DNA from: Aureimonas jatrophae
Lineage (GTDB): Bacteria; Pseudomonadota; Alphaproteobacteria; Rhizobiales; Rhizobiaceae
DNA: 64,000 bases
Assembly (NCBI RefSeq): GCF_900104035.1
Contig: NZ_FNIT01000002.1
Span: 124,001-188,000 of the forward strand
Direction: 5' to 3'
Part shown: piece after piece, positions 1 through 64,000 of the stretch
Layout of the letters: every line of letters begins with the position of its first letter
Numbering within the stretch: position 1 is the stretch's first letter
The notes under the pieces: model-generated
What the model was told of the DNA's origin: nothing
What the model saw: only the letters and a program-made list of their open reading frames with translations
Database searches by the model: none
Program-made: the position numbers and the translations under genes

Positions 1-2519
1 GGCTCGAGCGGCGGGATGTCGAGATCGGCGAGAATGTCGCGCAGGCGTCGCTGGCCAGCCGAGACCGTGGTGCCCGCGAGGTCGCCCATCGCATCGCCCT
101 CGACGTCGAAGAGCACCGTGCCGCCGCCCTTCATGTAGGCATCGACCCGGCTGATCGCCTCCGGGCTCGGCATGGGCGCCGAGGCGTGAACCGGCCAGTA
201 GAGGATGGGATAGAAGGACAGCTCGTCGCGCGCGATGTCGACCGCTGCCGGCTCGCCGGGCTCCAGCGCCGTCTTCGAGGCGATGTACTGCGACAGGCCC
301 GACAGACCCTGGCGCGAGATGCGATCGGTCGCCTCCTCGCCGGTCTCGACATAGGCGAGGTGGGTCGTCTCGGTCGCGCGGATCGCGGCCTCGGCGTCGA
401 TGCCCTCCAGCCCCCGCGTCGCCGCGCCCGGATCGGCAGCCGTGGGGGGCGCGGGCGGAGCCTGCGCTAGGACGCTGCCCGCGTGAAGAACGAGAACCGC
501 GGCCAGAAGGACGGTCGGCAGGGCGGTGGCCGCGCCGCCGCGCCGCAGCCGCGCGCGGAGGCGGCCCGCGCCCCCGTTCATCCAGAGAAGCGCCAGAGCG
601 TCGAGCGCGAAGAGGAGGATCGCGCCCGCAAACAGCCAGGGCGTGAGGTCGGTGGCGTCGCCGAGGCCATAGGCCCGCTCCGTGAGCGGGACGCCGAGGT
701 CGAGCGGGGGGAGGGGACGAAGCACGGCATCCGACGCCAGAAGGTTCAGGGCGCTGTAGCCGTCCGCCGTGCCGTAGAGGCCGGGCGGGTTCTCGAGGCT
801 GGCGGCGGGCGCGGGCGCGCCGGCCGCGATCTCGATCGGACGCACCTCCGGTCCGGGCGCGACGAGCCGGCCCGTGCCGTCCATGACGCGGTAGGGGGGT
901 AGGGTCTGGGGCGCATCGCCCGAGGCACCGACGCCGCCGCGCGACAGGGTCACGACGCGGCGAAGCATGTCCACGAAGGCACCGGAGATCGGCAGGTTCG
1001 ACCAGGTCGCCTCGGCCGTGGTGTGGAAGAGGACGATCGTGCCGGCGCCACGCGCGGCGGCGGTGACGATCGGCGTACCGTCGGCAAGGCTCGCCCATGT
1101 GCGCGAGGCCAGCTCCGCCGAGGGCTCGGCGAGGATCTGGCGCGACACGGTCACGTCGGCTGGCACGGCGATGCCGGCAAAGGGCGTTCCCGCCGTCATG
1201 GGCGCGAGGCGCTGCGGCTCCGACCAAGAGAGGGCGCCGCCGAGCTGCCGTTCGCCGCCGCGCAGGCGAACGGGCACCAGCGTGTCTTCGGCCGTCGAGG
1301 CGGCCAGGCGCGGGCCGGCAAAGCGCACCAGCGTGCCGCCGTTCTCGACAAAGGTGTCGAGCGCCTCGGTCGCGGCCTCCGGCATGACGCCGATATCGGC
1401 GAGCACGATGATCGACGGGCGCTCCGCGACGAGTTGCGGGATGGCGGTGGCTAAGTCCGCGCTCTGGGCGCGCGCGAGATCGGCATAGGGCTCGAGCGCG
1501 CGGGTGATGTAGTAGAGCGGCGACAGGAGCGGCTGCGCGATGTCGGCCGCCTCGCCGGACACGAGCCCGACCTTGCGGCGGCGGAAGCTGTCGTCGACGA
1601 GCCGCACGCCCGCCGCGTTGCCCAGACCCTCCCGCTCGATCCGCGCGATGTCGTTGCGCAACTCCACGGGAACCGCGAACCGCGCCTCGCCCGCGGTGGA
1701 TCCGGCGGCGAAGACGAGATCCGCGCGGCCGATCTCGCGCTCCTGCCGGTCGAGCGCGCGCAGGGGTACGCTGAGCGGGGCCGCAACCGAACCCTCCGGC
1801 CGGATGCCCGAGACGGTGAGCGCCTCCGTGCCGTTCGCGGCCGCGGTCAATCCGACGGTGCTCTCCAGCCCGGCCCGGTAGAGAAGGGCGCCCGTCAGGT
1901 TCAAGGACCGCAACCGCTCCGTGGCGGCGGCGGTGTCGCTGGTGTCGAGCCCGTCGGTAAGGAGCGCGAGGCTCGCGCCCTCCAAGGCCGGCAGGGCGGC
2001 CAGGCGCTCCGCGGCCGCCTCGCGGCGCGTCGGCACGGGACGCGGTTCGGCCGCCTGGAGGCGCTCCAGCGCGGTCGCGGCCTCCACGGGCGCGGGGTCG
2101 TTGTCGGCGCCTTCGGCGGTGAGGAGGAGCGATACGGGGCGTCCGCGCTGGCCCGCCTCGCGGATGAGGCCGGCTGCCGCCTCGCGGCGTTCCGCGAAGC
2201 GCTCGGCACCGGCCCATCCGTTGTCGAGCATCACCACCACCGGCCCCTCGCCGGCGGCCAGCGCGTCCTCGCGCGGGTTGAGGATCGGGGCGGCGAGCGC
2301 CAGGATCACGAGAAGCGCCAGGAGAAGGCGCAGCACGGTCAGCCACCAGGGCGAGCGCGCGGGCGTCTCCTCGCGCTTCAGGACGCGCTCCAGGATGCGC
2401 AGCGGCGGAAAGGCCTCGGTCTGCGGGCGCGGCGGCGTGAGGCGCAGGAGCCACCAGATCGCCGGAAGCGCCAGAAGGCCGACCAGCACCAGCGGCGCGC
2501 CGAAGGACAGGGCCCCCAT
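1..2519 (-). CDS. BatA/DUF4159 domain membrane protein (3' end outside window)
   Basis: Large membrane-anchored protein usually found with MoxR and DUF58 partners; its exact role is unknown, though such modules are linked to envelope maintenance and chaperone-like assembly. The frame opens at ATG 2519 and stays open to base 1, giving about 839 codons without a stop, so the C-terminus is missing. The N-terminus has the BatA-type hydrophobic hairpin, with a basic loop containing LTPPRPQTEAFPPLRILER and then a second membrane segment. A VWA-like region follows (VVVMLDNGWAG, ALLTDGLDTSDT). Near the left edge the motif DELSFYPILYWPV marks the DUF4159 glutamine-amidotransferase-like domain. The start overlaps the stop of the upstream DUF58 gene by one base (TGATG), so the two are probably translationally coupled. 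Confidence 0.9.
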   Translation of the reverse strand, partial: MGALSFGAPLVLVGLLALPAIWWLLRLTPPRPQTEAFPPLRILERVLKREETPARSPWWLTVLRLLLALLVILALAAPILNPREDALAAGEGPVVVMLDNGWAGAERFAERREAAAGLIREAGQRGRPVSLLLTAEGADNDPAPVEAATALERLQAAEPRPVPTRREAAAERLAALPALEGASLALLTDGLDTSDTAAATERLRSLNLTGALLYRAGLESTVGLTAAANGTEALTVSGIRPEGSVAAPLSVPLRALDRQEREIGRADLVFAAGSTAGEARFAVPVELRNDIARIEREGLGNAAGVRLVDDSFRRRKVGLVSGEAADIAQPLLSPLYYITRALEPYADLARAQSADLATAIPQLVAERPSIIVLADIGVMPEAATEALDTFVENGGTLVRFAGPRLAASTAEDTLVPVRLRGGERQLGGALSWSEPQRLAPMTAGTPFAGIAVPADVTVSRQILAEPSAELASRTWASLADGTPIVTAAARGAGTIVLFHTTAEATWSNLPISGAFVDMLRRVVTLSRGGVGASGDAPQTLPPYRVMDGTGRLVAPGPEVRPIEIAAGAPAPAASLENPPGLYGTADGYSALNLLASDAVLRPLPPLDLGVPLTERAYGLGDATDLTPWLFAGAILLFALDALALLWMNGGAGRLRARLRRGGAATALPTVLLAAVLVLHAGSVLAQAPPAPPTAADPGAATRGLEGIDAEAAIRATETTHLAYVETGEEATDRISRQGLSGLSQYIASKTALEPGEPAAVDIARDELSFYPILYWPVHASAPMPSPEAISRVDAYMKGGGTVLFDVEGDAMGDLAGTTVSAGQRRLRDILADLDIPPLE

Positions 2520-3430
2520 CAGGCGCGGGCTCCGCCCTGTGCGGGCAGGCCGCCGAGCCGGGCGTGGAGCGCGATCAGGGGTTCGGAGGCCGGCCGATCG
2601 GTGACGTGGAAGACGTGGCTCCAGCCGAGCCGGCGGCAATGGTCGGCCAGGAACAGGCGGCGGGCGTCGAACAAGCGCTGGTACTCCTCACGCAGAGCCT
2701 CGGCCCGGCCCGCCGTGAGCTTCGCGCCGGACTCGGGATCGCGAAATTCGGTGCGGCCATGGTAGGGAAAGGCGAGCTCGGCCGGGTCGCAGACCTGCAC
2801 GAGATGGCCGCGCACGCCCGCGCCCGCCATCGCGTCGATCCGCTCGGTCAACGCCTCCATCGGATCCAGAAAGTCGCCCACCAGCACCGCCTCGCTGAAG
2901 CGGCGCATGCGGCCCGTCGGTGGAAAGCCGCCGTCGGGGCGCGCGGAAGCGAGGTTCGCTGCCACGCGCTCGGCGCTGTTGCGGGCCGAGACCGGGTCCA
3001 TGACGCCGGGATAGCCGATGCGCTCGCCCGAGCGCGCCAGAAGCTCGGCTAGCGCCAGGACCAGCACCAGCGCACGACCCTCCTTGGAGGCGCTCGCCTG
3101 GCGCGAACGGTAGAGCATGGAGGGCGAGGGGTCGGCCCAGAGCCAGACGGTCTGGGCGGCCTCCCATTCGCGGTCGCGCAGATACACGCTGTCGTCGCGC
3201 GCCGAGCGGCGCCAGTCGATCCGGCTCACCGCCTCGCCGTCGACGAAGGGGCGGAACTGCCAGAAGTTCTCGCCCGGTCCCCGGCGGCGGCGACCGTGCC
3301 AGCCGCTGGTGACGGTCGCGACCACGCGCCGCGCCTCGACCAGGAGGTCGGGCAGGAGGGCGGCCTGCCCGCGCGCGTCCAGAAGCGCGCCGGCGCCCGC
3401 CTCGGCGGTTTGGATCTCGCCGACCGGCAT
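2519..3430 (-). CDS. DUF58 domain-containing protein
   Basis: A 303-residue DUF58 protein, a VWA-like family encoded with MoxR ATPases. The conserved core is visible at about residues 55-80 (FVDGEAVSRIDWRRSARDD), followed by YLRDREWEAAQTVWLWADPS, which resembles the strand and first metal-site loop (DPSPSM) of a von Willebrand A fold. No signal peptide or membrane segment is obvious, so it probably acts in the cytoplasm beside the ATPase. It begins 5 bases after the MoxR stop and its own stop overlaps the DUF4159 start. These three genes form one operon transcribed toward the left edge. Biochemical function is not established for this subfamily. Confidence 0.9.
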   Translation of the reverse strand: MPVGEIQTAEAGAGALLDARGQAALLPDLLVEARRVVATVTSGWHGRRRRGPGENFWQFRPFVDGEAVSRIDWRRSARDDSVYLRDREWEAAQTVWLWADPSPSMLYRSRQASASKEGRALVLVLALAELLARSGERIGYPGVMDPVSARNSAERVAANLASARPDGGFPPTGRMRRFSEAVLVGDFLDPMEALTERIDAMAGAGVRGHLVQVCDPAELAFPYHGRTEFRDPESGAKLTAGRAEALREEYQRLFDARRLFLADHCRRLGWSHVFHVTDRPASEPLIALHARLGGLPAQGGARA

Positions 3431-3435
3431 CGCGC

Positions 3436-4446
3436 TCAGCCCGCCGCGCGCGCCAGCGCCGCCACCACGTCGCGCACGCCGACGCCTTCGGCGCGGGCCG
3501 AGAAGTTCAGCGCCATGCGATGCTGCAGGATCGGTTCGGCCAGCGCGCGCACGTCGTCGATCGAGGGGGCGAGGCGTCCCTCGTAGAGCGCGCGGGCACG
3601 CACGCAGGTCATGAAGGCCTGGGAGGCACGGGGGCCGGGGCCCCAGGCGACATGCGCGTCGGCCTCCTTGGAGCCATGTCCGGGGCGGGCGGAGCGCACG
3701 AGGGACAGGATCGCCTCCACCACGCGCTCGGGAACCGGCATGCGGCGCACCAATGCCTGGATCTCGCGCAGGCGCTCGGCCGAGACGACGCCGGTGGCGC
3801 GGTCCTCCGCGACGCCCGTGGTGGCGAGAAGGATGCGCCGCTCGGCGTCGAGCGAGGGGTAGTGCACGTCGACCTGGAGGAGGAAGCGGTCAAGCTGCGC
3901 CTCGGGCAGGGGATAGGTGCCCTCCTGCTCCAGGGGGTTCTGGGTGGCGAGCACGTGGAAGGGCGCAGGCAGGTCGTGCCGCTCGCCGGCTACGGTCACG
4001 TGGTACTCCTGCATCGACTGGAGAAGCGCCGACTGGGTGCGCGGGCTCGCGCGGTTGATCTCGTCGGCCATCAGGAGCTGGGCGAAGACGGGACCGCGCA
4101 CGAAGCGGAAGGAGCGGCGCCCCGTCGCGTCCTGGTCCATGACCTCGGTGCCCACGATGTCGGAGGGCATGAGGTCGGGCGTGAACTGGACGCGCCGCGC
4201 GTCGAGGCCGAGAACGGTGCCGAGCGTCTCCACAAGCTTGGTCTTGGCCAGGCCCGGCACGCCGACGAGGAGCGCGTGTCCCCCGGCCAGGATCGCGACC
4301 AGCGTCTGCTCCACGACGCTCTCCTGGCCGAAGATCACGCGCCCGACCATGGCGCGCGCCTCGGCGATGTCGTGGAGCGCGCGCTCCGCCTCGGCCACCA
4401 TGTGGGCGGGGTCCTGCGCGGCATGGGGCTGGGCGAGCGTCGTCAT
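3436..4446 (-). CDS. MoxR family AAA+ ATPase
   Basis: A 336-residue MoxR ATPase, thought to act as a chaperone-like remodelling enzyme for its VWA/DUF58 partners. Walker A is GVPGLAKT at residues 62-69 and Walker B is LLMADEIN at about 124-131. These are followed by SPRTQSALLQSMQE and the sensor region VLATQNPLEQEGTYPLPEAQ, all diagnostic of the family. It is the first gene of the three-gene operon with DUF58 and DUF4159. It is divergent from the DUF1285 gene, with 230 bases between the two start codons in which I saw no clear consensus promoter. Confidence 0.95.
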   Translation of the reverse strand: MTTLAQPHAAQDPAHMVAEAERALHDIAEARAMVGRVIFGQESVVEQTLVAILAGGHALLVGVPGLAKTKLVETLGTVLGLDARRVQFTPDLMPSDIVGTEVMDQDATGRRSFRFVRGPVFAQLLMADEINRASPRTQSALLQSMQEYHVTVAGERHDLPAPFHVLATQNPLEQEGTYPLPEAQLDRFLLQVDVHYPSLDAERRILLATTGVAEDRATGVVSAERLREIQALVRRMPVPERVVEAILSLVRSARPGHGSKEADAHVAWGPGPRASQAFMTCVRARALYEGRLAPSIDDVRALAEPILQHRMALNFSARAEGVGVRDVVAALARAAG

Positions 4447-4676
4447 CTCTTGGGTCTGTCCTTGGGGTTCGGGGGCGCGGGCGAAGGGGATCGCAACGCG
4501 CCGGGAGCCTCGGGAAGCGGGACGGGCTCATTGGATCGGGGCGCCGCCGTCCTGGCAAGCGGACGAGGCGCAACTATTTCGTGACGCTCAAGACTGGCCG
4601 AAATAAGACGGAAGGCCGGGGCTGCCGGGCGCCAAGGCGCTTGCGGCCCCTCGCGTCGCATCCAAGGGATTCGCCC

Positions 4677-5243
4677 ATGCCGCAAGAGGTCGCACCCGCT
4701 CCCGCCGGCGTGTCGCTGGAGGCGCTCGTCTCCCGCGCGGCTCGCGCGGGACGCGACGCGCCGCCGGTGGAGCGCTGGAACCCACCCTCCTGCGGCACGA
4801 TGGACCTTCGCATCGAAGCCGACGGGCGTTGGATCCACGAGGGCGCCGAGATCCGGCGGCCCGAACTGGTTGCGCTCCTGTCGTCCGTGCTGCGCCGCGA
4901 GGCGGACGGGACCTACGCGCTCGTCACGCCGGGCGAGCGTCTCGCGATTGCTGTGGTGGACCTGCCCTTTCTCGCGGTCGAGATGAGCGTCGCGGGGACG
5001 GCCGCGGAGCGCCGTCTCGTGTTCCGCACGAATGCCGGCGACGTGGTGGAGGCCGGGCCGGAGCATCCCCTGCGGCTCGAGGACGGGCCGATGGGGTTTC
5101 GTCCGCGCCTTCTGGTTCGCGGCGGCCTGTGGGCGCGACTGACGCGCGCCCTGGCGCTGGATCTGGCCGAACTCGTCGAGGAACGCGGCGAGGGGGCGGG
5201 TCTGGCGTCGGGCGGCGGCTGGTTTGCGCTGGAGCCGGCGTGA
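4677..5243 (+). CDS. DUF1285 domain-containing protein
   Basis: A 188-residue DUF1285 protein. The family is widespread in alphaproteobacteria and has no firmly assigned function. Conserved blocks visible are WNPPSCGTMDLRIEADGRW near residue 25 and VDLPFLAVEM in the middle. The frame is open further upstream, but ATG 4677 is preferred because AAGGGA lies 7 bases before it and the upstream translation looks non-coding. Its stop overlaps the GTG start of the Nudix gene. With that gene and the CCA-adding enzyme it forms a tightly packed three-gene operon, a conserved arrangement in Hyphomicrobiales. Confidence 0.9.
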   Translation: MPQEVAPAPAGVSLEALVSRAARAGRDAPPVERWNPPSCGTMDLRIEADGRWIHEGAEIRRPELVALLSSVLRREADGTYALVTPGERLAIAVVDLPFLAVEMSVAGTAAERRLVFRTNAGDVVEAGPEHPLRLEDGPMGFRPRLLVRGGLWARLTRALALDLAELVEERGEGAGLASGGGWFALEPA

Positions 5244-5878
5244 GCGAAGCCGGGCATCCCGCGGACGACGACGATCTGCGCGAACGCGTTCGTCGGCTCG
5301 CCGACGCGCTGCCGCCGGCCGACCACGAGGACGGCGATCATCGATTGAACCCGGAGGGCGCGGAAAGCTGGCTTGCCGCCGTTCCCCGCGAGGCGGCCGT
5401 GCTCGTGCCGATCGTCGATCGCCCGGCCGGGCTGCAGGTGCTTCTCACGACGCGCGCGGCCAACCTTCGCCAGCATGCGGGACAGATCAGCTTTCCGGGC
5501 GGAGGCATCGACCCGGACGATGCGGGGCCGGCGGCGGCGGCGCTGCGCGAGGCCTGGGAGGAGATCGGCCTGCGATCCGCCGAGGTCGATCTTCTGGGCG
5601 TCCTGCCGCGCTACCGGACCACGTCGGGCTTTCGCATCCATCCCGTGGTGGGCCGGGTCGATCCCGGCTTCACGCCGCGCCTCAACGACACCGAGGTCGC
5701 CGACATCTTCGAGGTGCCGCTCCGCTTCCTGATGGATCCCGCCAACCACCGGCGTGACAGCCGGTTCTGGCGCGGGCATATGCGCCACTTCTACGTGATG
5801 CCCTTTGCGGAGCGTCACATCTGGGGCGTGACCGCCGGCATCCTGCGCGGGCTCTTTGAAAGGCTTTATCCCGAATGA
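5240..5878 (+). CDS. CoA pyrophosphatase (Nudix hydrolase)
   Basis: A 212-residue Nudix hydrolase of the CoA-pyrophosphatase subfamily (NudL/Pcd1-like), which cleaves CoA to 3',5'-ADP and phosphopantetheine. The subfamily signature TTRAANLRQHAGQISFPGG comes directly before the Nudix box, whose end reads ALREAWEEIGL. The GTG start at 5240 overlaps the DUF1285 stop (GTGA). A longer open frame exists upstream but runs through the DUF1285 coding region and is a shadow. The stop overlaps the ATG of the CCA enzyme (ATGA). The substrate follows from the family signature; it is not provable from sequence alone. Confidence 0.9.
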   Translation: MSEAGHPADDDDLRERVRRLADALPPADHEDGDHRLNPEGAESWLAAVPREAAVLVPIVDRPAGLQVLLTTRAANLRQHAGQISFPGGGIDPDDAGPAAAALREAWEEIGLRSAEVDLLGVLPRYRTTSGFRIHPVVGRVDPGFTPRLNDTEVADIFEVPLRFLMDPANHRRDSRFWRGHMRHFYVMPFAERHIWGVTAGILRGLFERLYPE

Positions 5879-7128
5879 CACGCATCGAGGCGGACTGGCT
5901 GCGCGAGCCGTGGCTGCAGCGGCTTCTCCTCGCCCTCTCGGCCGAAGGCGAGGCGGCGCGCGTGGTGGGCGGCGCGGTGCGCAACACGCTGATGGGGCGA
6001 GCCATCACCGATGTCGACGTCGCTACCACCACCCCGCCGGACGAGACCGCGCGGCGCGTCGAGGCGGCGGGCCTTCGCGCGGTTCCGACCGGCATCGAGC
6101 ACGGCACGGTGACCGCCGTCACGCCGGACGGCCGGCCCTACGAGGTGACGACGCTGCGCGAGGACGTCGAGACCGACGGACGCCACGCCGTGGTGCGCTT
6201 CGGCCGATCCTGGCAGCACGATGCCGAGCGGCGCGACTTCACGATCAACGCGCTCTACTGCGATGCGGACGGCGAGGTGCTGGACTTCGTCGGCGGCCTC
6301 GCCGACATCGCATCGGGCACGCTGCGATTCATCGGCGATGCCACGCAGCGCATCGCCGAGGACCGCCTGCGGGTCCTGCGCTTCTTTCGTTTCTTCGCCT
6401 GGTACGGCTCGGGGCGGCCCGACGCCGATGCCCTGCGCGCCTCGGCCCGCGCCAAGGGCGACCTCGAACCCTTGAGCGCGGAGCGGGTCTGGGCCGAGCT
6501 TCGCAAGCTCCTGGCGGCTCCCGACCCATCCCGCGCGCTGCTCTGGATGCGGCAGAGCGGCGTCCTGTCGGCGGTTCTGCCGGAAAGCGAGCGCTGGGGC
6601 ATCGACGCGATCCATCCGCTGGTGCAGGCGGAAGGCGCGCTCGGCTGGCCGGCCGACCCGCTGCGGCGCCTGGAGGCGATCGTCCCCCCCGATCCGGTCC
6701 GCCTGACGGAACTCGCGCGTCGCCTGAAGCTCTCCAACACGGAGCGCGACCGGCTCGTGCGCTTCGCCCAGGCCGAGGAACCGGCCGAGGAGGAAAGCGA
6801 GGGCGCGTTCGCGGCGCGCCTCCTGTTTGGCGACCGCCAGGCGCTGGCCGACCGTCTCGCGCTGCGGCTCGCGCTCGCGCGGCCCAAGGCGGAGGGCGAT
6901 GCAGCGATGCTTGCAAGCCTTTCGCGCACGGCCGCGCGCCTCGCGCAGGCCGAGCGCTTCGATCCGCCGCCGTTTCCGGTGTCGGGCAACGATCTGATGG
7001 CGCGGGGGATCGCGGCGGGGCCGGAACTCGGGCGTCAGCTCGATCAACTGCGCCGCGTCTGGGCCGAGAGCGGCTTCGCGCTCGGACGCGAGGCGCTGCT
7101 GGCGCGCCTCGATCCGGCGGCCGGCTGA
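5875..7128 (+). CDS. cca: CCA tRNA nucleotidyltransferase
   Basis: A 417-residue class II CCA-adding enzyme, or a polyA-polymerase-like member of the same family, which builds or repairs the 3' CCA end of tRNA. The nucleotidyltransferase head carries VVGGAVRNTLMG and DVDVAT, the Asp pair that binds metal. The motif RRDFTINALY at about residue 120 and the neck motif RLRVLRFFRF follow, with a helical body after that. It starts at ATG 5875 inside the stop of the Nudix gene and is the last gene of the operon. A GC-rich hairpin lies just after its stop. Confidence 0.93.
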   Translation: MTRIEADWLREPWLQRLLLALSAEGEAARVVGGAVRNTLMGRAITDVDVATTTPPDETARRVEAAGLRAVPTGIEHGTVTAVTPDGRPYEVTTLREDVETDGRHAVVRFGRSWQHDAERRDFTINALYCDADGEVLDFVGGLADIASGTLRFIGDATQRIAEDRLRVLRFFRFFAWYGSGRPDADALRASARAKGDLEPLSAERVWAELRKLLAAPDPSRALLWMRQSGVLSAVLPESERWGIDAIHPLVQAEGALGWPADPLRRLEAIVPPDPVRLTELARRLKLSNTERDRLVRFAQAEEPAEEESEGAFAARLLFGDRQALADRLALRLALARPKAEGDAAMLASLSRTAARLAQAERFDPPPFPVSGNDLMARGIAAGPELGRQLDQLRRVWAESGFALGREALLARLDPAAG

Positions 7129-7136
7129 AACGAGAC

Positions 7137-7156
7137 GGGCCGCTCAAGGGCGGCCC
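7137..7156. terminator. GC-rich hairpin between converging genes
   Basis: A perfect 7-bp stem (GGGCCGC / GCGGCCC) with a 6-base loop sits between the cca stop and the stop of the converging DUF1059 gene. Neither strand has a clean T-run straight after the stem; only AAAAA lies on the + strand 3' side. It is therefore at best a weak or factor-assisted terminator shared by the two genes. Confidence 0.4.
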
Positions 7157-7184
7157 GCAAAAACGAAGGATCGAGAGGCGCGGC

Positions 7185-7373
7185 TTAGTGCCGGGTCATG
7201 TCCGGGGTGACGTGGAGCCCATGGCGAAAGGCATCCATCATGCGCGGCGTGATCGTCTCGACGCCCAGCTGCTTGGCCTGGATCACGGCTCTGCGGATCA
7301 CTTCGGCCTCGGATTCGGCGCGGATCACCCGGTCGCAGCCCGGAATCACGCCGGCGCAATTCAACTCGTACAT
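7185..7373 (-). CDS. DUF1059 domain-containing small protein
   Basis: A 62-residue protein matching the DUF1059 family, small predicted metal-associated proteins of unknown function. It begins MYELNCAGVIPGCDRVIRA and carries two cysteines, then AVIQAKQLGVETITPRMMDA and a His-containing tail (HGLHVTPDMTRH). ATG 7373 is chosen over the longer open frame because GGGAGG is well spaced before it and family members normally start at MYE. It stands alone on the minus strand and converges on cca. The cysteines and histidines suggest metal binding, which is inference. Confidence 0.85.
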   Translation of the reverse strand: MYELNCAGVIPGCDRVIRAESEAEVIRRAVIQAKQLGVETITPRMMDAFRHGLHVTPDMTRH

Positions 7374-7683
7374 GACAACCTCCCTGGTAGCCTCGCAGCA
7401 GCTCTCGGCCGTGGCCGACAGGCCCGCTCGCGGAAAATGGGTCGACTGCACTGCCTGCCCGCCGTCTTGCGTCTCCCGGCCCGATCGGCGCGAAGCGACG
7501 AGCCATCCGGCGGCGGGGCCGGAGGGCGCACGAAACGTTTCCGTCCGTGTTTTGGTGTGATCGTAGTCTTAGCAGACGGGTCGTCCCGCACAAGAGAGAT
7601 GTGGGTGCGACACATGCCCCTGCCAGGGCTTTGCCGAGCCGCCCAACGAAAAAGTTACGCAGCGATGAACGGCGCGAGCCCGG
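7374..7683. other. 310-bp intergenic region upstream of the DUF1059 gene
   Basis: No credible gene is seen here; the open frames overlap one another and lack family-like sequence or good ribosome sites. On the minus strand, TTGTGC followed about 16 bases later by TAAGAC (around 7566-7594) is a weak candidate promoter for the DUF1059 gene. The rest shows no repeat or terminator that I can support. Confidence 0.5.
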
Positions 7684-8589
7684 TCAGGGCCAGCGCACGG
7701 TCGGCGGCATGGAGCTCAGGATCGAGTGGACGTTGCCCCCGGTCTTGAGACCGAACAACGTGCCACGGTCGTAGAGGAGATTGTACTCGACGTAGCGACC
7801 GCGTCGCACGAGTTGTTCCTCGCGGTCCGCGTCGGTCCAGGACAGGCCGGCGTTCTGCCGCACGAGATGCGGGTAGACCACGAGGAAGGCCTTGCCGACG
7901 TCCTTCGTGAAGGCGAAGTCCGCGTCCCAGCCGCCCTGCTCCTCAGGCGAATGGAGCCAGTCGTAGAAGATGCCGCCGACGCCGCGCGGCTCGTTCCGGT
8001 GCGGCAGGAAGAAGTACTCGTCGCACCACGTCTTGAAGCGCTCGTAGTCCGCCACCGCGCCATGACGCTCGCACACGAACCGCAGCGCGCGATGGAAGGC
8101 CCGGGTGTCGGGATCCTCGTCGGTCCGCCGCCGATCGAGAACCGGCGTGAGATCGGCGCCTCCTCCGAACCATTGCCCGGTGGTGACCACCATGCGCGTG
8201 TTCATGTGGACGGCGGGCACGTTGGGATTCAGCGGGTGGGCGATCAACGACACGCCGGACGCCCAGAAGGACCGGTCCGCGCCGGCCGCACCGGGGATCT
8301 GCGCGGCGAAGTCCTCGGCCAGTTCGCCGTGCACGGTGGAGACGTGGATGCCCGCCTTCTCGAAGACGCGGCCGCGCATCATCGCCATGGTGCCGCCGCC
8401 ACCGCTTTCGCGCGTCCAGGGCGTGCGCTCGAAACGACCCGCGGGCACCGCCGAGTCGCCGAACTCATCCTCCAGCGCCTCGAAGGCGTCGCAAAGACGG
8501 TCGCGCAGCGCCTCGAACCAGATGCGCGCGAGTTCCTTCTTCTCGTCGAGGTTCTCGGGCAGTCCCTGCGGCTGTTGTGGGCGTTCCAT
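7684..8589 (-). CDS. hemF: oxygen-dependent coproporphyrinogen III oxidase
   Basis: A 301-residue HemF, which oxidatively decarboxylates coproporphyrinogen III to protoporphyrinogen IX in haem synthesis. Family motifs are continuous: [40 protein letters not shown] and the C-terminal [19 protein letters not shown] chose ATG 8589; an in-frame TTG at 8619 would add ten residues. Purine-rich GGGGGAG and GGGAG lie just upstream of the ATG. Oxygen-dependent haem synthesis fits the aerobic cytochrome bc1 operon nearby. It lies downstream of trmL on the same strand, with a 144-bp gap that may hold its own promoter. Confidence 0.95.
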
Positions 8590-8733
8590 CGCTCCCGTTT
8601 CTCCCCCGAAAGGGCTCAAGGCTTTGCGTCCTGCCTGTTAACGCGCGTAGCAGCGGCGGGCGGGCTTGAAAAGCGCGGGCAGCCTTACGAGCGGTGCGCG
8701 AGGGCCGATGTCCACCGTCTTTGCCGCATCCGG

Positions 8734-9228
8734 CTATCCGGCGTCGCTCGCGCGCCAGTCCGCGCGCAACTGGCGCAACGCCTCGCCGGCCGCGATCGCG
8801 GCGCTGACGGCCAGGTTCAGCGAGCGCGCGCCCTCCCGCATGGGGATGCGCAGGCGCAGGTCCGCCCGATCGTGGACGTGGTCCGGCACGCCCGCACTCT
8901 CGCGGCCGAACAGGATCGCGTCGCCGGGCCGGAAGCGCGCCGCACCGAGAGCCGTGTCGCCGCGCGTCGTGAGCAGCACGAGGCGCCGCCCGGCCGATTG
9001 CCGCGTGCGCTCGAAGCTCTCGAAGTCGACGTGGCGCGTGAGTTGCGCGAGTTCCAGGTAGTCCATGCCGGCACGACGCAGGTTTCGGTCGCTGGCGTCA
9101 AAGCCGGCCGGCTCGATGATCTCGATCCCGATGCCGAGGCAGGCGCCCATGCGTAGGATCGTCCCGGTATTGCCTGCGATGTCGGGCTGGTAGAGAACGA
9201 TCGAGAAATCGGCGGGCGAAACGCTCAT
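8734..9228 (-). CDS. trmL: tRNA (cytidine(34)-2'-O)-methyltransferase
   Basis: A 164-residue SPOUT methyltransferase that methylates the 2'-OH of the wobble nucleotide in some leucine tRNAs. The trefoil-knot motifs are visible: NTGTILRMGACLG near residue 20, LFGRESAGVP near 107 and RIPMREGARSLNLAVSAAI near 125, the cofactor-binding loop. Length and architecture match TrmL. It is divergent from the ABC exporter gene across a 145-bp region and is followed by hemF on the same strand. Confidence 0.93.
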   Translation of the reverse strand: MSVSPADFSIVLYQPDIAGNTGTILRMGACLGIGIEIIEPAGFDASDRNLRRAGMDYLELAQLTRHVDFESFERTRQSAGRRLVLLTTRGDTALGAARFRPGDAILFGRESAGVPDHVHDRADLRLRIPMREGARSLNLAVSAAIAAGEALRQLRADWRASDAG

Positions 9229-9373
9229 GGGTGAAGAGGCTCGTGGGTGAGGGAAGAGGCCGGCATGGGAAGCGGCAGTTCGTCGTGAAACGGCGCGCCT
9301 TCGTCCTATAACAGGGACGACCGATCCTTTCGCGTCTGCTGCCCCGTCGCCGGCCGTCGCCCGAACCCGCCGG

Positions 9374-11263
9374 ATGGCTCCGCCGATGTTTTCCTTTTTT
9401 GAACGGCTCGTCGATCCGTTCCCCGACAGCCAGCCCCAGCCGCCGCGTCGCCTCTGGCCGTTCGTCTGGCATTACGCACGGCCGGTCTGGCCGCTGCTCC
9501 TGCTCTACGCCGTGGCGACCGTGCTCGTGTCGGTCACCGAGGTCTCGCTCTTCGCGTTTCTGGGCCAGATCGTCGATTGGCTATCGGCGGCCGACCGCGC
9601 GACCTTCCTGCAGGAGGAGGCCGGGCGGCTGGCTCTGATCGCGGCGGTCGTCCTCGTCGGGTTGCCGGTTCTCACCTTTCTCGCCTCGCTGATCTCGTTC
9701 CAGGCGATCTTCGCCAACTTTCCGATGCGCTTCCGGTGGAGCGTCCACACCTGGCTTCTCGACCAGTCGCTCGGCTTCTTCCAGGACGAGTTCGCCGGGC
9801 GCATCGCCACCAAGCTGATGCAGACCGCGCTCGCGGTGCGCGAGACGGTGATGAAGTCGATCGGCGTCATGCTCTACGTCGCGGTCTACTTCACCGGCAT
9901 CGTGGTCATGGTCTCGGCGGCCGACTGGCGCCTCGTGATCCCGTTCGTCGCTTGGCTCGGCGTCTACGTGACCATGCTGCGCGTCTTCGTGCCCCGCCTC
10001 ATGCGCGTCGCCTCCGCCCAGGCCGATGCGCGTGCGCTGATGACCGGACGCATCGTCGACAGCTACGCGAACATCGGCACGGTGAAGCTCTTCGCCCACA
10101 CGCAGCGCGAGGCCACCCACGCGCGCGCCTCGATGCGCGAGTTCCTCGTCACGGTCTATGGCCAGGGCCGGCTCATCAACCTCTTCTTCACCGGCCTCTA
10201 CACGCTGAACTCGGTGCTGCTCTTCAGCGTCGGCGCGATCGGCATCGCGCTCTGGACGCAGGAAGCGGTGAGCGTGGGCGCGGTCGCGCTCGGCATCGGC
10301 CTCGTCCTGCGCCTCAACGGCATGAGCCAGTGGATCATGTGGGAGGTCTCGGAGCTCTTCGAGAACATCGGCACGATCCGCGACGGCATGGCGAGCTTCA
10401 CGCAGCCCGTGCTTCTCGCCGACCGGCCGAACGCGGCGGAGCTTCGCGTCGCGCAGGGCGAGATCCGGTTCGAGGACGTGCGCTTCTCCTACGCGCTGGC
10501 CGCGCCCAACCGCGCCGCCGGCCCGGTGGTGGACGGCGTGACGCTCACGATCCGGCCCGGCGAGAAGATCGGCCTTGTCGGGCGATCGGGCGCCGGCAAG
10601 TCGACGCTCCTCAACCTTCTCCTGCGCTTCCACGACGTCGAGGGCGGCCGCATCACGATCGACGGGCAGGACGTGTCGGGCGTCACGCAAAGCTCGCTGC
10701 GCCGTCAGATCGGCGTCGTCACGCAGGACACCTCGCTGCTTCACCGCACGATTCGCGAGAACATCCTCTACGGCCGGCCCGACGCGTCCGAGGCGGATCT
10801 CGCCCGTGCGATCGATCGGGCCGAGGCGCGCGGCTTCATCGAGGCGCTGGCGGACCGGTCGGGCGCGCAGGGGCTCGATGCGGAAGTCGGCGAGCGCGGC
10901 GTGAAGCTGTCGGGCGGCCAGCGCCAGCGTATCGCCATCGCCCGCGTGATGCTGAAGGACGCGCCGATCCTGCTGCTCGACGAGGCGACCTCGGCACTCG
11001 ATTCCGAGGTCGAGGCGGCGATCCAGGAGAACCTCTACCGCCTGATGGAGGGCAAGACCGTGATCGCGGTCGCCCACCGCCTGTCGACGATCGCCGCGCT
11101 CGACCGGCTCGTCGTACTCGACCGGGGGCGCATCGTGGAGGAGGGCAGCCACGCCGAGCTTCTGGAGCGCCAGGGGCTCTACAGCCGGCTCTGGCACCGC
11201 CAGGTCGGCGGCTTCATCGATGCGGAAGGCGAGGGGGAGGGGGAGCGCAGCGCCGCCGAATGA
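9374..11263 (+). CDS. ABC exporter, fused permease and ATPase
   Basis: A 629-residue half-transporter of the type I exporter fold (MsbA-like); the substrate is unknown. An N-terminal membrane domain with about six segments (first near residue 40, VWPLLLLYAVATVLVSVTEV) is followed by the ATPase domain. Walker A is GLVGRSGAGKST, the signature is LSGGQRQRIAIARV and Walker B is ILLLDEATSALD. The start is ATG 9374; an internal ATG at 9386 is possible. TATAAC at 9307-9312 resembles a -10 box for this gene, without a good -35. The gene precedes petABC in the same direction with a 255-bp gap. Confidence 0.93.
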   Translation: MAPPMFSFFERLVDPFPDSQPQPPRRLWPFVWHYARPVWPLLLLYAVATVLVSVTEVSLFAFLGQIVDWLSAADRATFLQEEAGRLALIAAVVLVGLPVLTFLASLISFQAIFANFPMRFRWSVHTWLLDQSLGFFQDEFAGRIATKLMQTALAVRETVMKSIGVMLYVAVYFTGIVVMVSAADWRLVIPFVAWLGVYVTMLRVFVPRLMRVASAQADARALMTGRIVDSYANIGTVKLFAHTQREATHARASMREFLVTVYGQGRLINLFFTGLYTLNSVLLFSVGAIGIALWTQEAVSVGAVALGIGLVLRLNGMSQWIMWEVSELFENIGTIRDGMASFTQPVLLADRPNAAELRVAQGEIRFEDVRFSYALAAPNRAAGPVVDGVTLTIRPGEKIGLVGRSGAGKSTLLNLLLRFHDVEGGRITIDGQDVSGVTQSSLRRQIGVVTQDTSLLHRTIRENILYGRPDASEADLARAIDRAEARGFIEALADRSGAQGLDAEVGERGVKLSGGQRQRIAIARVMLKDAPILLLDEATSALDSEVEAAIQENLYRLMEGKTVIAVAHRLSTIAALDRLVVLDRGRIVEEGSHAELLERQGLYSRLWHRQVGGFIDAEGEGEGERSAAE

Positions 11264-11302
11264 TGCTCGACCCGGCCGCTCCGGCTCCGGATCTCTTGCG
11301 AA

Positions 11303-11328
11303 GCTTGTGACCCGTTCGCCGCACAAGC
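11303..11328. promoter_or_regulatory. inverted repeat upstream of petA
   Basis: A perfect 7-bp inverted repeat (GCTTGTG / CACAAGC, 12-base spacer) lies in the gap between the exporter gene and petA, about 190 bases before petA. CATAGT follows directly. It could be an operator or part of the petABC promoter region. It does not match the FNR consensus, and I cannot name a regulator. Confidence 0.3.
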
Positions 11329-11366
11329 GACATAGTGGCGTCGGTTGGAGGGCTGATCTGGACAAG

Positions 11367-11387
11367 TTCTAGGCCCGCGCCTAAGAA
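11367..11387. promoter_or_regulatory. near-palindrome in the petABC leader
   Basis: TTCTAGGC and GCCTAAGAA form a near-perfect inverted repeat around CCGC, about 130 bases before the petA start. It could be an operator or an RNA hairpin in the leader. No run of T follows, so it is not a standard terminator for the upstream exporter gene. Confidence 0.3.
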
Positions 11388-11518
11388 ATCCGCTCGAAAA
11401 CCGAGCCCGGCGACGAGGGGGTGCCGCAGATGCGTTTTCCCGCGCATCTGTCCGCTCCAGCCGGCCGAACCGGCGGCCCGTCCCATTTGGCCGCCGTCTG
11501 GATGGAGCAGCAAGTCCC

Positions 11519-12079
11519 GTGACCGTCGAAGAGACCACCGAACCCACCCGCCGCGACTTTCTCTACATCGCGACGGGCGCGGCTGGCGTCGTGGGCGCGG
11601 CGGCGCTCGCCTGGCCCTTCATCGACCAGATGAACCCGGACGCCGCGACGCTGGCGCTCGCCCAGGTCGACGTCGACGTCAGCCAGGTCGCCGAAGGCCA
11701 GTCGATCACCGCCAAGTGGCGCGGCAAGCCGATCTTCATCCGCCACCGCACGGCGCAGGAGGTCGAGGAGGGCAAGAACGTCGATCTCGGCGCCCTCAAG
11801 GACCCGGTCGCGCGCAACGCCAACCTTCCCGCCGACGCGCAGGCCACCGACGCGAACCGCGCGGCGCCCGGCCAGGAGCAGTGGCTCGTGATGGTCGGCG
11901 TGTGCACGCATCTGGGCTGCGTGCCGCTCGGCCAGTCGGGCGACTACGACGGCTGGTACTGCCCCTGCCACGGCTCGGCCTACGACACGGCCGGCCGCAT
12001 CCGCCAGGGACCGGCGCCCGAGAACATGGCTGTGCCGCTCTACACCTTCGCTACCCCCACCACGATCCGAATCGGCTGA
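11519..12079 (+). CDS. petA: ubiquinol-cytochrome c reductase, Rieske iron-sulfur subunit
   Basis: A 186-residue Rieske protein of the cytochrome bc1 complex, passing electrons from ubiquinol to cytochrome c1 on the periplasmic face. It has an N-terminal Tat-type anchor ([20 protein letters not shown]). The 2Fe-2S ligands are in CTHLGC (Cys129, His131) and CPCHGS (Cys148, His151), with the disulfide cysteines Cys134 and Cys150. The start is GTG 11519; GGAG lies 11 bases upstream and no better ATG is in frame. It is the first gene of petABC, 13 bases ahead of petB. Confidence 0.96.
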
Positions 12080-12092
12080 CGGAGTTCAACCC

Positions 12093-13391
12093 ATGAGCGG
12101 TCATTCCTCCTACGTCCCGTCGCCCGGCATCATGCGCTGGCTGGACGCGCGCCTGCCCCTGCCGCGCCTCCTCTACGATTCGTTCGTCGCCTTCCCGGTG
12201 CCGCGCAACCTGAACTACGCCTACACGTTCGGCGGCATCCTCGCGCTGTTCCTCGCGGCGCAGATCCTGACCGGCGTCGTGCTCGCCATGCACTACGCGG
12301 CCAATTCGGGCCTCGCCTTCCAGTCGGTCGAGCAGATCATGCGCGACGTGAACTGGGGCTGGCTCCTGCGCTACATGCACGCCAACGGCGCCTCGTTCTT
12401 CTTTATCGCCGTCTACCTCCACATCTTCCGCGGCCTGTACTACGGCTCCTACAAGGCGCCGCGCGAGGTCCTGTGGATCCTGGGCGTCATCATCTTCCTT
12501 CTCATGATGGCGACCGCCTTCATGGGCTACGTCCTGCCCTGGGGCCAGATGTCCTTCTGGGGCGCGACCGTGATCACCGGCTTCTTTACCGCCTTCCCCG
12601 GCGTCGGCCAGGCGATCCAGACGCTGCTGCTCGGCGGCTTCGCCGTCGACAACGCGACGCTCAACCGCTTCTTCTCGCTGCACTACCTCCTGCCCTTCAT
12701 GATCGCGGGCGTCGTGATCCTCCATATCTGGGCGCTGCACGTGACGGGTCAGACCAACCCGACGGGCGTCGAGATCAAGTCGTCCAAGGACACCGTGCCG
12801 TTCACGCCGCATGCCACCATCAAGGACGGCTTCGCCATGGTGGTGTTCCTGGCGCTGTTCTCGTACTTCGTCTTCTACCTGCCGAACTACCTCGGCCATC
12901 CGGACAACTACATTCCGGCCAACCCGCTGCAGACGCCGGCCCACATCGTCCCGGAATGGTACTTCCTGCCCTTCTACGCGATGCTGCGCGCGATCACCTT
13001 CAACATCGGTCCGATCGATTCGAAGCTCGGCGGCGTCCTGGTGATGTTCGGCTCGATCATCATCCTGTTCTTCCTGCCCTGGCTCGACACCAGCCGCGTG
13101 CGCTCGACGAACTACCGTCCGATCTACAAGATCTTCTTCTGGATCTTCGCGGTGAACGCCGTTGTGCTCGGCTGGCTCGGCTCGCGTCCGGCGGAAGGCA
13201 TCTACCCGACGCTGTCGCTGATCGGCACGATCTACTACTTCGCCCACTTCCTGATCGTTCTGCCGGTGCTCGGCCTCATCGAGACGCCGCGCAAGCTGCC
13301 GAACTCGATCACCGAGGCGGTGCTCAAGAAGCACGGCGCGGCGCATGGCCTGCCCGCCGGAGCGGCGGCCTCACCGGAAACCAAAGGCTGA
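12093..13391 (+). CDS. petB: cytochrome b subunit of the bc1 complex
   Basis: A 432-residue cytochrome b, the quinol-oxidising membrane core of complex III. The four haem-ligand histidines fall at residues 96, 110, 197 and 211 (pairs 14 apart, as expected), inside [31 protein letters not shown] and [10 protein letters not shown]. The Qo-site motif PEWY is present in [12 protein letters not shown]. Eight or so membrane segments are evident. GGAG is spaced 8 bases before ATG 12093. The stop codon overlaps a potential ATG at 13391 in the petC frame. Confidence 0.97.
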
Positions 13392-13414
13392 TGAAGACCC
13401 GCAAGGACCCCATC

Positions 13415-14398
13415 ATGAACCGTCTTCATTCGGCCCTTCTGGCGGCGGGCGTCGTGCTCGCCGGCCTGTCGGCTCCCGCCTTCGCGCAGGGAGAGGCCGC
13501 ACCCAGCGCCGCGGAGGCCGGCATCTCGCCCGCTCCCATCGAGGGCGCGGCGCCCGGCTCGGCACCCGAAAGCGCCAAGGGTGCGGAAGCGGCGGTCGGC
13601 GGCGCTTCCGAGCATGGCGGCGAGCACGCGACGCCGCACTATCCGCTCAAGAAGCCGGCCTATGTCGACTGGAGCTTCGCCGGTCCGTTCGGCCACTGGG
13701 ACCTCGGGCAGCTGCAGCGCGGCCTGAAGGTCTACAAGGAGGTCTGCTCGACCTGCCACTCGATGAACCTCGTCTCGTTCCGCAACCTCGAGGCGCTTGG
13801 CTACAGCGAGGACCAGGTCCGGGCGCTGGCCGCCGAATACCAGATCACCGATCCCGCGCCGAACGCGCAGGGCGAGAGCTTCCAGCGTCCGGGCATCCCG
13901 TCCGATCGCCTGCCCTCGCCCTATCCGAACCCGGAAGCGGCCGCGGCGGCGCTCGGCGGGGCCCATCCGCCGGACCTGTCGCTGATCGCCAAGGCGCGGG
14001 CCGTCGAGCGCGGCTTCCCGAACTTCGTGTTCGATATCTTCACGCAATATGCCGAGGCGGGGCCGGACTACATCCACGCCCTTCTCACCGGCTACGGCGA
14101 GCCCGTGCCCGAGAACGTCACGGTCCAGCCGGGCACCTACTACAATCCGCACTTCATCTCGGGTCCCGCGCTCGCCATGCCTGCGCCGCTTTCGGAAGGG
14201 GCCGTCAGCTACGACGACGGCGCGCCGACCACGGTGGAGCAGTACTCGCGCGACGTCACCGCCTTCCTGATGTGGACCGCCGAGCCGCATCTCGTGGAGC
14301 GCAAGGCGACCGGCTTCGTGGTCATGATCTTCCTGATCGGCTTCGCGATCATGCTCTACCTCGTCAAGAACCGGGTCTGGGCCTCGACGCCGCACTGA
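13415..14398 (+). CDS. petC: cytochrome c1
   Basis: A 327-residue cytochrome c1, the haem c subunit of complex III. It has a cleavable signal peptide (LLAAGVVLAGLSAPAFAQ) and an Ala/Gly/Glu-rich spacer to about residue 75. The haem site CSTCH is at residues 111-115 and the probable axial Met is in ALAMPAPL (Met255). A C-terminal membrane anchor reads GFVVMIFLIGFAIMLYLVK. ATG 13415 is preferred because AAGGA lies 7 bases before it; ATG 13391, overlapping the petB stop, is an in-frame alternative that would lengthen the signal peptide. It ends the operon just before a strong terminator. Confidence 0.95.
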   Translation: MNRLHSALLAAGVVLAGLSAPAFAQGEAAPSAAEAGISPAPIEGAAPGSAPESAKGAEAAVGGASEHGGEHATPHYPLKKPAYVDWSFAGPFGHWDLGQLQRGLKVYKEVCSTCHSMNLVSFRNLEALGYSEDQVRALAAEYQITDPAPNAQGESFQRPGIPSDRLPSPYPNPEAAAAALGGAHPPDLSLIAKARAVERGFPNFVFDIFTQYAEAGPDYIHALLTGYGEPVPENVTVQPGTYYNPHFISGPALAMPAPLSEGAVSYDDGAPTTVEQYSRDVTAFLMWTAEPHLVERKATGFVVMIFLIGFAIMLYLVKNRVWASTPH

Positions 14399-14430
14399 CC
14401 GCGGATCCGTCCGCCCGAAGACGCACACCG

Positions 14431-14456
14431 AAAAGAGGCCCTCCGGGCCTCTTTTT
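14431..14456 (+). terminator. intrinsic terminator after petABC
   Basis: An 8-bp perfect stem (AGAGGCCC / GGGCCTCT) with a 3-base loop is flanked by AAA on the left and TTTT on the right. This is a textbook Rho-independent terminator 33 bases after the petC stop. Confidence 0.9.
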
Positions 14457-14542
14457 CGTTCCGGGCGGACGCGTGTCGGAGACGAACCTTTTCTTCACGC
14501 GTTGCTCGGCATCATCGAGGTCCTGATCCGCCACGGACCGCC

Positions 14543-16324
14543 ATGCGCCGACCCAACGCCCTGCTCCTGTTTCGCATGGGTGCCGCCATCCTGGTGGTCG
14601 CGATGCTCGTGCTGAGCGGCACGGCGCTCATCGCGGCCTGGCGGCAGAGCCGGGTGGCGGACGACAGCCTCCATCGCCTCCGCGACTTCGCGGTCGCCTT
14701 CAACGCGTTCACGGCGCTGGCCGCCGAGCGGGCGCCGAGCGAGGCGGCCCTGGCCGGCGGGGGCGTGAGCGATCCCTCCTACCAGCGCATGCTCCTGGCA
14801 CGCGGCCGAAGCGACTGGGCCGTGGAGCGCCTGCGCGACGCCGTCGGCGAAACCTTCCCGTTCAACTTCGAATTCCTGCTGGCGAAGCTCGCCAGCGACC
14901 GGGCTCGTATCGACCTTCTGATCCGCCAGCCTCCCGACAAGCGAATTCTCGGCGAGCAGCTGTCGGTGATCCGCGAACTCATCGCGGTCGGCGAGACCGC
15001 CGAGCCGGCCGTCGCGCGACTGGCGCGCCGCGTGGTCCGGGCCGACCCGCAGATCGCCGGCGACGTCAACCTCGTGCGGCTCCTCGCCTCGCTGGAGCAG
15101 GCCGCCCAGCGGCTCCCCTCCGAGGTCCTGCCGACGCTCGCCAAGCGGGAGGTGCTGCGGCCCGACCTCCTGGCCGCCGCGCAACGCACGCAGCAGCGCA
15201 TCCTCGCGCTCTGGGACCTCGGCTCCACGCAACTCGTCCTCGATCGCGGCGAGGAGGTGATGAACCGGCAGCTGAACCTCATCCGGGGCGAATACTTCGG
15301 ACGCGGCTTCCCCTACCTGACGCGCCTCATCGAGCGTCAGGCGCTGCGCCCCAACGCGACGCTTTCGGCGGACGACGTGCGGGCCGTCTACGAGCCGACG
15401 ATCGGACCGGTCACGACCCTTCGCGACCTGTTCCTGCGCAAGATGGTCGACGACGCGACCGAGCACCAGTCTCACGCCTTCTGGATCATGGCGGCGACGC
15501 TTGCTCTCAGCGCCCTCGTGGTCGCGACGCTGGTCGGGTTGACCGCCTTCGCGTACCGTCAGGTATTCCGACCCCTCCTGACGTTTCGTGCCCAGATCCT
15601 GGCGATCCGCGAGCGCGATCCGACGCGCTTCGAGCCCTATACCGGAGACGTACCCCAGCTGGTCGATCTCTCCCGCGCCCTGGAGACGCTGCGCCGACGC
15701 GACAACGAGCGCGAGCTCCTGGAGCGCGAGCGCATGGCCCTGTCGGAGCGGCTCGCGTGCCTCGCCAGCACCGACGAGCTGACCGGCCTCCTGAATCGCC
15801 GCGGCTTCTACGAAGCTCTGTCGGCCCGCCTGGCCGGCGCGGATCGCGCTTTCGTTCTGGTCGACATCGACCATTTCAAACAGGTCAACGACCGACACGG
15901 GCATGCGGCCGGCGACCATGTCCTGCGAAGCGTCGGGCGGGTTCTGCGAGAGGCGGCCGGGCCCGACCAGGTCGCCGCCCGCTACGGCGGCGAGGAGTTC
16001 GCTCTGGTTCTGACAGGAGACGCAGCGAGAGACGTGCTGGCGCGCATGGAAACGCTACGCGCCGCGTTCGAAGCCTTGAGCGTATCGATACCCGGACAGG
16101 CTGCTGCGCTGCGCCTGACCGCCAGCTTCGGCGTCGCCTTGGCGCTCGATTCCGGGGACACGTGGGACGAACTCGCCCGCAGCGCCGACCAGGCGCTCTA
16201 CGAGGCGAAGCGCGCCGGGCGAAACCGCGTTCGGGCGACGAACCGGATCCTGGCGCGCAACACACGCGCCGTCGCGGATCACGGCCAGCCCGGCACGGCG
16301 CTGGCTGTCGAGCAGCACGCCTGA
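14543..16324 (+). CDS. membrane-bound diguanylate cyclase (GGDEF)
   Basis: A 593-residue sensor cyclase that should make cyclic di-GMP. A membrane segment at about residues 10-32 and another at 312-337 (FWIMAATLALSALVVATLVG) bracket a periplasmic region of about 275 residues without a recognised domain. A HAMP-like and coiled-coil linker leads to the GGDEF domain, from TDELTGLLNRRGFYEAL to the end. The active loop is RYGGEEFAL, at about 479-487, and the metal-binding DIDHFKQVND is intact, so it looks catalytically competent. The inhibitory RxxD site normally just before GGEEF is absent (GPDQ occupies that place). It is separated from petC by the terminator and is probably its own transcription unit. 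Confidence 0.93.
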   Translation: MRRPNALLLFRMGAAILVVAMLVLSGTALIAAWRQSRVADDSLHRLRDFAVAFNAFTALAAERAPSEAALAGGGVSDPSYQRMLLARGRSDWAVERLRDAVGETFPFNFEFLLAKLASDRARIDLLIRQPPDKRILGEQLSVIRELIAVGETAEPAVARLARRVVRADPQIAGDVNLVRLLASLEQAAQRLPSEVLPTLAKREVLRPDLLAAAQRTQQRILALWDLGSTQLVLDRGEEVMNRQLNLIRGEYFGRGFPYLTRLIERQALRPNATLSADDVRAVYEPTIGPVTTLRDLFLRKMVDDATEHQSHAFWIMAATLALSALVVATLVGLTAFAYRQVFRPLLTFRAQILAIRERDPTRFEPYTGDVPQLVDLSRALETLRRRDNERELLERERMALSERLACLASTDELTGLLNRRGFYEALSARLAGADRAFVLVDIDHFKQVNDRHGHAAGDHVLRSVGRVLREAAGPDQVAARYGGEEFALVLTGDAARDVLARMETLRAAFEALSVSIPGQAAALRLTASFGVALALDSGDTWDELARSADQALYEAKRAGRNRVRATNRILARNTRAVADHGQPGTALAVEQHA

Positions 16325-16336
16325 GCGCGATAGGCC

Positions 16337-16816
16337 TCAAGCCTCGTCGGTGCGCACCATCACCGTCGCCCCCATCGAGAAGACGCGCTCGCCATCGGGC
16401 TCGCGCACGGCCTCGACCTCGGTTGTCAGCAGTCCCCAGCCGGGCCGAGACGCGCTCCGGCGCTTGGCGGTCACGCGCTGGCGGTAGCGAACCACGTCGC
16501 CCGGCCGTACCGGGCTCGTCCACTTGAGGTCCGCAACGCCGGGCGACGGACCGAACACCGGAACCGCACGCCCGGCAGCCGACAGACGAGCTGCCTCGCG
16601 CTGTTGATGGTCGATGTTGAGGCGCATGAACACCGCCGCGGTATGCCAGCCGGAGGCGCAGAGACCGCCGAGCACGCTGCGCTTGGCCGCCTCGGCGTCG
16701 AGGTGAAACGGCTGCGGGTCGTAGCGGCGGGCAAATTCGACGATATCCGCGGCCTCGAACCGATGCGTGCCGAGATCCTGCCAGCGGTCGGTCTCGATGT
16801 CCTCGAAGGCCGTCAT
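16337..16816 (-). CDS. MaoC-family dehydratase (second of a tandem pair)
   Basis: A 159-residue hot-dog-fold protein of the MaoC/(R)-hydratase group. The signature RRYDPQPFHLD carries the Asp and His that catalyse hydration of enoyl-CoA in family members. GGLCASGWHTAAVFMRL and the C-terminal GERVFSMGATVMV strands complete the fold. ATG 16816 overlaps the stop of the upstream paralogue (ATGA); the longer frame upstream is not credible. The tandem pair may form a heterodimer or a pseudo-double-hot-dog enzyme, which is inference. The acyl substrate is unknown. Confidence 0.9.
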   Translation of the reverse strand: MTAFEDIETDRWQDLGTHRFEAADIVEFARRYDPQPFHLDAEAAKRSVLGGLCASGWHTAAVFMRLNIDHQQREAARLSAAGRAVPVFGPSPGVADLKWTSPVRPGDVVRYRQRVTAKRRSASRPGWGLLTTEVEAVREPDGERVFSMGATVMVRTDEA

Positions 16817-17262
16817 GCCGCCTCTCCCCGCATGAGAAGCATCACCGCGTAGTCGCTTACGAGAACGCGTTCGCCGGACCCGTCGAGAAGCGTGTTGCGC
16901 AGGCGGCAAAGGCCCAGTCCGGGACGCGAGCGGGACGCTCGTGCCTCCAGCACCACCGCTTCGCCCCGAAGCGTGTCACCGGCCCGCACGGGGCGTAGCC
17001 AGCGCACGCTTTCGACGCCCGGCGAGCCCTGCGAGGTGGAGCGGTTGACGAAGCTGTCGCACATCATGCGCATCATCATCGCGCAGGTATGCCAGCCCGA
17101 CGCCGACAGGCCGCCCAGGAGCGAGGCCTCGGCAGCGGCCTCGTCGAGGTGAAACGGCTGCGGATCGAACTGCCGCGCGAACTCGACGACCTCGTCGCGG
17201 CGTACCTCGTAGGGCCCGAGCGGAAAGACCCGTCCCGGCGTGAAGTCCTCGAATGCCAGCAT
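16813..17262 (-). CDS. MaoC-family dehydratase (first of a tandem pair)
   Basis: A 149-residue paralogue of the following gene, sharing the block FARQFDPQPFHLDE with the catalytic Asp/His pair and GGLSASGWHTCAMMMRM. The two proteins are alike along their whole length, so they arose by tandem duplication and then diverged. Translation of the second is probably coupled through the ATGA overlap. The pair lies 54 bases upstream of the ychF stop-codon end, all on the minus strand downstream of ychF, as in many Hyphomicrobiales genomes. Confidence 0.9.
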   Translation of the reverse strand: MLAFEDFTPGRVFPLGPYEVRRDEVVEFARQFDPQPFHLDEAAAEASLLGGLSASGWHTCAMMMRMMCDSFVNRSTSQGSPGVESVRWLRPVRAGDTLRGEAVVLEARASRSRPGLGLCRLRNTLLDGSGERVLVSDYAVMLLMRGEAA

Positions 17263-17316
17263 GCGCGCCTCCTCGCGCCCGAGAGATAGGGGAGGGAGCG
17301 TGCCGGTCAGCAGCCG

Positions 17317-18420
17317 TCAGACGTTGAACTTGAACATCATGACGTCGCCGTCCTGGACGACGTATTCCTTGCCCTCGTCGCGCGCACGGCCGGCCTCCTT
17401 GGCCGCCACCTCGCCGCCGAGCGAGACGTAGTCGGCGAGCGCGATCGTCTGGGCCCGGATGAAGCCCTTCTCGAAGTCGGTGTGGATGACGCCCGCCGCC
17501 TGGGGCGCCTTGGCGCCGCGCCTGACGGTCCAGGCGCGTGTCTCCTTCGGGCCTGCGGTGAAGTAGGTGATGAGGTTGAGCAGTTCGTAGCCGGCGCGGA
17601 TCAGCCGGTCGAGGCCCGGCTCGTCGAGACCCATGGCCTCCAGGTATTCGCCGACCTCGCCCTCGGGCAGCTGCGCGATCTCGGCCTCGATCGCCGCCGA
17701 GATCACGACCGAGCGGGCGCCCTGCCTGGCTGCCATCGCGGCGACCGCCTCGGAATAGCGGTTGCCGGTTGCGGCATCCGCCTCGGCGACGTTGCAGACG
17801 TAGAGAACGGGCTTCGAGGTGAGAAGGTTCAGGCCGCGCAGCTCGCGCGCCTCCTCGGCGTCGAAGCCGGCGAGGAGCGTGCGCGCCGGCTCGCCGTTCT
17901 GGAGCTTGGCGAGCACCGCCTCCATCACGGGAAGCTGCGCCATCGACTCCTTGTCCTTGGACGCGGCCTTCTTGCGCGTGGCGACGATGCGGCGCTCGAT
18001 CGATTCGAGATCGGCGAGCATCAGCTCGGTTTCCACCGTCTCGGCATCCGCCACCGGATCGATGCGACCCTCGACATGGGTGATGTCGTCGTCCTCGAAG
18101 CAGCGCAGGACATGGACGATCGCGTCCACCTCGCGGATGTTGGCGAGGAACTGGTTGCCGAGGCCCTCGCCCTTGGAGGCGCCGCGCACAAGGCCGGCGA
18201 TGTCGACGAAGGTGATGCGCGTCGGCACGATCTGCGCGGACTTGGCGATCGCCGCAATGTCCTTGAGGCGCGCGTCGGGCACGCCGACGTCGCCGGTATT
18301 GGGCTCGATCGTGCAGAACGGGTAGTTCGCGGCCTGCGCAGCGGCGGTCTTGGTCAGGGCGTTGAAGAGGGTCGACTTGCCGACGTTGGGGAGGCCGACG
18401 ATGCCGCAGCGAAAGCCCAT
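17317..18420 (-). CDS. ychF: redox-regulated ATPase YchF (Obg family)
   Basis: A 367-residue YchF/OLA1 P-loop protein that binds ribosomes and hydrolyses ATP rather than GTP. It begins MGFRCGIVGLPNVGKSTLFN, with the P-loop GLPNVGKS. FVDIAGLVRGASKGEGLGN is the G3/switch region. The base-specificity motif reads CNVAEAD, in place of the NKxD of GTPases, as expected for this subfamily. The C-terminal TGS domain ends FKFNV. AGGAA is well placed before ATG 18420. A very long upstream extension of the frame runs antisense to, or out of phase with, pth and is a shadow. Confidence 0.96.
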   Translation of the reverse strand: MGFRCGIVGLPNVGKSTLFNALTKTAAAQAANYPFCTIEPNTGDVGVPDARLKDIAAIAKSAQIVPTRITFVDIAGLVRGASKGEGLGNQFLANIREVDAIVHVLRCFEDDDITHVEGRIDPVADAETVETELMLADLESIERRIVATRKKAASKDKESMAQLPVMEAVLAKLQNGEPARTLLAGFDAEEARELRGLNLLTSKPVLYVCNVAEADAATGNRYSEAVAAMAARQGARSVVISAAIEAEIAQLPEGEVGEYLEAMGLDEPGLDRLIRAGYELLNLITYFTAGPKETRAWTVRRGAKAPQAAGVIHTDFEKGFIRAQTIALADYVSLGGEVAAKEAGRARDEGKEYVVQDGDVMMFKFNV

Positions 18421-18470
18421 GGGACGTATTCCTGAAAAATCGAGAAGGGGTGGCGGCCGGACGAGACGCG

Positions 18471-19187
18471 TCAGTCCTGACCGAAGAGGCGCTTCAACAT
18501 GCCCGCCATGGGGCCCGTCGCGGGAAGGGCGGGCTTGGCGCCGCGCGCCTGGCGGATGTGGCTCTGGGCGCGGGCCTTCGGCGGGGCCGACGAGCCCTTG
18601 GCGCCCTCCGGCTCGGCCGAGGCGCCGGTGTCGAGTGCGACGCGGTTCATGAACTGGGCGTCCTCGCCTGCAACCAGCGCGCCGAGATGCTGGACCACCG
18701 AGCGCAGGAGGTCGTCGAGCCAGGCCTGGTCGCTTTTCGCGAAGTCGCCGAGCACATGGCCCGTGACGCGCTCCTTGGAGCCGGGATGGCCGATGCCGAG
18801 GCGCACGCGCCGGTAGTCCCGACCCAGATGCTGGTCGATCGAGCGCAGGCCGTTGTGGCCGCCCGCGCCGCCGCCGGTCTTCACGCGCACCTTGCCGGGG
18901 GGCAAATCGAGCTCGTCGTGGAAGACCACGACATCGGACACCGGAATCTTGCGGAAGCTGGCCGCCGCCTGAACCGAGCGGCCGCTGTCGTTCATGAAGG
19001 TCTGGGGCTTCAGGAGAAGGACGCGCCGACCGGCGACCTCGCCCTCGCTCGTCTCGCCCTGGAACTTCTTGGTCCATGGCGTGAAGCCGGGCAGGCGCTG
19101 GATCTCGTCGAGCGCCATGAAGCCGATGTTGTGGCGGTGACCGCGATACTCGGGGCCCGGATTGCCAAGGCCGACCAAGAGAAGCAT
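18471..19187 (-). CDS. pth: peptidyl-tRNA hydrolase
   Basis: A 238-residue bacterial Pth that releases peptides from peptidyl-tRNA dropped by ribosomes. The N-terminus [19 protein letters not shown] contains the conserved Asn and the catalytic His. The substrate-site motifs [11 protein letters not shown] and [16 protein letters not shown] supply the catalytic Asp, and [13 protein letters not shown] follows. A roughly 40-residue Ala/Pro-rich basic tail beyond the core is typical of alphaproteobacterial forms. It lies between rplY and ychF on the minus strand, a conserved translation-related cluster. Confidence 0.96.
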
Positions 19188-19248
19188 GGGGTGCCGCCTC
19201 CTCGCGATGACGGGCGGGCGGAAGGGGATCCGCCCGCCGCGCGTTGGA

Positions 19249-19911
19249 TCAGTTGCCGGCCTTCGGCTCGTCCTCGGCGGTCGCGTCGGTCTGCTCGATG
19301 ACCTCGGTCTCGGGCGTCTCGGCGTCGAGCTCGTCGACTTCCTCGGCCATCGGCGGAACGATCGTGGCGACCACGAAGTCCTCGTCCGATGTCAGCTTGA
19401 CGCCGCGCGGAAGCTTGAGGTCGGACGCATGCACCGCGCCGCCGATCTCGAGGCCCGTGAGGTCCACCGTGAAGCCGTCCGGAATCGACTGCGCCGGGCA
19501 CTCGATCTCGATGTCGTGGTGCACGACGTTGAGCACGCCGTCGTTGCTCTTGATGCCGGGCGCCGCGTCCTCGTTCTCGAAGTGAACGGGCACGCGCACC
19601 GTCACCACCGTGCGGTCCGAGACGCGCAGGTAGTCGACGTGGGTCAGCGTGTCCTTGACGACATCGAGCTGATAGTCCTTCGGCAGCACCTTGATCTGCC
19701 GGCCGCCGACGTCGATCGTGGCGATCGTGGTCAGGAAGCCGCCGCCGTGCAGGCGAAGGAAGGTCTCCTTGTAGGGGACCGAGATGGGCAGGGGCTCCTG
19801 CTTGTCGCCGTAGATGACGGCGGGTACGCGACCGTTGCGGCGCAGGTGTCTGGCGGCCCCCTTGCCGACCTTCTCGCGCGCCTCGGCCTTGACCGTGTAG
19901 CTCTCGCTCAT
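19249..19911 (-). CDS. rplY: 50S ribosomal protein L25/general stress protein Ctc
   Basis: A 220-residue L25 of the long Ctc type, which binds 5S rRNA. The N-terminal L25 domain ([23 protein letters not shown]) is followed by the TL5/Ctc C-terminal beta domain ([20 protein letters not shown]) and an acidic tail. ATG 19911 has GAGGA 7 bases upstream; the longer open frame is rejected. It is the first gene of rplY-pth-ychF, followed by pth after 61 bases. Confidence 0.95.
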
Positions 19912-20089
19912 GGCGAAGTCCTCGTGTGTTTGGATACGGAGCGGTCGTCCCGGCGAGGCCGAAACGACGAAAAGCGGCGCTCGACCGAGCCCGCTTCCCG
20001 CCCGCGCTGCCTCCAAGGGTGTCCGCGACGGGCTGCGCGGCCTATAGCGCAAGCGCGCCAAACGGGCAAGGCTGGGTTCCGGGCTCCCG

Positions 20090-22108
20090 TCAGGCGGGCA
20101 CGGGCGCGGCGGCCTCCACCCTTGTCGCCTCTTCCGGAGGCGCCTTGCGCTTGGGTTCCTCGCGCACGGGAACGCTCGGCCTGCCCTTCGAGAGTTCCAG
20201 CGCGGCGGCGAGCGCGGAGTTCAGCGTCGTCACCAGCGCATCCGCATGGACCCGCCGCTTGAGGTCCTGCAGCATGGCGGGATCGCGCTGCCGCCAGATG
20301 CCCACCATGATGCGGGCCTTGGGCGCGACGCGATGAACCTGTCGCACGGCCTGGCGCAGATGAACCGTCGACAGCGGCTCGATGAACGACAGGCAGACGA
20401 GGGCGACGTCCTGCGCATCCTCGCGCGAGGGCGGGTTTCTGCGCATCTCGGCGAGCGACACGTGCCGTGTTCCCAGCCCATGCCGATTGAGCACCTGGGC
20501 GAGCATCGCGGTCACCGCCTCGTCCAGCGCGTTGGCGCCCGACAGGCAGATCACGGGCGTCTCGCCCTGCCATTCGGGCGCCAGATCCTCGCGCCGCTGG
20601 ACGATGCGCGTCGCCGCCTGGTCGGGACCGGCGGCATCGACGGCAGCGGCCGCCTCCGCCGTCAGATGCTTGGCGGCTCCCGCGCGCCGACGGGCGGACA
20701 CGCCTGCCACGCCGACGCCCTTGAGGCTGTCGACCAGCCGCAGCGTCGAGGCGCGCAGCGTGTCCAGCCGGTCCTCCTTCACCGCGAAACGCGCGACATC
20801 CTCGTGGGCGATGCGCAATCCCTCCAGCGCGACCTCGTCGTAGTAGGTGGCGAGCTCACGCTCGCGCAGGAACTCGCGCGCCTGTTCGGCGGCCTCCTCG
20901 GGGGCGCCCGCCAGCATGCGCTGGTAAAAGATCTGCGGCGGCATCAGCGCAGGCCGGTCGCCCAGCATGACGTCGATGAACTCCAGACGCGGCACGTGGC
21001 GGCCCAGCACCACGAGGCAGATCGTGAGCGGGGTGGCGAGGATCAGGCCGACCGCACCCCACAAAAGGGTCCAGACGGTCGCGGCCAGGAGGATCGCCAC
21101 GGGCGAGAGGCCCGTGGAGTGGCCGTAGAGAACGGGCTCGACGACGTTCGACAGGAGCGCCTCGGCGCCAATGTAGAGGATTGCCGTCCAGATGATCATG
21201 GACCAGCCGGGATCCACCGCGAAGGCGAGCAGCATCGGGAGCCCTGCGCCCACGAAGCCGCCGACATAGGGGATGAAGCGCAGGACGCCGCCGAGGATGC
21301 CCCAGAGGATCGGCGAGGGGACGCCGAGAAACCAGAGGCCGGTCGCGGTCACGACGCCGAACAGGGCGTTGACGCCCAGCTGGAACAAGAGGAGTCGCGA
21401 CAGGCGATGGGCCGCGTCGTCGATCGCAGCCGTCGTCTGCTGGAGGTCGTCGGTTCCCGCCAGGCGGATGAAACGGTTCCGCAGATCCTCCTTCTGGAGG
21501 AGAATGAAGATCGCGAAAACGATCACGATGCCGAAGGTCGCGAGCGGGCTGAGGAGCGGCGTGATCACGGTTGTCGCCGTGGACAGGATCGAGTCCTGGT
21601 TCTGGACCACGACCGGAATGGGCTGGGGGGCTGCCTGCACTGCGGGCGCGGCGCCGGCCGCCGCGCTTGTCGCGGGAGCTCCCAGGTTCTGAAAGTCCTC
21701 GGCCATGCCCTCCAGCGACCGGACGGCCCGGCTCCAGGGACCGTCGCCGCTCGCCTGCGCCGACTGCGAGAGCGCCTCGATCTTCTGTTGCACCGTGATG
21801 CGGTAGGTCGGGATCTCTCCGACCAGCGCACTGATCTGCATCGCGATCGCAAAACCAAGCGCAAGGATCAGGGCCGTGGCCGTCACCATCGCGATGCTGA
21901 CCGCGAGAATGCGCGGCACGCGGCGCTTCTGCAGGGCGATGACGATCGGCGCCAGGATGAAGGACAGGAGAATGCCCAGCGCGAAGGGCACGAAGATCTC
22001 GCGCCCGAGATACAGGATCGAGCCTACCGTCAGGATCAGGACGCTGACCGCCAGCGCGGTGAACAGCGGCAGGGCGCGACGCAGCATCTGCGAGGTGACG
22101 ATATCCAA
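20090..22108 (-). CDS. AI-2E family (PerM-like) permease with long C-terminal extension
   Basis: A 672-residue membrane protein. Residues 15-370 form an AI-2E/PerM-type permease with about eight membrane segments; a loop at about 110-165 rich in Ala/Pro/Gln interrupts the periplasmic region. Family motifs include [19 protein letters not shown] and [17 protein letters not shown]. The last 300 residues are soluble. Residues 520-640 ([20 protein letters not shown] through [13 protein letters not shown]) alternate strands and helices like a cobalamin-binding or other Rossmann-type domain. The start is a TTG at 22108 with GGAG 7 bases before it; ATG 22087 is an alternative without a ribosome site. 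The transported molecule is unknown. Confidence 0.88.
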
Positions 22109-22347
22109 GAACGGGCTCCGCGACGGGCTGGCGCAAGATCAATTGCGGCCAACGGTCATCCGTTGGTTCGGTTCCCGAAACCGTGATCGATGCTCCAATC
22201 GAACCGCAGACCACTCGCGGCGCTGCGGCGGCGCGTTATGCGATCCGCGCATGGCTGCCGGGCGATTCCACCGTCTGCAACTTCCGGCCGCGCAAGACCA
22301 TCTTGGGGTGGACGACGAGACGAACACTTGAACCCTGGAGAACTTCG

Positions 22348-22515
22348 ATGACCGCCCGCAACCGCACCCTTGGCAGCCGCGTCCGCGCCCTGACCGACCT
22401 GTTCGGCGCAGCGGCCGCTTGCGCCGCCGCTGCGGAAGCCGGTCGCCGCCCGAGCCGCGATGCCCTGAAGCGCGTCGGCATCGACGCCGACAAGTACTAC
22501 GGCATCCAGCGCTAA
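22348..22515 (+). CDS. conserved small protein of unknown function (55 residues)
   Basis: A 55-residue basic protein with an excellent GGAG site 7 bases before ATG 22348. The first half, RVRALTDLFGAAAACAAAAE, forms an alanine-rich helix; the end reads DALKRVGIDADKYYGIQR. I recognise the C-terminal pattern as similar to small hypothetical proteins of Hyphomicrobiales but can give no function. It is monocistronic, divergent from the AI-2E permease gene, and followed by a strong hairpin terminator, which supports it as a real gene. Confidence 0.75.
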   Translation: MTARNRTLGSRVRALTDLFGAAAACAAAAEAGRRPSRDALKRVGIDADKYYGIQR

Positions 22516-22561
22516 AGCCTGACGGCCCGGTACGCCGGGTCGGTAGGGAGCCAGGATACAG

Positions 22562-22596
22562 AAGGGGCGGTCCGCATCCGGCGGGCCGCCCCTTTT
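22562..22596. terminator. strong hairpin terminator between the small gene and tctA
   Basis: Two 14-base arms starting AAGGGGCGG and ending CCGCCCCTT pair with a single G-T mismatch around a 5-base loop, followed by TT on the + strand. It lies between two converging genes, 46 bases after the small protein stop and 26 before the tctA stop, and may serve both directions. Confidence 0.8.
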
Positions 22597-22622
22597 CGCA
22601 TGGCTCGTTTCGAACGCGATCG

Positions 22623-24233
<1,611 letters not shown>

Positions 24234-24329
24234 CGGCGGGTCCCGTCGCGGCGGCCGTCTGGTGCCGGGCGGGACCCGGCGGCGGCGTTCAGGCGTGGTG
24301 GAGGCTCCGGCCGGCGCCGGGGCCGCAGG

Positions 24330-24815
24330 TCAGGTGAAGAGTTGCTCGAGCGGGCCGGCCGGCAGGGCCAGGCGCAGAACCTGCGTGAACAGGAGCCAGA
24401 TCGCGAGCGAGAAGAGGATGCCCGCAGGCAACGAGATCCAGAGCTTCCGCTTGCCGAAGGCGCGTGCGGTGAGCGCGAACAGGATGCCGGTGGCGATCGA
24501 GAAGCCGGCGGGGTGCAGCAGGAGGAGCTGCAACGCCAGGCCCGCCACGATCCAGACCACGGGGGCTGTGTCGCTCGGCTCGCGCTCGGGAAAACGGCCG
24601 CGCCAGGCCGAGATCATCGTCCACACGGAGAGGATCACGAGAAAGGCGCCGATCACCGTCGGGAAGGTCGCAGGGCCGATGCGGGCGTAGGCGCCGCCGC
24701 GCACGCTCTGGGCATCCAGGAGCACGAGCGCGCCGAGGATGCCGAGCGCCACCCCGATCAGAAGCGCCGCCCGGTCGGGGCGGCGCTCGTCTTGCGTGGA
24801 GACCGGATGGGTCAC
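24330..24815 (-). CDS. tctB: tripartite tricarboxylate transporter, small permease TctB
   Basis: A 161-residue TctB, the small membrane subunit of the TTT importer, with four predicted membrane segments (for example AALLIGVALGILGALVLLDA and LWISLPAGILFSLAIWLLF). The GTG start at 24815 overlaps the tctC stop (GTGA), which explains the very long upstream open frame: that is out-of-phase tctC. It probably assembles with TctA. Confidence 0.92.
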   Translation of the reverse strand: MTHPVSTQDERRPDRAALLIGVALGILGALVLLDAQSVRGGAYARIGPATFPTVIGAFLVILSVWTMISAWRGRFPEREPSDTAPVVWIVAGLALQLLLLHPAGFSIATGILFALTARAFGKRKLWISLPAGILFSLAIWLLFTQVLRLALPAGPLEQLFT

Positions 24816-25765
24816 TGAACCAGACCGATCGCGGTGAGGACCTCCTTGGTGTCGGCGATGTTCTTCTTCAGCTCGGTCTGGAAGGCGTCGCCGGCCAGGA
24901 ACGTGTTCTGCCAGTTGTTGCGCTCGAGCACGGCCTTCCACTCGGGCGAGTTCGACATCTTCTCCATGTCGGCGGTGATCTGCGCCTTCTGCTCGTCCGA
25001 GATGCCCGGAGCGGCGGCGACCATGCGCCAGTTCTGCAGCGTCATGTCGAGGCCGGCTTCCTTGAGGGTCGGCGCCTCGGAGCCCGGAACGCGCGTTTCG
25101 CCGGTGGTGGCGAGAAGGCGCAGCGTTCCGGCCTTCACCTGGGATTCGAACTCGCCGTAGCCGGAAATGCCGGCGGCGACCTGCTGGCCGAGGATCGCGG
25201 CCAGCGCCTCGCCGCCACCCGAGAAGGCGATATAGTTGATGAGCTTGGGGTCGACGCCCGCGGTCTGCGCCAGAAGGCCGGCCGCGATATGGTCGGTGCC
25301 GCCCGCCGAGCCGCCGGCGATCGCCACCGCGCCGGGATCGGCCTTCATGGCGTTCACGAGATCGGCGATGGTCTGGTAGGGCGAGGAGGCCGGGACGACG
25401 ATCGCCTCGTCCTCGCCGGTGAGGCGCGCGATCGGGGTCACCTGGTCGAGGGTCACGGGCGAGCGGTTGGTGAGGATGGCGCCCACCATGACGTAGCCGC
25501 CGACGAGCAGCGAGTCGGGCTTGCCGGACTTCGAGGACACGAACTGGGCGAGGCCGATCGTGCCGCCGGCGCCCGGGACGTTCACGACCTGGACGTTGCC
25601 GGCGATCTTGGCATCCTGAAGCGTCGCCTGCATGGCGCGGGCGGTCTGGTCCCAGCCGCCGCCGGGCGAGGCGGGCGCGATGATCTCGTAGGACGGGGTC
25701 TGCGCGAAGGCCACGGCCGACGACAGGCATGCGGCCACGAGGCCACCCCAGAATGCAGTCTTCAT
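24812..25765 (-). CDS. tctC: tripartite tricarboxylate transporter, periplasmic receptor TctC
   Basis: A 317-residue periplasmic solute receptor. The signal peptide GLVAACLSSAVAFAQ is followed by the family start YEIIAPASPGGGWDQTAR. The carboxylate-binding loops VPGAGGTIGLAQFV and GGSAGGTDHIAAGLLA are intact. GGGAGGA lies 8 bases before ATG 25765. Transcription probably begins in the 212-bp gap behind the sensor kinase gene, where a direct repeat typical of OmpR-type sites is seen. A close paralogue without permease partners is at 50090-51076. The real ligand could be citrate, tricarballylate or another polycarboxylate. Confidence 0.95.
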   Translation of the reverse strand: MKTAFWGGLVAACLSSAVAFAQTPSYEIIAPASPGGGWDQTARAMQATLQDAKIAGNVQVVNVPGAGGTIGLAQFVSSKSGKPDSLLVGGYVMVGAILTNRSPVTLDQVTPIARLTGEDEAIVVPASSPYQTIADLVNAMKADPGAVAIAGGSAGGTDHIAAGLLAQTAGVDPKLINYIAFSGGGEALAAILGQQVAAGISGYGEFESQVKAGTLRLLATTGETRVPGSEAPTLKEAGLDMTLQNWRMVAAAPGISDEQKAQITADMEKMSNSPEWKAVLERNNWQNTFLAGDAFQTELKKNIADTKEVLTAIGLVQ

Positions 25766-25946
25766 GTCAGTAGTCCTCCCTGGTGCGCCGGGGCGCTTCG
25801 ACCGGGCGCCGGCATGGTCTGGAAGGGGCCTGGAGGTGAAAGACGAGAGGCCGGCACAAGAAGCGGACCCACCGTTGCCGGATGCCGATGGCATGCGCGG
25901 CCGAGCCCTCCCAAGCCCCCGGTCGGTCGGCAAGCTATCCCGCCTT

Positions 25947-25964
25947 CCTGTCAAAAACCTGTCA
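25947..25964 (-). promoter_or_regulatory. candidate TctD (OmpR-family) direct-repeat site
   Basis: Two copies of CCTGTCA (TGACAGG on the transcribed strand) are spaced exactly 11 bases apart, one helical turn, which is the usual layout for OmpR/PhoB-type regulators. The site is about 180 bases upstream of tctC and just past the sensor kinase stop, and one copy lies within TTGACA. Assignment to the adjacent response regulator is inference. Confidence 0.45.
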
Positions 25965-25977
25965 CGCCCCTGATCGG

Positions 25978-28470
25978 TCAGGGAGCCACCATGGCACGTC
26001 CCGCGGACTCGGGCGAGACGATCTCGCGCCATGTCTCCAGAAACCGGTCGCGGCGCTGCCGGTCGAGCCCGACCAGGAGCGAGGGGCCGAGCGCGATCGG
26101 CTGCACCGCGCCCCGCCCGAGCGCGGTGATGCGCTCCGCCGTCCAGGGGCCTTCGGTGCCTGCAACCACCGAGCCGAGCGCCGCCGGGCCGGCCAGGATG
26201 CGCTGGCCGGCGGGCGAGAAGGCGAAGTCGACGAAGCTTTCGGCCAGGTCCGCCCGTCGGGCATCCCGGGGCACGAGCAGCGAGCGGCTGAGCACGAGGA
26301 CGTAGTCGTCCGGCACCGCGATGCCGATGCGCGCGCCCGCCGCCTGGCGCGCGAAGGCGTAGGATCCGAGCACGTTGTAGCCGATCGCGATCTCGCCGCT
26401 CTCGATCCGGTCGAGGATCTCGGGGCTCGCGCCGCTGACGCGCGCGCCCACGCGGCCGAAGGCGCTGGCCAGGCGCCAGAAGTACGAGGAGATCGCCGCA
26501 TCCTGCGAGGCGAGCATGTAGCCGACGCCCGAGCGCGCGACGTCGTAGGTCGCGATGCGCCCGGCAAAGCGCGGGCCCTCGGTTTCCAGGAGTTCGGCGA
26601 GCGCCAGGTGCGTGCGCGGCACCTCGGCCGGCGACACGAGATCGGGATTGTAGACGATCACGGCGGGCTCGAAGCTGACGCCGAAGACCGACGAGCGCCA
26701 CTGCGCCCATTCCGGCAGGAGAACGGCGTGCGGGGGCGACAGGCGCCGTGCGAAACCGTCGTTGACGAGCTTGACCTGGAGGTCGGAGGCCGAGCTCATC
26801 ACGAGATCGGGCACGGGCGTCCGTCCTGCCACGAGCTCCTCGAAGATCGGCCGGGTCTCGTCCTCCACGTAGTCCACCGAAACGTCGGGTCGCGTCTCCT
26901 GGAAGCCGCGCACGAGGGCGGAGAAGAGCGCCGTGTCGGTGGCGCCCAGAATCGACAGGCGCGTGGTTTGCGAGCCGTCGGGCGCGGGATAGGCGGTGGC
27001 GGTGCGCGCGAGCGCGGGCGACGCCAGAAGAAGCGCCGCGAGAACCAGGACAACCGTTGCAAGGCCCGGCGCGCGTGCCGGGCGGGCCGGAACGGGCGCG
27101 GCCCGCAGCGGCAGGGCGAGGCGCACGCGCAACCCGCCGCCCGCGCGATCCTCCAGCCGCACCTCGCCGCCCTGCGCCTGCGCGACGCGCCGCACGATCG
27201 CAAGCCCGAGGCCCGACCCATGACGCCCGCCCGACGTGGTGCCGCGCCGGAACCGCTCGAACACGGCCTCCTTTTCCTCGTCCGGAACGCCCGGTCCCCG
27301 GTCGAGGACGTCGATCTCCAGCTGCTCGCCGATGGCGGCGGCCGTGATCAGCACCGCTCCGTCGCTGTAGCGAAGCGCGTTGTCGACGAGGTTGCGCAGC
27401 ATCTCCCGCAGCGCCACGCGGTCCGACCCGATGCCGATCCCCATCAGCTCGGGCGCGATGTCCAGCGCGACGCGGTCCTCGCTCGCGGGGTCGAGCCGGC
27501 CGATCACCTCGTCGACGATCTGCGCGAGCGAGGTCGGCTCGCTCGGCCGCACCTCCAGGCGATGGGTGATGGTGGCGTCCATCAGGAGTTGCGAGACGAG
27601 GTCGCTTGCCTGCACGGCCCCGTCGTGGATGCGGGCGACCTGGGCGCGCAGAAGCGCCGCGTCCCGCTCGCCGCGCGCCATCTCGGCCTGGGCGCGCAGC
27701 GAGGCCAGGGGCGTGCGCACCTGATGCGCGGCGTCGGCCACGAGTCCCTCCAGGCGTTCGCGCGCCGAGGCGAGACGCCCCATGAAGCCGTTCAGCGCCA
27801 GCACGAGCTGACGCACCTCCTGGGGAACCGGCAGGTCGATCGGAGCCAGCTGGTCGGGCTCGCGGCCGCGCAGGTGCGCCTCGAGGACGTTGAGCGGAGC
27901 GAAGGCCCGGCCGATGCCGAACCAGAGAAGCGCGAGCGCCAGAAGCGTCATCGCCGCCACCGGCAGGAGCGCGCGGTTCCGGATCTCGGCGGCGAGCGCG
28001 GCCCGCTCCACCGCGGTCTCGGCCACGCGGATCGTCACCCATCCCGTGCCGCCAGCCGTGGACACGAGCCGGCCGACGGTCGCGATGCGCACGCGCTCGC
28101 CCCCGAACCGGCCGTCCGCGAAGACCGGATCGGAGTCGCCGGCCGGCGCGAGGCCCGCCGACAGGTCCGGATAGCCGGTGACGTTACGCCCGTCGGGGGC
28201 GTCCACCGCGTAGAAGACGCGATCCTCGCCCGAGAACATCGCGAACGAGGCGAGCGGCAGCTCCACGGTGACGCCGCCGCCCTCGATCTGGACGGCGCCC
28301 GCGATCGTGAGCGCCGAGGCCGCCAGAAGGCGGTCGAACGCGCGGTCGGAGGCGCGCTCGGCATAGTCGCGGATAAAGGCGACCAGAAGCAGCGCGGCCA
28401 GGAGAAGCAGCGCGGACGCCGCCACGAGGATGCGGCGGCGGATCGAGACGGGACGCGGAGGGAGCCTCAT
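25978..28470 (-). CDS. tctE: TctE-like sensor histidine kinase fused to a periplasmic solute-binding protein
   Basis: A single 830-residue open frame. Residues 14-33 and 167-186 are membrane segments around a TctE-type periplasmic sensor. The dimerisation/phosphoacceptor motif is DAAHQVRTPLASLRA with His249. The ATPase domain has NLVDNALRYSD (about 360), DRGPGVP (about 390) and GSGLGLAIV (about 419). After a short Pro/Arg linker comes a third hydrophobic segment (GLATVVLVLAALLLASPALA, about 469-488) and then some 330 residues resembling an ABC iron-type solute-binding protein (SILGATDTALFSALVRGFQE, PEILDRIESGEIAIGYNVLG). No stop separates the halves. The predicted topology puts the binding domain in the periplasm. 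The start overlaps the stop of the regulator gene (ATGA). Confidence 0.85.
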   Translation of the reverse strand: MRLPPRPVSIRRRILVAASALLLLAALLLVAFIRDYAERASDRAFDRLLAASALTIAGAVQIEGGGVTVELPLASFAMFSGEDRVFYAVDAPDGRNVTGYPDLSAGLAPAGDSDPVFADGRFGGERVRIATVGRLVSTAGGTGWVTIRVAETAVERAALAAEIRNRALLPVAAMTLLALALLWFGIGRAFAPLNVLEAHLRGREPDQLAPIDLPVPQEVRQLVLALNGFMGRLASARERLEGLVADAAHQVRTPLASLRAQAEMARGERDAALLRAQVARIHDGAVQASDLVSQLLMDATITHRLEVRPSEPTSLAQIVDEVIGRLDPASEDRVALDIAPELMGIGIGSDRVALREMLRNLVDNALRYSDGAVLITAAAIGEQLEIDVLDRGPGVPDEEKEAVFERFRRGTTSGGRHGSGLGLAIVRRVAQAQGGEVRLEDRAGGGLRVRLALPLRAAPVPARPARAPGLATVVLVLAALLLASPALARTATAYPAPDGSQTTRLSILGATDTALFSALVRGFQETRPDVSVDYVEDETRPIFEELVAGRTPVPDLVMSSASDLQVKLVNDGFARRLSPPHAVLLPEWAQWRSSVFGVSFEPAVIVYNPDLVSPAEVPRTHLALAELLETEGPRFAGRIATYDVARSGVGYMLASQDAAISSYFWRLASAFGRVGARVSGASPEILDRIESGEIAIGYNVLGSYAFARQAAGARIGIAVPDDYVLVLSRSLLVPRDARRADLAESFVDFAFSPAGQRILAGPAALGSVVAGTEGPWTAERITALGRGAVQPIALGPSLLVGLDRQRRDRFLETWREIVSPESAGRAMVAP

Positions 28471-29141
28471 GTCGCCGGCGGCACCCGCGCGACGTAGCCG
28501 GTGCCGCGCACGGTCACGATCTCGACGCGCGAGCCCTCCAGCTTGCGGCGAAGGCGTGAGACGTAGAGTTCCAGCGCGTTGGTCGAGACCGGCTCGTCGA
28601 ACGAGAAGAGTTGCGTCATCAGGCTCTCCTTCTGCACCACGACGCCGGGCCGCGACAGAAGGATCTCGAGCAGGCGGAACTCGCGTCGGCCGAGATCCAC
28701 CGTCGCCTCGCCGACCCGCACGAGCCGCCCTGCCGCGTCGAGGCTGAGGTCGCCGAAGCGCGCGAGGCTGGTCGTCTGCCCCGCCTGCCGGCGCAGAAGC
28801 GCGCGCAGCCGCGCGTCGAGCTCGCGCAGGTCGAAGGGCTTCACGAGGTAGTCGTCGGCGCCCTGGTCGAGGAGGCTGATCTTGTCGTCGATCTCGGAGC
28901 GGGCCGTGACCACGAGAACCGGGGTGCCGACGCGCTCGCGCCGCATCTGCGCGATCACCGACAAGCCGTCGCGGCCGGGCAGCGTCAGGTCGAGGATCAC
29001 CGCGTCGAACGGCTCCAGCGACAGCGCCTCCCAGGCGTCCTCGCCCGTGCGGACCCATTCCACGGAATGGCCCGAGACCCGAAGGTGGTGGTTCACCGCC
29101 TCGCCCAGGCCCTCGTTGTCCTCCACCAGGAGCATGCGCAT
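28467..29141 (-). CDS. tctD: OmpR-family response regulator TctD
   Basis: A 224-residue response regulator. The receiver domain begins MRMLLVEDNEGLGEAVN, with the acidic pair, the phospho-Asp in VILDLTLPGRDG and the Lys in DYLVKPFDLREL. The winged-helix DNA-binding domain ends VSRLRRKLEGSRVEIVTVRG. ATG 29141 is chosen; in-frame GTG-type upstream extension adds only Arg/Ala-rich residues. It is followed by the kinase with an ATGA overlap and then tctCBA on the same strand, as in known TctD/TctE-controlled loci. It is divergent from the SAF-domain oxidoreductase gene. Confidence 0.94.
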   Translation of the reverse strand: MRMLLVEDNEGLGEAVNHHLRVSGHSVEWVRTGEDAWEALSLEPFDAVILDLTLPGRDGLSVIAQMRRERVGTPVLVVTARSEIDDKISLLDQGADDYLVKPFDLRELDARLRALLRRQAGQTTSLARFGDLSLDAAGRLVRVGEATVDLGRREFRLLEILLSRPGVVVQKESLMTQLFSFDEPVSTNALELYVSRLRRKLEGSRVEIVTVRGTGYVARVPPAT

Positions 29142-29318
29142 GCGCCGGCCGTCTCTCGCCCCGGCCCGCGCCGGCATCTGCGGCGCAGACTAGAGCCACC
29201 GCGGCAAATTCTCAAACGCGCCGCGACCACGGCGAGCCTTGGTTGCCGCCTATGGGTCCCCGCGGCTATGCGTCTGGCGCGGCCCGCTCGCGGAGCGGGC
29301 GCCACGGGAGAAGACGGA

Positions 29319-30650
29319 ATGCACGAGATCGCGCGGGTCGGACTGGCGGCGGAACTGGTGGCCCATGCGGAGCGGAGCGGACCGGTCACGATCGGCGTGG
29401 CGGGCGCGGGCCAGATGGGCACCGATCTCATGGTGCAGCTGCGCCTCATGCCGGGCGTGCGGCTCGGCGCGCTCTCGACCTCGCGCCCCGACCATGCCGA
29501 GGCGGTGCTCGCCTTCGCCGGCTACGGGCCGGACGAATCGGTGCGCGTGCGCGACACGGACGGCGTGAACCGGGCGATCGAGACGGGCCGGGTCGCGATC
29601 GTGGAGGATTTCCGCACCTTCTGCGCGGCGGGCCGCGTCGATGCGGTGATCGACGCCACCGGATCCCCCAGCGTCGGAACGGTGCTGGCGCTGGAGGCGA
29701 TCCGCTATGGGCGCCATGTCGTGATGATGAACGTCGAGGCCGACATCACGATCGGTCGCCATCTGGCGGCCGAGGCGCGGGCGGCGGGCGTCGTCTACAC
29801 GGGGGCGGCCGGCGACGAGCCGCACGCGACGCTGGAGCTGATCGGCCTCGCCCAGTCTCTCGGCCTCGAGATCGTGGCGGCCGGCAAGGGCAAGAACAAC
29901 GCGCTCGACTTCTCGGCCGTGCCCGCCGACTACGAGGCCGAGGCCGCGCGCCGCAACATGAACGCCCGCATGCTGGTGGAGTTCGTGGACGGCACCAAGA
30001 CCATGGTCGAGATGGTGGCGATCGCCAACGCCACCGGGCTCGTGCCCGACAAGCCGGGCATGCACGGTCCGAACGCCACGATCGACGACCTCGCGCAGGT
30101 CCTGTGCACCAAGGCCGACGGCGGCATCCTCTCGCGCTCGGGCGTCGTCGACTACACGATCGGCCGGGGCGTCGCGCCCGGCGTCTTCTGCATCGTGAAG
30201 CCGAAGCATCCGCGCGTCCTGGAGCGCATTGCCGACCTCAAGGTCGGGCCCGGCCCCTGCTTCGCGCTGATCCGGCCCTTCCACCTGACCTCGCTCGAGG
30301 TGCCGCTCTCGGCGGTCCACGCCGTGATGCGCGGCGTGCCGCACATGGAGCCGCTGGACCGCCCCGTCGCCGAATGCGCGGCGGTGGCCAAGCGCGACCT
30401 TGCGCCCGGCGAGCGCCTGGGGCGCATCGGCGAAACCGAGTATCGCGGCTTCGCCATGACCTGGGAGGACGCGCGCGCGGCGCAAGCGCTGCCGATCGGC
30501 CTGGCCGAGGGCGGACGCGTCACGCAGCCGATTCGCGCGGGCGAAAAGCTGACCTATGCGAACTGCGCGCCGGACGAGACGCAGGAGGTCACGCGCATCC
30601 GCCGGCTTCTGGACGCGGCGGACGGGCGTTTTCTCGGCCGCGCCGCCTGA
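29319..30650 (+). CDS. homoserine-dehydrogenase-like NAD(P) oxidoreductase with SAF domain
   Basis: A 443-residue protein. The N-terminal Rossmann fold shows TIGVAGAGQMGTDLM and the conserved AVIDATGSPSVGTVLALEAI. The middle catalytic-like region contains AAGKGKNNALDFSAVP, and the C-terminus has a SAF domain (ECAAVAKRDLAPGERLG, IGLAEGGRVTQPIRAGEKLT). This architecture is known from families annotated as homoserine-dehydrogenase-like oxidoreductases of carbohydrate-acid loci; the substrate here is unknown. ATG 29319 has GGAG 8 bases upstream. A small hairpin (CCCGCTC/GAGCGGG, 29283-29299) lies in the leader. Its position ahead of transketolase and gnd hints at sugar or sugar-acid metabolism. 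Confidence 0.88.
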   Translation: MHEIARVGLAAELVAHAERSGPVTIGVAGAGQMGTDLMVQLRLMPGVRLGALSTSRPDHAEAVLAFAGYGPDESVRVRDTDGVNRAIETGRVAIVEDFRTFCAAGRVDAVIDATGSPSVGTVLALEAIRYGRHVVMMNVEADITIGRHLAAEARAAGVVYTGAAGDEPHATLELIGLAQSLGLEIVAAGKGKNNALDFSAVPADYEAEAARRNMNARMLVEFVDGTKTMVEMVAIANATGLVPDKPGMHGPNATIDDLAQVLCTKADGGILSRSGVVDYTIGRGVAPGVFCIVKPKHPRVLERIADLKVGPGPCFALIRPFHLTSLEVPLSAVHAVMRGVPHMEPLDRPVAECAAVAKRDLAPGERLGRIGETEYRGFAMTWEDARAAQALPIGLAEGGRVTQPIRAGEKLTYANCAPDETQEVTRIRRLLDAADGRFLGRAA

Positions 30651-30826
30651 GCGGCGCGTCTCCGGCGCTTGCGGCGCGGGAGCCACCCATGCTTTCACGC
30701 GCGCGGCCCCATCGACTTGGGCGCCGGGCGCCCCACCCTTGAGGGCACATCTGCGACGGACCCCATCGGCTGCGCCACTTCCGTGCCGGCTTGCTGGGCT
30801 CCTTTGACGCGAAAGGACATGGCCGC

Positions 30827-32917
30827 ATGAGCGCGATCCGATCGACCACCGAGCCCGGCGGCGGCAACGACATGGCCCAGGCCGCGATCGACACGATCCG
30901 CACCCTGTCCATGGACGCCGTCCTGAAGGCCCATTCCGGCCACGTGGGCGCGCCGCTCGGCCTCGCCCCCGTCGCCTACACGGTCTGGACCGAGTTCCTG
31001 CGCACGGATCCGGCCCAGCCCGACTGGCCGAACCGGGACCGCTTCGTCCTGTCGGTCGGCCACGGCTCGATGCTGCTCTACTCGGTGCTGCATCTCGCCG
31101 GCATCGAGGAGATCGACGCCGATGGAAACAAGACCGGCAAGCCCGCCGTCTCGCTCGACGATATCAAGCAGTTCCGCCAGCTGTCCTCGAAGACCCCGGG
31201 GCATCCCGAGTACCGGATGACCACCGGCGTCGAGACCACCACCGGTCCGCTCGGCCAGGGCTGCGGCAACTCGGTCGGCATGGCGCTCGCCGAGCGCTAT
31301 CTCGCCGCCCGCTACAACAAGCCGGAAGCCACGATCTTCGACCACGATGTGATCGTCCTGTGCGGCGACGGCGACATGATGGAGGGCGTCTCCTCCGAGG
31401 CCGCCTCGCTCGCCGGCCACCTGAAGCTCTCGAATCTCTGCTGGATCTACGACAACAACCGCGTCTCGATCGAGGGCCACACCGACCTCGCCTTCTCCGA
31501 GGACGTAGCCGAGCGCTTCCGCGCCTACGGCTGGAAGACGCTGCACGTCTCCGACGGCAACGACCTCGATGCCATCCGCAAGGCGGTGGCCGAGTTCCGA
31601 CAAACCGACGACCGCCCGACGCTGATCGTCGTCGACACGATCATCGGCTACGGCCTCCAAAAGCAGCAGGGCACCGCCAAGGCGCACGGCGAGGCGTTCA
31701 ACGCCGAGGACGTGGTGGGCGCCAAGAAGTTCTACGGCTGGCCCGAGAACGAAAGCTTCCTGGTGCCGGACGGCGTCCAGGAGGGCTTCCGCGCCGCGGT
31801 CGAGGAGCGCGGGCGCGCCGCCCGCGAGAAGTGGGAGGCCGACTTCGAGCGCTACCGCGCGGCCCATCCCGCGCTCGCCGCCGAGGTCGACGCCATGCGT
31901 CGCGGCAAGCTGATCGAGGGCTGGGACGAGGCGATCCCGACCTTCGAGGCCGACGCCAAGGGCGTGGCCTCGCGCGATGCGGGCGGCAAGGTGCTGAACG
32001 CGATCGCCTCCACCGTGCCCTATCTGGTGGGCGGCTCGGCCGATCTCGCCCCGTCCAACAAGACGATGATCAACGGCGACGTCGGCTCGTTCGGCGCCGA
32101 CAACTACGGCGGCCGGAACCTTCATTTCGGCATCCGCGAGCACGCCATGGGCGCGATCGCGAACGGCATGGCGCTGACCTACCTCAAGGCCTACGCCTCC
32201 ACCTTCCTCGTGTTCTCCGACTACATGCGCGCGCCCGTGCGCCTGTCGGCGATCATGGAGCTGCCGGTGATCTGGGTGTTCACCCATGACTCGATCGGCG
32301 TCGGCGAGGATGGTCCCACGCACCAGCCCATCGAGCAGATGATGAGCCTGCGCGCCATTCCGGGCCTCAACACCATCCGCCCGGCGGACGCCAACGAGAC
32401 GGCGGAAGCCTGGCGCGTGGCGATGGAGCAGACCCACGAGCCGGCGGCCCTGATCCTGTCGCGCCAGCCGTTGCCGACGCTCGACCGCTCGAAGTATGCG
32501 GCGGCCTCCGGTCTCAAGCGCGGCGCCTACATCCTGGCGGGTTCGGCGAACGAGCGCCCGGACGTGATCCTGATCGGCACGGGCTCGGAGATCTCGCTCT
32601 GCGTCGAGGCGCACGAGAAGCTCCTGGCCGAAGGCGTGAAGTCGCGCGTCGTGTCCATGCCCTCCTGGCACCTCTTCGAGAAGCAGGATCAGGCGTATCG
32701 CGACGAGGTCCTGCCGCCCGACGTCATGGCGCGCGTGGCGGTGGAGCAGGGCGGCTCGCTCGGCTGGGACCGCTACAGCGGCGCCAAGGGTGCCAAGGTC
32801 GTCATGACGACCTTCGGCGCGTCGGCCCCGATCGCCAAGCTGCAGGAGAAGTTCGGCTTCACGGTCGACAACGTCCTGAAACTCGCCCGCGAACAGTTGG
32901 CCGCGGGCCGCTCCTAA
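30827..32917 (+). CDS. tkt: transketolase
   Basis: A 696-residue thiamine-diphosphate transketolase, moving two-carbon units between sugar phosphates in the pentose phosphate pathway. N-terminal [19 protein letters not shown], the ThDP motif [19 protein letters not shown] and the IYDNN loop are intact. The pyrimidine domain has [17 protein letters not shown] and [20 protein letters not shown] 30827 has AAAGGA 9 bases before it; an upstream TTG at 30791 is less likely. It is followed after a hairpin by gnd. Confidence 0.96.
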
Positions 32918-32933
32918 GACATCCACCACCCGG

Positions 32934-32957
32934 CCGGCGCCCCTTCGAGGGCGCCGG
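32934..32957 (+). terminator. hairpin between tkt and gnd
   Basis: A perfect 9-bp stem (CCGGCGCCC / GGGCGCCGG) with a 6-base loop lies 16 bases after the tkt stop, followed by TTGCTTTCC. It could be a partial terminator that lets some reading continue into gnd. Confidence 0.6.
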
Positions 32958-32993
32958 TTGCTTTCCACGACTGCCATCGCAAGGACCTCCCCC

Positions 32994-33971
32994 ATGCAGA
33001 TCGCGATCATCGGCCTCGGCCGGATGGGCGGCAACATCGCACGCCGCCTGATGAGCCACGGGCACGAGTGCCTGGTTTACGACCGGTCCGCCGAGACCGT
33101 TTCGGCGCTGAGCGGCGAAGGCGCCCGGGGCGCCGGCTCGCTGGAGGAACTGGCATCCGGCTTCTCGGGACGCCGCGTCTTCTGGGTCATGCTGCCGGCG
33201 GGCGAGCCGACCGAGACCGCGATCCGGGATCTCGCCGGCCTCGCCTCGGAAGGCGACGTCATCATCGATGGCGGCAACACCTTCTACAAGGACGACATCC
33301 GCCGCGCGAAGGAGCTGTCCGAAAAGGGCATCCACTACATCGACGTGGGGACCTCGGGCGGCGTGTGGGGGCTGGAGCGCGGCTACTGCATGATGATCGG
33401 CGGACCCGACGCGACGGTGCGCGAACTCGACCCGATCTTCGACGCGCTCGCGCCCGGCGCCGGCGACATCGAGCGCACGCGCGGACGCCACGCCGAGGAC
33501 ACGCGCGCCGAGCGCGGCTACATCCACGCGGGTCCGGCGGGTGCCGGCCACTTCGTGAAGATGGTCCACAACGGCATCGAGTACGGCCTCATGCAGGCCT
33601 ATGCCGAGGGCTTCGATATCCTGAAGACCAAGAACTCGCATCTCCTGCCCGAGGACGAGCGCTTCGACCTGAACCTTCCCGACATCGCGGAGGTCTGGCG
33701 TCGCGGTTCGGTGATCTCGTCCTGGCTCCTCGACCTCACCGCGATCGCCCTGGCGGGCGACCGGAACCTCGACCATTTCTCGGGTAACGTCGCCGACTCG
33801 GGCGAGGGCCGCTGGACGCTGGAGGCCGCCATGGAGGAGGCCGTGCCGGTGAACGTCCTGTCGGCCGCCCTTTATGCCCGCTATCGCTCGCGCCAGATGG
33901 CGACCTTCGGCGACAAGATGCTGTCGGCCATGCGCTACGGCTTCGGCGGGCACGTCGAGATCCCGCAATAA
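32994..33971 (+). CDS. gnd: 6-phosphogluconate dehydrogenase (decarboxylating), short form
   Basis: A 325-residue short-form 6-phosphogluconate dehydrogenase (GndA/YqeC type), converting 6-phosphogluconate to ribulose-5-phosphate and CO2. The Rossmann start is [18 protein letters not shown]. The substrate signature [20 protein letters not shown] and the catalytic Lys/Asn region [16 protein letters not shown] are present. The short form lacks the second C-terminal half of the E. coli enzyme, and many such enzymes prefer NAD+. ATG 32994 has AAGGA 8 bases before it. The stop overlaps the next start (TAATG). Confidence 0.95.
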
Positions 33972-34819
33972 TGACGCCGGAACCCCGCCGCCCGGAGCCG
34001 AGCCGCGAGGAACTGGCCGCCGTCCGCCTCGTCGTGTCCGACATCGACGGCACGCTGGTGCGCGACGACAAGTCCCTGAGCGAGGCCACGCTTCGGGCCG
34101 TGCGCCGGGCGGAAGCGGCGGGCATCCTCTTCACGCTGATCAGCGCGCGGCCGGCGAGCGGCCTGGGCGAACTCGTGGAGCGGCTCGGCATCGAGACGGC
34201 GGTCGGCGCCTTCAACGGCGGCACGCTGTTCCGCCCGGGCGGCGAGGTGATCGAGGCCCACCGGCTGGACGAGGCGGCCGCGCGCCGCACCGTCGAGATG
34301 CTGGACGAGGCCGGCGTTCCGGTCTGGCTGTTCGCCGACGGACGATGGCTGACGCGCGGCCAGCCGACGCCCTACGACGACCGCGAGCGCCGCGCCGCCC
34401 GGCTCGACCCGAGCGTCGTTCCCGACTTCGCGCCCTTTCTCGCACGCGCCGACAAGGTCGTCGGCGTGTCGGAGCGCTTCGATCTCGTGGCCGGGCTGGA
34501 AGCCTCCGTCGGCGCCGCGCTCGGGGCGGCGGCCAACGTGATCCGATCGCAGCACTACTTCCTGGACGTCACCGCGCCCGCCGCCAACAAGGGCGACGGC
34601 GTCAGCTTCCTGGCGCGCGCCGCCGGCGTCGACCTCGCCCACACGGCCGCGATCGGCGACATGGCGAACGACGTGCCGATGCTGCGCCGAGCCGGGATCG
34701 GTGTCGCGATGGGTCAGGCGCCGGACGCGGTGCGTGCGGCCGCGCGCCTCGTCACCACCACAAACCAGGACGACGGCGTCGCGCGCTTCCTTGATCGGCT
34801 CGTCGAAGCGCGAGGCTAG
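33971..34819 (+). CDS. HAD-superfamily (Cof-type) phosphatase
   Basis: A 282-residue HAD hydrolase of the Cof/IIB group. Motif I is VVSDIDGTLVRDD, with the nucleophile and acid Asp pair. Motif II lies in LFTLISARPASG. The C-terminal motif IGDMANDVPML supplies the metal-binding acids, and NKGDGVSFL carries the motif III Lys. It probably dephosphorylates a sugar phosphate, since it is translationally coupled to gnd (TAATG). Its last 68 bases overlap the 3' end of the converging CHASE3 gene. Confidence 0.9.
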   Translation: MTPEPRRPEPSREELAAVRLVVSDIDGTLVRDDKSLSEATLRAVRRAEAAGILFTLISARPASGLGELVERLGIETAVGAFNGGTLFRPGGEVIEAHRLDEAAARRTVEMLDEAGVPVWLFADGRWLTRGQPTPYDDRERRAARLDPSVVPDFAPFLARADKVVGVSERFDLVAGLEASVGAALGAAANVIRSQHYFLDVTAPAANKGDGVSFLARAAGVDLAHTAAIGDMANDVPMLRRAGIGVAMGQAPDAVRAAARLVTTTNQDDGVARFLDRLVEARG

Positions 34820-35516
34820 AGGACGCGAGAGCCGGCGGAGCCCCCTCCTGCGCGTCCCGCCGGCGCTCGCGCCGCGCCAGATAGATCTCGACGCCGGCCC
34901 GCGTCAGAAACGAGGCGAGGGCGATCGCGACCGCCACCCAGCGGATGCGCCGCTCGTCCCGGTCGACCTCGCTCTGCCGCTCGGCCAGCAGCGTGGTCTC
35001 GCCGCGCGTGATCTCGCCGATCACGGCGCGGATGCGGTCCATCGTGGCGCGCTCCATCATGGCGATCTCGCGATCGCGCGCGGCCTGGAACCCTTGTGTG
35101 TCGTGGAGCGCGATGGAGTCCTTGAGCTCCGCCAGCTTCGTGTCCACCAGCGTGTCGAGCGCGGTCACGCGCGCGACCTGCGCGGCGTTGTCGGAAATGT
35201 GCGAGCGCAGCTCGCCGCGCAGGCGCCACAAGCGTCCCAGCGCCTTGTCGTAGGGTTCGAGATAACGCCGGTCGCCGCTGAGGAGGTATCCGCGCTGGCC
35301 CGTTTCCGCATCGTCGAGCCCGATCAGGACGTCCTTGGTGTTGTCGATCGCCTGGAAGGTATGGACAACCAGATCCTGGTGGTCGGCGAGCAGCCGGTGC
35401 GTCCAGCCCGTGGCGAGCACGCCCGCCGCGATCACGACACCGACCGGGATCGAGCGCAGGAGAACGGGCGTCGTCAGGGTGTTCCGGCGCAGGGCCCGCC
35501 ACGACCAGTCCACCAT
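34752..35516 (-). CDS. stand-alone CHASE3 domain membrane protein
   Basis: A 254-residue protein. A membrane segment at about residues 19-36 (LLRSIPVGVVIAAGVLATGW) precedes a periplasmic CHASE3 domain, whose hallmark DDAETGQRGYLLSGDRRYLE is clear. A second membrane segment, at about 193-210 (WVAVAIALASFL), ends it. CHASE3 normally sits in front of a kinase, cyclase or chemoreceptor, but here only about 40 basic, low-complexity residues follow, with no output domain. The last 22 codons lie opposite the end of the HAD gene, so the tail may have arisen by loss of an earlier stop. Its partner, if any, is unknown. Confidence 0.8.
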   Translation of the reverse strand: MVDWSWRALRRNTLTTPVLLRSIPVGVVIAAGVLATGWTHRLLADHQDLVVHTFQAIDNTKDVLIGLDDAETGQRGYLLSGDRRYLEPYDKALGRLWRLRGELRSHISDNAAQVARVTALDTLVDTKLAELKDSIALHDTQGFQAARDREIAMMERATMDRIRAVIGEITRGETTLLAERQSEVDRDERRIRWVAVAIALASFLTRAGVEIYLARRERRRDAQEGAPPALASSSLALRRADQGSARRRRPGLWW

Positions 35517-35628
35517 CTCGCCCGTCCGCTCCCGTGATCCGCCGCCGGCCGCCCCGCGCGCCAGCCCCGGCGCATCTAAGGCGCGGCCTCGCGAGCGCCA
35601 TGCCCTCGCTCGCCAAGCCTTGCCGTAT

Positions 35629-35650
35629 CATATAAGGACATCCTTATATG
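35629..35650. promoter_or_regulatory. perfect 10-bp palindrome at the metH promoter
   Basis: Arms CATATAAGGA and TCCTTATATG are perfectly complementary around a CA spacer, an A/T-rich island in a GC-rich region. TTGCCG at 35620-35625 and TTATAT at 35644-35649 would place a sigma-70-like promoter across it. Alphaproteobacterial methionine-cycle genes are known to be repressed by the ArsR-family regulator SahR at palindromic sites; this matches in position and form, but the regulator assignment is inference. Confidence 0.6.
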
Positions 35651-35698
35651 TCTCGGACGGCTGCCCGCCGGGACGCCGGTCAGCCTTGCGAGTCCGCC

Positions 35699-39469
<3,771 letters not shown>

Positions 39470-39494
39470 GGTCGTTGCATTGCGATAATTTAAG

Positions 39495-39552
39495 GCGACC
39501 ATCGCTTTCCCAGGCGATCACGCGACCATAACATTCAGGTGAAGTGGTCGCG
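39495..39552. promoter_or_regulatory. repeated GCGACCA half-sites before the RND operon
   Basis: GCGACCA occurs at 39495-39501 and 39522-39528 as direct repeats 27 bases apart, and again inverted at 39545-39551. The last two form CGCGACCA / TGGTCGCG, an 8-bp inverted repeat with a 16-base spacer. They lie in the metH-RND gap and may be an operator for the pump or a weak hairpin after metH. No adjacent repressor gene is present. Confidence 0.35.
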
Positions 39553-39582
39553 CCGTCGCGCGATCCGCAAGGATCGAGCCGC

Positions 39583-40821
39583 ATGCGCCGCTGGTTCATT
39601 CTCACCCTTGTGGTCCTGATCGTCGCCGCTGTCGTGGAGCGGGATCGTCTGGTGCCCTACCTGCCGCCCGCCTTGTCCGCGTATCTGCCGGCGCAGGATG
39701 GCGGGCAGGGCGGCTCCGGTGGCAAGGGCGGCGGTGGACGTGGCCGTTCGCAGGGCGGCCTCGTCACCGTGGCGGTCGCCACCGCCGCGGACGGCTCGCT
39801 GCCGATCCTGCGCGACTCGATCGGCTGGGTGCGGCCCGTCGCCTCGACGGTGCTGACCAGCGAGACGGCCGGCACGGTCGCCGAGATCGCTGTCGGCGAC
39901 GGCGCCGTCGTCAAGGCGGGTGACCTCGTGGCCCGGCTCGACGACCGCTCCGCCGGGGCGCTGGTCGCCAAGGACGAGGCGGCGGTGGCCCGCGACCAGG
40001 CGACGCTGGACGCCGCCAACGACTCGCTGGCCCGGATCGAGCGCCTCGTCGCGTCGGGCGCGGCCACCAGCCAGGCGGGCGACGACGCCCGCACGGCGGT
40101 GCGCAGCGCGACCGCCACGGTCGCGGTGGACCGCGCCGCGCTCGCTGCCGATCAGGTGGCCCTCGACAAGACGCAGGTGCGCGCGCCCTTCAACGGGCGG
40201 CTCGGCGTTATCTCGCCCTCGCTCGGCACGCTCGTGACGCCGGGCACCGCGATCGCGACGCTGACGCAGGTCTCGCCCGTCCTGGCCGAGTTCTCGCTGC
40301 CCGAGAACGACCTCGACCTCCTTCAGGCCTCGCTGAAGGCCGGTACGCTTCAGGCGACCATCGACCCGCCCGGCGACAGCACGCCTGCCCGGACCGGCCC
40401 GGTGGTGTTCATCGACAACGCCATCGACCAGGAGTCCGGCACGATCCGCCTGCGCGCGCGCCTTGGCAACGACGACGGCGCGCTCGTGCCCGGCCAGTCG
40501 ATCGCCGTGCGCGCCCAGGCCGGCGTCGAGAGCGGGCTCGTGCTGGTGCCGGGGGTCGCGGTCGAGCCGCGCGAGGACGGCTCCGCGGTCTACGTGGTGG
40601 GCGCCGACAACACGGTCGAGGTGCGTCCCGTCACCTTGGCCCTGAGGGTCGGCGACGAGGCGGGGCTCTCGGCCGGCCTCAAGGCGGGCGAGCGCGTCGT
40701 CACCGAAGGGCAGGGCGGTCTGCGGGCTGGCGCGCGCGTCGAGGTGAAGGAGGCCGCGCCCCAGCCGGCGGACGGCGGCCCCGTGGCGACAGCCGACAAG
40801 CCGGCGGAGGATAAGTCGTGA
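39583..40821 (+). CDS. RND efflux membrane-fusion (adaptor) protein
   Basis: A 412-residue periplasmic adaptor that links an RND pump to an outer-membrane channel. An N-terminal membrane anchor (FILTLVVLIVAAVV) is followed by a Gly-rich stretch (about residues 45-60). Lipoyl halves show SETAGTVAEIAVGDGAVVKAG and KTQVRAPFNGRLGVISPSLG around an alpha-hairpin, followed by beta-barrel and membrane-proximal domains (DQESGTIRLRARLGN). ATG 39583 has AAGGA 9 bases before it; an upstream GTG at 39544 is not favoured. The stop overlaps the pump gene start (GTGA). Confidence 0.93.
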   Translation: MRRWFILTLVVLIVAAVVERDRLVPYLPPALSAYLPAQDGGQGGSGGKGGGGRGRSQGGLVTVAVATAADGSLPILRDSIGWVRPVASTVLTSETAGTVAEIAVGDGAVVKAGDLVARLDDRSAGALVAKDEAAVARDQATLDAANDSLARIERLVASGAATSQAGDDARTAVRSATATVAVDRAALAADQVALDKTQVRAPFNGRLGVISPSLGTLVTPGTAIATLTQVSPVLAEFSLPENDLDLLQASLKAGTLQATIDPPGDSTPARTGPVVFIDNAIDQESGTIRLRARLGNDDGALVPGQSIAVRAQAGVESGLVLVPGVAVEPREDGSAVYVVGADNTVEVRPVTLALRVGDEAGLSAGLKAGERVVTEGQGGLRAGARVEVKEAAPQPADGGPVATADKPAEDKS

Positions 40822-43800
40822 ACTCGACGCTCTTTATCCGTCGGCCCGTCGCGACCATCCTCCTGTCGCTCGCCGTGATGATCGCGGGACTGGCCGCCTA
40901 CCGGCTCCTGCCGGTCGCCGCCCTGCCGCAGGCCGACTTCCCGACGATCAGCGTCTCGGCGCAGCTCGCCGGCGCCTCGCCCGATACGATGGCGAGCGCG
41001 GTCGCGACACCGCTCATCAAGCAGTTCGAGACGATCGCGGGCATCGACACGATCTCGGCCCGGTCCTCGCTCGGCAACACCTCGATCACGCTGCAGTTCG
41101 ACCTGTCGCGCGACATCGACGCGGCGGCCGCCGACGTGCAGGCTGCGATCGCGCGCACCACGCGCCAGCTGCCCGACAACCTCACGACGCCGCCGAGCTA
41201 CCGCAAGGCCAACCCGGCCGACGCGCCGGTCCTGCTGCTGGCGCTCGTGTCCGACGGCGCGCCGCTCACGAAGGTCGACGACCTCGCCGAGAACGTGGTC
41301 TCGCCCGCGCTTTCCACGGTCTCGGGCGTCGCGCAGGCGCAGGTCTACGGCTCCAAGACCTTTGCGGTCCGGGTCGGCGTCGACCCCGTGCAACTCGCCG
41401 GGCGCTCGCTCTCTATGAATCAGGTCGCCACGGCGCTGCGCGCCGCCAACGACCAGACGCCGGTCGGCACGCTCCAGACGCCGACGCAGACCCTCACCGT
41501 CGACGCGCCGACGCAGCGCACCGAGGCCGACGAGTTCCGCACGCTCGTGATCGCGCGCCCGAACGGCCAGGTCGTGCGGCTCGGCGACGTCGCCACCGTC
41601 ACCGACAGCGTGTCCAACACGCGTCAGGGCTCCTGGCTCGACGGGCAGCCCGCAATCGTGCTCGCCGTCCAGCGCCAGCCCGGCGCCAACACCGTGGAGG
41701 TGGTGGACGCCATCCGCGCCAAGCTGCCGGAGATCGAGGCGAGCCTGCCGGCCTCCATGCATGTCGAGGTCACCAACGACGCCTCGCGCTCGATCTCGGC
41801 AGCGGTGGAGGACGTCCAGTTCACCTTGATGCTGACGATCGCTCTGGTGATCCTCGTGATCTACCTGTTCCTCGGGCGTGTCGCGGCGACGCTGGTGCCG
41901 GCCGCCGCCGTGCCGTTGTCGCTGGTCGCGACCTTCGCGGCGATGTACGCGCTCGGCTATTCCGTGGACAACCTGTCGCTGCTGGCCTTGACCCTGTCGG
42001 TCGGGCTCGTGGTGGACGATGCCATCGTGATGCTGGAGAACATCGTGCGCCATACCGAGGAGGGCGCGACGCCGATGCAGGGCGCGCTCCAGGGCTCGGG
42101 CGAGGTCGCGGGCACGATCGTGTCCATGTCGCTGTCGCTGGTCGCCGTGTTTCTGCCGATCCTCCTGATGGGCGGCGTGGTGGGGCGCGTGCTTCTCGAG
42201 TTCGGCATGGTGGTGACGCTGGCGATCCTCGCCTCGGCCGTCGTGTCCCTGACGCTCACGCCGATGCTCGCCGCGCGCCTCCCTCATTCGGGACCGCCGA
42301 CGCGCGGCCTTGCCTTCCGCTTCGCGCAGGGCTTCGACCGCGTGACGGCCGGCTATGGCCGCGCGGTCGGCTGGTGCCTGCGGCGACAAGGCTTCGTGAT
42401 CGCGATCTTTCTTCTGTCGTTCGGCGCCTCGGCCTGGCTGATGGCGGACCTGCCGCGCTCCTTCTTTCCGCAGGAGGATACGGGGCTGCTCACGATCTCG
42501 ACGCAGGGACGCCAGGACATCTCCTATGATGCCATGTCGGCGCTGCAGAGCCAGGCGGCCGCCGCGGTCGCGGCCGACCCGGCGGTTCTCCACGTCACCT
42601 CGACGCTCGGCGGCGGTCCCGGCGGCTCGGCCACCAACAGCGGCAACATGTTCGTGCAGCTGCGCGACAAGGCCGAGCGCCCGCCGCTGGAGCGCACGCT
42701 CGCCTCGCTGCGCCGCGAGCTTGCGCAGATTCCGGGCCTGCGCTCGTTCCCGACGCCGGTGCAGAGCCTGCGCTTCGGCGGTCGCTCCTCGCAGAGCCAG
42801 TACCAGCTCGTGGTGCAGTCGCTGGATGCGGCCGCCGCGCGCGACTGGTCGGGCCGGATCGAGGACAAGCTGCGCGCCGACCGCGCGACGTTCACGGATG
42901 TCGCGACCGACCTTCAGGACGACGGCCTCCAGGCCCGCATCGTCGTGGACCGCGACCGGGCCGATGCGCTCGGCATCTCGGCCAGCGACCTTCGCACCGC
43001 GCTCGAGGCCGGTTTCGGCACGCTCGCCGTCACGCAGATCCAGTCCACCGGCAACAGCTACGACGTGATCCTCGAGTATCGCGAGGACTTCGGCTGGGAC
43101 GAGAACGCGCTCAGCGCGATCCGCGTGGCGGGATCGGGCGGCCAGCTCGTGCCGCTGGCGAGCTTTGCCCAGGTGGAGCGCGCGAGCGGTCCGGTCACGG
43201 TCAACCAGACGGGGCAGCTGACGTCGGTGACGCTCTCCTTCAACCTGCCTGCCGGCGTGTCGCTCGGCACCGCCACGGCCCGCGTCACCGCGATCGAGAG
43301 CGAGATCGGCCTGCCGGCCACCGTGTTCACGACCTATGGCGGCACGGCGCAGGTCTTCCAGCAGGCGACCGGCAATCTCGGCCTCCTGATCGGGGCGGCG
43401 GTACTCACGATCTACATCGTGCTCGGGATCCTCTACGAGAGCTTCCTTCATCCCCTGACCATCCTGTCGGGGCTGCCCTCGGCCGCGCTCGGGGCGCTCC
43501 TGTCGCTGGAGCTGCTCGGCTTCGATCTGTCGATCATCGCGGTGATCGGCCTTCTGATGCTGATCGGCATCGTGAAGAAGAACGCGATCATGATGATCGA
43601 CGTGGCGCTGGAGCTGCGCCGCGAAGGCCATCTGAGCGCGGGCGAGGCGATCCGCGAGGCGGCGGTGCGTCGCTTCCGCCCGATCATGATGACGACCTTC
43701 TGCGCCCTGATCGGCGCGCTGCCGATCGCCATGGGCACGGGGGCTTCGTCGGAGCTGCGTCAGCCGCTCGGCGTCGCGGTGGTGGGCGGGCTGCTGGTCA

Positions 43801-43958
43801 GCCAGGTGCTGACGCTCTTCATCACGCCCGTGGTCTTCGTTCAGGTCGAGCGGCTCGGCGGCTGGCTGCGGGGATGGGGCCGGCGGCGCGCGCGGGGTGC
43901 CGGGTCGCCCGCAACGGCGGAGCCCCATCCCGGCACCCTGCCGGCCGCGGCCGAGTAG
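40818..43958 (+). CDS. RND multidrug efflux permease (AcrB/MdtBC family)
   Basis: A 1046-residue inner-membrane RND transporter with the full duplicated layout of twelve membrane segments. It begins NSTLFIRRPVATILLSLAVM. The proton-relay Asp pair lies in GLVVDDAIVMLENIVRH, and the second repeat is marked by LLMLIGIVKKNAIMMIDVAL. Similarity in the N-terminal loops is closest to the MdtB/MdtC type. The GTG start has GGAGG 7 bases before it and overlaps the adaptor stop. No outer-membrane channel gene is adjacent, so the pump probably uses a TolC-like protein encoded elsewhere. Substrates are unknown. Confidence 0.95.
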   Translation: MNSTLFIRRPVATILLSLAVMIAGLAAYRLLPVAALPQADFPTISVSAQLAGASPDTMASAVATPLIKQFETIAGIDTISARSSLGNTSITLQFDLSRDIDAAAADVQAAIARTTRQLPDNLTTPPSYRKANPADAPVLLLALVSDGAPLTKVDDLAENVVSPALSTVSGVAQAQVYGSKTFAVRVGVDPVQLAGRSLSMNQVATALRAANDQTPVGTLQTPTQTLTVDAPTQRTEADEFRTLVIARPNGQVVRLGDVATVTDSVSNTRQGSWLDGQPAIVLAVQRQPGANTVEVVDAIRAKLPEIEASLPASMHVEVTNDASRSISAAVEDVQFTLMLTIALVILVIYLFLGRVAATLVPAAAVPLSLVATFAAMYALGYSVDNLSLLALTLSVGLVVDDAIVMLENIVRHTEEGATPMQGALQGSGEVAGTIVSMSLSLVAVFLPILLMGGVVGRVLLEFGMVVTLAILASAVVSLTLTPMLAARLPHSGPPTRGLAFRFAQGFDRVTAGYGRAVGWCLRRQGFVIAIFLLSFGASAWLMADLPRSFFPQEDTGLLTISTQGRQDISYDAMSALQSQAAAAVAADPAVLHVTSTLGGGPGGSATNSGNMFVQLRDKAERPPLERTLASLRRELAQIPGLRSFPTPVQSLRFGGRSSQSQYQLVVQSLDAAAARDWSGRIEDKLRADRATFTDVATDLQDDGLQARIVVDRDRADALGISASDLRTALEAGFGTLAVTQIQSTGNSYDVILEYREDFGWDENALSAIRVAGSGGQLVPLASFAQVERASGPVTVNQTGQLTSVTLSFNLPAGVSLGTATARVTAIESEIGLPATVFTTYGGTAQVFQQATGNLGLLIGAAVLTIYIVLGILYESFLHPLTILSGLPSAALGALLSLELLGFDLSIIAVIGLLMLIGIVKKNAIMMIDVALELRREGHLSAGEAIREAAVRRFRPIMMTTFCALIGALPIAMGTGASSELRQPLGVAVVGGLLVSQVLTLFITPVVFVQVERLGGWLRGWGRRRARGAGSPATAEPHPGTLPAAAE

Positions 43959-43965
43959 CGCGTCT

Positions 43966-44718
43966 TCAACGCACGACGCGCGAGATCGCCTCGGCCATGA
44001 GATCCAGCGCGCAGGGACGTTGGTCGGCCACCGACAGGATGCGCGGGGCGTCCTCGGACAGGTAGCGCATCGCCGCGTAGCGGCGCAGCACGGGCACCTG
44101 CTCCTCCTGCCCGATCGCGGCGATCTCGCTGACGTAAGGGGCATAGAGGCTTTCGTGCTGGACACGCGGCACGAAGGGCGGGTCCACCAGAAGAAGGTCG
44201 GCGCCCGCCGCCTCGCTCCAGGCGAGCGTCGCGTCGAGCGCGTCTCCGAAGGCGCCGACGTCGCTGGAGGCCAACGCGTCGCGCACGCCCACCGGCCAGA
44301 CCACGAGGTCGGGCTTCACCTGCTGGAGGATGCGCCGGATGCTTTGCCCGTCCTCGACCGCGAGACCTGCCGAGGAGACGGCGGCGATCTCGAAGCGCGC
44401 GCCCGGGATGCGACGCTCCAGCGCCGCCTCAAGAACGCGATGGGCGGTCGCGCTCGCGTCCATCATCACGACGCGAACGGGACGCCGGTCGGTGATCAGC
44501 GTCTCGGTGCGGTCGAGCCCGCCGGTCAGGCGCAGGAACTGGTCGGGGACCTGGCAGGCCGAGCCGACCGCCGGAGCCGCGACGGTTTGCGCGATGGCCG
44601 GCTGCGCGACGGACGGCGCGGGCGCCTTCGCCGCGCCGTTGCCGCCGAGCGCGAGGGCCGCCGCTACCGCGCCGGCGACGAGGCCGGCGAAGAGGAGGGG
44701 CTTCGCGATCGCTGCCAT
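43966..44718 (-). CDS. periplasmic SGNH/GDSL-hydrolase-like protein
   Basis: A 250-residue protein with an N-terminal export signal or anchor (PLLFAGLVAGAVAAALALGG). The rest has the alternating strand-helix pattern of an SGNH hydrolase: VRVVMMDASATAHRVLEAAL, PDLVVWPVGVRDAL and LLLVDPPFVPR. The classical GDS nucleophile motif is not clearly seen (MDASAT occupies its place), so activity is uncertain. ATG 44718 follows GGGAG at 7 bases and lies 55 bases inside the end of opgC. The coupling to OpgC suggests a role in adding or removing acyl groups on glycans, which is inference. Confidence 0.75.
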   Translation of the reverse strand: MAAIAKPLLFAGLVAGAVAAALALGGNGAAKAPAPSVAQPAIAQTVAAPAVGSACQVPDQFLRLTGGLDRTETLITDRRPVRVVMMDASATAHRVLEAALERRIPGARFEIAAVSSAGLAVEDGQSIRRILQQVKPDLVVWPVGVRDALASSDVGAFGDALDATLAWSEAAGADLLLVDPPFVPRVQHESLYAPYVSEIAAIGQEEQVPVLRRYAAMRYLSEDAPRILSVADQRPCALDLMAEAISRVVR

Positions 44719-45803
44719 TCGAGGACTCCCGCAAGACACAACTGGATAAGGATGCCGCCGCCCACCAGAACGCCGTCCGCCGCGACGTCGTTTCCGGTCT
44801 GGGTGCGGATCATCTGCCCTAGGATGGCGAGGATCGTTCCCAGCGAGAAGACCGAAAGCGAATGACGCCCGAGCACCACGAAGGGGCGGGCCGCGCGGCT
44901 GCGCGCGAGCCACCCCTCCAGCGGCAGGCGCGAGACGACGAGCGCCAGCGCGAGAACGTGGAGGAGGCGCGGCAGGGTCAGGTAGGTCTTGTCGAACTCG
45001 AACGCGAAGCGCGGCAGCCAGGACGGGTTCCAGCTGGGCCGGAAGCCGCTGACGATCCAGACAGCGGAGACAAGCACATAGACGAGGGCGGCCGCATCGA
45101 GGAGCATGGGCGCGCCGCGAGGCTCTCCGGTCGCGATCCGTTCGCCCACCAGGATGCCGACCACGAACAGGAACTGCCAGGTGAAGGGGTTCAGAAACCA
45201 CCAGCCGCCCACAGGATAGGTCGGAACGTTCAGCCAGAGAAGCTGGGCTGCGAGATACAAGCTTCCGGACGCCAAGAGCAGCGCCATGCGCCCGAGGCGC
45301 ACGCGCACGACAAGGAAGACCGGCGCCGCCGCCAGAAGCGCGATGTAGACCGGCAGGATGTTGAGATAGGCCGGCTGGAGGCCGAGCGTCGCCAGCCCCA
45401 TCAGGCTCTCGACCGTGTCGTTGATCAGGACGTCGAGACTCAGCATCTCGTAGAAGCGCAGGTCGCCTGTGATGGCCACCGTGCGCGCGATCACCGCCGC
45501 GCTGAGGATCACGAGCACGATCTGCGCCATGTAGAGCTGGAAGGCGCGCTGCAGGATGCGGAAGGCTCCGGCCATGCCGCGCCCGGCCCGGAACAGCGGC
45601 AGGTACACGAACGCCACCGCCACGCCCGCCAGGAGCACGAACACCTCGGTCGCATCCGAGAAGCCGACGTTGCGATGCGTGAAGCGCTCGAAGGCGTTGC
45701 CGGGCATGTGGTTCACGAAGATCGTCAGAAGCGCGAGCCCGCGCCAGAAGTCGATCGACAGAACGCGCCGCGTGCCCGGCGTTGGGGAGATGGCATGCGT
45801 CAT
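44664..45803 (-). CDS. opgC: OpgC domain acyltransferase
   Basis: A 379-residue integral membrane protein of the OpgC/acyltransferase-3-like group, known for succinylating osmoregulated periplasmic glucans. It begins with RVLSIDFWRGLALLTIFVNH, carrying the conserved Asp-Arg and His of the family. The following sequence, RNVGFSDATEVFVLLAGVAV, is characteristic of OpgC. Around ten membrane segments follow. The C-terminal 15 residues are Ser/Pro/Ala rich and overlap the SGNH gene. It lies 22 bases after the glycosyltransferase stop, making a three-gene operon. Confidence 0.9.
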   Translation of the reverse strand: MTHAISPTPGTRRVLSIDFWRGLALLTIFVNHMPGNAFERFTHRNVGFSDATEVFVLLAGVAVAFVYLPLFRAGRGMAGAFRILQRAFQLYMAQIVLVILSAAVIARTVAITGDLRFYEMLSLDVLINDTVESLMGLATLGLQPAYLNILPVYIALLAAAPVFLVVRVRLGRMALLLASGSLYLAAQLLWLNVPTYPVGGWWFLNPFTWQFLFVVGILVGERIATGEPRGAPMLLDAAALVYVLVSAVWIVSGFRPSWNPSWLPRFAFEFDKTYLTLPRLLHVLALALVVSRLPLEGWLARSRAARPFVVLGRHSLSVFSLGTILAILGQMIRTQTGNDVAADGVLVGGGILIQLCLAGVLEWQRSRSPSSSPASSPAR

Positions 45804-45825
45804 GCTGTTCGTATCCGTCCTCCGT

Positions 45826-46938
45826 CTAGCGAGACGGACGGGTCAGGCCCCTGATGGCCGCGCGCAACCGCGTGACGGTCGGGCGCAGGTGGTAGATCCG
45901 CCGGGCATGCCGACTGTCGAGGGCGCGCAGATGAAGCCCCAGGCGCCACTTGAAGAAGCCCGACACGGTGGGCTGGTCCCGAATGATGGCGACGTAGTCC
46001 GCCGCCAGTCGCAGGTAGGTCTCGCGGTTCGCGGCGTATTTGCCCTCCCGCCTCGTCGCGGCCTCGATCGCCTCGCTGAGGAAGATCTCCTGGAAGCGGG
46101 GGATGATCATGTCGCGAACGAAGAAGCGGCCCTTGGCCTCGTCGTCGGGGAACATGCCGACGAGCTTGCGGAAGTAGCGAAAGCGCGAGAGCGCCATCTT
46201 GGGGCTGTAGGACGTGCTCTCGGAATGGATGCACCAGACCGTGACGGCCTTGGGCGTGAAATGGTTCGTGTAGCCGGCTCGAAAGATGCGCAAAAACAGG
46301 TCGTCGTCCTCGTAACCCGTGAACTGCGGGTCGAAGCCGCCGACCGCCTCGAAGGCCTCGCGGGAAACGAGGGCCGCCGAGGGAAGCACGAACATGTCGC
46401 CCTTGATCAGGTCGATCACGTCCGTCTTGGGATGCCGGGCGTGATGGGTCACGATGCTCGTGCGCACCACCGACCCGTCTCCCTCGGCCTCGAAAAGCTC
46501 CCCATAGACCCAGCCGAAATGGGGATCGTTGCGGGGAACGGCGCGGCTGAGGTCGCGGATATGGTGCCCGAGAAAGAAGTCGTCCTGGTCGAGAAAGCAG
46601 ATGTAGGGGGCGGTGGTCGATGCGACGCCGGCATTGCGCGCGGCGCCCTGGCCGCCATTCTGCGTGTGCAGAACCCGGAAGCCCAGACGCTCGGCAAGCG
46701 CGTCGAGCGCGGCGCCCTCTTCGGCACGCGAGCCGTCGTCCACCACGACGAACTCCGCCGGCGCCGCACTCTGCTCCAGCACGCTGCGCACAGCGCGCTC
46801 GATCGTGTCGGAGCCGTTGTAGAACGGAATAACAACGGCAACCGGTAGGGCTGGTCGGGTTGCGAACGCAGGCTTGGCTTTCAGAACATTCTTCCTTGAG
46901 GTCTCGAAGCACGGTGCGAACGGGAGGCGGGACGGCAC
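45826..46938 (-). CDS. family 2 glycosyltransferase
   Basis: A GT-A fold glycosyltransferase. VAVVIPFYNGSDTIERAVRS and EFVVVDDGSRAEEG give the nucleotide-sugar site, and ICFLDQDDFFLGHHI carries the DxD metal motif. FTGYEDDDLFLRIFRAGY contains the ED motif of the probable base. No membrane segment is evident. The start is uncertain: there is no in-frame ATG near the domain. I used GTG 46938 (370 residues); TTG 47037 would add 33 residues. AAGGAAGA lies just before an out-of-frame ATG. It heads an operon with OpgC and the SGNH protein, so it may help build a surface or periplasmic glycan. Confidence 0.85.
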   Translation of the reverse strand: MPSRLPFAPCFETSRKNVLKAKPAFATRPALPVAVVIPFYNGSDTIERAVRSVLEQSAAPAEFVVVDDGSRAEEGAALDALAERLGFRVLHTQNGGQGAARNAGVASTTAPYICFLDQDDFFLGHHIRDLSRAVPRNDPHFGWVYGELFEAEGDGSVVRTSIVTHHARHPKTDVIDLIKGDMFVLPSAALVSREAFEAVGGFDPQFTGYEDDDLFLRIFRAGYTNHFTPKAVTVWCIHSESTSYSPKMALSRFRYFRKLVGMFPDDEAKGRFFVRDMIIPRFQEIFLSEAIEAATRREGKYAANRETYLRLAADYVAIIRDQPTVSGFFKWRLGLHLRALDSRHARRIYHLRPTVTRLRAAIRGLTRPSR

Positions 46939-47123
46939 CGACCGGCCGAGGGGAAATCGAAGGACTAAGGGAGAATCATAGTACGGTACAATTATGAAAT
47001 GCAGTCTTGCGGGCAGATCGGCCGACTTGTCCACCAAGGGTTGTAAGGTTGACGCGGGGGCCCAGCCCGCCGAAACAGGGTGGGCCGGACGGGAGGCGTC
47101 CGCGGATCGCAGGGAGGAATCGG

Positions 47124-49399
<2,276 letters not shown>

Positions 49400-49403
<4 letters not shown>

Positions 49404-50086
49404 GCGAGGCCGCGGCAGGAGAGGGCGGCGAGGCCGCCGGCTGGCGCCTCGATCCCGCCCTGCCGCTCGGCGAGGCCGTGTACCGGGCCCTGCGCGACGC
49501 GTTGCACGACGGGCGTCTCAAGCCGGGCGATCGCCTGCGCGAGGAGGAGATCGCGCGCCGCCTCTCGGTCAGCCGCACGCCCGTGCGCGAGAGCTTCAAC
49601 CGGTTGCTCGCCAAGCGCTTCGTGGAGCCGGCGGGCGGGCGCGGCCTCCTGGTTCGCCGGCTCGACGCCGCCGAGGTGATGGAGCTCTACGTGATGCGAG
49701 AGATCCTGGAAGGGGCGGCCGCGCGTCTCGCTTCGCGCCAGGCCTCGGAGATGGAGATCGAGACGTTGCGCGACCTCGAAGCGCTGTTCGAGGAGGCCGC
49801 AACGGAAGACGCACGGGCCCGCGCCAACCACGCGCTGCACGATGCGATCGCCCGGGTCGCGCGCAACCGCTACCTCGATGCCAGCCTCGAGGAGCTCAAG
49901 GACGCGCTGCCGCTTCTCGGCCGCACGACCTTTTCGGTGCCGACGCGCCCGGATGCGGCGGCGGCCGAGCATCGCCTTGTGGTGGAGGCGATCGCCCGGC
50001 GCGACGCGGACGCGGCGGAGGTTGCGGCGCGCGCCCACATCCGTGGCGCGCTGCGCGCGCGGCTCGTCGTGATGCGCGAAGGCTAG
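49400..50086 (+). CDS. GntR-family transcriptional regulator (FCD domain)
   Basis: A 228-residue FadR-subfamily repressor. The N-terminal winged helix reads LKPGDRLREEEIARRLSVSR followed by TPVRESFNRL. The all-helical FCD ligand domain has ELYVMREILEGAAARLA, HALHDAIARVARN and EHRLVVEAIARRD, which supply the metal/carboxylate-binding residues. It is coupled to maeB by an ATGA overlap and converges on the orphan tctC gene with a 3-bp gap. A plausible target is the TTGTATG repeat region at 51153-51183. The effector is probably a carboxylate, which is inference. Confidence 0.93.
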
Positions 50087-50089
50087 ACG

Positions 50090-51076
50090 CTACTGCGTCA
50101 GGCCGATCGCGCGCAGCGTCTCGGCGACCTTCTGCTGCTCGGCGTCGAGGAAGGGGGCGAACTCGGCCTGCGGCTGGTACATGTCGACCCAGCCCCGCTT
50201 GGTGAGTTCGTCCTGCCAAGCCGGGCTCTTGGCCATCGCGTCCACCGCCTGCGCCAGCGCGGTTCGCTCTGCCTCCGGCACGTTCGCGCCCACCATTAGG
50301 CCGCGCCAGTTGAGAAGCGACACGTCGAGGCCCGACTCCTTGAGCGTCGGCACGTCGGGATAGGCGGGGAGGCGCTCGTCGGACGAGACGGCGAGCGGGC
50401 GCAGCGCGCCGGACTCGATCTGCGGCGCGAACTCGGCGACGCCGTTGATGCCCGCCGTCACGAAGCCGCCCATGATCGAGGCGAGCGACTCGCCGCCACC
50501 GGAATGGGCGATGTAGTTGACGCTCGTGGGATCGACGCCGGCCGCCTGCGCGACGAGACCGACCAGCATGTGGTCCGTCCCGCCTGCCGAGCCGCCGCCC
50601 CAGGACACGGCGCCGGGATCGGCCTTCAGCTGCTCCACGAGCTGTCCGATCGACTGGATCGGCGAGGCGGCGGGCACGGCGATCATCTCCCATTCGCCGG
50701 TCAGGCGCGCGAGCGGCGTGACCTGGTCCAGCGTCACGGCCGACTTGTTGGTCAACACGCCGCCCACCATGATGAGGCCGCTCACGAGGATGGTGTCGGG
50801 GCTCGCCGAACTTTCGGCCACGAAGCGCGCCAGCCCGATCGTGCCACCCGCGCCCGTCACGTTCACGACCTGGACGCTCGGCACGACGTCCGCTCCCTCC
50901 AGCGCGGCCTGCATGGCGCGCGCGGTCTGGTCCCAACCGCCGCCCGGCGCGGCCGGGGCCACCAGCGTCAGGCTGGCGGGGGCCTGCGCCAGTGCCGCCG
51001 GAGCCGAACCGAGCGACAGGACGAGGGCGGCGGCCGCCAGGCGGCCGAAGCGGCGGCGATGGATCGTGAAGGGCAT
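50090..51076 (-). CDS. tctC: orphan TctC-type periplasmic tricarboxylate receptor
   Basis: A 328-residue receptor with signal peptide LAAAALVLSLGSAPAALAQ, then LTLVAPAAPGGGWDQTARAM and the ligand loops VTGAGGTIGLARFV and GGSAGGTDHMLVGLVA. It closely resembles the TctC at 24812-25765 along its whole length. No tctA or tctB is adjacent, so it may deliver substrate to the TctAB pair 26 kb away or act in signalling. GGGAGGAG precedes ATG 51076. It is divergent from the FAD dehydrogenase gene, with operator-like repeats between them. Confidence 0.94.
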   Translation of the reverse strand: MPFTIHRRRFGRLAAAALVLSLGSAPAALAQAPASLTLVAPAAPGGGWDQTARAMQAALEGADVVPSVQVVNVTGAGGTIGLARFVAESSASPDTILVSGLIMVGGVLTNKSAVTLDQVTPLARLTGEWEMIAVPAASPIQSIGQLVEQLKADPGAVSWGGGSAGGTDHMLVGLVAQAAGVDPTSVNYIAHSGGGESLASIMGGFVTAGINGVAEFAPQIESGALRPLAVSSDERLPAYPDVPTLKESGLDVSLLNWRGLMVGANVPEAERTALAQAVDAMAKSPAWQDELTKRGWVDMYQPQAEFAPFLDAEQQKVAETLRAIGLTQ

Positions 51077-51152
51077 CGGGGTCTCCTCCCAGAGGCGCGC
51101 CGCGGAAGGGCGCGGGTGTCGGCCGGCCTCCCGGACCGACCACTCGACGCTA

Positions 51153-51183
51153 TTGTATGTCATTGCATCCTTTTGTATGCAAT
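51153..51183. promoter_or_regulatory. operator-like TTGTATG repeats between divergent genes
   Basis: TTGTATG occurs at 51153-51159 and 51173-51179, 20 bases apart (two helical turns). ATTGCAT at 51162-51168 and ATGCAAT at 51177-51183 also form a perfect 7-bp inverted repeat. This A/T-rich cluster, between the orphan receptor gene and the dehydrogenase gene, resembles binding sites of FadR-type GntR regulators (TTGTAT-like half-sites). The GntR encoded at 49400-50086 is the natural candidate. Confidence 0.55.
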
Positions 51184-51214
51184 ACCGAAGCCTTGGCGAA
51201 ATCGGGAGATGGAC

Positions 51215-52741
51215 ATGCATGACGATCGGGTGGACGTGGTGGTGGTGGGCTCCGGCAACGCGGCGCTTTGCGCGGCGATCGCCGCGCGCGAGTCCGGAGC
51301 GCGGGTGCTGGTCCTTGAAAAGGCCCCGGCCGACATGGCGGGCGGCAACTCGAAGTACACCGCCGGCGCCATGCGCTTCGTCTACCGCGGCAACGGCGAC
51401 CTGATCCCGCTCCTGCGCGACCCCGCCGACCCGCGCCTCGAACGCACGGACTTCGGCAGCTACACGGCCGAGACGTTCGGCGCCGACCTTCTCGGCTTCA
51501 ACGACGGGCGGCCGCTCAGCCGCGAGCAGCAGGCCCTGATCGAGGGCTCCTACGACGCGCTGCGCTGGCTCGCCTCGCACGACGTCAAGTTCGAGCCGAT
51601 CTACGCGCGCCAGAGCTTCGAGAAGGACGGACGCTTCGTGTTCTGGGGCGGTTTGACCTTGGCCGCACAGCACGAGGGCGTCGGTCTCGTGGAGGCGGAG
51701 CTGACCGCCTTCCTGCGCTTGGGCGGCGAGATCCGCTACGAGCATGCTGTCACCGACCTTCTCACCGAGGGCAACACGGTGCGCGGCGTCCGCTTCGAGA
51801 CCGCGTCCGGCGAGACCGGCGAGATACGGGCCGGCGCGGTGGTGCTCGGCTCGGGCGGCTTCGAGGCCAACCGCGAGATGCGCCGGCGCTACATGGGCGA
51901 GAACATGGCGGCCGCCCGCGTGCGCGGCACGCCCTTCAACACCGGCATCGGCCTTCAACTGGCCTTCGCGCAAGGGGCCGAGCCGCACGGGCTCTACGAG
52001 AACGGCCACGCGACGCCCATGGACCTCCACACGCCCGAATACGGCAACCTCGATCTGCCCCACGACGAGCGCAAGCACTACCGGAAGATCTGCTACTTCC
52101 TCGGCGTCATGGTGAACGCGCGCGGCGAGCGCTTCGTCGACGAGGGCCGCGACTTCCGCAACTACACCTACGCGCAGTTCGGTCGCGCCGTCCTGGAACA
52201 GCCCGGCCACGTCGCCTGGCAGATCTTCGACGCCAAGGTCGATCCGCTCCTCTACGCCGAGTACCGTTTCCACGACGCCCACTTCGTGGAGGCCGAAACG
52301 CTGGACGCCCTGATCGAGAAGCTCGACGGCGTCGAGGACAAGGCGAAGCTCCGCCAGACCCTTGCGATCTACAACGCGGCGGTCGACGACAGCGTGCCCT
52401 TCGATCCGACCGTCAAGGACGGACGCGGCACCAAGGGTCTCGCACTCCCGAAGTCCAACTGGGCCCAGCGCCTCGACCAGGGACCCTTCAAGGCCTACCC
52501 GGTCACCGGCGGCATCACCTTCACCTATGGTGGCCTTCAGGTCGGCGAGACCGGCGGCGTGGTCCATGCCGAGGGCCATGAGATCCCCGGCCTCTACGCC
52601 TGCGGCGAACTCGTCGGCGGCGTCTTCTTCAACGGCTATCCCGGCGGCTCCGGCCTGACGTCGGGCGCCGTGTTCGGCCGCCGCGCCGGCACCGGTGCCG
52701 CCCGCTTCGCCGGCATGGGCACGGAGGCGGCGGCCGCCTGA
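51215..52741 (+). CDS. tcuA: FAD-dependent tricarballylate dehydrogenase-like flavoprotein
   Basis: A 508-residue flavoprotein of the fumarate reductase/succinate dehydrogenase family. The FAD-binding start is VDVVVVGSGNAALCAAIAA, then LEKAPADMAGGNSKYTAGAM. A C-terminal FAD contact is GLYACGELVGGVFFNGYPG, followed by GSGLTSGAVFGR. The GSGNAALCAA and GGNSKYTAG signatures fit TcuA, which oxidises tricarballylate to cis-aconitate. The electron-acceptor partner TcuB is not present. ATG 51215 is preferred since GGAG is 6 bases upstream; ATG 51209 directly abuts that site. It is divergent from the orphan tricarboxylate receptor, consistent with carboxylate catabolism. Confidence 0.85.
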   Translation: MHDDRVDVVVVGSGNAALCAAIAARESGARVLVLEKAPADMAGGNSKYTAGAMRFVYRGNGDLIPLLRDPADPRLERTDFGSYTAETFGADLLGFNDGRPLSREQQALIEGSYDALRWLASHDVKFEPIYARQSFEKDGRFVFWGGLTLAAQHEGVGLVEAELTAFLRLGGEIRYEHAVTDLLTEGNTVRGVRFETASGETGEIRAGAVVLGSGGFEANREMRRRYMGENMAAARVRGTPFNTGIGLQLAFAQGAEPHGLYENGHATPMDLHTPEYGNLDLPHDERKHYRKICYFLGVMVNARGERFVDEGRDFRNYTYAQFGRAVLEQPGHVAWQIFDAKVDPLLYAEYRFHDAHFVEAETLDALIEKLDGVEDKAKLRQTLAIYNAAVDDSVPFDPTVKDGRGTKGLALPKSNWAQRLDQGPFKAYPVTGGITFTYGGLQVGETGGVVHAEGHEIPGLYACGELVGGVFFNGYPGGSGLTSGAVFGRRAGTGAARFAGMGTEAAAA

Positions 52742-52865
52742 GGCCAGGACGGGGGCTCCGCCCCTCGACCCCGGCCTGGGCGAGCCACGGGTCTCGCCCG
52801 TCCACGGGACGGGAATGATTCCCCTGCGCCCCTTTCGTTGGGACATGTCACCAATGAAAAGAAGG

Positions 52866-52887
52866 GTCCGGGAATTCCTTCCCGGAC
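52866..52887 (-). terminator. terminator hairpin after the sugar-importer operon
   Basis: A perfect 9-bp stem (GTCCGGGAA / TTCCCGGAC) with a 4-base loop lies between two converging stops. Read on the minus strand it is followed by CCCTTCTTTTC, so it best serves the yjfF end of the operon. Confidence 0.65.
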
Positions 52888-52926
52888 GGGGATCGGGGCA
52901 GTCGCCCCGCCAGGACTCGGCCGTCG

Positions 52927-53889
52927 CTACGCCGCCTGCGCCAGCGCGGTGCGCTTCGTCAGCCCGCGCTGGAGGGCGATGAAGCCGAACAGGAGGATGC
53001 CGATGGCGATCTTGGTCCACCAGGACGAAAGGGTGCCGTCGAAGACGATGTAGGTCTGGATCAGGCCGGAGATGAGGATGCCGACGAAGGTGCCGGCGAC
53101 GAAGCCGACGCCACCGGTCAGCAGCGTTCCCCCGATCACGACGGCGGCGATGGCGTCGAGCTCGACGCCGACGGTCGCGAGCGAGTAGCCGGACGAGGTG
53201 TAGAGGGCGAAGACGACGCCGGCGACGCCCGCCAGAAGGCTCGACAGGGCGTAGATGCCGATGGTGGTGCGGGCGACGGGCACGCCCATGAGCTCGGCCG
53301 AGTTGCGGTCGCCGCCGAGCGCGTAGACGTAGGTGCCGAAGCGCGTGCGGTGGGCAACGAGGATGCCGAGCGCGAAGACCGCGAGCATCACCATGGCGAC
53401 GAAGCTGAGGCGCCCGCCACCGGGCATGCGCCAGTAGATGGACTGCAGCGCATCGAAGGCGGGGTTCGAGATCGGCACGGCCTCGGTGGTGAGGAGGTAG
53501 CAACCGCCGCGCGCCAGGAACATGCCGGCCAGCGTCACGATGAAGGGCGGCGTCTGGAGGTAGTGGATCATCGCGCCCATAAGCGCGCCGAACAAGGTCG
53601 CGATCACGAGGATTGCGGCGATCATGGCGTAGGGCGGGTAACCGTCGCGCATGGTCACGGCAAGAAAGACGCCGGTGAAGGCGACCACCGAGCCGACCGA
53701 CAGGTCGATGCCGCCCGACAGGATCACGAAGGTCATGCCGACCGCGATGATACCGAGAAAGGCGTTGTCGGTGAGGAGGTTGGCGACGACGCGCGTCGAC
53801 AGGATCGCCGGGAACTGGAGCGAGGACAGCGCGAAGGCGAGCGCGAAGACGCCGAGCGTGACGAGAAGGGGCAGGAAGCGGGCGTTCAT
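52927..53889 (-). CDS. yjfF: sugar ABC transporter permease (YjfF-like)
   Basis: A 320-residue inner-membrane permease of the ribose/galactofuranose importer family (RbsC-like), with 8-10 membrane segments. Family signatures: AVGMTFVILSGGIDLSVGSV, then TLAGMFLARGGCYLLTTEAV and the coupling loop ALGGDRNSAELMGVPVART. It starts at ATG 53889 inside the stop of the preceding permease gene (ATGA). It should form a heterodimer with YtfT. It is the last gene of the operon, before a terminator hairpin. Confidence 0.93.
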   Translation of the reverse strand: MNARFLPLLVTLGVFALAFALSSLQFPAILSTRVVANLLTDNAFLGIIAVGMTFVILSGGIDLSVGSVVAFTGVFLAVTMRDGYPPYAMIAAILVIATLFGALMGAMIHYLQTPPFIVTLAGMFLARGGCYLLTTEAVPISNPAFDALQSIYWRMPGGGRLSFVAMVMLAVFALGILVAHRTRFGTYVYALGGDRNSAELMGVPVARTTIGIYALSSLLAGVAGVVFALYTSSGYSLATVGVELDAIAAVVIGGTLLTGGVGFVAGTFVGILISGLIQTYIVFDGTLSSWWTKIAIGILLFGFIALQRGLTKRTALAQAA

Positions 53890-54926
53890 CGGATGCGGGC
53901 TCCGGCGGCGGGCGCCTGGGCAGCCGGCGGCGTCGTGGTGGGCGCGTCCCGGCGACGCGAACGGCGCAGGAACTGGGTGAGCCCGCCCACGGCCGGCGAC
54001 TGTACGATCAGGATCAGCGCGATCAGGGCGGCCTTCAGGATGAGGTTCATCTCCGGCGGGAAGCCCGACAGGAGGATGCCGGTGTTCATAGCCTGGATCA
54101 CGAGCGCGCCGACCAAGGACAGGAGGATCGAGAAGCGCCCGCCCATGAGCGAGGTGCCGCCGATCACGACGGCGAGGATGGCGTCGAGCTCGAGCCAGAG
54201 GCCGGCATTGTTGGCGTCGGCGCCGCGGATGTCGGCGGCGGCGATGACGCCGGCGACCGAGGCGCAGAGGCCGGACGCGACGTAGGCCAGCGCGACGGTC
54301 GCCTTGGCGTCGACCCCCGCCAGCGCCGAGGCGCGGCGGTTGATGCCGACCGCCTCAATCAGAAGCCCCAGCGCGGTGCGCCGCACGAGGAGCGTCGCCC
54401 CGAAGGCCACGATCAGCGCGATCCAGACCGGCATGGGCAAACCGAGAAAGGCGCCGCTGCCGATGAAGAAGAGCACGGGATCGTTGAAGGTGACGATGGT
54501 GCCGGAGGTCACGAGCTGCGCGATGCCGCGCCCCGCCACCATCAGGATCAGCGTCGCGATGATGGGCTGGATGTCGAGCACGGCGACGAGAAAGCCGTTC
54601 CACAGACCGCACGCGAGGCCGACGCCGAGGGCCGCCACGAGAACGACGGCCGGCGGGTATCCCGCGACGGTGAGGGTCGCGGCGACCGCGCCGGCGATCG
54701 CCATGGTGGCGCCCACCGACAGATCGACGCCCTTGGTCGCGATCACCAGCGTCATGCCGACGGCGAGCAGCATCACCGGCGCGCCGCGGTTCAGGACGTC
54801 GATCAGCGGGCCGTAAAGACGGCCGTCGCGCGTGGCGAGGTCGAAGAAGCCGGGAAAGACGATCCAGTTGGCGAGAAGAACGAGGAGGAGCGCCCCGATC
54901 TGGGGCGCGGCGCGGCGGAGCGTCAT
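53886..54926 (-). CDS. ytfT: sugar ABC transporter permease (YtfT-like)
   Basis: A 346-residue paralogue of the following permease. It has AVGMTLVIATKGVDLSVGAT and LILMVAGRGIAQLVTSGTIV, the EAVGINRRASALAGVDAKAT coupling loop and about ten membrane segments. The C-terminal 25 residues are Ala/Pro/Arg-rich. ATG 54926 overlaps the stop of the ATPase gene (ATGA), and its own stop overlaps yjfF. The two-permease arrangement is typical of the YtfQRT-YjfF galactofuranose importer rather than the ribose one. Confidence 0.93.
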   Translation of the reverse strand: MTLRRAAPQIGALLLVLLANWIVFPGFFDLATRDGRLYGPLIDVLNRGAPVMLLAVGMTLVIATKGVDLSVGATMAIAGAVAATLTVAGYPPAVVLVAALGVGLACGLWNGFLVAVLDIQPIIATLILMVAGRGIAQLVTSGTIVTFNDPVLFFIGSGAFLGLPMPVWIALIVAFGATLLVRRTALGLLIEAVGINRRASALAGVDAKATVALAYVASGLCASVAGVIAAADIRGADANNAGLWLELDAILAVVIGGTSLMGGRFSILLSLVGALVIQAMNTGILLSGFPPEMNLILKAALIALILIVQSPAVGGLTQFLRRSRRRDAPTTTPPAAQAPAAGARIR

Positions 54927-56443
54927 GCGGCCTCCTTCGAGGAGCCGGATGCGATCAGGCCCATGATCGCGTCGGGCGAGACGGCGGCGCCCTCGATGTC
55001 GCCGACGTGGCGGCGGTCGCGCAGGACGCGCACGCGGTCGGAATAGACCGCGATCTCCTCGAGCTCCGAGGAGATGACGAGCATGGCCATGCCGTCGCGG
55101 CAGAGGTCTTCGATCAGGCGCACGATCTCGGCATGGGCGCCGACGTCGATGCCGCGCGTCGGCTCGTCGAGGATCAGGAAGCTCGGCTCGGTGGCGAGCC
55201 AGCGGGCGAGGATCGCCTTCTGCTGGTTGCCGCCCGAGAGCAGCCGGATCGGCTTCTCGATGTCGGTGGTGCGGATGTCGAGCGCCTTCACGAAGCGCTC
55301 GGCGATGCGCACCTGCTCGCGCATGGGCAGCGGCTTGCGCCAGCCCTGGCGGGCCTGGAGCGCGAGGATGATGTTCTCGCGCACCGACAGGTCGCCGACG
55401 ATGCCCTCGACCTTGCGCTCCTCGGGGCAGTAGCCGAAGCCGAGGCGAATGGCGGTGCGCGGGTTCTGGATGCGCACCGGCTTGCCGTCCACGAAGGCGC
55501 GGCCCTCGTCGGCGCGCATGGCGCCGAACACGAGGCGCGCGGTCTCGGTGCGGCCCGAGCCCAAGAGGCCCGCGACGCCCACCGCCTCGCCGGGATGGAC
55601 CGACAGGTCGAAGGGCTCGATCTCGCGACGGCGGCCGTAGCGCTCGAAGCGCACGCGCGGCTCGCCGGTGCGCGCCTCGGCCGGGCCGGCGGGCGCGTGG
55701 GCGACGGCCTCGCGCAGCTCGCGGCCCAGCATCAGGGATACGATCTCGGCGGTTGAGGTCTGGGTGATCGCGCGCTCGCCGACGAGCTTGCCGTTGCGCA
55801 GGACGGTGGCCCGGTCGCAGACCGCGAAGACCTGGTCGAGGAAGTGGGTGACGAAGAGGATGGCCAGGCCCCGGTCGCGCAGCGCGCGCATGGCCGTGAA
55901 CAGCGTTTCCACCTCGGCGGCGTCGAGGCTCGCGGTCGGCTCGTCGAGGATCAGCACCTTGCCCGACACGTCCACGGCCCGCACGATCGCGACCAGCTGC
56001 TGGATCGCGACCGACAGCGTGCCGAGCGTGGCACCCGGGTCGATATGGCCGAGTCCGTGCTCGGCGAGCAGCGCTTTGGCCTGCCGGCGCATCAGGTCGG
56101 TGCGCGTCAGCCCCGCCCAGGTCGGCTGACGGCCGAGGTAGAGGTTTTCGGCGACCGAGAGGTTCGGCAGGAGGTTGACCTCCTGATAGACGGTGCCGAT
56201 GCCGAGCGACTGCGCCTCGCGGCTGTCGGCGGGGTCGATGTCGCGGCCCTCGAGCTGCGCCGTGCCGCCGTCGCGCCGGTAGATGCCGGTCAGCGTCTTG
56301 ATGAGGGTGGACTTGCCTGCGCCGTTCTCGCCGAGCAGCGCGTGGATCTCGCCAGCGCGAAGGGTCAGGTCGACTCCGTCGAGAGCGCGGATGCCGACGA
56401 ACGCCTTGGTCAGGCCGCGGATCGCAAGAAGCGGTGGGGACAT
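54923..56443 (-). CDS. ytfR: sugar ABC transporter ATPase with two nucleotide-binding domains (YtfR-like)
   Basis: A 506-residue fused dual ATPase. Domain 1 has Walker A GENGAGKS, the weakened signature LSVAIQQLVAIVRA and Walker B ILDEPTAS. Domain 2 has a degenerate P-loop (GLLGSGRTETARL), the full signature LSGGNQQKAILARWLA and ILDEPTRGID. This asymmetry is normal for the RbsA/YtfR group. ATG 56443 is chosen, with AGGTG just upstream; GTG 56452 is three codons earlier. The substrate class is a pentose or galactofuranose-like sugar. Confidence 0.94.
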   Translation of the reverse strand: MSPPLLAIRGLTKAFVGIRALDGVDLTLRAGEIHALLGENGAGKSTLIKTLTGIYRRDGGTAQLEGRDIDPADSREAQSLGIGTVYQEVNLLPNLSVAENLYLGRQPTWAGLTRTDLMRRQAKALLAEHGLGHIDPGATLGTLSVAIQQLVAIVRAVDVSGKVLILDEPTASLDAAEVETLFTAMRALRDRGLAILFVTHFLDQVFAVCDRATVLRNGKLVGERAITQTSTAEIVSLMLGRELREAVAHAPAGPAEARTGEPRVRFERYGRRREIEPFDLSVHPGEAVGVAGLLGSGRTETARLVFGAMRADEGRAFVDGKPVRIQNPRTAIRLGFGYCPEERKVEGIVGDLSVRENIILALQARQGWRKPLPMREQVRIAERFVKALDIRTTDIEKPIRLLSGGNQQKAILARWLATEPSFLILDEPTRGIDVGAHAEIVRLIEDLCRDGMAMLVISSELEEIAVYSDRVRVLRDRRHVGDIEGAAVSPDAIMGLIASGSSKEAA

Positions 56444-56495
56444 GGCGGGCACCTGAGAACAAAGGGCGCCTCGCCCGAGGGCAGAGGCAGAGGCA

Positions 56496-56536
56496 GTTCC
56501 GCCGGGCCGGGAGCATGGCTCCCGGCCCGGCGGAAC
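56496..56536 (-). other. 19-bp perfect stem-loop between binding-protein and ATPase genes
   Basis: Two perfectly complementary 19-base arms (outer ends GTTCCGCC / GGCGGAAC) are separated by only three bases, 24 bases after the ytfQ stop and 53 before ytfR. No T-run follows on the transcribed strand (TGCCTCTGCC). It is therefore more likely an mRNA-stabilising or attenuating stem that keeps the binding-protein message in excess than a full terminator. The flank holds a short GCAGAG repeat. Confidence 0.75.
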
Positions 56537-56560
56537 GGATCGGTCAGGACGGCCGATGGC

Positions 56561-57526
56561 TCAGTAGCCCATGCCCTTCTTGGCTTCCATGACGCCCTTC
56601 GGGTCGTCGGCCTGCGTGTAGAGCTTGGATTCCGTCTGGATCCACTTCGGCGGCTCCTTGCCGTCCTTCTTGTAGGCTTCCAGCGCGTCGAAGGCGGGGC
56701 CCGCCATGTTGGGCGTCAGCTCGACCGTGGCGTTGGCCTCGCCGTTCGCCATCGCCTGGAAGATGTCGGGCACGGCGTCGATCGAGACCACCATGATGTC
56801 GGTGCCGGGCTTCAGGCCGGCTTCCTTGATGGCCTGGATGGCGCCCACCGCCATGTCGTCGTTGTGGGCGTAGACCGCGCAGATGTCCTTGCCGCCGTTC
56901 TCGGCCTTGATGAAGCTCTCCATCACTTCCTTACCCTTGGTGCGGGTGAAGTCGCCGGTCTGCGACCGGGCGAGGGTGATGTTGCTCTTGCCGGCGATCG
57001 CCTCCTCGAAGCCCTTCTTGCGGGCGATGGCGGGCGAGGAGCCCGTGGTGCCCTGGAGCTCGACGACCTTGCAGGGCTTGGAGCCGACTTGGCCGACGAG
57101 GTAGTCGCCCGCCACCTTGCCCTCGTGGACCTGGTCCGAGGTCACGGCCGTCAGGTAGAGCGAGTCGTCCTTGGTCTCGATGTTGCGGTCGAGCAGGACC
57201 ACCGGGATGTCGGCGTCCTTGGCCTCTTCCAGAACCTGGTCCCAGCCCGTGGCGACGACCGGCGCGAGCAGGATCGCGTCCACGCCCTGCGCCACGAAGG
57301 AGCGGATCGCCTTGATCTGGTTCTCCTGCTTCTGCTGCGCGTCGGCGAACTTCAGGTCGATGCCGCGCTTCTTGGCCTCCTCGCGCGTGACCGAGGTCTC
57401 GGCGGCGCGCCAGCCGGACTCCGAGCCGACCTGCGAGAAGCCGACCGTCATGCCGCTCTGGGCAAGCACCGGCGAGGCGAGAAGGGTCGCGAGCGCGAGG
57501 CCGGCGAGCGTGGAGCGAATGCGCAT
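56561..57526 (-). CDS. ytfQ: sugar ABC transporter periplasmic binding protein (YtfQ-like)
   Basis: A 321-residue periplasmic receptor of the pentose/galactofuranose group. Signal peptide AGLALATLLASPVLAQ is followed by TVGFSQVGSESGWRAAETSV, a start very close to that of E. coli YtfQ. Other family blocks are VAQGVDAILLAPVVATGWDQ and VYAHNDDMAVGAIQAIKEAG. ATG 57526 fits the signal peptide; GGAGG lies about 10 bases upstream. The first gene of ytfQ-ytfR-ytfT-yjfF. Galactofuranose is the best guess for the ligand. Confidence 0.94.
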   Translation of the reverse strand: MRIRSTLAGLALATLLASPVLAQSGMTVGFSQVGSESGWRAAETSVTREEAKKRGIDLKFADAQQKQENQIKAIRSFVAQGVDAILLAPVVATGWDQVLEEAKDADIPVVLLDRNIETKDDSLYLTAVTSDQVHEGKVAGDYLVGQVGSKPCKVVELQGTTGSSPAIARKKGFEEAIAGKSNITLARSQTGDFTRTKGKEVMESFIKAENGGKDICAVYAHNDDMAVGAIQAIKEAGLKPGTDIMVVSIDAVPDIFQAMANGEANATVELTPNMAGPAFDALEAYKKDGKEPPKWIQTESKLYTQADDPKGVMEAKKGMGY

Positions 57527-57642
57527 GAGATGAAGACCTCCCGAAAAGCCGACGTTCACCGACCGGGCGGCCCTCCCGAGGCCCCGGCCGGCACGTTCAC
57601 GAAGCGCCGGCGACCACCCGCACGTTTGAGCGGGAATAACTC

Positions 57643-57672
57643 ATACAAAAGCCGAGAGCACGATTCTGTCAA
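57643..57672 (-). promoter_or_regulatory. candidate promoter of the ytfQ operon
   Basis: Read on the minus strand, a perfect -35 box TTGACA (57672-57667) is followed after 18 bases by TTGTAT (57648-57643), about 117 bases before the ytfQ start. The -10 match is only fair. No separate promoter for the divergent GH13 gene could be picked out in the same 254-bp gap. Confidence 0.4.
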
Positions 57673-57780
57673 CTCCCCTGACGGTCGCTTCGCACCGCAA
57701 CCTCCGCGCACGGGTGATTCATCTGCGGCGCTCCGCTTCGGCCGCCCTATCTGGAGCCGCAACCCCAAGCGGAGCGCCCG

Positions 57781-59391
57781 ATGCTGAACCTCTGGTACAA
57801 GAACGCCGTGATCTACTGCGTGGACGTCGAGACCTTTCAGGACTCCGACGGCGACGGCATCGGCGACTTCCAGGGGCTGATCTCGCGGCTCGACCATATC
57901 GAGGCGCTGGGGGCGACCTGCATCTGGCTCCTGCCCTTCTACCCCAGTCCCAACAAGGACAACGGCTACGACGTCGCCGACTATTACGGCGTCGACCCGC
58001 GCTACGGCACGCTCGGCGACTTCGTGGAGTTCACGCACGCCGCGCACGAGCGGGGTCTGCGCGTCCTGGTCGACCTCGTGGTGAACCATTCCTCGATCGA
58101 CCATCCTTGGTTCGAGCTGAGCGCCCAGCGCCATCCGAAATACGAGGACTGGTACGTCTGGCGGAAGGAGAAGCCCGCCGACGCGGAGAAGGGCGTCATC
58201 TTTCCCGGCGTGCAGGAGTCGACCTGGACCTACGACCGGACGCGCCGGGAGTACTACTTCCACCGCTTCTACAAGCATCAGGCCGATCTCAACATCGCCA
58301 ACCCGGCCGTGCGCGAGGAGATCGAGCGCATCGTCGGCTACTGGCTGGCGCTCGGCGTGTCGGGCTTTCGCATGGACGCCGTGCCCTTCATGCTGGAGGA
58401 CCTGTCGGAGGCCCATTCGGGGTGGGAGCCGCACCGCTACCTGTCGGAGCTGCAGACCTTCGCCTCCTGGCGGCGGGCCGAGGCGATCCTGCTGGCCGAG
58501 GCCAACATCGAGATGCGGGAGGCGGACAGCTATTTCGGCACCGGAGACCGGCTCCACGTGATCTTCAACTTCCCCCTGAACCAGAAGCTCTTCCTGGGTC
58601 TGGCCCGCAAGGACGCGGCGCCGGTCGCGGACTTTCTCGAGGCGCTTCCCGAGATACCGGCGGTGGCGCAATGGGCGACCTTCCTGCGCAACCACGACGA
58701 GATCGACCTCGGGCGCCTCGAAGACGACGAGCGCGAGGAGGTCTTCGCCGCCTTCGGTCCCGAGAAGGACATGCAGCTCTACGAGCGGGGCCTCAGGCGG
58801 CGTCTGGCGCCCATGCTCGGCGGCGACCCGGCCCGTCTTGCCATGGCCTTTTCGATCATGCTGGCGCTGCCGGGCACGCCGGTGATCTGGTACGGCGACG
58901 AGATCGGCATGGGCGAGGACCTGGAACTGCCCGAGCGCCATCCCGTGCGCACGCCCATGCAGTGGGACGGCACGGCGAACGGCGGCTTCTCGGCAGCGGA
59001 CCGCAAGGCGTGCGTGCGCCCGCCCGTCACCGGCGATCCGCTCGGCTTCGAGCGCACCAACGCCGAGGCGCAGCGCCTCGATCCGGCCTCGCTCCTGTCC
59101 ACCGTGCGCCGCCTGATCCGCGCGCGGCGCGAGGCGGTGGAGATCGGCTGGGCTCGGGCCGAGCCGCTCGACCTCGGCACCTCAGCGGTGCTGGGTCTGC
59201 GCTCGCGCTGGCGCGGCGGCGAGGTCGTCACGCTGCACAACCTCTCCGACGCGCCGGTCCGCATCACGTGGCCGAAGGGCGTCGCCCGCACGAAGCTCCA
59301 TCCGCTGATCGAGGAGGGGGCCGCGCTCCTTGGCGAACAGTCGCCCGAGCTCGGCCCCTACGGTTTCGCCTGGTTCCGCGTGAAACCCTGA
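57781..59391 (+). CDS. GH13 alpha-glucosidase/trehalose synthase-like enzyme
   Basis: A 536-residue GH13 (alpha-amylase family) enzyme resembling the catalytic part of trehalose synthase (TreS). It starts LWYKNAVIYCVDVETFQDSD, close to TreS. The conserved regions are DLVVNHSS, GFRMDAVPF (nucleophile Asp), ILLAEANIE (acid/base Glu) and FLRNHDEIDL (third Asp). A C-terminal beta domain ends the protein. There is no signal peptide, so it acts in the cytoplasm, perhaps on trehalose, maltose or glucosyl compounds. It lacks a maltokinase domain. ATG 57781 is the natural start. The gene is divergent from ytfQ and converges on uvsE. Confidence 0.88.
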   Translation: MLNLWYKNAVIYCVDVETFQDSDGDGIGDFQGLISRLDHIEALGATCIWLLPFYPSPNKDNGYDVADYYGVDPRYGTLGDFVEFTHAAHERGLRVLVDLVVNHSSIDHPWFELSAQRHPKYEDWYVWRKEKPADAEKGVIFPGVQESTWTYDRTRREYYFHRFYKHQADLNIANPAVREEIERIVGYWLALGVSGFRMDAVPFMLEDLSEAHSGWEPHRYLSELQTFASWRRAEAILLAEANIEMREADSYFGTGDRLHVIFNFPLNQKLFLGLARKDAAPVADFLEALPEIPAVAQWATFLRNHDEIDLGRLEDDEREEVFAAFGPEKDMQLYERGLRRRLAPMLGGDPARLAMAFSIMLALPGTPVIWYGDEIGMGEDLELPERHPVRTPMQWDGTANGGFSAADRKACVRPPVTGDPLGFERTNAEAQRLDPASLLSTVRRLIRARREAVEIGWARAEPLDLGTSAVLGLRSRWRGGEVVTLHNLSDAPVRITWPKGVARTKLHPLIEEGAALLGEQSPELGPYGFAWFRVKP

Positions 59392-59401
59392 CGCCGCCCC
59401 G

Positions 59402-59443
59402 CGCGCCGCCGGCGAGCGCTCACGCGCCGCCGGCGAGCGCTCA
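59402..59443. repeat. 21-bp tandem duplication covering the uvsE stop
   Basis: Two identical 21-bp units (59402-59422 and 59423-59443) lie between the ends of the GH13 and uvsE genes. Each contains the uvsE-strand stop codon TGA, so uvsE has two in-frame stops exactly seven codons apart. A degenerate partial third copy continues into the uvsE coding end. Confidence 0.9.
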
Positions 59444-60499
59444 CGCGCCACCGGTGACCTCGACCTCGTCCAGCACCTCGTCCTCCTCGGCCTCCAACGC
59501 GGGCGCTTCGGATGGCTCGAGGCCGAACCGGGCGGCGACGTCCGGCGCATAGCGCAGGAGGTCGGGCCGCAGGCGCAGGAGCGCGAGGTCCTTGGCCTTG
59601 GCCTCCAGCATGACGTCGAACCGGAGCCCTTCCGCCTCGCGCATGAAGGTCGCGAACTCGAACGGGTTGCAGAAGTCGGCATGGCCCGTGAAGACCGGCG
59701 CGACGTGGCGGACCGTCTTCTTCTTGGTCTTCTTGTCGACGCGCACCTGCTCGCGCAGCTCGGTGCGGGGCGAGGAGAAGTGGATCTTCGGCTGCTGGTC
59801 GTCCGGCCAGGTCCTGAGGATGGCGGCCAGCGTGTCGCGCACCGGCACCTGGCCGGGATTGAGGCACCAGTGGTGCTGGTAGTCGAAGATGCAGCGCACG
59901 CCCGTGCGATCGTGGATCCACAGGACGTCGGCGGCCGAAAAGCGCAGGTCGTCGTGTTCTAGAACGAGGCGGCGTCGAACGGGCTCGGGCAGCGTGTGCC
60001 ACGTCTCGACCCAGCGCTCGCGCGAGGCGGGCACGTCGCCGTAGGTGCCGCCGACATGAATCACCAGCACGGCCTCGGGCGGCTGCTCCATGAGATCCAG
60101 CATCTCGGCCTGAGACACGAGGTCGGCGATCGACTTCTGGACGAGCTTGGGGTCGGGGCTGTTGAGGACGATGAACTGCGAGGGGTGGAAGGAAAGGCGG
60201 ATGCCGAGGCGCCGCGCCTTGGCGCCGAAGCTGGCCAGCTCGGCCTTCGAGTCCTGCACCATCGAGTGGAACTGCGGCATGTCGGGATGGGTCGCGTAGG
60301 GCGCGATGTCCGACGACATGCGGTACATGCGGATGTCGTGCTTATCGAGGTGATCGAGGATGGCGTCGAGATAGCCGAGCGACACGGTGAGGTGCGGCTC
60401 GCTTGCCGCCCGGCGCGCGTCGTTGCTCTTCAGGTCGTCGCGCGCCATCACCTTGACGGGAAAGCCGAGGCGCGAGGGGGCGGGGGTGACGAGCTTCAT
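59441..60499 (-). CDS. uvsE: UV damage endonuclease UvsE (UVDE)
   Basis: A 352-residue TIM-barrel endonuclease that nicks DNA 5' of UV photoproducts, independently of light and UvrABC. Metal-site motifs in order: LSFHPSQFIVLNSP, VLVIHVGGTYGD, LVLEHDDLRFS, CIFDYQHHWCLNPGQ, KIHFSSPRTE, TGHADFCNPFEF and MLEAKAKDLALLRL. The active site looks complete. A Lys-rich insert (KKTKKKT) and a roughly 30-residue acidic C-terminal tail are extras. ATG 60499 overlaps the stop of the DHH gene (ATGA); the longer open frame is out-of-phase DHH sequence. Confidence 0.95.
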   Translation of the reverse strand: MKLVTPAPSRLGFPVKVMARDDLKSNDARRAASEPHLTVSLGYLDAILDHLDKHDIRMYRMSSDIAPYATHPDMPQFHSMVQDSKAELASFGAKARRLGIRLSFHPSQFIVLNSPDPKLVQKSIADLVSQAEMLDLMEQPPEAVLVIHVGGTYGDVPASRERWVETWHTLPEPVRRRLVLEHDDLRFSAADVLWIHDRTGVRCIFDYQHHWCLNPGQVPVRDTLAAILRTWPDDQQPKIHFSSPRTELREQVRVDKKTKKKTVRHVAPVFTGHADFCNPFEFATFMREAEGLRFDVMLEAKAKDLALLRLRPDLLRYAPDVAARFGLEPSEAPALEAEEDEVLDEVEVTGGA

Positions 60500-61545
60500 G
60501 CCGCGGCCTCCAGCTCGGGTCCGAAGCCGATCGCATGGACGAAGTGGTTCCAGTCGGCCAGGCGCAGGGCGCCGCCGGAGGCCAGACGATGGCCGTTGCC
60601 GTATTCCTCGCCTGCGCCGGGCGGCCGGTGCTCGGCCAGAAACGCGATGAGATCGCGATCCTCGCCCGTGCGGGCGGCAAAATGCACCCAGCCCTCGCGA
60701 TAGCCGAAGTTGGCCGCGATCACGATGCGGTCCCTGATGCGCGTGCGCCAGGCCTGGGCGACCAGCGGATGGATCTGGCAGGGCGACGAGAAGGGGATCA
60801 GCGCCACCTCGGCCGAGACCTTGGGGCCGATCTTGCGCGCCGCATCGAGCGCTGCCTTGACCTCCTCCTTGGCCTGGAGAAGCGCCGCGGTCTCCGCATG
60901 CGCGCCCGACAGGACGGCCTTGGCGCCGTCCGCCTTGAGAAGCAGGCCCAGGGCGGCGGAGGCGTCGCCGCTTGCCGTGCGGCGCGGAGCGTTGACGAGC
61001 GAGACGGCCTTGCGCAGCGCCGTGATGCCCAAGGCTCGCGCCTCCTCCATCTCGGGGAAGCCGTCCTCGTCCGCCATGTCGCCGATCAGGCCGATCGCGG
61101 CGAGCCACAGGAGGTCGCCCGTCTCGACGCCGATCGCCTTCGCGCAGCGATAGGCGAGAAGCGACGAGGTCGGGATCGGGTCGTCCTCGATCCCCGACAC
61201 GACGCAGGCATGGGTCGGCACGCCGGTCGGCACATGATGGTCGATCAGAACGGTGGGGAGCCCAAGGTCGGGCAGGCGGCTCGACACGCCGAGGTCGGTG
61301 ACGACGAGGCCCGTCATCGCCCGGCCGCGCAGCTCGTCCAGGAATGCGTCGGAATAGGCGTTCTCGCCCTTGCCGACGATGCGCGTCGACGGCTCGGTGC
61401 CGAGGCGCTGCAACGTCTTCACGAGGATCGCGCCGGCCGACAGCCCGTCGGCGTCGTTGTGGCAGGCGACCAGCGGCGCGGGGCCGAGCGCCAGTGCGGC
61501 CTCGGCAAAGGCCTCGGGCGGTTGCAGGCCGGAAAAGATGCTCAT
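60496..61545 (-). CDS. DHH-family phosphoesterase
   Basis: A 349-residue protein of the DHH superfamily (RecJ exonuclease, nanoRNase and relatives). It has LVACHNDADGLSAGAILVKT (motif I), GLVVTDLGVSS (motif II) and TVLIDHHVPTG, the DHH motif itself. IGLIGDMADEDGF provides the fourth acidic motif, and a DHHA1-like C-terminal domain follows. ATG 61545 is used; the longer upstream frame crosses the small-gene region. It is translationally coupled to uvsE. A nucleolytic role in the same repair pathway is attractive but is inference. Confidence 0.88.
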   Translation of the reverse strand: MSIFSGLQPPEAFAEAALALGPAPLVACHNDADGLSAGAILVKTLQRLGTEPSTRIVGKGENAYSDAFLDELRGRAMTGLVVTDLGVSSRLPDLGLPTVLIDHHVPTGVPTHACVVSGIEDDPIPTSSLLAYRCAKAIGVETGDLLWLAAIGLIGDMADEDGFPEMEEARALGITALRKAVSLVNAPRRTASGDASAALGLLLKADGAKAVLSGAHAETAALLQAKEEVKAALDAARKIGPKVSAEVALIPFSSPCQIHPLVAQAWRTRIRDRIVIAANFGYREGWVHFAARTGEDRDLIAFLAEHRPPGAGEEYGNGHRLASGGALRLADWNHFVHAIGFGPELEAAA

Positions 61546-61631
61546 GCTGCGGGTCCCCTGACTGTCAGGGTGCCAACGCACGGACGCGTCGATCCGATCC
61601 CCCGCGCCCGTGCGGCATGATGCGATCCGCT

Positions 61632-61793
61632 TCAGCGACCCGCGTCGGTCTCCGCGCCGCCGTCCGGGATCCGGCGCAGTGCCTCCTGCAACTCGTCCTC
61701 CTGCGACTGTTGCGCGGCTTGGTCGGCGTCGCGGTCCTGGTTGTCGGCCTGGTCCTGCTGGTTGTCGAAGCGGTCGGTCGGAATGCGGCTCAT
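61632..61793 (-). CDS. 53-residue Gln/Asp-rich small protein
   Basis: A 53-residue acidic protein starting MSRIPTDRFDNQQDQADNQD, very rich in Gln, Asp and Asn, followed by a helical stretch EDELQEALRRIPDGG. AGGAGAG lies 5 bases before ATG 61793, an excellent ribosome site, which together with the biased composition makes it likely to be real. It lies 86 bases upstream of the DHH gene on the same strand and is divergent from the dipeptidase gene. No family is recognised; it may be a disordered stress-type or partner protein. Confidence 0.65.
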   Translation of the reverse strand: MSRIPTDRFDNQQDQADNQDRDADQAAQQSQEDELQEALRRIPDGGAETDAGR

Positions 61794-61924
61794 GATAGCT
61801 CTCCTGGATGCGTCTGGTCCGCCGGTCCAACGATCGGCCGCCGCGTTCGTTCAGCCACCGGCACCGTTTGACGCGGGCGCCGGGAGGCGCTTCAAGGCGA
61901 CCGTCCCCTTGGCGGAGCCCTCCC

Positions 61925-63001
61925 ATGCAAGTCTTCGACGGCCACAACGACATCCTCCTGCGCATCCATCTCGACGAGACGGGAGAGGCGTTCCGGCAGT
62001 TTCTGGAGGGAGGGTCGGACGCCCATATCGATCTCGAAAAGGCGCGCGCGGGCGGGCTGGCCGGCGGGCTCTTCGCGGTCTTTCCGCCCTCGCCCTGGGG
62101 CGGCTCGGGCGGTGCGCCCGATCCGATGCGCCGCGCGCCCTACGACTTAGCCCTCCCGGCGCCGCTCGCCCATCCCTTCGGGCTCGACAGTACCGTCTCG
62201 ATGATCTCGATCCTCCTGCGTCTGGAGCGCGCGTCGGGCGGGCGCCTCGCGGTCTGCCGGACCGTCGCCGAGATCGAGGCGGTGATGGCGCGCGGGAGCC
62301 TGGCCGCCATGCTCCACATCGAGGGCGCCGAGGCGATCGACCCGGATCTGCGGATGCTCGACGTGCTCCACGCCGCGGGCCTGCGCTCGATCGGCATGGT
62401 GTGGAGCCGGCACAACCACTTCGGCCACGGCGTGCCGATGCGCTTTCCCTCCTCGCCCGACACCGGGCCGGGCCTCACCGAGGCCGGCCGGAGGCTGGTC
62501 AAGCGCTGCAACGAACTCGGGATCCTCCTCGACCTGTCGCATCTCAACGAGGCGGGCTTCTGGGAGGTGGCGAAGCTCTCCGACGCCCCGCTCGTCGCCA
62601 CCCATTCCAACGTCCACCGCCTGTGCACGGTGAGCCGCAACCTCACCGACCGGCAGCTCGACGCGGTCGCGCGCTCACGCGGGCTGGTGGGCCTTAACTT
62701 CGCCACCGCCTTCCTGCGCGAGGACGGGCACATGGACGCCGACACGCCGCTCGACACCATGCGCCGCCACCTCGACGCGATGCTCGAGCATCTGGGCGAG
62801 GGGGGCGTGGCGCTCGGCTCCGACTTCGACGGCGCGACGATTCCCAAGGCCATCGGCTCGTCCGCCGGCCTCCCGCGTCTCTTCGAGCACCTGTCGCAGG
62901 CGGGCTACGGCGACGCGCTGCTCGAGCGCATCGCCTGGCGCAACTGGATGGACGTCCTTCGCCGAACCTTCCATGAGACGTCCACAGCTGACGCGCAATG
63001 A
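61925..63001 (+). CDS. membrane-dipeptidase-family (M19) dipeptidase
   Basis: A 358-residue zinc dipeptidase of the M19/renal dipeptidase family, cleaving dipeptides (often with a D-residue at the C-terminal side). Metal ligands are visible in FDGHNDILLRIH (His/Asp), AMLHIEGAEA (bridging Glu), APLVATHSNVHRLC (His) and GVALGSDFDGATIP (Asp). No signal peptide is present, so it is cytoplasmic. ATG 61925 matches the family start at MQVFDGHND; upstream frame is discarded. A peptide-binding protein follows, suggesting a peptide-use operon. Confidence 0.92.
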   Translation: MQVFDGHNDILLRIHLDETGEAFRQFLEGGSDAHIDLEKARAGGLAGGLFAVFPPSPWGGSGGAPDPMRRAPYDLALPAPLAHPFGLDSTVSMISILLRLERASGGRLAVCRTVAEIEAVMARGSLAAMLHIEGAEAIDPDLRMLDVLHAAGLRSIGMVWSRHNHFGHGVPMRFPSSPDTGPGLTEAGRRLVKRCNELGILLDLSHLNEAGFWEVAKLSDAPLVATHSNVHRLCTVSRNLTDRQLDAVARSRGLVGLNFATAFLREDGHMDADTPLDTMRRHLDAMLEHLGEGGVALGSDFDGATIPKAIGSSAGLPRLFEHLSQAGYGDALLERIAWRNWMDVLRRTFHETSTADAQ

Positions 63002-63042
63002 GGCTTGCCCCTTTCTTGGGCTTCCCATAGCCTTTCCAAAGT

Positions 63043-63066
63043 CCGGCGCGCGGTGCGCCGGCTTTC
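63043..63066 (+). terminator. hairpin between the dipeptidase and peptide-binding genes
   Basis: A perfect 7-bp stem (CCGGCGC / GCGCCGG) with a 5-base loop is followed by CTTTC. It lies 41 bases after the dipeptidase stop and 32 before the next start, so it may be a weak terminator or a leader structure. Confidence 0.45.
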
Positions 63067-63097
63067 AGGCCGTGCCGCTCGGGAAAGGGTTTCCATC

Positions 63098-64000
63098 TTG
63101 CTCCACATCCGCTCGTTCACCACGCGGCTTCTGGCCGGCACGATCATCCTCGCCGGCCTCTCGGCCCCCGCGCTCGCCGCCACCCCGGCCGACACGCTGG
63201 TGATCGCCAACACGATCGACGACCTGAAGGTGCTGGATCCCGCCGAAAGCTTCGAATTCTCGGGCGGCGACGCGATCAACAATATCTACCGCAAGCTGGT
63301 CGAGCTCGATCCCAAGACCCTGAAGCCCACGCCGGGCGTCGCGGCGAGCTGGAGCGTGGGCGGCGACGGACGCGTCTTCACCTTCAAGATCGCGCCGAAC
63401 CAGCGGTTCGCCTCCGGCAATCCCGTGACGGCCGACGACGTCGTCTTCTCGCTGCGCCGCGTCGTGAAGCTCGACAAGACGCCGAGCTTCATCATCTCGC
63501 AGTTCGGCCTGACCAAGGACAACGCGGACCAGACCATCCGCAAGGTCGACGACACGACCGTCGAGATCCAGACCGACAAGCCCTACGCCCCGACCTTCCT
63601 CTACAACGCGCTCACCGCCGACGTCGCCTCGATCGTCGACATGAAGACCGTGATGGAGAACGAGAGCGGCGGCGACATGGGCAACGAGTGGCTGAAGACC
63701 CACTCGGCGGGCTCGGGTCCCTACGTGCTGCGCGCCTGGAAGCCCAACGAGTCCGTGCTGCTCGAGGCCAACCCGAACTGGCCCGAGGCGACCGCCATGA
63801 AGCGCGTCTTCGTGCGCCATGTGCCGGAGCCCGCGACCCAGCGCCTTCTCCTGGAGCGCGGCGACGTCGACATCGCGCGCAACCTGACGCCCGAGGACGT
63901 CGCCGCCGTTCAGGGCAACGCCGCGCTCAAGGTCGTCGACGAGCCGCGCGGACGCATCTACTACCTCTCGGGCAACCAGAAGTACGAGCCGCTTGCCAAG
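63098..64000 (+). CDS. peptide ABC transporter substrate-binding protein, family 5 (3' end outside window)
   Basis: The first 301 codons of a DppA/OppA-type periplasmic receptor. The signal peptide reads LLAGTIILAGLSAPALA, and DTLVIANTIDDLKVLDPAES follows at the mature start. Family blocks NPVTADDVVFSLRRVV, HSAGSGPYVLRAWKPNESV and the late ERGDVDIARNLTPEDVAAV are clear. The start is a TTG at 63098, with GGGAAAGGG 7-8 bases upstream; no in-frame ATG is close. The frame is open to the window edge. It probably heads a dipeptide/oligopeptide importer operon linked to the preceding dipeptidase. Confidence 0.9.
   Translation, partial: MLHIRSFTTRLLAGTIILAGLSAPALAATPADTLVIANTIDDLKVLDPAESFEFSGGDAINNIYRKLVELDPKTLKPTPGVAASWSVGGDGRVFTFKIAPNQRFASGNPVTADDVVFSLRRVVKLDKTPSFIISQFGLTKDNADQTIRKVDDTTVEIQTDKPYAPTFLYNALTADVASIVDMKTVMENESGGDMGNEWLKTHSAGSGPYVLRAWKPNESVLLEANPNWPEATAMKRVFVRHVPEPATQRLLLERGDVDIARNLTPEDVAAVQGNAALKVVDEPRGRIYYLSGNQKYEPLAK

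Follow-up and report, generated by a model that had tools for sequence, protein, structure and literature searches.

A TctE-like sensor kinase joined in frame to an MctA-related solute-binding protein in Aureimonas jatrophae, and its possible processing into a kinase and a dedicated co-receptor

The window, which is the whole 64,000-nucleotide stretch of Aureimonas jatrophae DNA analyzed here (contig NZ_FNIT01000002.1, positions 124,001 to 188,000), carries on its minus strand a TctD-like response regulator gene, a fused gene encoding a TctE-like histidine kinase and a periplasmic solute-binding protein (SBP), and the genes tctC, tctB, and tctA, in that order (Table 1). The stop codon of the regulator overlaps the ATG of the fused gene by four bases (28470-28467). 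The best NCBIfam match of the regulator was TctD PRK15479, and because its score of 201.6 bits is below the 337-bit equivalog cut-off, we refer to it as TctD-like and not as TctD. Neighboring plus-strand genes in the window encode, according to Pfam, a DRL-type oxidoreductase, a transketolase, and a 6PGD-like dehydrogenase. An open frame of 871 residues (25882-28497) also spans the fused gene on the plus strand, and is probably a mere consequence of GC-rich coding DNA.

Table 1. Fused gene, its parts, and its minus-strand neighbors, in coordinates of the window.
Feature	Position	Strand	Length or residues	Evidence and remarks
TctD-like response regulator	28467..29141	-	224 aa	Pfam Response_reg and Trans_reg_C
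Fused TctE-like histidine kinase and periplasmic SBP	25978..28470	-	830 aa	ATG at 28470, stop ends at 25978, internal stops 0; same frame in at least 51 loci including the window
Kinase TM1	28372..28431	-	residues 14-33	hydrophobic core of 20 residues
2CSK_N periplasmic sensor domain	27982..28407	-	residues 22-163	Pfam PF08521, E 6.7e-35
HisKA with phospho-acceptor His249	27565..27750	-	residues 241-302	Pfam PF00512; H249 invariant in 5 rows
HATPase_c	27103..27423	-	residues 350-456	Pfam PF02518, E 9.6e-25
Signal-peptide-like internal segment	27007..27063	-	core 470-488	predicted cut after Ala488 (27007/27006)
SBP, MctA/FbpA type	25981..27006	-	residues 489-830	3c9h, E 8.6e-63; MctA 7f6 entries, E ~1e-42
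tctC, the transporter's own receptor, separate gene	24812..25765	-	317 aa	Pfam TctC, E 6.8e-26
tctB	24330..24818	-		Pfam TctB, E 1.2e-21; probable start GTG at 24815
tctA permease	22623..24233	-		Pfam TctA, E 3e-147

The fused gene was first described in an earlier note, made from the sequence alone, as a continuous frame that joins a complete TctE-like kinase to a solute-binding domain at its C-terminus. Our analysis agrees with these points. The frame has no internal stop, and all of the domains of a TctDE-type kinase (2CSK_N sensor, HisKA, and HATPase_c) were found in the fused chain by Pfam. When the window was compared with four named Aureimonas rows, His249 and the N, G1, F, and G2 box residues were invariant among all five. 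The N-terminal sensor is still present, as the note had also stated. The SBP_bac_11 family matched residues 513-760, where other SBP families matched as well.

We then considered the distribution of this architecture. Kinase and SBP were found in one stop-to-stop frame in at least 51 loci (50 plus L117), the window included, which give 47 distinct rows once four identical rows are removed. Within the genus, 20 of 21 genomes had a full-length match, all of which read as a single frame. Searches at the family, order, and class levels covered 101, 397, and 385 genomes, respectively, and added fused loci in other families. The closest named genome record was Aureimonas sp. AU4 (~90% identical), and identities of the fused frames run from 90% to about 35%. 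Four named Aureimonas records, Peteryoungia desertarenae (L081), and Azospirillum argentinense (L080) are among the fused loci. The L080 and L081 proteins, the two that we opened, are annotated merely as "extracellular solute-binding protein," a label that conceals the kinase part. An assembly or sequencing artifact that joined two genes, the danger raised by the earlier note, is conceivable in that some homologs are split and overlapping and could be merged by no more than a small indel error. However, the same single frame in at least 51 loci, from many assemblies and across the full range of identities, contradicts this explanation, and we consider it ruled out for all practical purposes.

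Separate overlapping genes in relatives, which the earlier note had envisaged, were found as well. The kinase and SBP are encoded by adjacent co-directional genes in at least 33 loci, which range in taxonomy from members of the same family to other classes of the phylum, and in 27 of the 31 split loci examined the SBP start codon lies at a four-base overlap with the kinase stop. This overlap places the two genes in different frames, so that fusion requires an indel. The loci were selected by their match to a kinase-SBP query, and these fused and split counts are not frequencies. Two seemingly full-length rows (G342 and G257) turned out to be split on reading. We set aside loci in which the top kinase match and the top SBP match are on different strands (at least 11), loci with the SBP and no kinase in the fetched stretch (at least 7), and loci with a kinase match and no SBP (at least 10). 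The first two of these groups speak against a strict pairing of kinase and SBP. One locus, L151, carries the SBP type on both strands, where one copy accompanies a kinase/regulator pair and the other is divergent. In the genome of the window, none of the 26 other matches to the fused protein extended past query residue 503, and thus no second SBP of the fused type was found there.

A tree of 80 kinase plus SBP rows, fused and split and with long branches present, required at least five changes of the fused label, of which well-supported branches force three. The hypothesis that all fused rows belong to one clade was rejected (p-AU 1.7e-64), so that fusion (or fission) occurred more than once. 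The architecture is real and recurrent, be it by fusion or by fission. Among neighborhoods of our choosing, the stretch also contained tctA and tctC in 22 of the 25 with a fused gene and in 18 of the 23 with split genes. No tctA was found in three of these 25 fused neighborhoods (L128, L129, and L130), of which L128 is truncated by the contig end. The L079/L130 locus (G495, same genus) is a second fused paralog, 42% identical, which shares its genome with L078; its fetched stretch had no tctA match, and it may have a different ligand.

The nature of the segment that joins the two parts determines how the fused protein is to be read. The earlier note took this segment for a third membrane segment. 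A hydrophobic segment is indeed present, but its role as an anchor is doubtful when its sequence is compared with other hydrophobic segments. We compared the 47 distinct fused junctions with the TM1 and TM2 of the kinases and with the N-termini of 29 split SBPs; four of the 33 split rows had no usable leader and were left out (L085, L115, L118, and L119, the last two being lipobox-like). The junction cores had a median of 15 residues and a hydropathy sum of 23 (n = 47), compared with 15 residues and 22 for the split SBP leaders (n = 29), with no measurable difference in hydropathy (p = 0.17) or length (p = 0.31). In contrast, the TM1 of the fused proteins had a median core of 20 residues and a hydropathy sum of 43 (n = 51, identical rows retained), which was strongly different from the junction (p = 5e-17 for hydropathy and p = 3e-13 for length, values that overstate the case since the rows are related and not independent). 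In every one of 26 representatives of our choosing, the junction was weaker than TM1. The ten positions ahead of the junction core hold a mean of 2.7 basic residues and 0.4 acidic ones.

Signal peptidase I sites follow a (-3,-1) rule, with small residues at both positions. In the aligned junctions, position -1 was Ala in 41 of 46, position -3 was small in 41 of 46, and position -2 was large or polar in 34 of 46 (L060, one of the 47 rows, is gapped at these columns). The corresponding counts among representatives were 21, 21, and 19 of 25. The linker was 25% identical among 18 main-clade representatives vs. 61% and 64% for the domains. Judged from sequence, the junction columns present a signal peptidase I pattern that is kept while the surrounding linker drifts, and the basic n-region, short h-region, and small -3 and -1 residues are all found as a pattern of the family. 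The AxA motif occurred in 37 of 47 junction windows, compared with 30.6 expected by shuffling, and because these windows are Ala-rich and yield the motif nearly as often when shuffled, we rejected the AxA count alone as proof of cleavage. The case rests instead on how long and how hydrophobic the cores are and on the column pattern. We thus favor the reading that the joining hydrophobic segment is probably the former signal peptide of the SBP, given its resemblance to the leaders of the split SBPs. In the window, the predicted natural cut site is after Ala488, with the -1 Ala one alignment column out of register with the other rows.

The earlier note had instead proposed that the receptor is tethered beside the sensor of the kinase, with the third segment staying uncut in the membrane and the SBP serving as a built-in co-sensor. 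The two are certainly encoded as one chain in a single frame, and the core of the window's own junction has 19 residues, which puts it toward the long end, as 8 of 47 cores reach 19 or more. Some related split SBPs also look lipid- or signal-anchored, which suggests that membrane-held versions exist: the leaders of L118 and L119 are lipoprotein-like (LAGC and LAAC), and those of L022 and L024 resemble an uncut signal anchor. Lipobox-like or anchor-like leaders seem to be an alternative way to keep a sensor SBP at the membrane. These four relatives, the long core in the window, and the relatedness of the rows keep the tether in consideration as the main rival reading, though a less likely one. 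However, the junction cores resemble split SBP leaders and not TM1 or TM2, and the -3/-1 pattern is retained in an otherwise diverged linker. A permanent tether is thus doubtful, and we put processing of the chain above it.

A separate SBP could in principle also arise from the same gene by internal re-initiation. Some in-frame ATG, GTG, or TTG is found upstream of the core in 41 of 47 junctions, but 34 of the 47 have no ATG there, and the window has only TTG and GTG, 21-23 codons before the core. The positions vary between rows, with no conserved start among the 47 junctions, and we therefore reject re-initiation as very improbable.

The SBP itself was compared with solved structures. Its homologs include 3c9h and the MctA 7f6 series (~317 residues matched in the latter), whose entry titles name MctA as a metal-citrate-binding protein and list the mutants S26A, D28A, S79A, S164A, T199A, Y221A, and Y221F. 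Mapped by hand through printed alignments, S26, D28, S79, S164, T199, and Y221 correspond to A510, D512, S560, S647, S682, and Y704 in the window, so that five of the six probed citrate-site residues are kept or conservatively replaced and S26 is replaced by Ala. Of 80 rows, fused and split, 75 conserve D512, 77 S560, 74 S647, and 78 Y704; position 682 is S or T in 74, and position 510 is variable. Structure predictions from five-row alignments gave poor models (pLDDT 50.8 and 50.1), and fold searches were thus used to obtain entry titles and otherwise count as weak support.

Identity of the fused SBP with TctC was ruled out, as Pfam matched the SBP_bac_11, 6, 1, and 8 families and no TctC among nine families (E ≤ 0.1). 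Since tctC is encoded separately (25765-24812), the fused SBP is not the receptor of the transporter, and its sequence identifies it as a second, MctA-related receptor. It could also be that this SBP serves transport, working with either the TTT permease or an importer of the ABC type, and that fusion to the kinase merely co-expresses it. The nearest solved relatives are indeed named as binding proteins of ABC transporters, and the loci with the SBP and no kinase nearby fit such a role. However, no ABC gene was found among the neighboring window genes tested by Pfam, and TctC is already present as the receptor for the transporter, which makes a transport role improbable.

A citrate-like carboxylate is our best prediction for the ligand, based on the conservation of the MctA site, the nearby tctA and tctC, and a copy of the cluster beside an aconitase gene in Bosea. 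This split regulator-kinase-SBP cluster, on a Bosea plasmid (L082, 1-7330), adjoins acnA and a gene for an isocitrate/isopropylmalate-type dehydrogenase. The oxidoreductase, transketolase, and 6PGD-like neighbors in the window would also be compatible with a sugar acid, and the ligand may not be citrate. The DRL-type oxidoreductase (28611-30650, plus strand), with DRL_cat and homoserine-dehydrogenase-type NAD domains, is divergent from the regulator, probably has its true start near 29.3 kb, and may hint at catabolism of the ligand of the sensor. Our literature search found no citrate-binding protein of Thermus.

Together, these observations suggest a three-component sensor for organic acids, made as a precursor that is cut by signal peptidase and in which the free SBP activates the kinase and induces tctCBA, a model to which we give an even chance. 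In this model, the SBP would be made as the tail of the kinase chain, and the joining segment would insert with its N-terminus in and C-terminus out, which would export the SBP. Signal peptidase I would then most likely cut after about residue 488 and release kinase and free SBP in equal amounts. The dedicated MctA-type SBP would capture its carboxylate, predicted to be citrate-like, in the periplasm, and the loaded SBP would dock on the 2CSK_N domain of the kinase, by analogy with BctC and HptA. The kinase would signal to the adjacent TctD-like regulator, and we infer that tctCBA would be switched on. The fusion would ensure that as many receptors as kinases are made, and at the same place. 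A two-component polyprotein that signal peptidase matures 1:1 into a kinase and its dedicated co-receptor, reached repeatedly from overlapping genes, is about as probable as not.

We consider the architecture best filed among SBP-assisted two-component systems. Kinases of the BvgS/EvgS type have Venus-flytrap sensor domains at the N-terminus, before the kinase. They also combine a binding-protein fold and a kinase in one chain, but their flytraps precede the kinase, whereas the SBP described here follows it behind a signal-peptide-like segment. Placement of a membrane protein and an exported protein in one chain is known from the FbcH cytochrome b/c1 precursor of Bradyrhizobium, which has been shown experimentally to be cut at an internal signal sequence. 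FbcH, however, belongs to a respiratory complex and not a sensor, and its cleavage is experimental where ours is predicted. This precedent was not returned by our literature search, and PMC6256036 contains neither "precursor" nor "cleav."

In Bordetella, according to two reviews, citrate-loaded BctC is needed for signaling through BctE (PMC5812351; PMC9602780), which bears out the earlier note's suspicion of contact between receptor and kinase in bct systems. The BctC-BctE-BctD and TctCBA-TctDE systems share with the fused locus the kind of kinase and regulator, an adjoining TTT transporter, and signaling from receptor to kinase. In bct and tct systems, however, the signaling receptor is the transporter's own TctC-family protein on a separate chain, whereas here it would be a second SBP in the kinase chain. 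A report on Staphylococcus aureus states that HptA shifts on HptS upon binding glucose-6-phosphate (PMC8774646). The likeness to HptASR is that a secreted binding protein acts on the extracytoplasmic domain of a kinase; HptASR differs in having separate genes and another ligand and kinase. No HptA-named chain was among the 24 sequence matches of the fused SBP at E ≤ 10. MctA and 3c9h are homologs of the fused SBP, with most of the MctA citrate-site residues kept, but they are named as ABC transporter proteins and their deposited chains have no kinase. We recognized no description in the literature of a kinase, TctE or other, with a C-terminal SBP, which is a weak negative as subscription papers were largely outside the search.

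SBP-assisted kinases are described as widespread, but according to one review only about 10 sensor-kinase cases have been characterized (PMC9602780). The fusion, being natural, argues strongly at the genetic level that this SBP goes with the kinase, and docking can now be tested with a single gene. A cut chain would be an unusual precursor of a bacterial sensor, and an uncut one would be a kinase with two periplasmic inputs.

The window also encodes an AI-2E-family transporter (20090-22108, minus strand), in which the Pfam match spans only residues 19-367 of 672, leaving a C-terminal extension of about 300 residues.
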